In this document: piece by piece, positions 1-64,000 of the stretch
Position numbering within the stretch: the stretch's first letter is position 1
Layout: each line of letters starts with the position of its first letter
Assembly (NCBI GenBank): GCA_964036045.1
Contig: OZ038378.1
Location: 40,673,228 to 40,737,227 of the forward strand
DNA: 64,000 nucleotides
Source of the DNA: Eutreptiella sp. 'Long Island Sound 2002'
Lineage: Eukaryota > Euglenozoa > Euglenophyceae > Eutreptiales > Eutreptiaceae
Reading direction: 5' to 3'
The notes under the pieces: model-generated
Told to the model about the DNA's origin: nothing
Database searches by the model: none
What the model saw: only the letters and a program-made list of their open reading frames with translations
Translations under genes and position numbers: made by a program

Positions 1-1
1 T

Positions 2-3000
2 GACGTCCTGTCCCACGCCGAGATCGACGACGTCGTCAACTACATGCGGATGGGGATGCACGACCGTGTGGCAGCCAAGAAGAGGCGGGCCATGGTCACA
101 TCTCCGCATTGGTGGGATGACAAGATGTTGGTCGCCGGCAAGTACGAGAAGGACGAGTTCGTGGCGAGGGTTATGGATCACATCGCAGACCAATACGATG
201 GTCCGGTTGGGTCGGACCCACCAACATGGGATTTTCCAAGAGTGGGTGCCGATATCGACAGTCACCAGCCCGAGGCCGCAAATTTCCGAAGATTATCGGT
301 GGGAAGAGCTCCCCACGACGATGAAGACGGCATATCGGACGAGGAGAAGTTGGAATCGGACCCAGAAGAGGCCTATACCGCAGTGCGGTTGGTTGTATCT
401 ATACCGAAGCAAGCGGCTGAAGAGGCCCAGGAGAACCCGAAGGTCGCCGAGCTGAAGGAGAGGCTGATCAATGCCTATCCGCGGCTATTCAGTGGCGTCG
501 CCAACAAGAACCCTCCAGATCGTGGGAGATTTGGTACAGCGAAGATCAAGCTGAAGCCGAACCCGAAGATCTATCGTCATCGGGAGTACCAACCTCAGGG
601 CGATCGGGCCGAGGCCATGAAGAAGTTGTTTGCAGAGTTCATTGAGCGAGGATGGATCGAACCCTCCGACAGTGAGTGGGCCAGCCCAGCCTTCATCGTA
701 CCCAAGAAGGAGAAGGGCGAGTGGAGATTGGTGGTGGATTACAGGGGTTTGAACGAGCAAACCGAGCATGACTCGTACTCGCTTCCCCTGATCGACTCCA
801 TCCTCCAAAAACAACAGAAAAAGCGGATCTTCACGGTGTTGGACCTGAAACACGCTTATAACCAGATGCCGCTACACCCGGACTCCAGGCCCTGCACAGC
901 GATGTTGACGCCGCTGGGGCCCATGCAGTGGAAACCGGTGCCTATGGGCGCCAAGAATGGCAACGCCGCTTTCCAGCGCATGATGGAGGACCTACTCGGT
1001 CCTGTCCGGGACTGTGCCGATCTCTTCGTGAATGACATCATCATCGGGTCCGGCACGGAGAACATGACTGAGGACGAGCTCATCGACGCGCATGAGAAGG
1101 ATCTGCGCCGAGTGTTCAGCGAGTTGGACAAGCACAACATGGTGTGCAAACCCACCAAAGCCTCACTCTTCGTAAAGGAAGTGGAGTTCGCGGGTCACGG
1201 GGTTGGTCATGGGCAACGCCGTCCCATGCCTGGGAAGCTGGCGTCCCCGCACCACTGGGAAAAGCCCCAGACCATCAGCGAACTCCGATCCTTCATGGGG
1301 TTCTGCAACTACTATTCGGGCTATGTCCGAATGTATGCAGAATTGTCGGGGCCGCTGCACAAGATGCTGCAATCGGGCAAGTTCGATGGCCGGAAGGGGA
1401 GCAAGAAGAAGCTTGCCTGGACCCCTGAGGCCGAAGATGCGTTCAGCCGCCTGAAGGAGCGACTCCTGGGGCAGCTGGGACTATTCTTGGTGGACCCGGA
1501 CAAGGGATTCGTGCTACGGACGGACGCCTCGGACTATGCTGTAGGGGCAGTCCTCGAGCAGATCCGAGACGACGGGACTCATGTTCCCGTGGCGTTTTGG
1601 AGCAGGATCCTGGCCGAGGGCCAACGCCGAACATGGACCACGAGGGAGAAGGAGACATACGCCATTGTATGTGCGCTCAGGAAGTGGTCTGGCCACATCG
1701 GACTGCAGCCGGTGGTGGTTTGCACGGACCACCAGTCCCTCCAGAGCTGGCACAAGGAGCATGTCGACACCCCCTCAGGACCAGCGGCTAGGAGGGCCCG
1801 ATGGCACGAGACGTTCGCCAAGTTCGACCTCAGCGTCGTGTACGTCCCGGGGAAGGACAACACTGTGGCAGATTGCCTCAGTCGCTGGGCCTACCCCGCG
1901 GGCAAGGCGTGGATGGACATATCCAGCCATGGCGACGCCGAGGAGACCGAGGAGGCCAAGCGCATCATCGAGATGGAGAAGGCTATGGAGCAAGAGGGGG
2001 TCAAGTGCTTCGTGGTGATGGCAAACCGTACGGACCTGGCCAAGTTCCGGGGTGCCCGCGTCCAAGCTATTCGAGAGGAAACGCTCGAGCAGTGGATGGT
2101 GGCCCCTGTAGAGCTAGTCAGGTCGGTGCTCACAGAGGACTGGTCGGATGACTACGCGGCATCCGAGCACTGGAGCAAGTACTGGAATGCCGTGAGCGCC
2201 CCGTCGGACGACGAGTGGCCTGAGGGCTTGACCGAGGATGGGGACAATTTGTTCCTCAAGGACAAGCTGCTGGTGCCCGAGAACCGAGTGGAGGAGCTCA
2301 TTGACCACTGGCACAACGCCAAGCTCATGCACCCTGGCCGAGACAAGATGCAGCAGGACCTGGAGTGGCGCTTCATGTTCCCTCCGGGGTACTACGCCAT
2401 CCTGGATAGGTACTGCAGCGACTGTGCCGTGTGTCGGGCCACGAAGAGCCCCAACCACTCCACAGCGGGCAACCCGGTGTATACGGCTATACCGGAGGCC
2501 CCTATGCGGTCCGTGGCCATGGATGTATTCGCCATGCCTGAGGTCACCGTGGAAGGAGAGACCTACGACTGTGTCATCCTGGCGGTGGATAGGCACAGTG
2601 GGTATATCGTGGCGGTCCCTGGCAAGAAGTCCAAGAAGAAGGACAGGAAGGACAAGCATGGAGTGGGGCTGCAGGCCAAGACCGTCGCTAATGCCATGAT
2701 CAGGCATTGGCTGACGATTTTATATGTCCCGGCTGTCATCTGCAGCGATCGGGGCAGTCGATTCGTGGGGACGCGGTTCAAGACGATGTGTAAGCACATG
2801 GGGATTCGGCACGCCAAGCCCGTGGCATACCACAGCCGGTCAAATGGCCGGGCTGAGGTGGCCGGGCGGCAGATGTTCGAGAAGTTCCGCCAGCTGCACA
2901 TCGACGAACCGGGCCGGAATTGGTACAATTCGCTGTGGAGGGTACTCCAGGCGTATCATGACCTTCCGGGGCCCACTGGACTGTCGCCCCATCGCATCCT

Positions 3001-3667
3001 GTTCCTACGGGATCGAGTGTCACGCACTCTCCCGTGGTTGAACCATGGCAAAGTGGCCCGGGATGCGAACGCCATGATGGCTGAGGCGGACGACACGGCG
3101 GCCAAGGTGTGCAAGGCACTTCAGGACGAGCATGACAATAGGGCCAAGTACTTCAGGCAGGGAAAGGTCCAGAAGTATGCTCTCCAAGACACCGTGTGGG
3201 TGGAGCCGCACCACAAAGATGTCCTGTCCAGGCATCAGCAGGCGTCCTGGTATGTGCCGGGGGTAATCGTGCGGAAGGTCGGGCAGGATGTGTATGCGGT
3301 TCGTGTGGGGGACAACAAGATCCTGGACCGCGACCATACCCAGCTTCGTCCCCGAGCACCAGACCCCAGCGGACGTTCCGTCACCTTCGAGTTCACGGCC
3401 GGCGATGTGGACTCAGACGACGAGGGTGAGGACGACGACTTCACCGCCAAGAAGATCCTGGCGGACAAGCCGGACCCGGGGACGCCTGGGGGGAGGCTTT
3501 ATAAGGTCCGTTGGAAAGGATTCGCCACATCCAGGGACTCGTGGGAGCCTCCGAGCAGTTTTGTGCCGAGGTACACCACGGTCTGGATGGACTACCTGAA
3601 GAAAAAGAACATTTCTTTGGATGTCAAGGACGTGTTGGTCCATTCGGTGGCTGCAGTAGCACCGTAA
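2..3667 (+). CDS. pol: Pol polyprotein of copy A (RT-RNase H-integrase-chromodomain), 5'-truncated by window edge
   Basis: This retrotransposon polyprotein copies element RNA into DNA and integrates it. The frame is open from position 2 to the TAA at 3665-3667, about 1,221 codons. Seen in order: the end of the linker that follows protease; reverse transcriptase (about 590-1250), with the first catalytic Asp in the VLDLKH motif near 840; RNase H (about 1490-1890, TDASDYAVG); an integrase zinc finger of HHCC type (2300-2445); the DDE integrase core (D near 2520, D in CSDRGS near 2748, E in AEVAG near 2860); and a C-terminal chromodomain (about 3440-3590), which in this family is thought to steer integration to chromatin marks. 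The RT active-site box reads FVND, not the FVDD of copies B and C, because AAT replaces GAT at 1031-1033. This copy therefore probably has no working RT despite a fully open frame. Confidence 0.93.
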   Translation, partial: DVLSHAEIDDVVNYMRMGMHDRVAAKKRRAMVTSPHWWDDKMLVAGKYEKDEFVARVMDHIADQYDGPVGSDPPTWDFPRVGADIDSHQPEAANFRRLSVGRAPHDDEDGISDEEKLESDPEEAYTAVRLVVSIPKQAAEEAQENPKVAELKERLINAYPRLFSGVANKNPPDRGRFGTAKIKLKPNPKIYRHREYQPQGDRAEAMKKLFAEFIERGWIEPSDSEWASPAFIVPKKEKGEWRLVVDYRGLNEQTEHDSYSLPLIDSILQKQQKKRIFTVLDLKHAYNQMPLHPDSRPCTAMLTPLGPMQWKPVPMGAKNGNAAFQRMMEDLLGPVRDCADLFVNDIIIGSGTENMTEDELIDAHEKDLRRVFSELDKHNMVCKPTKASLFVKEVEFAGHGVGHGQRRPMPGKLASPHHWEKPQTISELRSFMGFCNYYSGYVRMYAELSGPLHKMLQSGKFDGRKGSKKKLAWTPEAEDAFSRLKERLLGQLGLFLVDPDKGFVLRTDASDYAVGAVLEQIRDDGTHVPVAFWSRILAEGQRRTWTTREKETYAIVCALRKWSGHIGLQPVVVCTDHQSLQSWHKEHVDTPSGPAARRARWHETFAKFDLSVVYVPGKDNTVADCLSRWAYPAGKAWMDISSHGDAEETEEAKRIIEMEKAMEQEGVKCFVVMANRTDLAKFRGARVQAIREETLEQWMVAPVELVRSVLTEDWSDDYAASEHWSKYWNAVSAPSDDEWPEGLTEDGDNLFLKDKLLVPENRVEELIDHWHNAKLMHPGRDKMQQDLEWRFMFPPGYYAILDRYCSDCAVCRATKSPNHSTAGNPVYTAIPEAPMRSVAMDVFAMPEVTVEGETYDCVILAVDRHSGYIVAVPGKKSKKKDRKDKHGVGLQAKTVANAMIRHWLTILYVPAVICSDRGSRFVGTRFKTMCKHMGIRHAKPVAYHSRSNGRAEVAGRQMFEKFRQLHIDEPGRNWYNSLWRVLQAYHDLPGPTGLSPHRILFLRDRVSRTLPWLNHGKVARDANAMMAEADDTAAKVCKALQDEHDNRAKYFRQGKVQKYALQDTVWVEPHHKDVLSRHQQASWYVPGVIVRKVGQDVYAVRVGDNKILDRDHTQLRPRAPDPSGRSVTFEFTAGDVDSDDEGEDDDFTAKKILADKPDPGTPGGRLYKVRWKGFATSRDSWEPPSSFVPRYTTVWMDYLKKKNISLDVKDVLVHSVAAVAP

Positions 3668-4066
3668 TGGATGCCCCTTGGCATTTTTGTTTGTTTCTGT
3701 GCTTGGGAGACGGGAGAGGGCGTTCATCCGGGGATTTTTGGGGCCTTGATTGGCCATCTACCCCCTTCACTCGATCTCCACACATATATATTTCATTGTG
3801 GTATACTTATTTAGGTCGACCGACGACGTTTTTCTATCTTTGATCCCCTTGGTCCATGTTGTAGATCAAGAGGAGACCCGATATGGCGTAGGGCACCGAT
3901 TATCAGTGTCCTCACCCCTCCCTTGGGGCGTGGGGGACGCCTACGACGTGTGTGGGGCCTCCATGTGTCCTTGGGACATGGGGGGGGGGGGGGTTGGAGC
4001 CCATTGGGGTCCTCACGTCCTCTCTTCAATGACTTCCGAGCGGTAGCAACGCTCTGAGAAGGGGGG
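3668..4066 (+). other. 3' untranslated region and polypurine tract of copy A
   Basis: No gene is seen in this 399-base stretch between the pol stop and the LTR. It contains a G-run near 3979-3992 and ends in the purine tract GAGAAGGGGGG (4056-4066), directly before the LTR's first bases TGAAGCC. That is the expected primer site for plus-strand DNA synthesis. The equivalent stretches are 32539-32931 in copy B and 45258-45650 in copy C. Confidence 0.85.
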
Positions 4067-6429
4067 TGAAGCCGGTTCGGACCCCCGTGGCCATCTTGGG
4101 GTCACTTGGGGTGTGTATCTATGTGCCGGCAAGCCGCCATTGGCTGATATCATACTCTCCCATCCACCTGACCTAACCCGATGCGATAGTGTGATAGGTT
4201 TGGCCATTCCGGCTATGAGCGGCCATATTCAGTACCGAGGCGCCGCCAGCGGAGATTTATATATCAGAATATCAGGAATCAACAGGGTTTTTTTATCATA
4301 ATGTTTCCGTAATTTTTCCGCCTTCCGTTCTGATTGCCAATGTATCGGCGACTGTCAGTTGGCTCGCGATTTTGCGGTACCCGATTGGTTAACTGTTATT
4401 TCCAGATATTTTGGCGGAAACTCCGATGAAGGGTCAGATTTCATCAGTAAACGGTTCGTTGCTTCCGCAATTTTCTAAATATGCACCCGAAATTTTATTC
4501 TGAATTTTTCGCGATGTCGAAATCGGATTTTCGACTTCGACATCGCCGCACTTGATTTGGTCTTCTTCGAGTGGTCATACTCTTTTCCCTATGCCCGAAT
4601 CAGGTTTCCCTTACATTTGCCACCCATTTGACTTGAAGATATAAGGGAAACAAAAGTGATTCGTGAGGCCACTTTGAAGAAGCATATCTCCGGCTCATGG
4701 CGAGGAATATCAATATCGAGAATTGGGTTGGAACCGCCTTGGTCTCAAGTTAATTTAGGAAGCATTAACCGCCTTTGTTGTGTACACATGCCCGGTATAA
4801 CAAGGGATAATGGCCAAGAGGGTAGAAAGTGATGTATAACTCTTGGACCGTGCAACCGAATATTTTCATACAACTTTCGAGTGTACCGCATGAGTGTTGG
4901 GGTTGCATAGTAACTTTCCTTGGGTTCTCACGTATTTTTAACGTGAAGTTATGTCCATGGAGGGGCATGGCATACCATGGTGGGAGCCACTTTTGAGGGT
5001 ATGTGTTATATGCATGGTATATGTCTTGATATGCTCACGTCCATGTTATATATCTTCGTGTGGCCGAAGAGATGGGGAGCCACACGTGACAAGGGCCTTG
5101 CCAATGTCCCAATTGTGGAATTCAAAGCGCTAGACTAAGTCTACCGCGTATGTATTGCTCATGGTATGTTTGGCAAAGAGATCCATGAGTGCACTCCCAC
5201 TTTCATGGGGCATGTAGATATGGGTGGCGAAGGTATCTCCATGCACCCGATTGGGGATCCAAGTGGGGGAATTGTTCGTAAATGGTCTCAATTATTTGTG
5301 TATTGAACCATGAGCGGATGTCATGGGTGAGCATAGAGATATACTATCATGACAACTTTGTATTTGGACATATTTTCATGTTTTTGACCTCAATTTATGC
5401 TCATTTTTGTATTTTATGTGCTCAACTGGTCGGCTAACAGTAAAGTGCCTAGAGATCCGTGAACTATGGTATGTTGCTTATAAGTTAGCATATGCTTCGG
5501 TGTTGTACCTCACCATATGCCGGATCACGTGGTCACTTTGGCTTGGAACATGAGGCCTCACAAAATTAGGTCTCAAATTCATGAGTTGACTTGTGAAGCA
5601 TGTCATGTACATAACCAGAGGGGTTTCAAAGCCAATGATGGGATATTCTTGGGCATGATTTTTTGGCCTATATCACCCTTGTATATTACTATCCGGTTTG
5701 ACACATGCATGGAGCATTTGAATATTTGCCGTATGCATTTTTGAGTATATAATTGACTTTTGGGCATAATGGTGTGATTTGCCTGATTTTGCCAGGTTGG
5801 GAGGTCATCATCATGGGGCAGTTCTCCAAGCCCAATCGACTCCAAGCCCAACCAAGGTTATGTCAGGGTAGGGCATGGTCCTGAGTGCCACTCTAGGCCA
5901 TGACACGCCACCTCCCCTATTGGGCTAGGATTTAGAGGCTTGGTGGTGAACACATTTTTGGGGTTTGTGTAGTGACTTTTGACACATGGCATTCAGCCAT
6001 CTCATTTGACCCATTTCAGGGCAATATGTTGGTGAGTCAAGGGAAGCTCTTGAGTCCAGGGAATGAGGGGTTTATGGCTGTGAATGTGTATGTTTACCTC
6101 TTTCCCCAACTTTGCTTTATTTGTGTTCATATGCCAATTTCAGGGCTTTCTTCCTTGGTGCAATTCTTGTACATGCCTGCCACCGTGGGACGACCGGTGT
6201 GCTGAACGGAAGCCCGCATCGTGGATTGGATTGTGAATCAGGTTATTGCTGCGTTTGTGGGATCTGATTGCTGTTCAGGGTTGAAGGAGGATTGTAATTT
6301 CTATTTTCTATTATTGTGGATTTTGGACCCCCGAATTTGAGGAATGCAATCACTGATCAGGAGTAAATCAGCAGGGGTTACAGGCGGAAGGGGCACAGCG
6401 GGGGCCGGTCCTGGTAGGGACCTTCTTTA
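4067..6429 (+). repeat. 3' LTR of copy A (2,363 bp)
   Basis: The repeat starts TGAAGCC right after the polypurine tract and ends CTTCTTTA, the same ends as the LTRs of B, C and D. A TATA-like box TTTATATATC lies at 4256-4265. A perfect 10-bp inverted repeat (CGATGTCGAA at 4512-4521, TTCGACATCG at 4536-4545) surrounds a 14-base loop. The last ~85 bases contain the ATG and N-terminal codons of gag, as in the other LTRs. By eye this LTR is a mosaic: its ends resemble B and C, while about 5400-5870 resembles the more distant copy D. Confidence 0.92.
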
Positions 6430-9132
6430 ACATGAACTCCGAAAAGATCAAGGTCATTTGAGGTTGGCCTCGACCAACTACGGTTCATGAAGTTCGACAT
6501 TTCATTGGATTGTGTGGATTTTACCAGCAGTTTGTCGAAGGGTTCCAAGCTGTCGCAGCCCCTCTGACCGCAATGTTTAAGGCAGACTTCGAGTGGGAAT
6601 GGACAGCCGTCCATCAAGCTTCTTTCGACAAGCTGAAGCAGGCGATGATCAATGAGACACATCTCAGTGCTATCAACCCCCAACAGCCGTATAACGTGTA
6701 CACAGACGCTTCGAAAGACTGCGTGGGTGCTGCGCTAGCGCAACGATGTGTGCATGGAAGGTACAAGGGACATCTTCGACCTATTGCCTTCATGTCGCGG
6801 AAACTGCAACCTGCCGAGACTCTATACCCGATTCGAGAACAGGAGCTCCTGGCCATCGTATTAGCCTTGAAACAGTGGTTTCACCTACTTCGAGGACCGC
6901 AGCAGGTGCACGTGCACACTGACCACGAAAGTCTTCGATATCTCAAGACAGGTCCTCGACCGCTGACACCAGGACAAGCACGATGGTCCCCATTCCTCGA
7001 AGAATACAACCTGACGTTGTGGTACGTACCGGGCTTCGAGAATCCCGCGGCGGACACCTGCTCCCATCTGACTTCGCAACAGTTGATGGACATTGAGAAT
7101 GCCACACATACACGGGCTTTCGTAATTCCCCTGGTCGAGAGTTGGGCTTCACCGGAAGGAGAACCTGTCGATGAGTTCCTACATGTACTGGAAGACTCAT
7201 TCTCACACGACAAGGTGTGGCCCCAGCCGTACGACCACCTGTACGTTTCGCTTCGAAGCGGACGCTCCGTGGGGAAGGAACCTGAGGCTGACGAACATGC
7301 GGAACCAGCCCTCCAATTCGACACTGAGCCCACCGTTGAACCAGAGGACCTGGAGCCGCTACCATCAGACGCGACAACTGTCGAGCCGGAGGACCTGGAG
7401 CTGGAGCCAGTACCATCGGTCGAGATCATGGCTGAGGATTGACACCAACCAGACATGCATCTCGATGATGCAGGCAACGAGCCAGACATGCCTGCCGACA
7501 CCGACGACCTTCCCGATGTAAGCATGGACCGCCCTCTTCGAGTCACCTTTGGCAATGAACTTTGATATGCTCCGACCATGGCGGAACTGATTCGCTGTCG
7601 ACGTCACCGTGACGGCACGTTACAATCAGTTCCCTTGCCTAGAGGTTTGGCCAAACACGCCGTACCCATCGAGTCTTAAAGGTACACACCGCCGAGTACA
7701 TCGACATTATCAGTGCAAGGACTTGACTTCGACAGCTGTGTGGGCAGCAGCCTATTGAGAAGACCCACCTCTGAAGCACATCTACGAAGTCGCGGTTCAA
7801 AGCCCTGCGGCACGACACCAACTCCGCGATGCCAAGTTGTCCTTCGATGATGGCAAATTCTTCCATTTGTCGACGATGGGCAAGCGTGTGCTTGTCCCTC
7901 AAACACTCGTGACCTTGATTGTGGCTATGTATCACGAGTCGGAGTTCTATGGCCATTCGGGTGTACTTCGAACCATGGCACTGATCAAGCGCGACTATGT
8001 TTGTTCGCACTTTCGACATTACGTCGACGGATACATCCTAAGTTGTGATGTGTGTCAAGCGGCAAAATCAAGGCGAGTCGACACCGCCAGAGTGCTCAGA
8101 CCATTACCGGTGCCCGACACCAAATGGCACAGTGTGTCCATCGATTGGGCTTCAGGATTGCCGCCGACCACAAGGGGCCATGACGCCATCATGACTGTGG
8201 TCGACAGATTCTCCAAGCGTGGAATGTTCATCCCTTGTCGCAAGGATATGACAGCCGACGACCTTATCTATGTGTTCCTGGGTGAAGTGGTTCGACTGAA
8301 AGGATGCCCTCGACAAATTGTTTCCGATCGAGACAAGTTGTTCGAGTCCCAAGCGTGGAAGCAGTTGGCTCAGCATTTCAAGATCGAAATGCACCAAACG
8401 GTAGCCAACCGTCCTCGAGGCAATGGCCTGGCGGAGCGCAGCAACCAGTCGATCCTTCAGCGCCTGCGTACACACAGCATCTTTGGTAACAACGAGTGGG
8501 ATGTCGACCTACTGTTCGCCGAGATTCAGTTTAACAACCTGACATCCAATAGCCTTTGGCTATCCCCGTTCGAGATAGATGAAGGACGAACACCCCATTT
8601 TCCATTGGATTTTTTCCGAATGACTTCTCGTGCACATGAGCCATCGACCGTGAATGATTACATGCAACGAGCGGAACGTACCTTCGATTCTGTGCGTGCA
8701 AGTCTTGCCAAGTAACGTCGACGCCAGATGCATGTGGTCCTGCAAATGGACCGACACGTTGGAGTGCCTGAAGTGGGTGAACGATGGTGGGTGTTGGTAC
8801 CGGAATATCGACATAAAGGGACACTCGATGTTGTCTGGTGCGGCCCTTACAAAGCTCTCGAGGTACTGAACAAGGGCGAGAATGTTAAACCTGACATCCC
8901 TGCCCCCTTCGATGGGTTTTGAGTTTTTAATCGAGAGAGCATAAAGCCGTACATCCATCAAGAGGGACAGCCACTGTGGGAGTTCCCGATGCCCCCTGTC
9001 AAAACTGGAGAATCTCCTCGACTTGTCAAGATCCTGGCTAGACGTCGAGTGGGATCCAGAAAGCGCCGCACGTTCCTGTACCGTTGTGAATGGGATGACG
9101 ACACATGGTCTTGGGGTCAAGCAAAGCTCTAG
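6430..9132 (+). pseudogene. pol: Decayed pol of element E (RT end, RNase H, integrase, chromodomain)
   Basis: This is the remnant of a Ty3/Gypsy polyprotein. It begins within the RT-RNase H connection (GFYQQF near 6515, a hallmark of this junction) with a TGA around 6450. RNase H follows (VYTDASKD near 6697, through about 7070). The frame stops at 7440-7442 and is scrambled to about 7780. The integrase block is open at 7837-8715, with an HHCC zinc finger (about 7930-8065) and catalytic residues in SIDWASG (near 8140), VSDRDKLF (near 8320) and NGLAERSNQ (near 8425). A TAA at 8713-8715 interrupts the frame before the GPY/F motif (WCGPYKALEV near 8840). After a further stop at 8920-8922, a shortened chromodomain-like end finishes at TAG 9130-9132. 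At least four stops make it non-functional. Confidence 0.88.
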
Positions 9133-9327
9133 AGGAGGATCCTGTGTACCTTTAATTTCTTCGACTCCACCCTGAGTAACCTTACTCTTCTCTGCAGCGT
9201 GGTTTTTCGAAAAACTCATGTGAGTTTCCGGGTCGACCGCCAGAGCCTCCGCCTACGGTACTACATCCCGGACGCCCTGAACTTCCTCTGGGCCTCCACC
9301 TCCTCGAGCATGACCGTTGAATGTCAT

Positions 9328-12300
9328 CGATGTTGACGCCATCAATGACAACGATGGTGCCAAGGCCCCAGCGACGTCGACTTCAGCTCGCCGCTGTTGG
9401 TAGGTAGCGTCAGCGCCAACTCCACCGAGTCGACCTCTCCATCCATTCGAAGCCCGGAACTACAGTCAGTCGGCATATGCTGGGAGCGCGAAAGGAAAAG
9501 GAGGCCCCTCGTCGAAAGGAGGCAAGGGAGGTGTGCGCTCTCACGAGGAATTTGCAGGAATAGCACCGAGTGGGTGAGTCGTCACATCAGGAGCCACAAC
9601 AGGCTTGAAAGTGCTCGAGCGAGCCCTGGCCGGCTGGCCTGTTCCGGATTCGACCAAGGGAGGGACCCCAGCCCGCATGCACCCGAAACTCTGCAAGCTG
9701 AATGGGCCCCCGCCCCCGGTCGATGCAGAATACTATCGAGGACAGTGCTCGAGTTTCGCAAAGGGTGGTACCCACTCCCATTCCTCGAATGAATGGGCTC
9801 ATGAAGAATGGTTCGATTCTGATGAAGATCTCGCTTGCTACACGGGATACAACGACTGATCCCCGTTCCTCTGTTCAGCGCCCGGATGGGTCGACAGTTC
9901 TTGGACATCGAGGCCGAACACCTGGACATCAAGGCCATCCAGGGACGGACCGTCGTGGGGACCGAATACCGGAGAGCCGAATACCTCCAGCTATAACAAC
10001 AACGATAACGCTGCCCCCAACGACTGGGTCGACAGATCCTGGCAGTCGAGTGCCCCGAGGACGCAAGCTTCTACTCGAACGAACCAGTCCGACTCCTGCT
10101 ACTACAATGACGACGATGAACCCTACCCACTCGACGCCTGGTCCGACGACGAGGAGGATTATGCGTACGACGCCACACAAAGTTGGTGGACACCACCGCC
10201 CAGTTACAATACTGTGCCGAGGCCAGAACCGCTGGGGCAGCCCTATAACATGCGGCAATACAACCATGAAATCGAGACCGTCGATCAACTCCGACACTTA
10301 GGTAGGTTCCGAATGAAACCACCCTATCGATCTGGGACGCACGAGGACGATCCAATGAAATCAGAATACACCAAGCTCGAACCATCGGTACTCACTATTG
10401 CGTCGAGCGCCATGGCTGGCCAACGAGCAAAACACGTATTCCTGAACGAACGCCATGCCGCAGTTGTGACGAAGACGAATGCCACTATCACCGATTTAGG
10501 CAAGACCATCAACATCGACAGTTGGGGTCGAACCGCACCGTTCCCTTACGACATGATGCGAAGCGCACCTGACACATCTTTCGAAGAGCGTGGGAATGCC
10601 GGTGGCAAGCCGAGCTACCAGTGGTATACAAAGATCGAAGTGGCTTGCCAGAACTTTCGAAAGGCCCTCGTCAACTGGCGGCAATGCGACAAAGAGCTCC
10701 ATTGGGGATTCCGACAAAATGTCTCCAAATATGACCTGCCGAATCAAATTGCTCCACTCAACGGCATGCATCGAGAGATCTGAGGGATCGACGACCTGAT
10801 GCACGTTGCCGATGGAATCCACCTGATCTTCAGGTACCAACGCCTCTGCACCGAGGACAAGATTAAACGAGTAGCACTCGTTGCCGTTTCGATCCCTGGA
10901 GTTATTCGCGATCTCCAGAAGGTTTGCTAGACGAACGACTGGCTCTTCGAGGATCGAGCCCCCTTTCTCGCGTACAAAGTCGATTTGCTTCTTCGCCAAC
11001 ACCAACTGCGAGGTCTGCGAGGCACCTCTCGACTTGGGTACAAACGATATGGGTGCGCTCCACATTGAACACACGACCTTGTAGTCCAGCTCCAGGAGTA
11101 CTTTCGACTTGGAGAACAGACCGAACCCTATGCGTACAACGCCGTCGCACCAGGTGCCCCCATCGACCTTGTCCAGCTGGCGACGATTCACCAGACTGGA
11201 CCTGGACGACTCGGATACCACGACTTCGATAAGGCAATCTGACGAGTAGCTGGCCTTCACTCGACCAGTGAGGAGTATGTCAACCTCTTTCCTTTCGTAG
11301 ACGCCGCCGATTTGGTTCGACGCACGGGTACCTCGAAATACCTCATGTCCCCCTTCGAAGCCGGATACGAAGGTGGACAACGTTAGCGTAGAGCGGTCAA
11401 GTTCCGAAGGGATGTCTATGCTGATGAACGGGAGGAGATCGAGTCTACCGACTCGCCTGCGAGTGACCCGTTCCACCCGGACCCCGTCGACCACCGGTTT
11501 TTGCCGGCAGAGTCGAACGTCTATCAGCACCACTTCGACATCCCGTTGTTCAAGTACCTCACGCCGATCCATGATGACTTCAAGGCTGCCCATCGACACA
11601 AGGTCAGCTGCCGAGACCAAGTCCTCGAAGCGGTCATTGTCGACACGGCTTCAAGCCTTGTGACTGCAGAAGTAGTTCGATTCGCTCTGCAAAGTTCTCT
11701 CGCTGATGGTCAGTATGTACATCAACACCTCGGTCGACTCCAAGAAGAAGGTTCTCCAACCGACACGCTTGAGGTCGTTGACCGATATGCCCTCGGCCCT
11801 GAAGTTGATGACGTCAGTGCCATCATTGTTGTTCGACAAGTTTCGATTGCTGACACGCCATGGTGGCGAGTCGATACGCAAACTGGTCAGTTCTACCACA
11901 GCATGGCCGCTGGTACTGGTTCGAAGGAAACCTATCGATGGTCCATTGGTCGACATGACGCGTTCTCCTTCGAAGTCACCAATCGGGCGGATTTGTGGAG
12001 CGAGGACGCTTGGAAACAGTCGAACCTTTTGGATTTCTATTCGACCAAGGCACAAACATTGGGACCTGGACAATTTTGAGCGCTTGCCCGTGAGGATGTC
12101 TTCGTATTCCAGTACAAGTGCCCTGTCGACGGCCGACCTGGTGATCCCAACCTTCGATTGCTAAACCATCGGTCTGGTATCCTGATTCAGAAGCGTGCCC
12201 TGGAAAGTGACATTCGTCGGCCCTACACGGGTCATGACACCTTCAAGTTCATGGCTGGCGTCGAGACACTGAAGGAATTGCACGAAGTGTGTGGACTCCA

Positions 12301-12343
12301 GGTGGATTCCTTGTCCACATTCACGTGGGGCACGGACTGCTGA
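9328..12343 (+). pseudogene. Decayed third reading frame of element E, unknown function
   Basis: Between pol and the 3' LTR of E lies about 3 kb that still reads as protein, broken by stops and frame changes. Open pieces include 10214-10783 (continuous with an upstream Asp/Tyr/Trp-rich stretch from about 10010) and 11501-12079. The start is Gly/Lys-rich near 9470-9540, then comes an acidic, aromatic-rich low-complexity part, then a region of ordinary composition. I see no membrane segment, zinc finger or enzyme motif, so I cannot call it an envelope-like gene. Its position after pol matches where some Ty3 elements carry an extra gene. A pyrimidine tract ending in TCTCTGCAG (about 9190) could be a splice acceptor for a subgenomic RNA, which is inference. 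Confidence 0.5.
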
Positions 12344-12818
12344 TTCGACAAGTCTGGATGCAAAGTAATGGCTGATTCGACAGTCTGGATGCCATTAATG
12401 GTGTCGACTGCCTTGATATGTCCTGTCGAAGTGACAGATGTATAGGCCTGTTGGTTGTTTGTCTGCTGGGCATCCAGCTTCGATGGCTGTGCCCAATGTT
12501 ATGGTATGTTATGGTTCGACGTGCCCACAGCCTTGCTGTGGGTAGAGCGCCCGTGCAGTGTGCCTGGCCAAGTTGTCTTCTGCAGCTTCCGCCAAGACAC
12601 AGCCGTGGCACAGTCGAACACGGCGTATGAATGAGGCGCTGACGACAGGTATACCATGACTTGCACCTCAGTGTGTGAGTTTCGACCACTATTATGCTTC
12701 TGTAGCCAGCACATGTGGAGGTCCAAAAAACATTTTTTCTCGGCCTGCTCTTCAGATGCGACCATGTGACGCCCACCCAGAGGAGTGAGACCTCTTCGGG
12801 GTCTCAAGGGGGGGGTAG
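12344..12818 (+). other. 3' untranslated region and polypurine tract of element E
   Basis: No gene is seen here. Two near-copies of a short phrase (ATTCGACA-GTCTGGATGC) lie at about 12342-12361 and 12373-12392. The segment ends with AAGGGGGGGGTAG, a polypurine tract immediately before the LTR start TGTTACGG. Confidence 0.65.
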
Positions 12819-13094
12819 TGTTACGGCTTCGAACAGCAGCAGCGCAGCGAGCGCGCAAGTCGCAGTCGCAATCGCACTGCAGTCTGTGAATACTTAAGGA
12901 GCATCGAATGCCAACTGTGTGAATGAAGCGCTGTAAGATACTTCGATCTCTGGACACGGTTTTTGTCTTCGAATTTGTGTTATGTATTGGTGCCCCGTCT
13001 AAAGATCCTGCGAGGTCTGTCGATTTGGGATTTGGATTTTGAGAAACAAGAGGCACAGGAGTACAAGAGAGTTCCCAAGAAACAAACCTCAACA
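12819..13094 (+). repeat. 3' LTR of element E (276 bp)
   Basis: The LTR starts TGTTACGG directly after a polypurine tract and ends CTCAACA, giving TGTT/AACA inverted ends. No second copy is in the window to confirm the limits. The junction on the right coincides with the abrupt resumption of element F protein sequence on the minus strand (near 13095), which supports the right boundary. Confidence 0.65.
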
Positions 13095-13263
13095 ATAGTT
13101 GATAGTCCTCAGTTTTGGAGGCCGCCATCATTTTCGAGGGCTCCTCCTTTGATACCCTCAGGTAGCTCGAGGTGTACTCCGACTGCTCCAGTGGCACGGA
13201 CTCTCTGCCATTGCCGTGGTCCACGTAGAGGAGCCAGGGCGCCTGCAACGTGAGGGATTGTAT

Positions 13264-13551
13264 CTAGGAGTGCTGCACGAAGAAGTCAGTCCCCAATACA
13301 AAGTCGAAGGCCTCAGTGTCCATCACATAGAACCGATAGGCGATAGTTCGAGAGCCCATAGGTACCTCCACTTCACAGTCCCCGCAGCTGTGCACCACAT
13401 GTCCATCCCCCATTCGTATAGCCGCAGTGGGCATGGTGTTCGTCAGGCTCCCACAAGGTAACGTTTTCTTGGCCACTATAGATATGGTGGCTCCTGTATC
13501 CAGTACCCCGGGGTATTCACGTCCCCCGAGTCGGATAGGTACCCAGGACAC
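13264..13551 (-). pseudogene. Aspartic protease of element F
   Basis: An open stretch with the retroviral-type aspartic protease signature: DTGAT at about 13494-13480, a hydrophobic flap-like segment, and the second conserved block FDFVLGTDFF near the end (about 13300-13270). Such proteases cut the Gag-Pol polyprotein. It is out of frame with the end of gag and stops at 13264. A related frame continues (about 13248-13095) with no recognisable RT motifs before E interrupts it. Confidence 0.7.
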
Positions 13552-13642
13552 CAGGTCCAGGGCCCCGACGGAGCGTCCCCGTCAGATGTCCGCTGGACAG
13601 GTCACCTCGAACCCCTTGTTCCGCAATTTGCGGGCCATCCTC

Positions 13643-16070
13643 ATGAAACGGCTTCTTTTCTTGGCGTTGCCGTCATCAACCCCTTCATGCTCACGCTTGG
13701 CCCCTTGCTCTCGCTGGGCCTGAGTCTGTGAGCGGGTGGTAGGACCAGACTGCCCTCCAGAGGCTCCGAGTTCCCCCCTGGATTAGGGTTGGGGTTCCCT
13801 CCGTTCTTGTCCTGGTTCTTGTTGTCCTTGTCTGGCTGGCGATTAGCGCCTCCTCCTCGTCCGCCTTGGCTCTTGTCTTGGCCTTTCCCACGGCCTTTCG
13901 ACTTGCCCTTGCCGGAGTCGGTGCCGTTGCCCTTGCCACCGCCCTTGCCAGAGCCTTTGCCAGGATCCTCGCCCTTCAGCTTCGCCGACAGGCGCTGCTT
14001 GTGGTAGCACTGATCCTCCTAGTGCTTCCTCTTCCCACAGAAGGCAAAGGTGATAGTGCACCTGTAATGATCCGGCATCTTAGACTTGGCGCCGGTGTTG
14101 GTCTCCTGCTTCTTCCCCTGGACCACAAGGCAATCGCGCTGATCGCAGTCGGAGGCGTGGTGCAGGTGACCATGCTCGTGTCTGGCGACACACCAGAAGA
14201 GCTCCTGGACATTGCCCATGATACGGGCGTGCTTGGGGGTAGTCCCCTGTCCAGGTTTGGGTCCCTGGTACCCTTTGCCATGGCTCCCAGAGCTTCCTCC
14301 TCCAGGACGGTATGCGTTCAGGTGCTGGTCGCCTTCTTTCTCCAGCGCCAGCTTGAAGAGTAGCACAGACAAATCCTCGTAGTTGAGGGCTCTCGCCTTG
14401 CGCTCTGCCGTTGACCGGCTCTTGTCCCATAGCTCTCGAGGGGGCTTAGCCACCAACCAGAAGAGCAGCTCGTCCCTGCCGTAGGAACCGGGCGTCAGTC
14501 GTCCCCCCCAGTGGTCCAGGTCAGCCAGTAGCTTGGAGATCTTGGTTGGTTTGGGGTTGTTGGGTAGCACAGCCAGGTTCTGGATCTCAGCCCTGATGGA
14601 GAGGTCCGTTTCATAGGTAGGGTACTGCCTCTCCAGGGCAACCAACACGTTGGCAAAGGTGGCGGACTTCGTCATGATCTGCTTGACCTGCGTCTCCAGG
14701 TACTTGGTCTTGCAGCACTGCAGCAGCAGATCGCACTTGACTCGGCCACTAGCATGGGTTTGGCCGGTCATTCGGAGGAACCGGCGAAAGTTCTCAACGA
14801 ACTCGCTGAGATCCCTGCCTGTGAACTCAGGCAAGTTCACCACAATTCTGGAGGTGGCAATTGCCTTAGCCTCTCGAGACCTGCGTCCCTCAGGGCGTTT
14901 GGTATTCCTCTTCTTCTTCTTCTTCCGCCCACTGGGGTTCTCGGGGTCCTCAGGGTCGTCGTCCTCCGAGGGCGAAGCAGAAGTCATGGACGGCGGCTCA
15001 TCGTCAGAGGGGTCTCCGCCTAGGTTAATTGAGACGTAGGGCTCCACGTCAACCATTGCCCTCAGGGCTGTCAGCCCCAGCCGGTCCAGCTCGGCTCTTG
15101 TGGAATTCTCCACGTGCCTGTAGGGAGGCTGTGCCGTTCTTGGTATGAAAGGGCTTCTGGGTATCACAGCAGGGGTTGGCATCGGTCGGGTCCCCAGGCT
15201 TCCCAGGGTGTTTGTCAACCCCGCCACCAGGTGATTGGCTTGTACTCGGTGAGGTGAAACCCCCACAATGGTAGGTGACGCCTGGGGAGGAATCAGGGGC
15301 TCCAGTTTAGCCCGAATCTCTTGAGTGAGATCACCAACAATTTCAGAGGTGCCTTCTCCGAGGGCCTCTTTAATCTCCGACCGCGTCAGGGAACTGTTGG
15401 AGGATCTCCCCGATCCTCCACTCCTACCCCCGCATGACTCAGGGCCTCTCCTCAGCCCACTCAGGGTTGCATACCCCGGAACATCCACATATGCTCCCGT
15501 GGCGGGTAGGGGATGGTGATAATCCGCCGCATACCACCGCGGCGCAGAACTGGAGGCCACTGGCTCACTGGCAGTAGTTGCCTCTGGAACCGCAGTGGTG
15601 GATGGGTCCACACCATAGGCAGGGTAGGTAGGTATGCCAGTAAAGACTGTGCCCTCAGCCATAGGCGGGGTGGTCATGGGTGTGGATGTTGCAGCATGTG
15701 GGTCTGGAGTTGGGAGTGTGGTGGTTGTAGGAGAGGGTGATGCGTGGAGGCCAGGGGCGCCTGGTGCACCCTCAAAGGTTGATGCGCTCGTCGGGTCGTG
15801 CCCATGGTCCACTCCTTTGTCTGCCATGCTTTCTGCTGCATCCTTCCCTCTCTCCCTCTTTCTCTTCACAGGGTTGGTGTCCACCTCCTCGACTGAGAGG
15901 GCCCTGAAGGCCGATTGCAGTCCCTCCAGAGAATCGTCAACCACGTCCACTGGCACATGTAAGGGCACCGAAGGTAGAGCGCTAGGTCCAGGTCAAGGCT
16001 CTCCAAGCGCTGGCATTGCTGGTGCCTCAGGCGCCGTCTTCGCGTCGGTGTCCTCTTTCTTTGTGTCCAT
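13643..16070 (-). pseudogene. gag: Gag of element F (nucleocapsid zinc finger, Gly/Lys tail), with nonsense codons
   Basis: Structural protein of an LTR retrotransposon. The likely ATG is at 16068-16070; a TGA follows after about 30 codons, and the long open part runs from 15968 to 14022. It has a Ser/Thr/Pro-rich N-terminus, a middle with a Lys run (about 14900-14940), and a capsid-like segment rich in Leu and aromatic residues (about 14860-14330; FTGRDLSEFVENFRRF is typical of retrotransposon Gag). Cys/His-rich parts (about 14200-14020) look like a nucleic-acid-binding zinc finger, but a TAG (14019-14021) breaks it right after the His. The same frame then continues into a strongly basic Gly-Lys repeat (about 13980-13860) that would bind RNA, ending at a TGA near 13643. 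Confidence 0.7.
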
Positions 16071-17680
16071 ACTCGCCCTTCCTGCTCAGGAAGGTCCTCG
16101 GCGCACTGCGTGTACGGCGAGGGGTTCCTGCCAGTACCCAGAGACTGTCTGCCTCTTGCTACCCGAATGTTTTATAGTGTTTTCAGCACTTTGTTTGTGA
16201 TGTACTTCTCCTGCTGCTTGCTGCTGGTGATGGCATCCTGCTGCGTGTTTTTGATATTGAAAATGTTTTGGTGATATAAAACCAATCAAGTGCAACCCAA
16301 ACCAGAGTATCGTGCAAGTAGAAGATAAACAGGATCAAAGCATGAAGGGCTGCAGTCATAAAGAGTTAGATAAAGAAAGATATCCACAAAAGAGCATAGC
16401 AATAAACATTCAAAGCAACTCAGGATGAATTATTTTACATGATTGAGAAAAACTGATTGGAAAACTGCCCCAAGGGCATGCACTCTTCCATATTGCCATC
16501 TTGAGATGTGCACTCTTTGTTTTTGGGTCCCATAGGTGCTGAGGTGGCATGGCTTGTGGCGCTGAGGTCACTGCCATGTCACATGGGAACTTCCTACTTA
16601 GCTAGGCTGACTGGGTATTGAACCCAGGACCTTTCAAAAATAGGTACACCAGCCCCTAGGGTGCATAACAGTAGGATAGCTAAGAATTCATGAGAAAACA
16701 TACATAAATTCATAGGGTCTGACTCAGCATATCAGTGCCTCAGTCAACTCAGGAAAAGATGTTTTAATGCACATTGCTTGGGGATTAAGGGGTCCACACA
16801 ACATCCTGATTTAGCTTTTGGTTCTATAGGTCAAAATGTGTTATCACCCATTTTGGTTAGGCCAATACTAAGATAAAAATGCAAGAGTGCTCAGAGCACC
16901 TCTAACACAACTAACGTATACCCTAAAGCATTGAAAAAGCACTTTTTCTTACTTCAGACGCTGTTGCCTCAAAAAGCGCGAGGTGGTGTCTTTGGCTTTC
17001 TGGTGCATACAACCGATGTTGCCAACGATCTTTTGCAGACAAACTATGTCACAGCAACCATCGCTGCCAAGATGGATCCTTTCAAAAGCGCAGCCCAAGC
17101 CGAGCAACAAGCCCAAGAGGGTCAAGACGAAGCGGGAGAAAGTACAGGACATGGTGGAGAATGCTCTGAAGCATTTCGAAGTTGTGTGCTAAAATAGGAA
17201 TATGTCCATTTTCCTAGGGAGCTGAGTGCTAAATTAGGAATATCGTCCATGCCTGCATCACCCAGTGCTAAATTAGGAATATCGTCCGTGTGCGATAATT
17301 GGGAATATTACAGTAAGCCAGTCCGGCAACGGCTTAAGCCAGTCCGGCGCCGCGGCTGTTGAGCCGCTGAAGTACCACACACAAAAAATAAGAATGCAAC
17401 AGAATTCAACAGAAATTTCGGTGTAAAATGGTTAAGGCATTCATATTCAACCATGGATGATTGTTTTTCGACAAGTATGCCCTTGATTGGACGATGTAAC
17501 TTAGACCACAACTTGACACCATTGTTTGAATTTTTGAAGATACATTCATCAAGTCACAAGGACCATTGGGCAATGCTAGATACCGAGTTTCGCAGCCGAC
17601 CCATGCATGTACAAGGAGTTATTTGAGGTCGTTTTTCTTTTGCATTTTGTGCTTGTTATGTGTTGTATCTTTGATATTTA
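16071..17680. other. Non-coding stretch with a tRNA-like fragment and short repeats
   Basis: No convincing gene. On the minus strand at about 16668-16612 there is a T-arm-like hairpin (CTGGG, loop TTCAATA, CCCAG) containing a B-box (GGTTCAATACC), with weak upstream pairing that could be a degraded tRNA-derived SINE head. Three near-copies of GTGCTAAATTAGGAATATCG occur at about 17187, 17227 and 17265. The remainder is AT-rich and shows nothing else I can name. Confidence 0.4.
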
Positions 17681-17686
17681 GACCAC

Positions 17687-18846
17687 ATGGAGGGCCCAGG
17701 AGGTCAAGGAGTCATGGAAGAAGAAGTGGAGTATGAGTCCTCGAATGATGATGAGCCCATCAAGCAACAATGGGTAGGAACCGAGGCAATGCAATGCACA
17801 TTGTTGATTGCTTTTACGTGGGTTCACAATTGGATGAGATTTTGCATCGTGCTCAGACCCAAGCTGTAATTTCGGGCAATCTTGGTGTAGCACTAGGAGA
17901 AGCATTGCTTCGATGGTTTTTGCGTGGTTCTAATTCACGCTTGTTTCAATGGCTCATCAAGGAGCCAGAACGGTCCATCAATGAGATTCACTTTGACCGC
18001 ATTTGCCCACATTTTCGGAGGGATCCTCTTTTGAGCCAAACTAAAACCCCCTCAGGGTGTGCATTTTGGTATTGTTCCGAATGCTGACTTGGGCCGTTCA
18101 GAGTCGAATGCATTGCTTGAGGTTGCTGCAGAGAATGTGACGGAATATGACAAATACACAGTCGTGCGTGATGCATTGGAAGGTGTCCATGCGGCTAATA
18201 TGGAGGCCATTGTGGATGAGGATGATGGTGAGATAGAGGTTAATCTCCCCGGAAAACGTCCTCACAACACTCTTTCAGCAAAGGAGAAGGCACAGGCCAA
18301 TGCTAAGAAAGCAAAAAACAAGGTGAGTGCCACAGAATATTTGATTCCAAGAAGCAATGTGTCACACGCCTCAACTGGAATGATTCCGAGAAAGCATTGT
18401 TTTCTATCTTTGCTCCTCGCTTTCCCAAAGGTGACTCAGTACATTTTCCTGCCATGACACTTCTGTGGAACAATATTCTTAAGACGGATGGTTGGTTTGA
18501 GGCTTTGCAGTATGACTTGAATTCACGTAATCGTGTAGTTCTCAAGAACCACCATGATTATCGGAACAAGAAACAGGCACAACAAGCTACCCCAGCAGAG
18601 GTGCAAGATATGACACAACCGGTTGCCCAACATCCCACTCAACCTCCACCTCCTCCCAATCCCACACCATCATCCAAACAAGCTCCCACACAAGTTTCAA
18701 ATGATGTGCTTTTGATGATTCAGCAGGTTGATACCCACTTGGCTCAGTTGTATGCCCGGACTGCATGTGGTGAGCAACTTTCGCAAGCTCAGTTGCATCA
18801 GTGTAAGCCGCTGCTGGACTGGCGTGCTCAAGTGTCGAAGAAATAA
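17687..18846 (+). pseudogene. Unidentified protein-coding remnant broken by small frameshifts
   Basis: Four overlapping open pieces in different frames read as one protein: 17687-17770, 17770-18055, 18059-18320 and about 18349-18846 (TAA at 18844-18846). The frame change near 18055 lies beside a C-run, and the one near 18345 is explained by loss of one base, because the neighbouring reading continues smoothly in another frame. The middle contains an acidic patch followed by a Lys/Ala-rich stretch (about 18270-18320), the C-terminal part a Pro-rich segment (about 18600-18690). I recognise no family. A GTGAGT at 18319 would give an intron of only ~29 bases, so I prefer a mutation. Confidence 0.45.
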
Positions 18847-19680
18847 GGACAATTCGAATTTCATGTCTGATTTTTATGTTCTATGTCTTCATGGGAAGGG
18901 TTTGCCTGTGTGAGATTGGGTTTGCCACTGCTCAGGTCCGCGTCAAGTCACAAAACCCTTGCCCCATCCCTCCCAAAATATACCCATATGAGCTTTTTGG
19001 GTCTCAAGACATACCCATATGAGGGTTTTTCCTTCCACCACTTCTAGGATACCCACCCAGCTCCCCCGGTACCAGCGGCTGTTAATAGATTTACAGCCGC
19101 GTTCAAATTTTGGGGTTTTCTCTTGGCTGTCGCCGAGTTTTGGGGTCGGACTTGGACGCCGGGGCAGCTGCACTGATGGGGAATGGGATCCCAGGTGGGG
19201 GGGGAGAGGATTTGCCAGGGGACCCTAGATTTAGCTGCCTGAAGTAGACGCATTTTGGGGTTGCGTCAAATTTTCATTGTAAAAAACTTGACACTTTGTT
19301 CAAAAATTGAGAAAGTCTCTGCGCCGGCGCCACCAACGGAGTGCGCCTGCACTGGGGATGGAACTACCGCCTGCCGGCTGCGATTCCAGTGCTCAGACCG
19401 CTGGACCAGCACCGCCGCTGGCTCCTGTGCTGGCGGTTTTGCTTATACATTTGTGTTGGTTTTTTCGAAATTTTTAAAAAAAAGAGGCCGGGGCGGGCGC
19501 CCCAGCTCGAGAACCTTACCAATTATCAATCAGTGTGCCCTGGGGCATCCATTGGCACATGCAGGCATCAGGGATTGGGCCGGAAAGCCAACATAGGTGG
19601 CATAATACCACCAAGTTACCTGAAACTCACCAAGTGCACACGGGCATACACAGTCACATGCGTCCACCCCCCAATAATCA
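18847..19680. other. Non-coding stretch left of the satellite
   Basis: No gene seen. Two copies of CATACCCATATGAG lie near 18976 and 19009. On the minus strand at about 19421-19330 there is a tRNA-like piece: an A-box-like CTGGTCCAGCGGTCTGAGC followed about 30 bases later by a B-box-like GTTCCATCC, which could be a SINE head. Confidence in that is low. Confidence 0.35.
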
Positions 19681-21240
19681 TAACTTGGCGCCACCGTGAC
19701 TGTTTTCAAAACCGTTTTTTTTTGTTTGAAAGCCCCCTTTGTGTAGAATACATCGATGTATTTCAATATGACTCATATCCAACTGTTTCCGAAACATGTT
19801 GCAATGTTTCAATTTGTCTTGGTAAATTTTTTCGAAAAATTTCACTGATTTTTAGGGGGGGATTTTTCTCTCCCGGGACGTAACTTGGCGCCACCGGTGA
19901 GTTTTGTGGCGCTTTCTTTTGGACAATGTCCTTTGAAACATGTCCTAAAACAATATCATTGGCCGTGCTAGGCCGCCTCTTGCTCACTTTGAGCTATTTT
20001 GTTCGGGGGGTGGGGCTCCCCAGGTTTGACCGCCACAGTGGTACACAGTATTTTTGGGGATGCACCGAAAGTCCCGGGGGGCTAACTTGGCGCCACCGGT
20101 GAGTTTTGTGGCGCTTTTTTTGAGAATGTAGCTTGAAGCATGTACTAAAAGAATATGCTTGGCCGTGCTAGGACGTCTCTTGCTCACTTTGAGCTATTTG
20201 CGGGGGATGGTGGGGGCATTCGCCTGTTTTCGGCAATTTTTGCCATGTTGCACGGTGGGTGCAACAAATGTCCCGGGGGGGTAACTTGGCGCCACCGGTG
20301 AGGATTGTGGCGCTTTTTTTTGGACAATGTCCTTTGAAACATGTCCTAAAAGGATATCCTTGGCCGTGCTAGGCCGCCTCTTGCTCACTTGGAGCCATTT
20401 TGGTCGGGGGGTGGGGCTCTCCAGGTTTGACCGCCACAGTGGTACACAGTATTTTTGGGGGTGCACCGAAAGTCCCGGGGGGGTAACTTGGCGCCACTGG
20501 TGAGTTTTGTGGCGCTTTCTTTTTTAAAATGTAGCTTGAAACATGTACTGAAAGGATGTGCTGGCCGTGTCAGGCCATTCTCTGCCCACTCTGAGCTAAT
20601 TGGGGGGAATGGTGGGGGGGTTCGCCTGTTTTGGGCAATTTTTGCCATGTTGCACGGTGGGTGCAACAAATGTCCCGGGGGGTTAACTTGGCGCCACTGG
20701 TGAGTTTTGTGGCGCTTTTTTTTTGGACAATGTCCTTTGAAACATGTCCTAAAAGGCTATGCTTGGCCGTGCTAGGCTGCCTCTTGCTCACTTTGGTCTT
20801 TTTTGGTCGGGGGGTGGGGCTCTTCTGGTTTGACCGCCACAGTGGTACACAGTACTTTTGGGGGTGCGCCGAAAGTCCCGGGGGGGTAACTTGGCGCCAC
20901 CGGTGAGTTTTGTGGTGCTTTTTTTTAGAGTGTACCTTGAAACATGTACTAAAAGGATATGCTTGGATGTGCTAGGCGGTCCTTTGCTCACTTTCAGCTA
21001 TTCGGGGGGGATGGTGGGGGGGTCACCTGTTTTGGGCAATTTTTGCCATGTTGCACAGTGGGTGCGACAGATGCCCCGGGGGGGGAACTTGGCGCCACCG
21101 GTGAGTTTTGTGGCGCTTTCTTTTTGACAATGTCCTTTGACACATGTCCTAAAAGGATTTGCTTGGACGTGCTAGGACGACTCTTGCTCATTTAGAGCCA
21201 TTTTGGGGGGGATGGTAGGGGGTGAAGGGGTTTCGTGGGT
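19681..21240. repeat. Tandem satellite: eight ~200-bp monomers alternating A/B type
   Basis: A monomer beginning TAACTTGGCGCCACC recurs at 19681, 19881, 20083, 20282, 20484, 20684, 20887 and 21085 (last with G for T), a period of 198-203 bp. From 19881 on, alternate monomers share different second halves. Type A contains GACCGCCACAGTGGTACACA; type B contains GCAATTTTTGCCATGTTGCA. The order is A-B-A-B-A-B, so the higher-order unit is a ~402-bp dimer. The first monomer (19681) and the last are the most divergent. Open frames crossing it are a by-product of the repeat and not genes. Confidence 0.9.
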
Positions 21241-21330
21241 CCGCATGTGACTGTCCTCACACAAAACCCCACAAACATACCACCAATCTTGCAAGTAATG
21301 AATTCAATGAATGTATTGAAGAACACATCC

Positions 21331-21604
21331 TGTAATGATCTTGGAGATCTTCTCTTTTGAGTGCTATTTTCCCCGTGATCTCCTTAGTGATTTCGAAATC
21401 CAAATGCGAATCCGGCAACGGCGCAGCACGTGATTGATCTCATAAATCACTACATAGTTTCATCCCAGTGTTCTGCACAGTACACAAAATGAATTCGATT
21501 CAACAGTTTAATAATTGAATTGCATTGCACTGTGCTTTACATATGCACGCACGCGCATTCACTAAATGATCGCGGTCTGCGCGCAGGTGCTGAGTTCCAT
21601 TACA
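21331..21604 (-). repeat. TRIM-1 LTR, leftmost of three (274 bp)
   Basis: Read on the minus strand this repeat runs from TGTAATGGAACTC to GATCATTACA, giving TGTAAT/ATTACA inverted ends. It recurs at 21827-22090 plus 35288-35301 (split by copy B) and at 35524-35797. A purine tract GTGAAGGGAG lies just upstream on the minus strand (21614-21605), fitting a 3' LTR in minus orientation. ATCC (21327-21330) outside it matches ATCC at 35798-35801 outside the far copy, as expected for a target-site duplication. Confidence 0.8.
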
Positions 21605-21826
21605 CTCCCTTCACAAGCCATGTGCAGGGTGCTGAGGCACCAGGCACAGGACTGACAAGAGATATGATGGACCTCAGCACTGCACAAAATAGACACTCAG
21701 AAAGCGTTACACCTAGCACTGCACCTAGCACAGGGCTGATACAGAGCATGATGGACTCAGCACTGCATCGGATCTGAGTTAGATGATTAATAAGTGTCTA
21801 AATCTTTTTTTTTCGAACACCGGGAT
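21605..21826 (-). mobile_element. TRIM-1 internal region, first copy (222 bp)
   Basis: A short non-coding segment between two TRIM-1 LTRs, repeated with the same length at 35302-35523. It carries a polypurine tract next to the LTR on its minus-strand 3' side and a run of nine T's near 21805. There is no protein domain, so the element must have depended on enzymes from another LTR retrotransposon. Confidence 0.75.
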
Positions 21827-22090
21827 CGTAATGATCTTGGAGATCTTCTCTTTTGAGTGCTATTTTTGCCGTGATCTCCTTAGTGATTTCGAAATCCAAA
21901 TGCGAATCCGGCAACGGCGCAGCACGTGATTGATCTCATAAATCACTATATAGTTTCATCCCAGTGTTCTGCACAGTACACAAAATGAATTCGATTCAAT
22001 AGTTTAATAATTGAATTGCATTGCACTGTGCTTTACATATGCACGCACGCGCGTTCACTAAATGATCGCGGTCTGCGCGCACGTGCTGAG
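21827..22090 (-). repeat. TRIM-1 middle LTR, left fragment (interrupted by copy B)
   Basis: The same 274-bp LTR as 21331-21604, cut 10 bases before its end. The missing bases reappear at 35292-35301 after copy B. The bases TGAG at 22087-22090 and 35288-35291 are the target duplication made by copy B. Confidence 0.88.
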
Positions 22091-24446
22091 TGAAGCCGAT
22101 TCGGACCCCCGTGGCCATCCTGGGGTCACTTGGGGTGTGTATCTATGTGCCGGCAAGCCGCCATTGGCTGATATCATACTCTCCCATCCACCTGATCTAA
22201 CCCGATGTGATAGTGTGATAGGTTTGGCCATTCCGGCTATGAGCGGCCACATTCAGTACCGAGGCGCCGCCAGCGGAGATTTATATATCAGAATATCAGG
22301 AATCAACAGGGTTTTATTATCATAATGTTTCCGTAATTTTTCAGCCTTTCGTTCTGATAGTCAATGTATCGGCGACTGTCAGTTGGCTCGCGATTTTGCG
22401 TTAACCGATTGGTTAACTGTTATTTCCAGATATTTTGGCGGATATTCCGTTGAAGGGTCAGATCTCATCAGCAAAGGGTTCGTTGCTTCCGCAATTCTCT
22501 AAATAAGCACTCGAAATTTTAATCAGAATTTTTCGCGATGTCGAAATCGGATTTTCGACTTCGACATCGCCGCACTTGATTTGGACTTCTTCGAGTGGTC
22601 GTACGCCTTTCCCTATGTCCGAATCAGGTTTCCCTTATCCTTGTGACCCATTTGACTTGGAGATATAAGGGAAACAAAATCGAATCGTGGGACCACTTTG
22701 AAGGATCATATATACGCGCGAGTGTGAGGAACGAGAATAAGGAAGGTTGGGTTGCAAGCACCTTCGTCTCAACTTAATTTAGGAAGCATCAAACGCCTTT
22801 GGTGCGTACACATGCCCGGTGTAGCAAGGGATAATGGTCAAGAGGGTATAAAGTGATATATAACTCTTGGACCGTGCAACCGAATATTTTAATGCGACTT
22901 TCGAGTGTACCGCATGAGTGTTGGGGTTGCATAGATACTTTCCTTGGGTTCCTACGTATTTTTAACGTGAAGTTATGTCCATGGAGGGGCATGGCATATC
23001 ATGGTGGGAGCCATTTTTGAGGGTATGTTTTATATGCATGGTATATGTCTTGATATGCTCACGCCCATGTTATATATCTTCGTGTGGCCGAAGAGATGGG
23101 GAGCCATACGTGACAAGGGCTTTTCCCATGTCCCAATTGTGGATTTCAAAGCGCTAGACCAAGTCTACCGCGTATGTATTGCTCATGGTATGTTTGACAA
23201 AGAGATCCATGGGTGCACTCCCATTTTCATGGGGCATGTAGATATTAGTGGCGAGGGTATCTCCATGCGCCCGATTGGGGATCCAAGTGGGGGAATTGTT
23301 CGCAAATGGTTCCAATCATTTGTGTATTGAACCATGAGCGGATATCATGGGTGAGCATAGAGATATACTATCATGACAACTTTGAATTTGGTCATATTTT
23401 CATGTTTTTGACCTCAATTTTTGCTCATTTTTGCGTTTTGTGTACTCACCTGGTCAGCTAACAGCAAGAAGCCTATGGAGAGTCGAACCATGGTATGTTG
23501 TTCATATGTTGGCATATGCTTTGGAGTTGAACACCATCACATGCCGGATCGCGTACTCCATTTGGCTTGGCGCACGAAGGATCACAAGAATTGGTCTCAA
23601 AATCATGGGCTGACTTGGGCAGTGCGTGGCGCCCATATCCGAACGGGTTTCGAGGGTAAAGTGGGGATGTACATGGGCATTGGCCTTTGGTCTCTATCCT
23701 CCATGAAGAGTAGACTTCGATTCCATGCATGCTTGGAGCCTTCAGATAAGTGGTAACTTCAATTTTGAGCATATATGTGATATATGGCCAATATGGTGTG
23801 AATTGGCAGTTTTTTGGCATGTTATGAGTTCAAACTCATAGGTCATTTCTCTAAGCCCATTCGACTTCAAGTCCAACCAAGGTTATGTCAGGGTAGGGCA
23901 TGGTCCTGAGTGTCACTCTAGGCCATGACACGCCACCTCCCCTATTGGGCTAGGATTTAGAGGCTTGGGAGTGAACACATTTTTGGGGTTTGTGTAGTGA
24001 CTTTTGACACATGGCATTCAGCCATCTCGTTTGACCGGGTTCAGGGCAATATGTTGGTGAGTCAAGGGAAGGTCTTGAGTCCAGGGAATGAGGGGTTTAT
24101 GGCTGTGAGTGTGTATGTTTACCTCTTTCCCCAACTTTGCTTTATTTGTGTTCATATGCCAATTTCAGGGCTTTCTTCCTTGGTGCAAATCTTGTACATG
24201 CCCGCCATCGTGAGACAATCGATGTGCTGAACGAAAGCCCGCAGCCTGATTTGGATTGTGAATTGGGTTATTGCTGTACTTGTGGGATCTGGTTGCCATT
24301 CAGGGTTGAAGGAGGATTTTATTTTCTATATTTTTGGATTTGGACCCTGGAAATTGAGGATTGCAATCGTTGATCCGGAGTAAATCAGCAGGGGTTACAG
24401 GCGGAAGGGGCACAGCGGGGGCCGGTCCTGGTAGGGACCTTCTTTA
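22091..24446 (+). repeat. 5' LTR of copy B (2,356 bp)
   Basis: Begins TGAAGCC, ends CTTCTTTA and is followed directly by the primer-binding site. It holds a TATA-like box (22280-22289) and a 10-bp inverted repeat (22536-22545 with 22560-22569). A candidate leader intron runs from GTATGT at 23023 to TTTCAG ending at 24168. The last 86 bases belong to the gag frame, but here the start codon conserved in the other five LTRs reads TTG (24361-24363). Confidence 0.95.
22280..22289 (+). promoter_or_regulatory. TATA-like box in 5' LTR of copy B
   Basis: TTTATATATC is present at the same place, about 190 bases into the LTR, in every family-I LTR here (A 4256, B 22280, C 57802 on the minus strand, D 42293). 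It is the only strong TATA match in the first part of the LTR, so RNA probably starts shortly after it. That would leave a leader of about 2.1 kb before gag. Confidence 0.5.
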
Positions 24447-27400
24447 TGGTAGCAGAGGCTTACCTGCTGCCCCTACCAACCGCCGACCCGGGGACTTGGG
24501 CCCTTATGAGCCCTGCCCAAGTACGCCCCGGGTGCGTATTGTCGACTCGGTGGAGACCACGCCGGAGATTGGAGCCATAGAAGGACCGAGACGTTCAAGA
24601 GCATGGCGAACTCCGGAAGTTGAAGCCCGAAGAGAAGAACGACATTCGGGAAGAGGAGGACGTGACATGGAGGACCTGGTCTCCATGTGTGAGCGTCGCT
24701 GCCGAAAGGCATGCAACCTCGGCTCCGCCGCGGAGGACTCTGATGAGGCCTGCCATTCAGGCAGCAGTGGAGGACGGGCCCGGCGCTACCGGAAGCGCGG
24801 GTCACCCAAGTCCGCGGCAAGGGACGCCGGGGCTATGGACACGGACCCCAGCCCGGTCAGGCTGTGGGAATCCGAGGGGCACTCCCAGGGCTATCGGACA
24901 GCCCACGAGCCACCTTCGGAGTCGGAGATGTCCGCGCCGATCGCCAGGGCACAAACAGCCCCCGAGCCCGCCCTGCAGCACGACGCCGAGGGCTTGGAGA
25001 GGCCAGCCAGGGCCCGGACGGCACCTGTGCCCCGGCACACGGGACCAGAGACGGACGCCATCGGCGATACGCCCATGGGCGATGTGTCCGAGGTGCCGGG
25101 AACCTCGGGATGTGCTGAATCCGGCGGAAAGCACGCTGCGTGCCACTGCGAGCACGTGTCCTTCCTCATGGGCAAGTACCCGAAGATGGGGATGGACGCC
25201 ATCGTGCGTCACCTTGACCGCCTGGACAACGCTAAGGACGCTCTAGAGGAGGACGTCGCGGGGATCCTGGACGACCAGTCGGCCGCGGAGAACCACATGG
25301 AGGAGCTGCGAGCGGATCAGGCCCGGTACCGAGAGAATCTGGAGCTGGCCCTGCAGAAGCAGCAGCAAGTGGTGGACAGCCTCCTCCATTTAGTGGAGGA
25401 CATGTCGGGACGCCTGAGAAGGCTAGAGGAGCGACAGCCCCTCGCCTCGGGTCCGGAGCTCCCGGCAAAGCCGGCCGCGGTACAGCTGGTGGAGCGGGTT
25501 AAGACCCTCAGGAGCGCCATGGAGAAACCCATGGGCGGCCCTGCAGAGGCACCATACGCGCCTCCGCGTGTTGACCCGGGTGCGTTGCCGTTTGTTCCCC
25601 TATTCAGCGAATCCACAATGCTCGGGGAACACACGGCACCGGCTGGGTCCATGCAGGAAGGGCACGTAACCACGGACCCGAGGAGCCTGACGGTACAGAT
25701 GTCCCACGCCGCCCAGGATCTACCGATGACTACGACTGCCCATGCAGTTTATGCGGAAGAGAAGATCGAGATCCAGAACCAGACCATGCAGGGGCGAACC
25801 ATGGGAAGCGCCGACGGACATGGTCGAGGCCATCCGAGCGGAAACATGTGGGCGAAGGACCCCAATACGGGGATATGGACGGTCGATGGAGCAAGTCCTT
25901 CCCGCATTCCAAACCCCATGGGTTCAGGCCCAACTGGACCGCACTCCATGGAGGAGAGGGATGTACGGGGAGTGTACTCAAACCCCCCGGCCACAGGTGG
26001 TATCCGTCTCGGTGGAGTAATGGCTGGAGACGTCGGAGACGCCATCAGGATTGACGACCTCAGGGGAATCAAAATCCCCTACTACGATGGTAACCCCTCC
26101 AACCTGGATGACTTCATCCTGGAATAGGAGGATTTCGCCGAGGAGGTCGTCGGCGAGATGCGGGGAGCGCCGCGGGATAAGTGGGTATGCCGGACATTCC
26201 CACACCGGCTGGTGCAGGACCTGAAGGAGGAGCTGCGGGATCAGATCCGGGAAGGACTGATCAGGACGGAGCAGACCTGCCTCCAGTGGTTGGAGGATGA
26301 GGAGCGGGTGGACGCTCCGAATCAGAAGCTGGGGGAGCTGTGGTCCATTCCACTGCCGCTGGACCGCGGTGAGTTGCGGGTCCGGGAGTGGAACCGGTAT
26401 CTGCGGAAGTACCGCAGATGCCTCAAGCTGGTGGAAGACTGGAACGAGGCCAGTGAAATCCGCCACTTGCTGAAGGACGTCCTCCCCAGCAACTGGAAGA
26501 GGAGAGTGGAGGACGAGGAGAAGAAGCGTGCCAAGAAGCGGCTGGCGGTGCGGATCATGGCGGCGGAGGATACCCATGCGGGTATCATGGAGTTCTTCAG
26601 GAGGAACCTGGGCGAACCCAACCGGATGTTGGGACTGAAGAACGCCGTGTATGCGGAGGTGTTTGGAGACTCCATGGGGCAAAGGTTGTTGCGCCTCAAC
26701 AACGTGGAGTGGAGGCGCGGGGAGCCGCTGAGGATGCAGGTGATCTTCGCCCGCATGAGCCTGGACGAGATCGTGAAGTACATCACGGTGGAGTTGAAGC
26801 TCAATGCGAAGAACGAGGCCCACGTGCAGGATCGACATGGGCATGGACAACGAGGCCACCGAGAAGACCGCCATCATCGGGAGATCCAGGAGGACACGGC
26901 CAACTCCGCGGAGGATGGTAGTGGAAGTGGCCAAGACCACTGGTCCCGGGAGGATCACGAGGAGGCCCATTTCTTCGCGTTTGTGGCGCACAACGTGAAG
27001 AACAATGGGCAGGATCGGTCCAGATGGAGCCGGGCGGGACCAAGGGGCAAAGAGCCAAGGAGGATCGGGAACCCACCGCTCTCGTTCCGAGAGTACAGGT
27101 CTCAGCACGACGGGTGCTGGGTCTGTTATGGCAAGGGAAAAAACCATGCACACGACCACCGTCAGTGCAAGGTGTATGAGGCGGACAAGAAGGCCTACTT
27201 CGCCGCCCACCCCGAGAAGAAGCCCAAGGAGCAGCGGATTTCTGATTGGAAGGCGAAGGGCGGAGACGTGGGAAAAGGCCAAGGCAAAGGCCAAGGAAAA
27301 GGCGGAGGAAGAGGCTATGGTGGTGGACCTGGTCAAGACCGACGAGTGAGGTCGATCGAGGAAGTTGCCGAGGATATGTTGAGGACGTTGGAGGAACTCA

Positions 27401-27471
27401 AAGCCCAGCAACGTGGAGGACAAAGTCCTGGCGGATCGCAGCCGGAAGGGGCTGCGGGAAGCCAAGTCTAG
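24361..27471 (+). pseudogene. gag: Gag of copy B, starting inside the LTR; two UAG codons
   Basis: Gag forms the element's particle and packages its RNA. The frame opens in the LTR (24361), crosses the primer-binding site, and stays open except for TAG at 26125-26127 (Trp in copies C and D) and TAG at 27469-27471 (Trp in C, TAG also in D). It has a basic, Arg-rich N-terminal third and a long predicted coiled coil (about 25180-25440; heptad Leu pattern with many Glu/Arg). A Pro/Gly linker follows, then a capsid-like domain (about 26080-26700; YYDGNPSNLDDFILDWEDF-type start). A zinc knuckle C-x2-C-x8-H-x4-C lies at about 27117-27170, and a Gly-Lys basic tail at about 27270-27340. The first TAG makes this copy's Gag truncated. 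Confidence 0.9.
24447..24458 (+). other. Primer-binding site of copy B (initiator tRNA-Met)
   Basis: TGGTAGCAGAGG directly follows the LTR. It is the exact complement of the 3' end (CCUCUGCUACCA) of initiator tRNA-Met of the kind starting AGCAGAG. Copy C (55615-55626) and copy D (59655-59666) have the same 12 bases. In this family the site is also translated, because the gag frame runs through it. Confidence 0.85.
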
Positions 27472-30400
27472 AGGAGCCCCCACGGGAGTGGGACCTCGGA
27501 GGTCTCTCCTCCGAAAATCAGTGGAATCCCTGAGAAAGCCAAGGCACATCGGGTGCCAAAGAAGGCTCCGGAAGAGCCAAAACCACTGAGTTTCGCCACT
27601 CCCAACCCCTGGAGCGCCCTGCCAAGGGAAGTACATGTTGGTACGGGACATGGCAAGAAGGAAGGAGCGACCACGGAGAGCCCCGTGGACGGGCAGGACC
27701 AACCCAAGATCTACACCATCCATGACCATACCCTTGAAGTCCTGATGCACCCGGACGTGCTAGAGTTGCATGCCGTGAGAGTCGTCCATACACCTCATGG
27801 CGACGAGCGGCAGTTGCACTTGAAAGTGCGAGTACGGTGCGGACGAGAGGAGAAGGTGGTGGATGTGCTAGTGGATACGGGTGCCCAGGTGGGCCTGGTC
27901 CGGAGAGGGTTGTTCAAGGAGGAACTCCTGCAGCCCAGCCGGAGACTGGTCCGCCTGAAGGTCGGCAACGAAGAGATCATGGGTGGCGGCACCCATGAGG
28001 CCACCATCAGTATGGAATTCTGGGAGCATGAGCGCTTGAACCGCCCTGATCAGGCGAAGAGAAGCACTCTATCCGGGAACTTCTATGTGGCCGATATTAC
28101 CGATTGGGATATGATCATGGGGTATGACTTCATGGTGGCAAACGCCATTGGAGCCCTTCCCCATCGTGCAACGCTGGTCCGGGAGGATGATGAATGCCTC
28201 ACATGGCTGTCCACGGACTATGCATGCGGATCCTCCCAATGGAATGCTGAGGAAGAGGATCGGATCGTCCGAGCGGTGCAAGCTGTGGGTGCCAAGTCCA
28301 GAGGAGACCGCGGAGTTCAGCTCACGGAGTATGGAATGGCGCCGCAAGTGTACGCCAGGATGATTCAGACGCTGGGAGCTGAAGTGCCCGAGACGGACGT
28401 CTTCGCTTCCCGGGATGCCCCGCTTCTGCGGAAGTGTAGGAGGCATTGGCATCGAGGAGACTCAGCCTGGCACAGGCATTGGGGTTTGAAGGAGTGGGGG
28501 CCCATGTATTGGCATGGCTCCCTGGATAACACCAGACGTACGGTGGAGAAGATCGTCGCAGATAGGGCGAAGGGGATCCTGGTCATAACCGGCATAGGAT
28601 CCACCCCATGTCCGCTGGAGGGTCTCAAGTCGACGCTGGACTCCATCACCCTGAACGAGATGTCATTCGGGTCAGAGGATCAGCTGTTCATCGACGCCAA
28701 GGGTGTATCAATGCCCTCCCCGGGTCAAGCGTGGGGTACCAAGGCTTTCCTGGTGGATGGGGCGCAAGCCCAGCCCACGGGTGATGAAGCATTCATCCGT
28801 AGGGTGGAGGCGGTGCCCATGAAGGTCATGTTTGAGCCCAAGGAGGGGACGGATCAGCCAATTGATGGCATTGACGTCCTGTCCCACGCCGAGATCGACG
28901 ACGTCGTCAACTACATGCGGATGGGGATGCACGACCGTGTGGCAGCCAAGCAGAGGCGGGCCATGGTCACATCTCCGCATTGGTGGGATGACAAGATGTT
29001 GGTCGCCGGCAAGTACGAGAAGGATGAGTTCGTGGCGAGGGTCATGGATCACATCACGGACCAATACGATGGTCCGGTTGGGTCGGACCCACCAACGTGG
29101 GGTTTTCCAAGAGTGGGAACCGGTAGCGACGAGCACCAGCCCGAAGCCGCAAATTTTCGAAGATTATCGGTGGGAATCGCGACCCACGACGATGAAGACG
29201 GCATATCGGACGAGGAGAGGTCGGACTCGGACCCAGAAGAGGCCTATACCGCAGTGCGGTCGGTTGTATCGATACCGAAGCAAGCGGCTGAAGAGGCCCA
29301 GGAGAACCCGAAGGTCGCCGAGCTGAAGGAGAGGCTGATCAAGGCCTATCCGCGGCTATTCAGTGGCGTCGCCAACGAGAACCCTCCAGATCGTGGGAGG
29401 TTTGGTACAGCGAAGGTCAAGCTGAAGCCGGACCCGAAGATCTATCGTCATCGGGAGTACCAACTTCAGGGCGATCGGGCCGAGGCCATGAAGAAGCTGT
29501 TGGCCGAGTTCATTGAGCGGGGATGGATCGAACCCTCCGACAGTGAATGGGCCAGCCCAGCCTTCATCGTGCCCAAGAAGGAGAAGGGCGAGTGGAGGTT
29601 GGTGGTGGATTACAGGGGTTTGAACGAGCAGACCGAGCACGACTCGTACTCGCTTTCCCTGATCGACTCCATCCTCCAAAAACAGCAGAAAAAGCGGATC
29701 TTCACGGTGTTGGACCTGAAACACGGTTATCACCAGATGCCGCTGCACCCGGACTCCAGGCCCTGCACAGCGATGTCGACGCCGCTGGAGCCCATGCAGT
29801 GGAAAGTGGTGCCTATGGGCGCCAAGAATGGCAACGCCGCTTTCCAGCGCATGATGGAGGACCTACTCGGTCCTGTCCGGGGCTGTGCCGATCCCTTCGT
29901 GGATGACATCATCATCGGGTCCGGCACGGAGAACATGACTGAGGACGAGCTCATCGACGCGCATGAGAAGGATCTGCGCCGAGTGCTCAGCGAGTTGGAC
30001 AAGCACAACATGGTGTGCAAGCCCACCAAAGCCTCACTCTTCGTGAAGGAAGTGGAGTTCGCGGGTCACGTGGTTGGTCACGGGCAACGCCGTCCCATGC
30101 CTGGGAAGCTGGCGTCCCTGCACCACTGGGAGAAGCCCCAGACCATCAGCGAACTCCGGTCCTTCATGGGGTTCTGCAATCACTATTCGGGCTATGTCCG
30201 GATGTATGCAAAACTCTCGGGGCCGCTGCACAAGATGCTGCAGGTGGGGAAGTTCGATGGCCGGAAGGGGAGCAAGAAGAAGCTTGCCTGGACCCCTGAG
30301 GCTGAAGATGCGTTCAACCGCCTGAAGGAGCGACTCCTGGGGCAGTTGGGGCTGTTCCTGGTGGACCCGGACAAGGGATTCGTGCTACGGACAGACGCTT

Positions 30401-32538
30401 CGGACTATGCCGTGGGGGCAGTCCTCGAGCAAGTCCGGGACGACGGGACTCATGTTCCCGTGGCGTTTTGGAGCAGGATCCTGGCCGAGGGCCAACGCCG
30501 AACATGGACCGCGAGGGAGAAGGAGACATACGCCATTGTATGTGCGCTCAGGAAGTGGTCTGGTCACATCGAACTGCAGCCGGTAGTGGTTTGCACGGAC
30601 CACCAGTCCCTACAGAGCTGGCACAAGAAGCATGTCGACACCCCCTCAGGACCAGCGGCTAGAAGGGCCCGATGGCACGAGACGTTCGCCAAGTTCGACC
30701 TCAGCGTCGTGTACGTCCCGGGGAAGGACAACACTGTGATAGATTGCCTCAGTCGCTGGGCCTACCCCGCGGGCAAGGCGTGGATGGACATATCCAGCCA
30801 TGGCGACGCCGAAGAGACCGAGGAGGCCAAGCGCATCATCGAGATGGAGAAGGTCATGGAGCAAGAGGGGGTCAAGTGCTTTGTGGTGATGGCGAATCGT
30901 ACGGACCTGGCCAAGTTCCGGGGTGCCCGCGTCCGAGCTATTCGAGAGGAAACCCTCGAGCAATGGATGGTGGCCCCTGTAGAGCTGGTCAGGTCCGTGC
31001 TCACAGAGGACTGGTCGGATGACTACGCGGCATCCGAGCACTGGAGCAAGTACTGGAATGCCGTGAGCGCCCCGTCGGACGACGAATAGCCCGAGGGCTT
31101 GACCGAGGATGGCGACAAGTTGTTCCTCAAGGACAAGCTGCTGGTGCCCGAAAACCGGGTGGAGGAGCTCATTGACCATTGGCACAACGCCCAGCTCATG
31201 CACCCTGGCCGAGACAAGATGCAGCAGGACCTGGAGTGGCGTTTCAAGTTCCCTCCGGGATACTACGCCATTCTGGATAGGTACTGCAGCGACTGTGCCG
31301 TGTGTCGGGCCACGAAGAGCCCCAACCACTCCACAGCGGGCAACCCGGTGTACACGGCTATACCGGAGGCCCCTATGCGGTCCGTGGCCATGGATGTATT
31401 CGCCATGCCTGAGGTCACCGTGGAAGGAGAGACCTACGACTGTGTCATCCTGGCGGTGGATAGGCACAGTGGGTATATCGTGGCGGTCCCTGGCAAAAAG
31501 TCCAAGAAGAAGGACAAGAAGGACAAGCATGGAGTGGGGCTGCAGGCCAAGACCGTCGCTAATGCCATGATCAGGCATTGGCTGACGATTTTTGATGTCC
31601 CGGCTGTCATCTGCAGCGATCAGGGCAGTCAATTCGTGGGGACGTGGTTCAAGACGATGTGCAAGCACATGGGGATTCGGCACGCCAAGACCGTGGCGTA
31701 CCACAGCCGGTCAAATGGCTGTGCTGAGGTGGCCGGGCGGCAGATGTTCGAGAAGTTCCGCCAGCTGCACATTGACGAACCGGGCCGGAACTGGTATAAC
31801 TCGCTGTGGAGAGTGCTCCAAGTGTATCATGACCTTCCGGGACCCACTGGACTGTCGCCCCATTGCATCCTGTTCCTACGGGATCGAGTGTCACGCACTC
31901 TCCCGTGGATGAACCATGGCAAAGTGGCCCGGGATGCGAACGCCATGATGGCTGAGGCGGACGACACGGCGGCCAAGGTGTGCAAGGCACTTCAGGACGA
32001 GCATGATAAGAGGGCCAAGTACTTCAAGCAGGGAAAAGTCCAGAAGTATGCTCTCCAAGACACCGTGTGGGTGGAGCGGCACCACAAGGATGTCCTGTCC
32101 AGGCATCGGCAGGCATCCTGGTATGTGCCGGGGGTAATCGTCCGGAAGGTCGGGCAGGATGTGTATGCGGTTCGAGTGGGGGATAACAAGATCCTGGACC
32201 GCGATCATACCCAGCTTCGTCCCCGAGCACCAGACCCCAGCGGACGTCCCGTCACCTTCGAGTTCACGGCCGGCGATGTGGACTCGGACGACGAGGGTGA
32301 GGACGACGACTTCACCGCTGAGAAGATCCTGGCGGACAAGCCGGACCCGGGGACGCCTGGGGGTAGGCTTTATAAAGTCCGTTGGAAAGGATTCGCCGCA
32401 TCCAGGGACTCGTGGGAACCTCCGAGCAGTTTTGTGCCGAGGTACACCACGGTCTGGATGGACTACCTAAAGAAAAAGAATGTTTCTTTGGATATCAAGG
32501 ACGTATTGGTCCATTTGGTTGCTGCTGTAGCACCGTAA
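27472..32538 (+). pseudogene. pol: Protease-RT-RNase H-integrase-chromodomain of copy B, one UAG in pol
   Basis: Continues in the same frame as gag to the TAA at 32536-32538, so Gag-Pol is a single frame of about 2,725 codons. Order: aspartic protease (DTGAQ at about 27874); a linker domain with TDVFASRD at about 28392 that I discuss separately; RT (about 29450-30130, catalytic FVDD intact near 29900); RNase H (about 30360-30770); TAG at 31087-31089 where copies A and C have TGG; integrase HHCC finger (about 31170-31310); DDE core (about 31380-31790); and chromodomain (about 32310-32470). The TAG falls between RNase H and integrase and would remove integrase from the product. Confidence 0.92.
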
Positions 32539-32931
32539 TGGATCCCCCTTGGCATTTTGTTTGTTTCTGTGAATGGGGAGACAAGTGAGGGCGTTCATCC
32601 GGGGATTTTTCGGCCTTGATCGGCCATATACCCCCTTCACTCGATCTCCACATATATATTGCATTGTGGTATACTTATTTAGGTCGAACGACGACGTTTT
32701 TCTATCTTTGATCCCCTTCGTCCATGTTGTAGATCAAGAGGAGACCGGATATGGCGTAGGGCGCTGATTATCTGTGTCCTCACCCCTCTCTTGGGGCATG
32801 GGGGACGCCTACGACGTGTGTGGGGCCTCCATGTGTCCTTGGGACATGGAGGGGGGGGTTGGAGCCCATTGGGGTCCTCCCGTCCTCTCTTCATTGGTTT
32901 CCGAGCGGATACAACGCTCTGAGAAGGGGGG
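32539..32931 (+). other. 3' untranslated region and polypurine tract of copy B
   Basis: No gene. It matches 3668-4066 in copy A and ends with GAGAAGGGGGG (32921-32931) immediately before the 3' LTR. Confidence 0.85.
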
Positions 32932-35287
32932 TGAAGCCGGTTCGGACCCCCGTGGCCATCTTGGGGTCACTTGGGGTGTGTATCTATGTGCCGGCAAGCC
33001 GCCATTGGCTGATATCATACTCTCCCATCCACCTGATCTAACCCGATGTGATAGTGTGATAGGTTTGGCCATTCCGGCTATGAGCGGCCACAGTCAGTAC
33101 CGAGGCGCCGCCAGCGGAGATTTATATATCAGAATATCAGGAATCAACAGGGTTTTATTATCATAATGTTTCCGTAATTTTTCAGCCTTTCGTTCTGATA
33201 GTCAATGTATCGGCGACTGTCAGTTGGCTCGCGATTTTGCGTTAACCGATTGGTTAACTGTTATTTCCAGATATTTTGGCGGATATTCCGTTGAAGGGTC
33301 AGATCTCATCAGCAAAGGGTTCGTTGCTTCCGCAATTCTCTAAATAAGCACTCGAAATTTTAATCAGAATTTTTCGCGATGTCGAAATCGGATTTTCGAC
33401 TTCGACATCGCCGCACTTGATTTGGACTTCTTCGAGTGGTCGTACACCTTTCCCTGTGTCCGAATCAGGTTTCCCTTATCCTTGCCACCCATTTGACTTG
33501 GAGATATAAGGGAAACAAAATCGAATCGTGGGACCACTTTGAAGGATCATATCTACGCGCGAGTGTGAGGAACGAGAATAAGGAAGGTTGGGTTGCAAGC
33601 ACCTTCGTCTCAACTTAATTTAGGAAGCATCAAACGCCTTTGGTGCGTACACATGCCCGGTGTAGCAAGGGATAATGGTCTAGAGGGTATAAAGTGATAT
33701 ATAACTCTTGGACCGTGCAACCGAATATTTTAATGCGACTTTCGAGTGTACCGCATGAGTGTTGGGGTTGCATAGATACTTTCCTTGGGTTCCTACGTAT
33801 TTTTAACGTGAAGTTATGTCCATGGAGGGGCATGGCATATCATGGTGGGAGCCACTTTTGAGGGTATGTTTTATATGCATGGTATATGTCTTGATATGCT
33901 CACGCCCATGTTATATATCTTCGTGTGGCCGAAGAGATGGGGAGCCATACGTGACAAGGGCCTTGCCCATGTCCCAATTGTGGAATTCAAAGCGCTAGAC
34001 CAAGTCTACCGCGTATGTATTGCTCATGGTATGTTTGACAAAGAGATCCATGGGTGCACTCCCATTTTCATGGGGCATGTAGATATTAGTGGCGAGGGTA
34101 TCTCCATGCGCCCGATCGGGGATCCAAGTGGGGGAATTGTTCGCAAATGGTTCCAATCATTTGTGTATTTAACCATGAGCGGATATCATGGGTGAGCATA
34201 GAGATATACTATCATGACAACTTTGAATTTGGTCATATTTTCATGTTTTTGACCTCAATTTTTGCTCATTTTTGCGTTTTGTGTACTCACCTGGTCAGCT
34301 AACAGCAAGAAGCCTATGGAGAGTCGAACCATGGTATGTTGTTCATATGTTGGCATATGCTTTGGAGTTGAACACCACCATATGCCGGATCGCGTACTCC
34401 ATTTGGCTTGGCGCACGAAGGATCACAAGAATTGGTCTCAAAATCATGGGCTGACTTGGGCAGTGCGTGGCGCCCATATCCGAAGGGGTTTCGAGGGTAA
34501 AGTGGGGATGTACATGGGCATTGGCCTTTGGTCTCTATCCTCCATGAATGGTAGACTTTGATTCCATGCATGCTTGGAGCCTTCGGATAAGTGGTAACTT
34601 CAATTTTGAGCATATATGTGATATATGGCCAATATGGTGTGAATTGGCAGTTTTTTGGCATGTTATGAGTTCAAACTCATAGGTCATTTCTCTAAGCCCA
34701 TTCGACTTCAAGTCCAACCAAGGTTATGTCAGGGTAGTGCATGGTCCTCAGTGTCACTCTAGGCCATGACACACCACCTCCCCTATTGGGCTAGGATTTA
34801 GAGGCTTGGGAGTGAACACATTTTTGGGGTTTGTGTAGTGACTTTTGACACATGGCATTCAGCCATCTCGTTTGACCGGGTTCAGGGCAATATGTTGGTG
34901 AGTCAAGGGAAGGTCTTGAGTCCAGGGAATGAGGGGTTTATGGCTGTGAGTGTGTATGTTTACCTCTTTCCCCAACTTTGCTTTATTTGTGTTCATATGC
35001 CAATTTCAGGGCTTTCTTCCTTGGTGCAAATCTTGTACATGCCCGCCATCGTGAGACAATCGATGTGCTGAACGAAAGCCCGCAGCCTGATTTGGATTGT
35101 GAATTGGGTTATTGCTGTACTTGTGGGATCTGGTTGCCATTCAGGGTTGAAGGAGGATTTTATTTTCTATATTTTTGGATTTGGACCCTGGAAATTGAGG
35201 AATGCAATCGTTGATCCGGAGTAAATCAGCAGGGGTTACAGGCGGAAGGGGCACAGCGGGGGCCGGTCCTGGTAGGGACCTTCTTTA
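32932..35287 (+). repeat. 3' LTR of copy B (2,356 bp)
   Basis: The same length and ends as the 5' LTR, with a small number of base differences and no length change. It keeps the ATG of the gag N-terminus (35202-35204) that the 5' LTR has lost. That frame runs out of the element into TRIM-1 sequence and stops at about 35474. Confidence 0.95.
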
Positions 35288-35301
35288 TGAGTTCCATTAC
35301 A
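35288..35301 (-). repeat. TRIM-1 middle LTR, right fragment
   Basis: TGAG target duplication (35288-35291) plus the last ten bases of the LTR broken at 22090. Joining the two halves without copy B gives the uninterrupted 274-bp repeat. Confidence 0.85.
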
Positions 35302-35523
35302 CTCCCTTCACAAGCCATGTGCAGGGTGCTGAGGCACCAGGCACAGGACTGACAAGAGATATGATGGACCTCAGCACTGCACAAAATAGACACTCAGAAA
35401 GCGTTACACCTAGCACTGCACCTAGCACAGGGCTGATACAGAGCATGATGGACTCAGCACTGCATCGGATCTGAGTTAGATCATTAAGAAGTGTCTAAAT
35501 CTTTTTTTTTCGAACACTGGGAT
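35302..35523 (-). mobile_element. TRIM-1 internal region, second copy (222 bp)
   Basis: Nearly identical to 21605-21826 and the same length. Non-coding. Confidence 0.75.
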
Positions 35524-35797
35524 CGTAATAATCTTGGAGATCTTCTCTTTTGAGTGCTATTTTTGCCGTGATCTCCTTAGTGATTTCGAAATCCAAATGC
35601 GAATCCGGCAACGGCGCAGCACGTGATTGATCTCATAAATCACTACATAGTTTCATCCCAGTGTTCTGCACAGTACACAAAATGAATTCGATTCAATAGT
35701 TTAATAATTGAATTGCATTGCACTGAGCTTTACATATGCACGCACGCGCGTTCACTAAATGATCGCGGTCTGCGCGCACGTGCTGAGTTCCATTACA
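35524..35797 (-). repeat. TRIM-1 LTR, rightmost (274 bp)
   Basis: The 5'-most LTR in the element's own (minus) orientation. ATCC at 35798-35801 pairs with ATCC at 21327-21330 as target duplication. The insertion point is about ten bases past the stop codon of the transposase gene on the same strand. Confidence 0.82.
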
Positions 35798-35810
35798 ATC
35801 CTCCAAGGCA

Positions 35811-37298
35811 TTAGCTCGTCGGCGGTGCAATGCCGGTGTCCGGCAAGCGCAAGCCGCCCAAGCTGGCCAATGCATACGCAAGCGCATTGGAGTCGGTATT
35901 GGGGATAGACATAGGGATAGAAAATGGCAACGCCGAGGATGATGATGATGAGTGCATCGCACATGCAAACGGATCCAGCGCCATGGAAAAAGAAGGAAAG
36001 GACATATCTGGCAACAGGGGAACGGGCGGCGAACTGGAGGCAAGTGTGCCAACATTGGGAGCGGGTGATGCATTCAAGCTATGTGCACCATCGGCCACGG
36101 GTGGCAACCCAAGACAACCTACGACGGCTTCAACCATGGTGGCTTTGCCTTTTGGCTTTTTTTTGTTGCGACTAAGAAGGATGGCTCCTAGTTGCTCTAC
36201 CGTCAACTTGTGTACATCCTCCGCACAAGTCAATCCTGTGGTTAGCGTGGAGGCAAGGACGCAAGCATCTTGTTTCTTTGATGCCATCTCATCCTCTCGG
36301 GCTTGCCTCTTCCTCGCATCCTCATCCTCCTTTGCCTTTCGCTTCTCAGCAGCCGTGCGCACCAAAGCAAAACAAACATCAGATGTGATTGGACCCTTGT
36401 CCCACAACATGGAGCTTGTCAAGCGTGTGGTTTGTGTTGTGGGGTCCACAACCTCTTCTCTGTTGTCCGTTCCAAACATGGTTTGAACCATGTATTGCAC
36501 ATTCAACTTAGATGCATCAGGATCAACTTTGGAACATGCTTTATCCCGTGCCCGTTCCTTCTCCACAAGCTCCCAATACACCTTACGGGTAAAAGGGACC
36601 ACACCAATGGAATGCCATGCCCTATGATTATTGGCAATTGAAAAGCCCTCTTGCCATGGAGCACACAGGCAATTGCAAAAGTGGTCAAAGCCCATACGGT
36701 ACCTTCCCTTCGTGATCAACTCTGCCAATTTCTTATGCCGTGCAACCCTCCATCCTCCCTTTACTAATTTGAAATTACGACGATCCTCAGCCTGCAAGGC
36801 GGCGGTCGTGTAAAGGGGCCGCAACACCAACACAACACCCATTTCGCGACACAAAATGAGAAACTCATATGTCATGTGGGAACCGTGCCCATCACAAATC
36901 AAAACAATGGGGTTGGAGGGGGAAACGGCGTGGGATCCTTGAAACAAAGGAAGGATGTTCCACTTAACGTATCGGATGGCACCATCATCATGTTTCATGG
37001 TGCCGGTGGTGTTGCATGCAAAAGTGGCTGCAAACACACGAGGGGGGTCCTTGCTAACATCAAGGATGTCAGAAAGGGGTGCAGCCTCAGTCGAAGTGGC
37101 TTGAATGCTCTCCGCGGCAAAGATAATGTGTGCCGGGGTGGCAGAGCCATTGGCAAGACTACCTCCTACAGCAGTGGCGGAGCCACCCGCCTTAACCGCA
37201 TGAGTTTGCCCTTTGTCCGACAACTCTTTGGCAATGGTTGTCCGTGCCCTGCGTGCGCGCAATGGTGCATTTTTTCCATAGTGCGCGCAAATTTCCAA
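35811..37298 (-). CDS. pogo/Tigger-type DDE transposase (DDE_1 fold), probably lacking its N-terminal exons
   Basis: The minus-strand frame ends at TAA 35811-35813. The middle matches the catalytic domain of pogo-group transposases, the family that also gave rise to CENP-B-like host genes. A hydrophobic strand leads to ICDGHGSH (Asp near 36,890), then 35 residues to the next catalytic Asp in LQAEDRR (near 36,783), the usual spacing. The typical later block with NNHRAWHSIGVVPF (near 36,640) also follows. The first catalytic Asp is not evident, so it probably lies in an upstream exon. The 5' end of the open frame (37298 to about 37245) runs through GCGCGC repeats, and a CAG at about 37248 is a likely true exon start. 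A Lys/Glu/Arg-rich helix (about 36370-36270) and a Ser/Ala/Pro-rich tail follow. It could be a transposon copy or a co-opted host gene. Confidence 0.72.
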   Translation of the reverse strand: MEICAHYGKNAPLRARRARTTIAKELSDKGQTHAVKAGGSATAVGGSLANGSATPAHIIFAAESIQATSTEAAPLSDILDVSKDPPRVFAATFACNTTGTMKHDDGAIRYVKWNILPLFQGSHAVSPSNPIVLICDGHGSHMTYEFLILCREMGVVLVLRPLYTTAALQAEDRRNFKLVKGGWRVARHKKLAELITKGRYRMGFDHFCNCLCAPWQEGFSIANNHRAWHSIGVVPFTRKVYWELVEKERARDKACSKVDPDASKLNVQYMVQTMFGTDNREEVVDPTTQTTRLTSSMLWDKGPITSDVCFALVRTAAEKRKAKEDEDARKRQAREDEMASKKQDACVLASTLTTGLTCAEDVHKLTVEQLGAILLSRNKKKPKGKATMVEAVVGCLGLPPVADGAHSLNASPAPNVGTLASSSPPVPLLPDMSFPSFSMALDPFACAMHSSSSSSALPFSIPMSIPNTDSNALAYALASLGGLRLPDTGIAPPTS

Positions 37299-37347
37299 AA
37301 ATGTGACCTTTATAGCGCGCCTATTGCGCGCGCTCTACCGCGCTATA
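37249..37347 (-). repeat. GC-palindrome array I (irregular), upstream of the transposase exon
   Basis: Five GCGCGC-type motifs at about 37253, 37281, 37315, 37326 and 37337. Spacing is irregular (28, 34, 11, 11), unlike the other arrays. It ends at a CAG that can serve as a splice acceptor for the transposase exon on the minus strand. Confidence 0.6.
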
Positions 37348-37545
37348 TTGTCCCGTTTTTCAAATTTTTCAAAACCGGAAAATGTTTCAAAACCATGCTT
37401 TTTCCAGTGTCCTGCGTTTCTCCAAAGCCCCTTGCTTTTCAAAAACATTCCCTGTTGCTCATCCAAACCAAGACACATGCAAAAACACTGTCTGAAAGGT
37501 CTCAAAAGTGTGCAACAGTACAGGTCCTCACAGGCACAGACAGTG
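37348..37545. other. AT-rich spacer between arrays I and II
   Basis: Non-coding; contains several A/T-runs and no motif I can name. It separates the transposase gene from the Gln-rich gene. Confidence 0.4.
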
Positions 37546-37619
37546 TAGCGCGTGCAACATATTTACAGCGCGCGCTATGAGCCTTACAGCGCGCGCTATA
37601 CCAGGTATAGCGGGCGCTG
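37546..37619 (-). repeat. GC-palindrome array II (21-bp period), just past the Gln-rich gene's stop
   Basis: Twelve-base units at 37546, 37566, 37587 and 37608 (steps 20, 21, 21), for example CAGCGCGCGCTA. The array begins four bases after the TGA at 37624-37626 on the minus strand, so it lies in the 3' untranslated region or an adjoining intron. Confidence 0.85.
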
Positions 37620-37623
37620 TCAT

Positions 37624-40600
37624 TCAGTGATCTCCTTAATGGTTTGGACCACCACTTCGGCCTCCCACTCCTTCTCCCATTCGGGTCTGTGGTCTTCTGC
37701 CCCAGTGGCAGCTGGGGCTGCATCCCCTTCTTCTTGTGGGCTTGGGTTGCCTTCTGGGGCTGCTCCTTCTGGTGCCTCTTCTTCTTTCGGGGCTGCTCCT
37801 TCTCCTTCTTGTGGTGCGGCCGCTGGTGCCTCTTCTTCTTGTGGTGGGGCTGGTGCGTCGTCTTCTTGTGCTGCTGCTGCTGCTGGGGCTGGTGCCTCTT
37901 CTTCTTGTGCAGCTGCTGCTGGTGCTTCTGCTGGTGTTGCACCTTCGGCAGGTCCCTTGTCTTCTTGTGGGGGGTAAGGTAAGGTAAGGTAAGGTAAGTT
38001 GCTCGGGCGATCTCCGAACTCCAGCGTATCAGTGATCCCTACCTGTCCCTCGCAGCATCCCTTCCGGCTCGCGGGGTCACCGACACCCTAGCGCCTAGGA
38101 CACTGCGTTCCGCCCCCACCGGGGTTCGAACCGACGCTGCATCCCTTCCGGCTCGCGGGGTCACCGACACCCTAGCGCCTAGGACACTGCGTTCGGCCTC
38201 CACCGGGATTCGAACCGAGCACCTTTAGTTCAGGCGTCACGTGCATGACCGCTGAACTACGAGACCTTCTCTCTTCTTGTGGGGGGGCTGGTGGCTGGGC
38301 TGGTGGGTCTCCTTGGGGCTTCTTCTTCTTTGGGGTTGGTGGCTTGGACGGGGACATCCTCATGGTCTTTTGGTCGGGGCAGAGGTCCACGATTTCATCG
38401 GCCTCGTACGTCTCCCACCACGACTGCCACTTGTCAAACTCCTCATACGCTTTGCTTTTGGCGGAGAACACCTGGCAGCTGGGCATGAACTCCGACCAGT
38501 CGTCCTCTTCCTCCTCCTCCTCCCCTTGTTGGCTGGGGCTCCACTGATCGTTGGGGATGATGACGGCCACGTGGTCCTGAGGTGCCCTGGCGCCTGCTTG
38601 CTTGACCTCGGCTCCCTCCACAATCATCGGCGCGATCGCAGTGGTGCAGTAGATGATCCACCGTGGCTTGTAGCCTTTTTGGTAGGACCAATCTGGGCGC
38701 TGCATGAGCTCATCTCTTGCCTCCTTGTCCGCGTCGGCTCTGCTCTGCTGCTTGGCCTTGGGAGCCGTACTGGATTGGGTGGAACCGCGTGGATCTCCTT
38801 CTTCTTGTGGCTGGTCTGGGACTGGGACAGGCAGCTTCGGTGCTGGCTTTGATGCGAGCTGCGGCTGGGGTGCCTGCTGCGGTGTCGTCCTGCTTGCCTT
38901 GAAAGAGTAGCGCAGAGGCATAGCACAGGCATAGCACGCGCAATACGGAGCATAGCACGCGCGACGAAATGCATAGCACGTGCAATGACAACGATAGCGC
39001 GCGCTGCATTACCTTTTCTGCTTTCTCCTCCTCTGCTTTCTTCCGTCTCTTCTCCTCCTCTTCCTTCTCCTTCTTCTTCCTCCTCTCTTCCTCTTCCTTC
39101 TTCTTCCTCTTCCTCTTTTCCTCCTCTTCCTTCTCCTTCTTCTTCCTCTTTCCCTCCTCTTCCTTCTTCCTCTTCTTTGCTTCGTCCTCTTTCATCTTGG
39201 CCTGTTCCGCCTGACGTTGGACTCTCTGTGCCGCCTGTGCCAGCAGCTGCTGGTCGGCAGTCTTCTGGGCAAGGACCTTTCCAGGCGGGTGGGGGGGCTT
39301 AGCGGTGTGGGAGGCGGAGATGGCTGGTGGTAGGTGGCTGGTGGCTGCTGGCTCCTCGGTACGCTTCTTCTTTGGCCTTAGGACTGTCACGGATTCCGTC
39401 TCCGGCACGGCAAAGGCGTCGGCCCAGTCCACCTCCAGCTCCTCCAGCTGCCGCTTAGCCCGGGCCAGCACCGGGGAGGGGCCTTGCTCCTTCCGTCCGT
39501 CAAGCCAGTTGGCGGCATGCTTGGACTGCCCGGCAATGTCCGCGGGCATGCTGGTCATCAACGGCCCTCTGCGGGATCCCAGGCACAAGAGCTGCTCGAA
39601 GCTGCCCACCTACGTGACAATGGGACAGAAGGTAGGGCCGTAGCGCGCGCAAACAATCAAATCGCGCGTGCTACATCTAATGAAGCGCGCGCAACAATGT
39701 CAAAAGCGCGCGCAATGGCAAACATAGCGCGTACCTGTGTCTGTGCCAGTTGTTGTTGTTGTTGCTGCTGATGCTGGGCCATCTGCACCCGCTGCTGCTG
39801 CTGGAGCAGCTGCATTGTTGCCTGCTGCACGGCTGCCTGCTGTTGGAGCTGCTGCTGCTGCACTTGCTGCTGCTGCTCCTCGTCCTTGACCGCCGTGGTT
39901 TTGACTTTGGCGCCGGTTGCAAGTGCCCTTGCGGCACTGTCTCCTTTCTTGGCTGACCACCGCAGCAAACTGTCACCCGCACTTCTCACCGAGGCGCACT
40001 CGTTCTTGAAGGCCATTGCCCCTGCGTCGGTCGCGTTGATGAAGCTCGGTGGGTCCTTGTTGAAGTAGAAGTGGTGGACGGTCTTTGCGGTGGCACCCGG
40101 AGGCGTGTGGGTCCGAACATGACCCCACCCATAACTTGCCCAGCACGAGAACAGCAGCTCGTACTCCTCCACCTTGCAGTTTCCACCGGCAGCTTGTCCT
40201 TCTTTGGTTGGCACGGAGGGGTTCAACAGGTTCGCCAGACTGCACCAGTGGCCAGTAATGCTCTCTTCATGCCAGCAGGGTTTCACGGCTCCTTCTGGGA
40301 TCTTGGCAATGGCCGTGGCCCCTTGGCGCCAGAACTTTTAGAAGGCCACCTCAAAGAGGTAGGCCGGTGTCATGTCCTTCAGCCATGCCCAGTCGGGCCC
40401 TTGGGCGCAGATGGTGCTGTTTTGGTTGGGCCAGTTTCGGTTCTTGAAGTCGCTGCTGAGGGTGAAGCCCTTACGTGGCCCGGGTGGGGGGAACTGAAAC
40501 TGTGCTTGCACTTGGGGTTGCTGCTGTCTTTGTTGGACCTGCTGCTGCTGCTGCTGCTGCTGCTGTTCTGGGCTGCCGATTTGCTGGGCCGCAGCCTGCA

Positions 40601-41134
40601 CTTGCTGCTGCTGCATTTGCTGCTGCTGCTGCACTGGCAGTGGGCCGAAGAGCACTTGCTGCACTTGGCCCACTGGAAGACTGCCGCGCACTGGGGAGCC
40701 CAAGGTGGGCGACCCACCGGGGAACAGCATGGGAGAGAGCTGCTGTGAGGCAGCTCGTAGCGGGGACTGCGGCGCGGGCCACAGAGGCTGGGTTGGGAAG
40801 AACTGGGTCAGCTGCTGGGACAGCGTCTGCGGAAAACAGGACAAAGCACGCGCAACGAGGACGTGCGTAGTGCGCACAACGAGACAGCTAGCACGCACAA
40901 CAAGAGCGTAGCACGCGCAACGGAAACAGTAGTGCGCATGGCAAGTACCTGTGGCTGCATGCTCCATTGCGTCGTGGACGGCTGCTGCAGTCCCGGTTGT
41001 ACAGCTGCATGTGGCGGTGGTTGCGGTGTCTCAACTGCTCTTGTGGCCCCTGCAGCAGTTGTTGGCGGTGCTGCAGGAGGCGGATACCCCCAGCCTATGG
41101 GCTGCATGGGCAAGAGGGTTGCATTAAAGTACCC
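37624..41134 (-). CDS. Gln-rich, charged-helix protein of unknown function, at least four exons
   Basis: Exons on the minus strand: 41134-40949, 40826-39735, 39609-39013 and 38897-37624, joined by three phase-0 GT-AG introns. The frame changes across introns 1 and 3, so splicing is needed. The protein has a Pro/Gln/Ala-rich start, two poly-Gln tracts (about 40640-40510 and 39880-39745), and a conserved-looking Trp/Cys/His-rich domain (about 40430-39900). A ~60-residue Lys/Glu/Arg block (39190-39013) fits a single alpha-helix. A Trp-rich acidic domain follows (about 38700-38380), then a PPQEEE-type acidic tail. An in-frame TAA (40338-40340) interrupts exon 2, and a SINE in the last exon puts a new stop at 38172-38174. 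The ancestral tail ended at TGA 37624-37626. Upstream exons are probably missing. I recognise no family; it is likely broken now. Confidence 0.6.
37975..38271 (-). mobile_element. tRNA-derived SINE with target-site duplication
   Basis: On the minus strand it starts (about 38271) with a tRNA-like head. An acceptor strand GGTCTC pairs with GAGGCC, and an A-box-like TAGTTCAGCGG and an anticodon-like stem (CGCCT with AGGTG) follow. A perfect B-box GGTTCGAATCC lies near 38215. The body holds an 85-bp tandem duplication (38054-38138 and 38139-38223), each copy with its own B-box. The 3' end is a short repeat tail (TTACC)n at 37998-37975. A 15-bp direct repeat, TCTTCTTGTGGGGGG, flanks it at 37960-37974 and 38272-38286. 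It interrupts the coding region of the Gln-rich gene. Confidence 0.85.
38898..39012 (-). other. Intron 3 of the Gln-rich gene (115 bp), made of GC-palindrome array III
   Basis: Minus-strand GTAATG...TTTCAAG. Motif units TAGCACGCGCAA-like start at 38932, 38953, 38974 and 38995, exactly 21 bp apart, with two degenerate units at 38908 and 38921. Phase 0: the helix codons GAA AAG end exon 3, and GCA AGC begins exon 4. Confidence 0.85.
39610..39734 (-). other. Intron 2 of the Gln-rich gene (125 bp), made of GC-palindrome array IV
   Basis: Minus-strand GTACGC...CACGTAG. GCGCGCGCAA-type cores start at 39643, 39664, 39685, 39706 and 39727: four consecutive steps of exactly 21 bp. The last core overlaps the 5' splice site. 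Phase 0 on both sides. Confidence 0.88.
40827..40948 (-). other. Intron 1 of the Gln-rich gene (122 bp), made of GC-palindrome array V
   Basis: Minus-strand GTACTTGCC...TTTCCGCAG. Cores start at 40846, 40870, 40891, 40911 and 40932 (steps 24, 21, 20, 21). Phase 0. Its length is not a multiple of three and the reading frame differs on the two sides, which supports real splicing. Confidence 0.87.
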
Positions 41135-41306
41135 CTGTTCCAGCAGTAATACAAAAAGGAAAATGCAGTAACAAAAAAATCGAAATCACCAAGAAAAACG
41201 GACGAAAAGGAACAAATCAATGCATTCCAAATTGGAGGCACATTTGAAGTGCGTAGTCATAGCACGCTGCTTCCAATCATATATCGCGATTTCAAGGGTT
41301 CCGGCG
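41135..41306. other. Spacer or intron upstream of the Gln-rich gene's first visible exon
   Basis: On the minus strand it ends in a splice-acceptor-like GGAACAG before 41134. It carries T-runs and one degenerate GC motif near 41262. It could be the 3' part of an intron that begins at array VI. Confidence 0.4.
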
Positions 41307-41319
41307 CTTGAAAACAGCA

Positions 41320-41395
41320 TAGCGCGCGCGAGAGTGGTCATTGCGCGCACTAGATAGCATGTAGCGCGCGCTAAAAAACAAATAGCGCGCGCTAC
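41320..41395 (-). repeat. GC-palindrome array VI (21-bp period)
   Basis: Cores start at 41322, 41343, 41364 and 41385, three exact 21-bp steps, two of them the perfect TAGCGCGCGCTA. It starts directly at the end of the coding exon 41396-42041, either as an intron opening with GTAGCG (41395) or just past a TAG at 41392-41394. Confidence 0.87.
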
Positions 41396-42041
41396 CATAG
41401 TTCCTCATCCGCAAAATATGCCCGAACCTCGTCAGCCAATTTTTGTGCATTGCACAGGTTACTTCTGCAGGTCCCATTCCACCTTGGTACTTCAAAGTAC
41501 AGGAACAGACGCCCATTCACCTGCCTGAGCATCTTAATGCGGCGCGACACCAGGGTTCCTGCCTTCCCACCTCTATCACAAAAGGAGGACCAAATGTCCT
41601 TCAGCACCCTGTTGCTCCCTTCCAAAAGGTCCCCCGAAAACATTCCTAGGCCATAGGGCCTTATGGCCTGAATAGTGACTGTAGCATCGTGCAACATCCA
41701 GTTAATATAAGGTGATCTTATTGCTGGACAAACCCACCTCCGGAAAGCCTGGGCAACCTCTGGAGCCTGCAATGCACCCTCTTCAAACATTGTGCCATAC
41801 ATGTCCGCCAGTAGTATGTACATTGCACCAACTGCTGTGTGCATCCTCATGTCACCCCAAAGGAGGGGGGCCGGGTCCTCCCAAACCTTTAGAAGGCACC
41901 AAGTCTCTTCCCCATCTGGCTCTGCCGTCCCCTGTAGTGCTATGTGACAACCAGACCTGTGAAGAATAGCCTGAACAGAGACCCTAGTACTGGGACACAC
42001 AGACTTGGCCAATCTGCGTACCAAGGCAGTGACCTGCCTCC
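41392..42041 (-). CDS. Exon of an unidentified, transposon-like protein, interrupted upstream by copy D
   Basis: The minus-strand frame follows a splice-acceptor-like TTTTTGTAG (42042 side) and is open to TAG 41392-41394, or to a splice donor at 41395. It contains Trp/Cys-rich segments and a block HDATVTIQ...YGLGMFSGDLLEGSNR (about 41700-41610). The small-residue, Glu-x2-Asn pattern there recalls C-terminal parts of some eukaryotic DNA-transposon proteins; that similarity is from memory and weak. The N-terminal exons would lie beyond copy D outside the window. It may be the upstream part of the Gln-rich gene, but the phases (2 versus 0) do not match. Confidence 0.4.
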
Positions 42042-42091
42042 CTACAAAAATCAGAAGGTGCAGAACACATGGTATGAGGTGACGCCGCCTC

Positions 42092-42891
42092 TGAAGCCAG
42101 TTCGGACCCCCGTGGCCATCTTTGGGTCACTCGGGGTGTGTATCTATGTGCCCGCAAGCAGTCAGTGTGCAAGCCATTGGCTGATATCATACTCTCCCAT
42201 CCACCTGACCTAACCTGATGTGATAGTGTGATAGGTTTGGCCATTCCAGCTATGAGCGGCCATATTCAATACCGAGGTGCCGCCGGCTGAGATTTATATA
42301 TCAGAATATCAGGAATCAACAGGGTTTTTTTATCATAATATTTCCGTAATTTTTCAGCTGTCCGTTCTGATTGTCAATGTATCGGCGACTATCAGTTGGC
42401 TCGCGATTTTGCGGTAACCGATTGGTTAACTGTTATTTCCAGATATTTTAGCCCAAACCCCGATGAAGGGTCAGATTTCATCAGAAAAGGGTTCGTTGCT
42501 TCCGCAATTTTCATGTTATACACTCGCAAAATTAATCCGATTTTTCCCGACATTCAGGATCGGATTTTCGACTTCGAGGTCGCCGCACTGGATATGATGG
42601 ATTTCGAGTGGTCCTACATTTTTCCCCGATCACGAATCAACCTTCCTTTTGTTGTCTCCTTCATTTTTCTTCGAGATATAGGCGAAAAAAAATTGATTCG
42701 TGGGGCCACTTTGAAACATCATATCTCCGGCTCACTGCGAGGAGTTTCAATTTTGAGATATGGGCTGGAATCGCCTTGGTCTCAACTTAATTCAGAAAGC
42801 GTCAAACGCCTTTGATGAGTACATATGCTCGTTGTAGCAAGGGATAATGGTCAAGAGGGTAGAAAGTGATTTATAACTCTTGGACCATGCT
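42092..42891 (+). repeat. 5' LTR of copy D, first part
   Basis: Starts TGAAGCC and carries the TATA-like box at 42293-42302. It differs from the other LTRs by a 14-base insertion near 42160 and many substitutions. It breaks off at CTTGGACCATGC; the last four bases (42888-42891) are the target duplicated by copy C and recur at 57992-57995. Confidence 0.9.
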
Positions 42892-45257
42892 AAAGAAGGT
42901 CCCTACCAGGACCGGCCCCCGCTGTGCCCCTTCCGCCTGTTACCCCTGCTGATTTACTCTGGATCAACGATTGCATTTCTCAAAATCCTCAAAGTCCAGG
43001 GTCCAAAATCCAAAAATATAGAAAATGTAATCCTCCTTCAACCCTGAATAGCAACCAGATCCCACAAATACAGCAATAACCCAATTCACAATCCAAATCA
43101 GGCTGCGGGCTTCCGTTCAACACACCGGTCGTCTTACGGTGGCGGGCATGTACAAGAATTGCCCCAAAGAAGAAGGCCCTGAAATTGGCATATGAACACA
43201 AATAAAGCAAAGTTGGGGAAAGAGGTAAACATACACATTCACAGCCATAAACCCCTCATTCCCTGGACTCAAGACCTTCCCCTGACTCACCAACATATTG
43301 CCCTGAACCAGGTCAAATGAGATGGCTGAATGCCATGTGTCACAAGTCACTACACAAACCCCAAAAATGTGTTCACTCCCAAGCCTCTGAATCCTAGCCC
43401 AATAGGGAAGGTGGCGTCTCATGGCCTAGAGTGGCACTCAGGACCATGCCCTACCCTGACATAACCTTGATTGGACTTGGAGTCGAATGGGCTTAGAGAA
43501 ATGACCTATGAGTTTGAACTCATAACATGCCAAAAAACTGCCAATTCACACCATATTGGCCATATATCACATATATGCTCAAAATTGAAGTTACCACTTA
43601 TCCGAAGGCTCAAAGCATGCATGGAATCGAAGTCTAATATTCATGGAGGATATAGACCAAAGGTCAATGCCCATGTACATCCCCACTTCACCCTCGAAAC
43701 CCCTTCGGATATGGGCGCCACGCACTGCCCAAGTCAGCCCATGATCTTGAGACCAATTCTTGTATTCCTTCGTGTGCCAAGCCAAATGGAGTACGCAATC
43801 CGGCATATGGTGGTGTTCAACTCCAAAGCATATGCCAACATATGAACAACATACCATGGTTCGACTCCCCATAGGCTTCTTGCTGATTGCCGACCAGGTA
43901 AGTACACAAAATGCAAAAATGAGCAAAAATTGAGGTCAAGAACATGAAAATATGACCAAACACAAAGTTGTCATGATAGTATATCTCTATGCTCACCCAT
44001 GATATCCGCTAATGGTTCAATATACAAATGATTGGAACCATTTGCGAACAATTCCCCCACTTGGATCCCCAATCCGGTGCATGGAGATACCTTCGCCACT
44101 CTTATCTACATGCCCCATGAAAATGGGAGTGCACTCATGGATCTCTTTGCCAAACATACCATGAGCAATACATACGCGGTAGACTTGGTCTAGCGCTTTG
44201 AATTCCACAATTGAGACATGGGCAAAACCCTTGTCCCGTATGGCTCCCCATCTCTTCGGCCACACGAAGATATATAACATGGGCGTGAGGATATCAAGAC
44301 ATATACCATGCATATAAAACATACCCTCAAAAGTGGCTCCCACCATGATATGCCATGTCCCTCCATGAACATAACTTCACGTTAAAAATGCGTAGGAACC
44401 CAAGGAAAGTATCTATGCAACCCCAACACTCATGCGGTACACTCGAAAGTCGCATTAAAATATTCGGTTGCACGGTCCAAGAGTTATATATCACTTTATA
44501 CCCTCTTGACCATTATCTGTTGCTACACCGGGCATGTGTACACACCAAAGGCGTTTGATTCTTTCTTAAATTAAGTTGAGAGTAAGGCGCTTGCAACCCA
44601 ACCTTCCCTATTCTCTTTCCTCGCACTCCCGCGTAGATATGGCCATTCAAAGTGGTCCCGCGATTCACTTTTGTTTCCCTTATATCTCCAAGTCAAATGG
44701 GTGGCAAGTATAAGGAAAACCTGATTCGGGCATAGGGAAAAGAGTATGATCACTCGAAGAAGTCCAAATGAAGTGCGGCGATGTCGAAGTCGAAAATCCG
44801 ATTTCGACAACGCGAAAAATTCAGATTAAAATTTCGAGTGCTTATTTAGAAAATTGCGGAAGCAACGAACCCTTTGCTGATGAAATCTGACCCTTCAACG
44901 GACTATCCGCCAAAATATCTGGAAATAACAGTTAACCAATCGGTTAACGCAAAATCGCGAGCCAACTGACAGTCGCCGATACATTGACCATCAGAACGAA
45001 AGGCTGAAAAATTACGGAAACATTATGATAATAAAACCCTGTTGATTCCTGATATTCCGATATATAAATCTTCGCTGGCGGCGCCTCGGTACTGAATCTG
45101 GCCGCTCATAGCCGGAATGGCCAAACCTATCACACTATCACATCGAGTTAGGTCAGGTGGATGGGAGAGTATGATATCAGCCAATGGCGGCTTGCCGGCA
45201 CATAGATACACACCCCAAGTGACCCCAAGATGGCCACGGGGGTCCGAACCGGCTTCA
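42892..45257 (-). repeat. 3' LTR of copy C (2,366 bp)
   Basis: On the plus strand it reads TAAAGAAG...GGCTTCA, the reverse of the family-I ends. It follows the polypurine tract GAGAAGGGGGG (45268-45258, minus strand) and is nearly identical to 55627-57991. Confidence 0.94.
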
Positions 45258-45650
45258 CCCCCCTTCTCAGAGCGTTGCTACCGCTCGGAAGTCATTGAAG
45301 AGAGGACGGGAGGACCCCAATGGGCTCCAACCCCCCCCTCCATGTCCCAAGGACACATGGAGGCCCCACACACGTCGTAGGCGTCCCCCATGCCCCATGG
45401 GAGGGGTGAGGACACTGAAAATCGGTGCCCTACGCCATATCCGGTCTCCTCTTGATCTACAACATGGACCAAGGGGATCAAAGATAGAGAAACGTCGTCG
45501 GTCGACCTAAATAAGTATACCACAATGAAATATATATGTGGAGATCGAGTGAATGGGGTATATGGCCAATCAAGGCCGAAAAATCCCCGGATGAACGCCC
45601 TCAGCCGTCTCCCCAAGCACAGAAACAAACAAAATGCCAAGGGGGATCCA
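45258..45650 (-). other. 3' untranslated region and polypurine tract of copy C
   Basis: No gene. Equivalent to 3668-4066 in A and 32539-32931 in B. Confidence 0.82.
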
Positions 45651-48600
45651 TTACGGTGCTACAGCAGCAACCAAATGGACCAACACGTCCTTGACATCCA
45701 GAGAAATATTATTTTTCTTCAGGTAGTCCATCCAGACCGTGGTGTACCTCGGCACGAAACTGCTCGGAGGCTCCCACGAATCCCTGGACGCGGCGAATTC
45801 CTTCCAACGGACTTTATAAAGCCTACCCCCAGGCGTCCCCGGGTCCGGCTTGTCCGCCAGGATCTTCTCAGCGGTGAAGTCGTCGTCCTCACCCTCGTCG
45901 TCCGAGTCCACATCGCCGGCCGTGAACTCGAAGGTGACAGGACGTCCGCTGGGGTCTGGTGCTCGGGGACGAAGCTGGGTATGGTCGCGGTCCAGGATCT
46001 TGTTATCCCCCACACGAACCGCATACACATCCTGCCCGACCTTCCGCACGATTACCCCCGGCACATACCAGGATGCCTGCCGATGCCTGGACAGGACATC
46101 CTTGTGGTGCCGCTCCACCCACACGGTGTCTTGGAGAGCATACTTCTGGACTTTTCCCTGCTTGAAGTACTTGGCCCTCTTGTCATGCTCGTCCTGAAGT
46201 GCCTTGCACACCTTAGCCGCCGTGTCGTCCGCCTCAGCCATCATAGCGTTCGCATCCCGGGCCACCTTGCCATGGTTCAGCCACGGGAGAGTGCGTGACA
46301 CTCGATCCCGCAGGAACAGGATGCGATGGGGCGACAGTCCAGTGGGTCCCGGAAGGTCATGATACGCTTGGAGCACTCTCCACAGCGAGTTATACCAGTT
46401 CCGGCCCGGTTCGTCAATGTGCAGCTGGCGGAACTTCTCGAACATCTGCCGCCCGGCCACCTCAGCACGGCCATTGGACCGGCTGAGGTACGCCACGGTC
46501 TTGGCGTGCCGAATCCCCATGTGCTTGCACATCGTCTTGAACCACGTCCCCACGAATTGACTGCCCTGATCGCTGCAGATGACAGCTGGGACATCGAAAA
46601 TCGTCAGCCAATGCCTGATCATGGCATTAGCGACGGTCTTGGCCTGCAGCCCCACTCCATGCTTGTCCTTCTTGTCCTTCTTCTTGGACTTCTTGCCCGG
46701 GACGGCCACGATATACCCGCTGTGCCTGTCCACCGCCAGGATGACACAGTCGTAGGTCTCTCCGCCCACGCTGACCTCATGCATGGCGAACACATCCATG
46801 GCCATGGACCGCATAGGGGCCTCCGGTATAGCCGTATACACCGGGTTGCCCGCTGTGGAGTCGTTGGGGCTCTTCGTGGCCCGACACACGGCACAGTCGC
46901 TGCAGTACCTATCCAGGATGGCGTAGTACCCCGGAGGGAACTTGAAACGCCACTCCAGGTCCTGCTGCATCTTGTCTCGGCCAGGGTGCATGAGCTGGGC
47001 GTTGTGCCAATGGTCAATGAGCTCCTCCACTCGGTTCTCGGGCACCAGCAGCTTGTCCTTGAGGAACAACTTGTCCCCATCCTCGGTCAAGCCCTCAGGC
47101 CACTCGTCGTCCGACGGGGCGCTCACGGCATTCCAGTACTTGCTCCAGTGCTCGGACGCCGCGTAGTCATCCGACCAGTCCTCTGTGAGCACCGACCTGA
47201 CTAGCTCTACAGGGGCCACCATCCATTGCTCGAGGGTTTCCTCTCGAATAGCTTGGACGCGGGCACCCCGGAACTTGGCCAGGTCCGTACGGTTTGCCAT
47301 CACCACAAAGCACTTGACCCCCTCTTGCTCCATGACATTCTCCATCTCGATGATGCGCTTGGCCTCCTCGGTCTCCTCGGCGTCTCCATGGCTGGATATG
47401 TCCATCCAAGCCTTGCCCGCGGGGTAGGCCCACCAACTGAGGCAGTCTGCCACAGTGTTGTCCTTCCCCGGGACGTATACGACGCTGAGGTCGAACTTGG
47501 CGAACGTCTCATGCCATCGGGCCCTCCTTGCCGCCGGTCCCGAGGGGGTGTCGACGTGCTCCTTGTGCCAGCTCTGCAAGGACTGATGGTCCGTACAAAC
47601 CACCACCGGTTGCAATCCGATGTGGCCAGACCACTTCCTGAGCGCACAAACAATGGCGTACGTCTCCTTCTCCCTCGCGGTCCAGGTGCGGCGTTGGCCC
47701 TCGGCCAGGATCCGGCTCCAGAACGCCACGGGTACATGTGACCCGTCGTCTCGGATCTGCTCGAGGACTGCCCCCACAGCATAGTCCGAGGCGTCTGTCC
47801 GTAGCACGAATCCCTTGTCCGGGTCCACCAGGAATAGCCCCAACTGCCCCAGGAGTCGCTCCTTCAGGCGGTTGAACGCATCTTCAGCCTCAGGGGTCCA
47901 GGCAAGCTTCTTCTTGCTCCCCTTCCGGCCATCGAACTTGCCCACTTGCAGCATCTTGTGCAGCGGCCCCGATAGTTCTGCATACATCCGGACATAGCCC
48001 GAATAGTAATTGCAGAACCCCATGAAGGACCGGAGTTCGCTCATGGTCTGGGGCCTCTCCCAGTGGTGCAGGGACGCCAGCTTCCCAGGCATGGGACGGC
48101 GTTGCCCGTGACCAACCACGTGACCCGCGAACTCCACTTCCTTCACGAAGAGTGAGGCTTTGGTGGGCTTGCACACCATGTTGTGCTTATCCAACTCGCT
48201 GAGCACTAGGCGCAGATCCTTCTCATGCGCGTCGATGAGCTCATCCTCAGTCATGTTCTCCGTGCCGGACCCGATGATGATGTCATCCACGAAGGGGTCG
48301 GCACAGTCCCGGACAGGACGGAGTAGGTCCTCCATCATGCGCTGGAAAGCGGCGTTGCCATTCTTGGCGCCCATAGGCACCACTTTCCACTGCATGGGCC
48401 CCAGCGGCGTCAACATCGCTGTGCAGGGCCTGGAGTCCGGGTGTAGCGGCATCTGGTGATAACCGTGTTTCAGGTCCAGCACCGTGAAAATCCGCTTTTT
48501 CTGTTGTTTTTGGAGGATGGAGTCGATCAGGGTGAGCGAGTACGAGTCGTGCTCGGTCTGCTCGTTCAAACCTCTGTAATCAACCACCAACCTCCACTCG

Positions 48601-49723
48601 CCCTGCTCCTCATTGGGCACGATGAAGGCTGGGCTGGCCCATTCACTGTCGGAGGGTTCGATCCATCCCCGCTCAATGAACTCGGCCAACAGCTTCTTCA
48701 TTGCCTCGGCCCGATCGCCCTGAAGTTGGTACTCCCGATGACGATAGATCTTCGGGTTCGGCTTCAGCTTGACCTTCGCTGTACCAAACCTCCCACGATC
48801 TGGAGGGTTCTCGTTGGCGACGCCACTGAATAGCCGCGGATAGGCCTTGATCAGCCTCTCCTTCAGCTCGGCGACTTTCGGGTTCTCCTGGGCCTCTTCA
48901 GCCGCTTGCTTCGGTATAGATACAACCGACCGCACTGCAGTATAGGCCTCTTCTGGGTCCGATTCTGACTTCTCCTCGTCCGATATGCCGTCTTCATCGT
49001 CGTGGGGAGCTCTTCCCACCGATAATCTTCCGAAATTTGCGGCATCGGGCTGGTGACTGTCGCTATCGGCACCGATTCTTGGAAAACCCCAAGTTGGTGG
49101 GTCCGACCCAACCGGACCATCGTATTGGTCCGCGATGTGATCCATGACCCTCGCCACGAACTCGTCCTTCTCGTACTTGCCGGTGACCAACATCTTGTCG
49201 TCCCACCAATGCGGAGATGTGACCATGGCCCGCCTCTTCTTGGCTGCCACACGGTTGTGCATCCCCATCCGCATGTAGTTGACGACGTCGTCGATCTCGG
49301 CATGGGACAGGACGTCAATGCCATCAATTGGCTGATCCGTCCCCTCCTTGGGCTCAAACATGACCTTCATGGGCACCGCCTCCACCCTACGGATGAATGC
49401 TTCATCACCCGTGGGCTGCGCTTGCGCCCCATCCACCAGGAAAGCCTTGGTACCCCACGCTTGACCCGGGGAGGGCATTGATACACCCTTGAGGTCGATG
49501 AACAACTCCTCCTCTGGCTCGAATGACATCTCGTTCAGGGTGATGGAGTCCAGCGGCGACTTGAGACCCTCCAGCGGACATGGGGTGGATCCTATGCCGG
49601 TTATGACGAGGATCCCCTTCGCCCTATCCGCGATGATCTTCTCCACCGTGCGTCTGGTATTGTCCAGGGAGCCATGCCAATACATGGGCCCCCACTCCTT
49701 CAAACCCCAATGCCTGTGCCAGG
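45651..49723 (-). CDS. pol: Pol of copy C (linker end-RT-RNase H-integrase-chromodomain), open frame
   Basis: The longest uninterrupted pol here, about 1,357 codons of element sequence from the TRIM-2 junction (49723) to the TAA at 45651-45653. The frame is also open for 37 bases into TRIM-2. The RT active site FVDD is intact (near 48290), as are the RNase H acidic residues, the HHCC finger (about 47010-46880), the DDE integrase residues (about 46800-46440) and the chromodomain (about 45880-45720). Unlike B it has TGG at the site of B's pol UAG. It could supply RT and integrase domains if expressed, but its normal start, through gag and protease, is destroyed by TRIM-2 and by frameshifts. Confidence 0.92.
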
Positions 49724-50295
49724 TGACGCAGATTCGGTATGCCTCCCTGCTGGCCACCATGTGGCTTATTTAGAGGCTCGGCAACAGACAGGCAAGCCGC
49801 GCGCAAGCGCCGCAAAAGGGGACGCGCAATCCCCGTGCCAGCGTCAGAGCAGAAGAAAAAAGGGACGCGCCAATACCGCCTGTTGACAGTGCAGTGTAGA
49901 TACCTTGTGTGTTTTTATGCATCTTATTATTACATTCTGTCCTCCCTGTATTTTGCAGCTCAGAATGTGTCAGGGTGGACAAGGCCCGTACAAGAATTTG
50001 TGCAACACTGAGCCAAAGCTGCGTAACAAGGTGTTTCTGCTCCGTATCTTGTGCTAAGGGAGGACAGCATTGGAGGATTTTCGAGAAACCGGACTGAGTT
50101 GGCAGGATTCTCGAGAAACCGGACTGAGTCGGCAGTTTTGGAGAAAGTCAAAAGGAGTTTCGAAACACGAAAATCAACGACGCAAAACAGTGAGTTTGCC
50201 AGTGGTATGATTCTATGCAGCTAAGTTCGGGCAAAAGGCCACGAGGCGGGCGGTATCAGAGCGGGAGTCTAGCGGATCTCCCCGAACCCGCTTCA
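49724..50295 (+). repeat. Left LTR of TRIM-2 (572 bp)
   Basis: Near-identical to 51032-51603. Its 3' part contains GGTATCAGAGC (50259-50269), which matches 11 of 12 bases of a plant-type initiator-tRNA primer site, although it lies inside the LTR in both copies and not after it. Confidence 0.9.
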
Positions 50296-51031
50296 AAATT
50301 CTTGTACGCCGACGTCCATTCATTCCAGCCCATACGTGGAGATATGCCGAGACGAACAGTGTCAGCGTACGTACCAGGGTTGACGGCAGATCGCGGCAGC
50401 GCCAGCGAAGGCAAACCTCGGCGAGGCGCCATCACTGACGACGGCGGGGCCGACCCAGTACGTTCGACAGCGTACGAGCATCGAGTTCGACGCGGCACAT
50501 TCGTTCCCAGCACGGCTGTACCAATTTGTTGGAGCCGCGTCAAGGCACAGGGGAAGACTGGACGCGTGGGGATCCAGTTGAAGGCCACGGAGCGTGCGGG
50601 CGATGTCAAGACCTGGGGAAGTTGCTCTCCACGGTGAGATGCAGGCCCAAGACACAGAGGAAGGACCAGCGTATCAGGGCGCTGGTTGAGACCTGCACGG
50701 AGACTGGGTTGGGAGATAAGATCTGTTAAGGTTTTTTTTTGCATCCGTGCGGGTATGGCCCTGATGGCCATATATATAGCAGGGATAGTCTGATCAACGT
50801 CCCAGTGACCAGGTGATGGCTTGAGTGACACCCTGGTTCTGCACTGTGCCGCTGGATTTCTGTACCCGTGCCTGGTGTACACTGGGCATGCTGGTTAACC
50901 GTGTACCTTTGGTTCACGGGGTATCCAGTCGAATTTTTTTTTCCAGATAGATCCACAGCGAGCCTCGCCTCTCCCTGGAGCAGTGTGTGTCGTGTCGGCA
51001 AGTGGCCACACACCGCTTCTAAGGAGGGGGG

Positions 51032-51603
51032 TGACGCAGATTCGGTATGCCTCCCTGCTGGCCATCATGTGGCTTATTTAGAGGCTCGGCAACAGACAGG
51101 CAAGCCGCGCGCAAGCGCCGCAAAAGGGGACGCGCAATCCCCGTGCCAGCGTCAGAGCAGAAGAAAAAAGGGACGCGCCAATACCGCCTGTTGACAGTGC
51201 AGTGTAAATACCTTGTGTGTTTTTATGCATTTTATTATTACATTCTGTCCTCCCTGTATTTTGCAGCTCAGAATGTGTCAGGGTGGACAAGGCCCGTACA
51301 AGAATTTGTGCAACACTGAGCCAAAGCTGCGTAACAAGGTGTTTCTGCTCCGTATCTTGTGCTAAGGGAGGACAGCATTGGAGGATTTTCGAGAAACCGG
51401 ACTGAGTTGGCAGGATTTTCGAGAAACCGGACTGAGTCGGCAGTTTTGGAGAAAGTCAAAAGGAGTTTCGAAACACGAAAATCAACGACGCAAAACAGTG
51501 AGTTTGCCAGTGGTATGATTCTATGCAGCTAAGTTCGGGCAAAAGGCCACGAGGCGGGCGGTATCAGAGCGGGAGTCTAGCGGATCTCCCCGAACCCGCT
51601 TCA
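51032..51603 (+). repeat. Right LTR of TRIM-2 (572 bp)
   Basis: Same length as the left LTR, preceded by a purine tract and followed by the CAGG target duplication. Confidence 0.9.
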
Positions 51604-54600
51604 CAGGCTGAGTCTCCTCGATGCCAATGCCTCCTACACTTCCGCAGAAGCGGGGCATCCCGGGAAGCGAAGACGTCCGTCTCAGGCGCTTCGGCTCCCA
51701 GCGTCTGGATCATCCTGTCATACACCTGTGGCGCCATTCCATACTCCGTGAGCTGAACTCCGCGGTCTCCTCTGGACTTGGCACCCACAGCTTGCACCGC
51801 TTGGACAATCCGATCCTCTTCCTCAGCATTCCATTGGGATGATCCGCATGAATAGTCCGTGGACAGCCATGTGAGGCATTCATCATCCTCTCGGACCAGC
51901 GTTGCGCGATGGGGAAGGGCTCCAATGGCGTTGGCCACCATGAAGTCATACCCCATGATCATATCCCAATCGGTAATGTCGGCCACATAGAAGTTCCCGG
52001 ATAGAGTGCTTCTCTTCGCCTGATCAGGGCGGTTCAAGCGCTCATGCTCTCAGAATTCCATACTGATAGTGGCCTCATGGGTGCCACCACCCATGATTTC
52101 TCGGAAAGGAGACCTTCAGGCGGACCGGTCTCTGGCTGGGCTGCAGGAGTTCCTCCTTGAACAACCCTCTCCGGACAAGGCTCACCTGGGCACCCGTATC
52201 CACTAACACATCCACCACCTTCTTCTCTCGTCCACACCGTACTCGCACTTTCAAGTGCAACTGCCGCTCGTCGCCATGAGGTGTATGGACGACTCTCACG
52301 GCATGCAACTCTAGCACGTCCGGGTGCATCAGGACTTCAAGGGTATGGTCACGGATGGTGTAGATCTTGGGTTGGTCCTGCCCGTCCACGGGGCTCTCCG
52401 TGGTCACTTCTTCTTTCTTGCCATGTCCCGTACCCACATGTACTTCCCTTGGCAGGGCTCTCCAGGGGTTGGGAGTGGCGAAACTCAGTGGTTTTGGCTC
52501 TTCCGGAGCCTTCTTCGACACCCGATGTGCCTTCGCTTTCTCAGGGATTCCACTGATTTTCGGAGGAGAGACCTCCGAGGTCCCACTCCCGTGTTGGCTC
52601 CTCCAGACTTGGCTTCCCGCAGCCCCTTCCGGCTGCGATCCGCCAGGACTTTGTCCACCACGTTGCCGGGCTTTGAGTTCCTCCAACGTCCTCAACATGT
52701 CCTCAGCAACCTCCTCGATCGACCTCACTCGTCGGTCCTGGCCAGGTCCAGCACCATAGCCTCTTCCTCCGCCTTTTCCTTGGCCTTTGCCTTGGCCTTT
52801 TCCCACGTCTCCGCCCTTCGCTTTCCAATCGGAAATCCGCTGCTCCTTGGGCTTCTTCTCGGGGTGGGCGGCGAAGTAGGCCTTCTTGTCCGCCTCGTAC
52901 ACCTTGCACTGACGGTGGTCGTGTGCATGGTTGTTTCCCTTGCCATAACAGACCCAGCACCCGTCGTGCTGAGACCTGTACTCTCGGAACGAGAGCCGTG
53001 GGTTCCCGATCCTCCTTGGCTCTCTGCTCTTCTTGGGTCCCAGCTGGCTCCATCTGGACCGATCCTGCCCATGGTTCTTCACGTTGGGCGCCACAAACGC
53101 GAAGAAATGGGCCTCCTCGTGATCCTCCCGGGACCCGGTCCAGTGGTCTTGGCCACTTCCACTACCATCCTCCGCGGAGTTGGCCGTGTCCTCCTGGATC
53201 TCCCGATGATGGCGGTCTTCTCGGTGGCCTCGTTGTCCATGACCATGTCGATCCTGCACCTGGGCCTCGTTCTTCGCATTGAGCTTCAACTCCACCCTGA
53301 TGTACTTCACGATCTCGTCCAGGCTCATGCGGGCGAAGATGACTTGCATCCTCAGCGGCTCCCCGCGCCTCCACTCCACGTTGTTGAGGCGCAGCAACCT
53401 TTGCCCCATGGAGTCTCCGGATACCTCCACGTACACAGCGTTCTTCAGTCCCAACATCCGGTTGGGCTCGCCCAGGTTCCTCCTGAAGAACTCCATGATA
53501 CCCGCAGGGGTATCCTCCGCCGCCATGATCCTCACCGCCACCCGCTTCTTGGCGCGCTTCTTCTCTTCGTCCTCCACTCTCCTCTTCCAGTTGCCGGGGA
53601 GGACGTCCTTCAGCAAGTGGCGGATCTCACTGGCCTCGTTCCAGTCTTCCACCAGCTTGAGGCATCTGCGGTACTTCCGCAGATACCGGTTCCACTCCCG
53701 GACCCGCAACGCACCGCGGTCCAGCGGCAGTGGAATGGACCACAGGTCCTCCAGCTTCTGGTTTGGAGCGTCCACCCGCTCCTCGTCCTCCAACCACTGG
53801 AGGCAGGCCTGCTCCGTACGGATCAATCCTTCCCGGATCTGATCCCGCAGCTCCTCCTTGAGGTCCTGCGCCAGCCGGTGTGGGAATGTCCGGCACACCC
53901 ACTTGTCCCGCGGCGCTCCCCGCATCTCGCCGACGACCTCCTCGGCGAAGTCTTCCCAGTCCAGGATGAAGTCATCCAGGTTGGACGGGTTCCCGTCGTA
54001 ATAGGGGATTTTGATTCCCCTGAGGTCGTCGATCCTGATGGCGTCTCCGACGTCTCCAGCCACCATTCCACCGAGACGGATACCACCTGTGGCCGGGGGG
54101 TGTGAGTACACTCCCCGTACATCCCTCTCCTCCATGGAGTGCGGTCCAGTTGGGCCTGAACCCATGGGGTTTGGAATGCGGGAAGGATTTGCTCCATCGG
54201 CCGTCCATATCCCCGTATTGGGGTCCTTCGCCCACAGGTTTCCGCCTGGATGACCTCGACCACGTCCGTCGGCGCTTCCCATGGTTGGCCCCTGCATGGT
54301 CTGGTTCTCGATCTTCTCTTCCGCATAAACTACCATATTCGTCGTGATCGGTACATCCTGGGCGGCATGGGACATTTGTACCGTCAGGCTCCTCGGGTCC
54401 GTGGTTACGTGCCCTTCCCGCATGGACCCAGCCGGTGCCGTGTGTTCCCCGAGCATTGTGGATTCGCTGAACATGGGAACAAACGGCAGCGGACCCGGGT
54501 CAACACGCGGAGGTGCGTATGGTGCCTCTGCAGGGCCGCCCATGGGTTTCTCCATGGCGCTCCTGAGGGTCTTAACCCGCTCCACCAGCTCTACCGCGGC

Positions 54601-55712
54601 CGGCTTTGCCGGGAGCTCCGGACCCGAGGCGAGGGGCTGTAGCTCCTCTAGCCTTTTCAGGCGTCCCGACATGTCCTCCACCAGGTGGAGGAGGCTGTCC
54701 ACCACTCGCTGCTGCTTCTCCAGGGCCAGCTCCAGATTCTCCCGGTACCGGTCCCGTTCCGCTCGCAGCTCCTCCATGTCTTTCTCCGCGGCCGACTGGT
54801 CGTCCAGGATCCCCGCGATGTCCTCCTCTAGACCATCCTTGGCGTTGTCCAGGCGGTCAAGACGATGCACGATGGCGTCCATCCCCATCTTCGGGTACTT
54901 GCCCTTGAGGAATGACACGTGCTCGCAGTGGCACGCAGCGTGCTTTCCGCCAGATTCAGCACATCCCGCGGTTCCCGGCACCTCAGACTCATGGCCCATG
55001 GGCGTATCGCCTATGGCGTCCGTCTCTGGTCCCGTGTGCCGGGGCACAGGTGCCGTCCGGGCCCTGGCCAGCCTCTCCAAGCCCTCGGCGTCGTGCTTCA
55101 GGGCGGGCTCGGGGGCCGTATGCGCCCTGGCGATCGGCGCGGACATCTCTGACTCCGAAGTGGCTCGTAGGCTGTCCGATAGCCCTCGGAGTGCCCCTCG
55201 GATTCCCACAGCCTGACCGGGCTGGGGTCCGTGTCCATAGCCCCGGCGTCCCTTGCCGCGGACTTGGGTGACCCGCGCTTCCGGTAGCGCCGGGCCCGTC
55301 CTCCACTGCTGCCTGAATGGCAGGCCTCATCAGAGTCCTCCGCGGCGGAGCGGAGGTTGCATGCCTTTCGGCAGCGACGCTCACACATGGAAACCAGGTC
55401 CTCCATGTCACGTCCTCCTCTTCCCGAATGTCGTTCTTCTCTTCGGGCTTCAACTTCCGGCGTTCGCCATGCTCTTGAACGTCTCGGTCCTTCTATGGCT
55501 CCAATCTCCGGCGTGGTCTCCACCGAGTCCACAATACGCACCCGGGGCGTACTTGGGCAGGGCTCATAAGGGCCCAAGTCCCCGGGTCGGCGGTTGGTAG
55601 GGGCAGCAGGTAAGCCTCTGCTACCATAAAGAAGGTCCCTACCAGGACCGGCCCCCGCTGTGCCCCTTCCGCCTGTTACCCCTGCTGGTTTACTCCGGAT
55701 CAACGATTGCAT
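51604..55712 (-). pseudogene. gag: Gag and protease of copy C, frameshifted
   Basis: The ATG is in the 5' LTR (55710-55712) and the frame crosses the primer-binding site. A one-base deletion near 55162 (CC to C relative to B) shifts it. The second open part (55209-52075) holds the coiled coil (about 54900-54640), the capsid-like domain (about 54010-53400), the zinc knuckle (about 52960-52905), the Gly-Lys tail and, without a stop, the protease (DTGAQ at about 52192). At the position where B and D have UAG this copy has TGG (about 52602-52600), so Gag and protease are fused. A one-base insertion near 52098 ends the protease frame, and TGA at 52050-52052 blocks the continuation, which runs on to the TRIM-2 junction. 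Confidence 0.9.
55615..55626 (-). other. Primer-binding site of copy C
   Basis: Minus-strand TGGTAGCAGAGG, adjoining the 5' LTR end and identical to B and D. Confidence 0.85.
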
Positions 55713-57991
55713 TTTTCAAAATCCTCAAAGTCCAGGGTCCAAAATCCAAAAATATAGAAAATGTAATCCTCCTCAACCCTGAATAGCAACCAGACCCCAC
55801 AAATACAGCAATAACCCAATTCACAATCCAAATCAGGCTGCGGGCTTCCGTTCAACACACCGGTCGTCTTACGGTGGCGGGCATGTACAAGAATTGCACC
55901 AAAGAAGAAAGCCCTGAAATTGGCATATGAACACAAATAAAGCAAGGTTGGGGAAATAGGTAAACATACACATTCACAGCCATAAACCCCTCATTCCCTG
56001 GACTCACGACCTTCCCTTGACTCACCAACATATTGCCCTGAACCAGGTCAAATGAGATGGCTGAATGCCATGTGTCACAAGTCACTACACAAACCCCAAA
56101 AATGTGTTCACTCCCAAGCCTCTGAATCCTAGCCCAATAGGGAAGGTGGCGTGTCATGGCCTAGAGTGGCACCCAGGACCATGCCCTACCCTGACATAAC
56201 CTTGATTGGACCTGGAGTCGAATGGGCTTAGAGAAATGACCTATGAGTTTGAACTCATAACATGCCAAAAAACTGCCAATTCACACCATATTGGCCATAT
56301 ATCACATATATGCTCAAAATTGAAGTTACCACTTATCCGAAGGCTCAAAGCATGCATGGAATCGAAGTCTAATATTCATGGAGGATATAGACCAAAGGTC
56401 AATGCCCATGTACATCCCCACTTCACCCTCGAAACCCCTTCGGATATGGGCGCCACCCACTGCCCAGGTCAGCCCATGATCTTGAGACCAATTCTTGTAT
56501 TCCTTCGTGCGCCAAGCCAAATGGAGTACGCGATCCGGCATATGGTGGTGTTCAACTCCAAAGCATATGCCAACATATGAACAACATACCATGGTTCGAC
56601 TCTCCAAAGGCTTCTTGCTGATTGCCGACCAGGTAAGTACACAAAATGCAAAAATGAGCAAAAATTGAGGTCAAGAACATGAAAATATGACCAAACACAA
56701 AGTTGTCATGATAGTATATCTCTATGCTCACCCATGATATCCGCTCATGGTTCAATATACAAATGATTGGAACCATTTGCGAACAATTCCCCCACTTGGA
56801 TCCCCAATCGGGTGCATGGAGATACCTTCGCCACTCATATCTACATGCCCCATGAAAATGGGAGTGCACTCATGGATCTCTTTGCCAAACATACCATGAG
56901 CAATACATACGCGGTAGACTTGGTCTAGCGCTTTGAATTCCACAATTGAGACATGGGCAAAACCCTTGTCCCGTATGGCTCCCCATCTCTTCGGCCACAC
57001 GAAGATATATAACATGGGCGTGAGCATATCAAGACATATACCATGCATATAAAACATACCCTCAAAAGTGGCTCCCACCATGATATGCCATGTCCCTCCA
57101 TGAACAGAACTTCACGTTAAAAATGCGTAGGAACCCAAAGAAAGTATCTATGCAACCCCAACACTCATGCGGTACACTCGAAAGTCGCATTAAAGTATTC
57201 GGTTGCACGGTCCAAGAGTTATATATCACTTTATACCCTCTTGACCATTATCCCTTGCTACACCGGGCATGTGTACACACCAAAGGCGTTTGATGCTTCC
57301 TAAATTAAGTTGAGAGTAAGGCGCGTGCAACCCAACCTTCCCTATTCTCTTTCCTCGCACTCGCGCGTAGATATGGCCATTCAAAGTGGTCCCGCGATTC
57401 ACTTTTGTTTCCCTTATATCTCCAAGTCAAATGGGTGGCAAGTATAAGGGAAACCTGATTCGGGCATAGGGAAAAGAGTATGATCACTCGAAGAAGTCCA
57501 AATCAAGTGCGGCGATGTCGAAGTCGAAAATCCGATTTCGACAACGCGAAAAATTCAGATTAAAATTTCGAGTGCTTATTTAGAAAATTGCGGAAGCAAC
57601 GAACCCTTTGCTGATGAAATCTGACCCTTCAACGGAGTATCCGCCAAAATATCTGGAAATAACAGTTAACCAATCGGTTAACGCAAAATCGCGAGCCAAC
57701 TGACAGTTGCCGATACATTGACCATCAGAACGAAAGGCTGAAAGATTACGGAAACATTATGATAATAAAACCCTGTTGATTCCTGATATTCCGATATATA
57801 AATCTTCGCTGGCGGCGCCTCGGTACTGAATCTGGCCGCTCATAGCCGGAATGGCCAAACCTATCACACTATCACATCGGGTTAGGTCAGGTGGATGGGA
57901 GAGTATGATATCAGCCAATGGCGGCTTGCCGGCACATAGATACACACCCCAAGTGACCCCAAGATGGCCACGGGGGTCTGAACCGGCTTCA
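55627..57991 (-). repeat. 5' LTR of copy C (2,365 bp)
   Basis: Near-identical to 42892-45257. It carries the TATA-like box on the minus strand at 57802-57793 and the gag ATG at 55712-55710. ATGC at 57992-57995 is the target duplication. Confidence 0.94.
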
Positions 57992-59654
57992 ATGCAACCA
58001 AATATTTTGATGCGACTTTCCAGTGTACCGCATGAGTGTTGGTGTTGCATAGAAACTTTCCTTGGGTTCCTACGTATTTTTAACGTGCAGTTATGTCCAT
58101 GGAGGGGCATGGCATACCATGGTGGGAGCCACGTTTTGAGGGTATGTGTTATATGCATGGTACATGCTTCGCTATGCTCACGCCCATGTTATATATCTCC
58201 GTTTGTAGGAAGATATGTGGAGTCATACGTGGCAAGGGCTTCGCCCATGTCCCAATGGTGTGCTCCATAGCGCTAGACTAAGTCTACCGCACATATAGTG
58301 CATGTGGGAAGGCTTACAGAGCGACCCACAAGCGCCACTACCAATTTTCCCATTTTCATGGTGCGCGTCGTGAGGAGGTTCGAAGGTGTCCCTATGTGTC
58401 CATTTGGGGATGCATGTGGGGGGATTGTTCGCAAATGATCCCAAGCAATTGTGTTTTGAACCATATGTTGATACCATGGGTGAGCGAAGTCATATACTAT
58501 TGTGATTATCTTGAATTTAGCAACATTTGCATGTTTTTGACCTCATTTTATGCTCATTTTTGCATTTTGTGTGCTCAACTGGTCGGCTAACAGTAAAGGG
58601 CCTAGAGATCGGTGAACTATGGTATGTTGCTTATATGTTGGCGGATGCTTCGGTGTTGCACCTCACCATATGCCGGATCACGTGGTCACTTTGGCGTGGC
58701 ACACGAGGCCTCACAAACTTAGGTCTCAAATTCCCGAGTTGACCTGTGAAGCATGGCATGTGTATATCCGGAGGGGTTTGGGGGCCAATGTGGGGATATT
58801 CTTGGGCATGGACCTTCGGTCTATATCACCCTTGTATATTACAATTTGGTTTGACACATGCATGGAGCATTTGAACATTTGCCGTATGCATTTTTGAGTA
58901 TATAATTGAATTTTGGGCACTATGGTGTGATTTGCCTAATTTTGCTATGTTGTGAGGTCATCGGCATGGGGCAATTCCCCAAGCCCAATCAACTCCAAGT
59001 CCAACCAAAGTTATGTCAGGGTAGGGCATGGTCCTGAATGCCACTCTAGGCCATGACACGATCACCTCCCCGATTGGGCTAGGGTTTAGAGGCTTGGGAG
59101 TGAACACATTTTTGGGGTTTGTGTAGTGACTTTTGACACATGGCATTTAGCCATCTTATTTGACTTGGTTCAGGGCATCATGTTGGCGAGTCAAGGGAAG
59201 GTCCTGAGTCCAGGGAATGAGGGGCCTATGGCTGTGATTGTGTATGTTTCCATCTTTGCCGAACTTTGCTTGATTTGTGTTCATATGCCAATTTCAGGGC
59301 TTTTTCCATTATTCTATTGGTGCAATTCTATGTACATGCCCAACGCCCGTGTCTCCGTGTGCACCGTGAGACAACCGGCGTGTTGAAAGGAGTTGTTGAG
59401 TGTCAACGCAGGACCTCAAACACCCTTGGAAGCCCTCAGTGTGGATTATTTGGATTGGAGCTATTGTACTTGGGAGTTGGTTATTGCAAGGGATCAGGAT
59501 TTGTGTGAAGAAGCCATATTTTACTATTTTTTGTGGGAAATTGTGCAGGATAGGGCAAGATCATGCAGAACCTGGTGAGAAGCAAGACCATAGGAGTGAC
59601 AGGAAATGGTGGAAGGGGTACAGCAGGGGCCGGTCCTGGTAGGGACCTTCTTTA
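57992..59654 (+). repeat. 5' LTR of copy D, second part
   Basis: Continues the LTR broken at 42891 and ends CTTCTTTA before the primer-binding site. It keeps the candidate leader intron donor (GGTATGTG near 58140) and acceptor (CCAATTTCAG near 59297), and the gag ATG at 59563-59565. Confidence 0.9.
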
Positions 59655-62600
59655 TGGTAGCAGAGGAGTACCTGCCCCCTACCGCCGCACCGGGGACTTG
59701 GGCCCTCATGAGCCCTGCCCAAGGACGCCCCGGGTACAGATCGTGGAGTCGACGCCGGACTTGGAAGCCCGAGAAGAGCAAAGATGCTCAGGACGGAGAG
59801 CCCTTGTACGAAATGGGCTAGACATGGAGGACCTGGCTTCCATGTGTGAAAGGCAATGCCGCAAGGCTTGCAATCTCCGCTCCGCTGCGGAGGAGTTGGA
59901 GGAGACTGGCAGCAACAGCAGGGCCCGGCGTTACCGGAAGCGCGGGTCCCCAAACCCGCGGCTGAAGCCAGGGCGATGGAGACGGATCACAGCCCGGTCA
60001 GGCTGTGGTCAACTGAGGATTCCGAGGGGCATTCCGATGGCTATCGGACCGCTTTCCCTTCGGAGTCGGAGGAGATGGCCATACCGCACACAAGGGCGCA
60101 CACGGCCCCAGAACGCAGCCTGGAGCGTGACGCCGAGGCGTTGGAGAGGCCTACCAGAGCCAGAACGGCGCCTGTGGCCCGGCACACGGAGTCAACGCGG
60201 GATAACATGGGCGACACACCCATGGCGCAGGAGTCCGAGGCGCCAGGAACCGTGGGATGCGCCGGATCAGGCGGAAAGCACGTTGAGTGCCACTGCGAGC
60301 ACGTATCCTTCCTCATCGGCAAGTACCCAAAGATGGGGATGGACGCCATCGTGCAGCACCTCGACCGCCTGGACAACCAGAAGGACGGCCTAGAGGAGGA
60401 CATCGCGGGGATCCTGGATTACCAGTCGGAAGCGGAGAGAGACATGGCGGAGCTGCGAGCGGAGCAGGACCGCTACCGGCAGAAGCTGGAGATGGCCCTG
60501 CAGAAGCAGCAGCGAGTGGTGGACAGCCTCCTCGACCTGGTGGAGGACATGTCGGGACGCCTGAAAAGGCTAGAGGACTTACAACCCCTCGCCTCGGGTC
60601 CGGAGCTCCCGACAAGGCCGGCAACGGCAGAGCTGGTGGAGCGGGTTAAGACCCTCAGGAGCGCCATGGAGAAACCCATGGGCGGCCCTGCAGAGGCACC
60701 TTACGTGCCTCCACGTGTTGACCCGGGTGCGCTGCCGTTTGTTCCCATGTTCAGCGAATCCATAATGCTCGGGGAGCATACGGCACCGGCTGGGTCCTTG
60801 CGGGAAGAGCACGCAACCACGGACCTGAGGAGCCTGACGGTACAGATGTCCCATGCCTCCCAGGATCCACCGACCGCTATGACTGCCCATGCAGTTTATG
60901 CGGAAGAGGAGATCCAGACCATGCAGGGGCGAACCATGGGAAGGGCCGACGCACATGGTCGAGGCCATCCAGGCGGAAACCCGTGGGTGAAGGACCCCAC
61001 TACGGGGATATGGACAGCCGGTGGAGCACGTCCTTCCCGCATCCCAAACCCCATGGGTTCAGGCCCAACTGGACCGCACTCCATGGAGGAGAGGGATGTA
61101 CGGAGAGTGTACTCACACCCCCCGGCCACAGGTGGTATCCGTGTCGGTGGAGTGGTGGCTGCGGACGTCAGAGACGCCATCAGGATTGACGACCTCAGGG
61201 GAGTCAAAATCCCCTACTACGATGGCAACCCCTCCAACCTGGATGACTTCATCCTGGATTGGGAGGACTTCGCCGAGGAGGTCGTCGGCGAGATGAAGGG
61301 AGCGCCAAGGGACAAGTGGGTATGTCGGACATTCCCACACAGGCTGGCGCAGGACCTGAAGGAGGAGCTCAGGATTCAGATCCGCGAGGGATTGATCCAG
61401 ACGGAGCAGGCCTGCCTCCAGTGGCTGGAGGACGAGGAGCGAGTGGACGCTCCCAACCAGCAGTTGGAGGATTCGTGGTCCATTCCGCTGCCGCTGGAGC
61501 GCGGGGAGCTCCGGGTCCGGGAATGGAATGGGTACATCTGCAAGTACCGAAGAAGCCTCAAGCTGGTGGAGGACTGGAACGAGTCCAGCGAGATCCGACA
61601 CCTGCTGAAGGACATCCGCCCCGGCCACTGGAAGAGAAGGGTGGAGGACGAGGAGAAGAAGACAGCAAAGAAGCGCGTGCCCGTACGGATCATGGCATCG
61701 GAGGACACCCACGCCGGAATAATGGAGTTTTTCCGGCGAGACCTCGGCGAGCCCAGCCGAATGTTGGGGCTGAAGAACGCCATCTACATGGAGGTATTCG
61801 GCGACACCATGGGGCAAAGGCTGATGCGCCTCAACAACGTGGAGTGGAGGCGCGGAGAGCCGCTGAGGATGCAGGTCATCTTCGCCCGCATGAGCCTGGA
61901 CGAGATCGTGAAGTACATCCCGGTGGAGCTGAAGCTCAATGCCAAGAACGAGGCTCACGTGCAGGATCGACAGGGCGGTGGACATCGAGGTCATCGGGAG
62001 GATCGCCAACACCGAGAGGTCAAGGAGGACACGGTCGGCACCGCGGAGGAAGGGAGTGGAAGCGGCCAAAAATCTCTGGACCGCGACCACCCGAGAGGAT
62101 CAGGAAGAAGCCCACTTCTTCGCGTTCGTAGCGCACAATATGAAGGAGCATGGGCAGGATAGGTCCAGGTGGAACCGCCTGGACCCAAGGACCAAGAACC
62201 ACAAGGAACCACGGAGGATCGGGAACCCACCGCTCTCGTTCTGCAAGTATAGATCACAGCACACCCGTTGCTGGGTCTGCTACGGCAAGGGGAACAACCA
62301 TGCACATGACCACCGGCATTGCAAGGTATATGAGGATGACAAGAAGACCTACTTCGCCGCCCATCCCGACAAGAAGCCCAAGGAGCAACGAATTGCCGAT
62401 TGGAAGGCAAAGGGCGGAGACGGTGGAAAAGGCCAAGGAAAGGGCCAAGGGAAAGGCGGAGGAAAAGGCTATGGTGGAGGACCCGGCCCAGACCGACGCG
62501 TGAGGTTGATCAAGGAGGTTGCTGAGGACACGTTGAGGACGTTGGAGGAACTCAAAGCCCAGCAACGTGTTGAACAAAGTCCGGGCGGATCGCAGCCGGA

Positions 62601-62851
62601 AGGGGCTGCGGCAGGCCACGTCTAGAGGAGCCCCCACGGGAGTGGGACCCCGGAGGCCTCTCCTCCGAAAATCAGTGGAATCCTAGAGAAAGCGAAGGCA
62701 CATCGGGTGCCGCAGAAGGCTCCAGAAGAGCCAAAACCACTGAGTTTCGCCACTACCAACCCCTGGAGAGCCCTGCCAAGGGAAGTGTATGTGGGCAAGG
62801 GACGTGGCAAGAAAGAAGAAGCGACCACGGAGAGCCCCGTGGACGGGCAGG
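59563..62851 (+). pseudogene. gag: Gag (and protease-leader remnant) of copy D
   Basis: ATG (59563) is in the LTR; the frame passes the primer-binding site (59655-59666). A one-base loss near 59950 moves the reading to the frame open at 59856-62162, and another shift near 62100 moves it to 61939-62625. It contains the coiled coil (about 60345-60590), the capsid-like domain (about 61210-61820), the zinc knuckle (about 62268-62325) and the Gly-Lys tail. A TAG at 62623-62625 occurs at the same place as in copy B, followed by the start of the protease leader (another TAG at about 62684) until element G cuts it off. It is diverged from B and C at many codons but colinear. Confidence 0.87.
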
Positions 62852-63331
62852 TGTAACCGCTGCATAGTGGTTGATCGTTGTGTTAACTGCGAAGCCTGTA
62901 GCCTTGATGCCCCAGGGGTCGTAACGCCCGACACTGCCCCTGATATCTCCGAACCCACATAACCCTCTTCGGACCCATATCCAGCCTCTGGGAGCGACAT
63001 ATGCGAAGCAATTGTAAGTCCAGTGAACTCCATGGTGGAATATGAAGAGTACGAAAACCCGGTCTACAAAAATGGAGCAGACATAGAATCTCAATGCGCA
63101 TTCATCGCAACTAATGACACATCGTGAAATCATTCGAAATAATTTAAATAAATCCGATTGGGAAATCACGAAAGACAAATGCGACTCGACGCGCGCTCAC
63201 AGGCGACATCTGGCGGCGAACGGAAAACATGAAACTGAACGGAAAATTTACTGCACTAATGTACATCTGAGAATCATTGGAATTCTGATCACATCAGTGT
63301 ATAATTGAGTGCTGTCACTGCTGCCGTTACA
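62852..63331 (-). repeat. 3' LTR of element G (480 bp)
   Basis: TGTAACGGCAG... to ...GCGGTTACA on the minus strand, next to a polypurine tract. There is no second copy in the window; it is unrelated by eye to the TRIM-1 LTR despite similar ends. Confidence 0.72.
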
Positions 63332-64000
63332 CTCCCCCTCTGAAAACATACGCCAGTATTGACGCGTTCCCGTGGGGGGCCGGCCACGGGACGCTGCGGT
63401 GACACGCACAAGTGAGCAGGCAGGCAAGGCACTACGCTCACAAGGGCATCAATACGCCTGTGTCATGTGACAAAGCGTTTCAGAATCCTTGCCACTCTGC
63501 AAAGAGGGAACGAAAGTATGTACAGCAACACATCAGGATATGTACACATGGGGTTAAGACTGGACTGGGGTAAGGGCATCAAGGGACAATAGACACTCAG
63601 TCCCGACTCATATCCCAATCCCAGGTCCGACCCTCTCAGTGGCTGACGGGGGCGGGGGCTCAAACACAACCCATGCCCTGCTCAGTCCGGACCCTGAAAC
63701 CCTGCCAATGGGAGAGGTGTCCCACACAGCCACAGGCGAGTTCCTGGGAACCAATGGGTTCCAAGGCCAACCGACAGTGGCTCCCTATGCTCCCTTAACG
63801 GCAGGTCCCAACTCCACTCTGAGCCAGAGATGTGGCCCCGCCATTATCACCCAGGAGTTGGTGGCTGAAAATGGGCTGTTTCAGCCCAAACTGAAATTGG
63901 CTTGAAAAACTCCAAAACTGACCCCTCGTCCGGACCCGCCAGAGGTAGGGACGAGGCAACTGACCCTATGCCCTTCGAGTACGAACTCCCTGGAGCCCTC
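63332..64000 (-). other. Internal 3' region of element G
   Basis: After the polypurine tract I see no gene with recognisable motifs on either strand. A plus-strand open frame at 63639-63905 (88 codons) has no recognisable features and is antisense to the element. Confidence 0.4.

Follow-up and report, generated by a model that had tools for sequence, protein, structure and literature searches.

Between positions 37247 and 42091 of the window, by which we mean the whole 64,000-nucleotide (64-kb) stretch of DNA that was analysed, a truncated copy of a transposon lies on the minus strand and carries two genes, termed C and A, together with six arrays of a 12-bp GC palindrome. Gene A (37620-41107, minus strand) is predicted to consist of four exons (41107-40949, 40826-39735, 39609-39013 and 38897-37620) that join in frame, and the three predicted introns between them are GT-AG introns, all of phase 0. 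An in-frame TAA stands in exon 2 at 40338-40340, and the copy of gene A in the window is probably inactive, because homologous copies read through at that site. Gene C (41392-42090, minus strand) is present as the 3' part of a gene. Next to the element lies gene B (35811-37246, minus strand), the C-terminal part of a DDE_1-like transposase that is broken by the element end; its match to DDE_1 (PF03184) misses the cut-off in the window (E 9e-4) but passes in the homologue P0007 (E 7e-8). As far as can be seen, gene B belongs to a family other than that of the array-bearing transposon.

A Pfam scan of six open reading frames that together cover much of gene A gave no DNA-binding family above cut-off, and the matches below it, TFIIA (E 8e-4) and GAGA_bind (E 0.011) among them, fall on Q-rich or KE-rich stretches. 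Gene C and six homologous open reading frames gave no convincing Pfam match, comparison of a gene C homologue with solved structures returned a single match at the level of chance (E 0.85), and no viral contig encoding a relative of gene C was found. The structure models are poor for both genes (mean pLDDT 39.5 and pTM 0.26 for gene A; 46.0 and 0.25 for gene C). Text patterns for the three exon junctions, which loose or diverged junctions would escape, found no intronless or spliced gene A among 194 homologous proteins.

Several other features accompany the element. Exon 4 of gene A holds an insert (37960-38286) that lies between two copies of the 15-bp direct repeat TCTTCTTGTGGGGGG. The insert has a (GGTAA)n tail (37973-37998), and 84 bp of it are duplicated; on visual inspection it resembles a tRNA-derived sequence, and it is probably a SINE. 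ARAGORN and Rfam gave no match on this insert, and Rfam and tRNA scans across the window found nothing. Long inverted repeats, 93-95% complementary, flank the island at 33189-35287 and 42891-45000 (in a search limited to 33000-45000), and probably belong to oppositely oriented LTR retrotransposons. Reverse-transcriptase/integrase polyproteins are present in the window and, like the predicted introns and the long contigs that carry the relatives, indicate a eukaryotic source. A tandem array is found at 19880-21222, where the unit is 200/401 bp and its longer form is repeated about 3.3 times.

Judged by comparison with its relatives, the array-bearing island is a multi-copy transposon and not a host gene island. 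The relatives listed comprise 69 proteins for gene C and 118 for gene A, on contigs that reach 6.5 Mb in length; the 118 include the window's own protein (contig of 1,657,498 bases), and single clusters represent up to 129 sequences. The same structure recurs at many places, with a sharp common end beside different sequence where three junctions fall at one place, and many of the relatives are open reading frames that continue from an exon into an array. In P0061, P0181 and P0182, gene C is joined straight to gene A, as would be expected of internal deletions of one element. Four copies of gene C (P0019, P0039, P0031 and P0056) run into recurrent foreign sequences, one starting GCSVLG in two of them and one starting GMQRSRAWCGTP in the other two, which are perhaps other mobile elements.

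The three junctions together place the element end at 37247. Homology to gene B stops there: six of its eight homologues span the start of gene B in the window, and their alignment to the window begins only at 37256-37241, where array I borders, and continues towards lower positions, while the remaining two begin further downstream and are uninformative on the break. P0066 and P0186 align on the plus strand from 37248, the preceding part being gene C in one and exon 4 of gene A, in another frame, in the other; these two junctions may also have arisen by rearrangement within the family, because both neighbours are parts of it. The alignments fit an element start of CCCTGCGTGCGCGCAATGG at 37247 (37247-37265, plus strand), with which the codons of P0066 and P0186 agree. 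The other end of the element is missing from the window, as an LTR-like repeat starting TGAAGCC cuts gene C at 42091/42092.

All six arrays belong to this one truncated copy, in its parts outside the predicted exons. Three of them fill the introns of gene A on the minus strand: array V (40844-40920) with a further, decayed unit at 40930 in the 122-nt intron 1 (40827-40948), array IV (39641-39736) in the 125-nt intron 2 (39610-39734), and array III (38921-39006) in the 115-nt intron 3 (38898-39012). Two stand at gene ends, namely array II (37546-37619, four units), whose first base directly follows the stop codon of gene A, and array VI (41320-41394, four units), whose outer unit edge is the stop TAG of gene C (41392-41394). 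Array I (37251-37347, five irregular units) sits at the element tip, between genes A and B, and starts 4 bp inside the element end. The original prediction of introns built from a palindrome holds for arrays III, IV and V, in the three predicted introns of gene A, and does not extend to I, II and VI; with three of the six arrays at gene ends or the tip, a general role in defining introns is not borne out. That array I might be an intron in gene B was also considered and rejected: the six of eight homologues that span this point run through it, and the window does not contain their N-terminal part.

The spacing of the units is exact over runs in four arrays. Steps of precisely 21 bp are kept in runs that start at 37566 (three units), 38932 (four), 39641 (five) and 41320 (four), and of the unit pairs in the island that lie less than 150 bp apart, 13 are spaced by 21 bp, a further 8 by 42 bp and 4 by 63 bp. 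No run of at least three units was found in the island at periods of 18, 19, 20, 22, 23 or 24 bp, none of 300 simulated first-order Markov islands had a run of at least three units at exactly 21 bp, and outside the island the 64-kb window contains no further run of this kind. The core positions first given for arrays III, IV and VI were reproduced exactly on rechecking, as were the steps of arrays II (20, 21, 21) and V (24, 21, 20), in which the 21-bp phase is partial. Array III has an extra weak unit 11 bp ahead of its first unit, and array I, with irregular steps of 28, 34, 11 and 12, does not keep the 21-bp phase.

The claim that these units cluster in the island also stands, with 24 of the window's 32 GCGCGC (12.5 expected) falling within 37255-41392 and 41 of the 46 matches to TAGCRCGCGCWA inside the island (at most two mismatches, both strands counted; 8.8 expected). 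Units that agree with the originally proposed consensus at nine or more of 12 positions number 30, non-overlapping, at 37200-41400 and 92 in the window, unit counts that are to be read with the caveat that the search consensus was derived from these very arrays; three of the island's 30 (37999, 38588 and 39456) match weakly, stand alone and belong to no array. Chance in GC-rich DNA was considered as an explanation and rejected: of 58 bacterial stretches preselected for a pair of 10-bp palindromes spaced by 21 bp, one reaches at least three units, and the scan found no viral contig in which two perfect 12-bp units keep this distance. A length of 21 bp is two helical turns of DNA and also seven codons. 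A repeat coding for a heptapeptide was nevertheless rejected, the arrays lying outside the predicted exons and one of them containing a stop codon.

Cores and spacers differ sharply within the window. Over 18 units, with array I and the odd-spaced units left out, the identity of cores is 0.80 for the 26 pairs within arrays and 0.76 for the 127 pairs drawn from different arrays. The spacers, as had been noted, are not conserved: their mean identity is 0.299 for 13 within-array pairs, as against 0.292 when shuffled (p 0.46), and 0.301 for 65 pairs from different arrays, and a common spacer sequence is absent. Neutral tandem repeats, in which slippage multiplied a 21-bp unit wherever the element could tolerate this and the copies then inherited the result, would explain why the arrays are confined to sequence outside the predicted exons. 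Slippage that preserves the 21-bp step and 80% identity among the cores should nonetheless not leave the 9-nt spacers of an array at the level of shuffled sequence, nor would it be expected to give six separate arrays one common core. Such a contrast is what constraint on site and phase would produce.

Moreover, the arrays recur in other copies of the element, where their positions are constant in a protein-level comparison. Among the 194 homologous proteins, a strict filter (E 1e-8, 12 codons, 55% identity) finds array I read through in 2, II in 2, III in 50, IV in 28, V in 11 and VI in 4, and a looser one (45 nt of array, E 1e-4) in 2, 15, 51, 31, 11 and 4, counts that are not independent because the copies are related. 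Residues matching splice sites were seen in the same set for the donor of intron 3 (27), the acceptor frame of intron 3 (24), the donor of intron 2 (22) and the acceptor of intron 1 (9).

In these copies the core codons are about half as variable as the spacer codons (pooled 0.084 against 0.184, p 0.006), variability being taken as minority residues per nonsynonymous opportunity, with border-straddling codons excluded and the spans of III, IV and VI trimmed. The difference is found for array III (0.085 against 0.207, 50 proteins, p 0.035), whereas arrays IV (0.106 against 0.192, 29 proteins, p 0.11), V (0.057 against 0.092, 11 proteins, p 0.19) and VI (0.029 against 0.139, four proteins, p 0.13) are not significant singly. 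Plain identity to the window is higher in cores than in spacers for I, III, IV and VI, and shows no core advantage for V (0.908 and 0.917) and II (0.913 and 0.909). In a rough comparison with coding parts, drawn from other subsets, exon 2 varies at 0.096, exon 3 at 0.091 and gene C at 0.139, so that cores appear about as little variable as coding exons, and spacers more so. This low variability is seen although the cores are full of CpG. Overall, the evidence for constraint on the cores is moderate, coming as it does from amino acids compared across copies of shared ancestry. The difference between core and spacer is likewise moderate, which leaves room for neutral repeats, and common positions alone are no proof of function because the copies share ancestry; weighing both sides, we regard a neutral origin as unlikely.

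The same cores are CpG-rich and alternate purine with pyrimidine, and at two helical turns apart they could also form a target for host chromatin, whereby CpG-dense phased arrays would position nucleosomes, form Z-DNA or attract silencing. An element should not keep a target for its own silencing, however, yet its core codons vary less than its spacers, and we judge this explanation improbable.

A palindrome can fold in either strand, and a function at the RNA level has to be weighed, in which adjacent palindromes would pair as hairpins in the transcript and aid splicing or 3' end formation. Any two units are able to pair, three arrays lie in introns and two at stop codons, and the sense strand folds with z of -3.5 in VI, -2.5 in II and -2.1 in III (-1.3 in I, -1.7 in IV). 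The antisense strand, however, gives -1.9 (I), -5.1 (II), -1.9 (III), -4.2 (IV), 0.0 (V) and -2.7 (VI), so that the sense strand is the stronger in III, V and VI and the antisense strand in I, II and IV, without a consistent preference for the transcribed strand. The sense z of intron 1 (array V) is only -0.8, a hairpin does not need an exact 21-bp step, and one array sits at the DNA tip. The RNA-hairpin option of the original prediction is hence not favoured, and we consider it quite unlikely; exact helical phase with free spacers would seem to suit a row of proteins on DNA better.

The original prediction also allowed for a mobile, intron-forming repeat, and introner-like introns that spread by means of the palindrome could be imagined, as the three introns of gene A consist of array. 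Introners are reported to derive from DNA transposons in many lineages (PMC9860276). What is seen here are fixed places in the copies of one transposon: it is copies of a single gene that carry these introns again, the introns have no common sequence beyond the cores, and nothing similar, and no other 21-bp run of three or more units, is present elsewhere in the 64-kb window. Such spreading is very improbable.

Of the three options first offered, a protein-binding array is the best fit, and the best reading of the locus, to which we give about an even chance, is a putative helically phased platform for protein binding that is spread through the non-coding parts of the element. A protein encoded by the transposon, either the product of gene A or the transposase, would recognize the 12-bp GC palindrome as its DNA site, and the two-turn spacing would set bound dimers on one face of the DNA, where they could assemble next to one another. 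For transposition, the element end would be marked by the tip array. Through the arrays in introns and at gene ends, the same protein would cover the stretches between the coding parts of the element and regulate its own transcription. Binding, the identity of the binding protein and the effect of binding are the parts of this reading that we infer. Counting against a platform are the Pfam matches of gene A, which are all below cut-off, the poor structure models, the place of known subterminal repeats near transposon ends, the irregularity of array I and the partial phase of arrays II and V, the core-spacer differences of IV, V and VI that are not significant singly, and the strong sense fold of array VI (z -3.5). 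A precedent, and the pattern on which the arrays would work, is found in TNPA of maize En/Spm, which is described as binding subterminal repeats, as required for transposition and as able to block RNA polymerase (PMC2613891).

It is tempting to go one step further, although only tentatively, and to regard the introns as set aside for DNA-binding platforms in an undescribed transposon family, in which phased sites for the element's own protein fill the non-coding gaps. The protein would coat the element as DNA, and splicing would remove the intron sites from the mRNA; one kind of array could then act at once in transposition, in the element's regulation of its own transcription and in control at gene ends. 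Arrays of binding sites at transposon ends are already known. In contrast, we know of no case of introns made of little else than phased palindromes, and none is among the literature matches listed. If binding were confirmed, these would be introns kept for DNA rather than for RNA, and the element would offer a natural many-copy array for testing the role of helical phase in the assembly of transposon proteins.

Finally, the element invites comparison with several known systems. It resembles En/Spm and other CACTA elements (with their TNPA sites) in carrying several copies of a short motif near the transposon end, seen here at one end with arrays I and II within 0.4 kb of the tip, in having more than one gene, and in its internally deleted derivatives P0061, P0181 and P0182. 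The sole end resolved here reads CCCTGCG, however, and not CACTA, and no Pfam match to a Tnp2-type transposase was seen in the window's gene C or in the available parts of six homologous open reading frames; membership in CACTA is not claimed, because neither the end nor the transposase family matches. A transposase of the KDZ type (Kyakuja-Dileera-Zisupton), for which Pfam includes a model, gave no match at E up to 5 in six gene C open reading frames. Known subterminal repeats lie near the ends and not in introns, whereas the sites here are in 21-bp phase, unlike those of En/Spm, and fill introns and gene ends as well. A similar array, with palindromic AAGCGCGCGCTT-like units at 21 bp and GCGCGC, is found in a Phycisphaerales MAG (L007:5596-5790); it differs in lying inside a 106-aa open reading frame, where it would encode a heptapeptide repeat, and no relation to the window was seen.

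With introners (PMC9860276) the element shares the supply of intron sequence by a transposable element. It departs from them in that a gene of the transposon itself contains the introns, which reappear at the same positions from copy to copy; of the introner trait of highly similar introns in many different genes, the 64-kb window shows this element alone, with unrelated spacers. In geometry, parallels are offered by the iterons of plasmids and the site arrays of EBNA1, where repeated protein sites about 21 bp apart lie on one face of the helix. Those arrays serve replication origins, whereas the arrays described here occupy introns, gene ends and the tip of a transposon.
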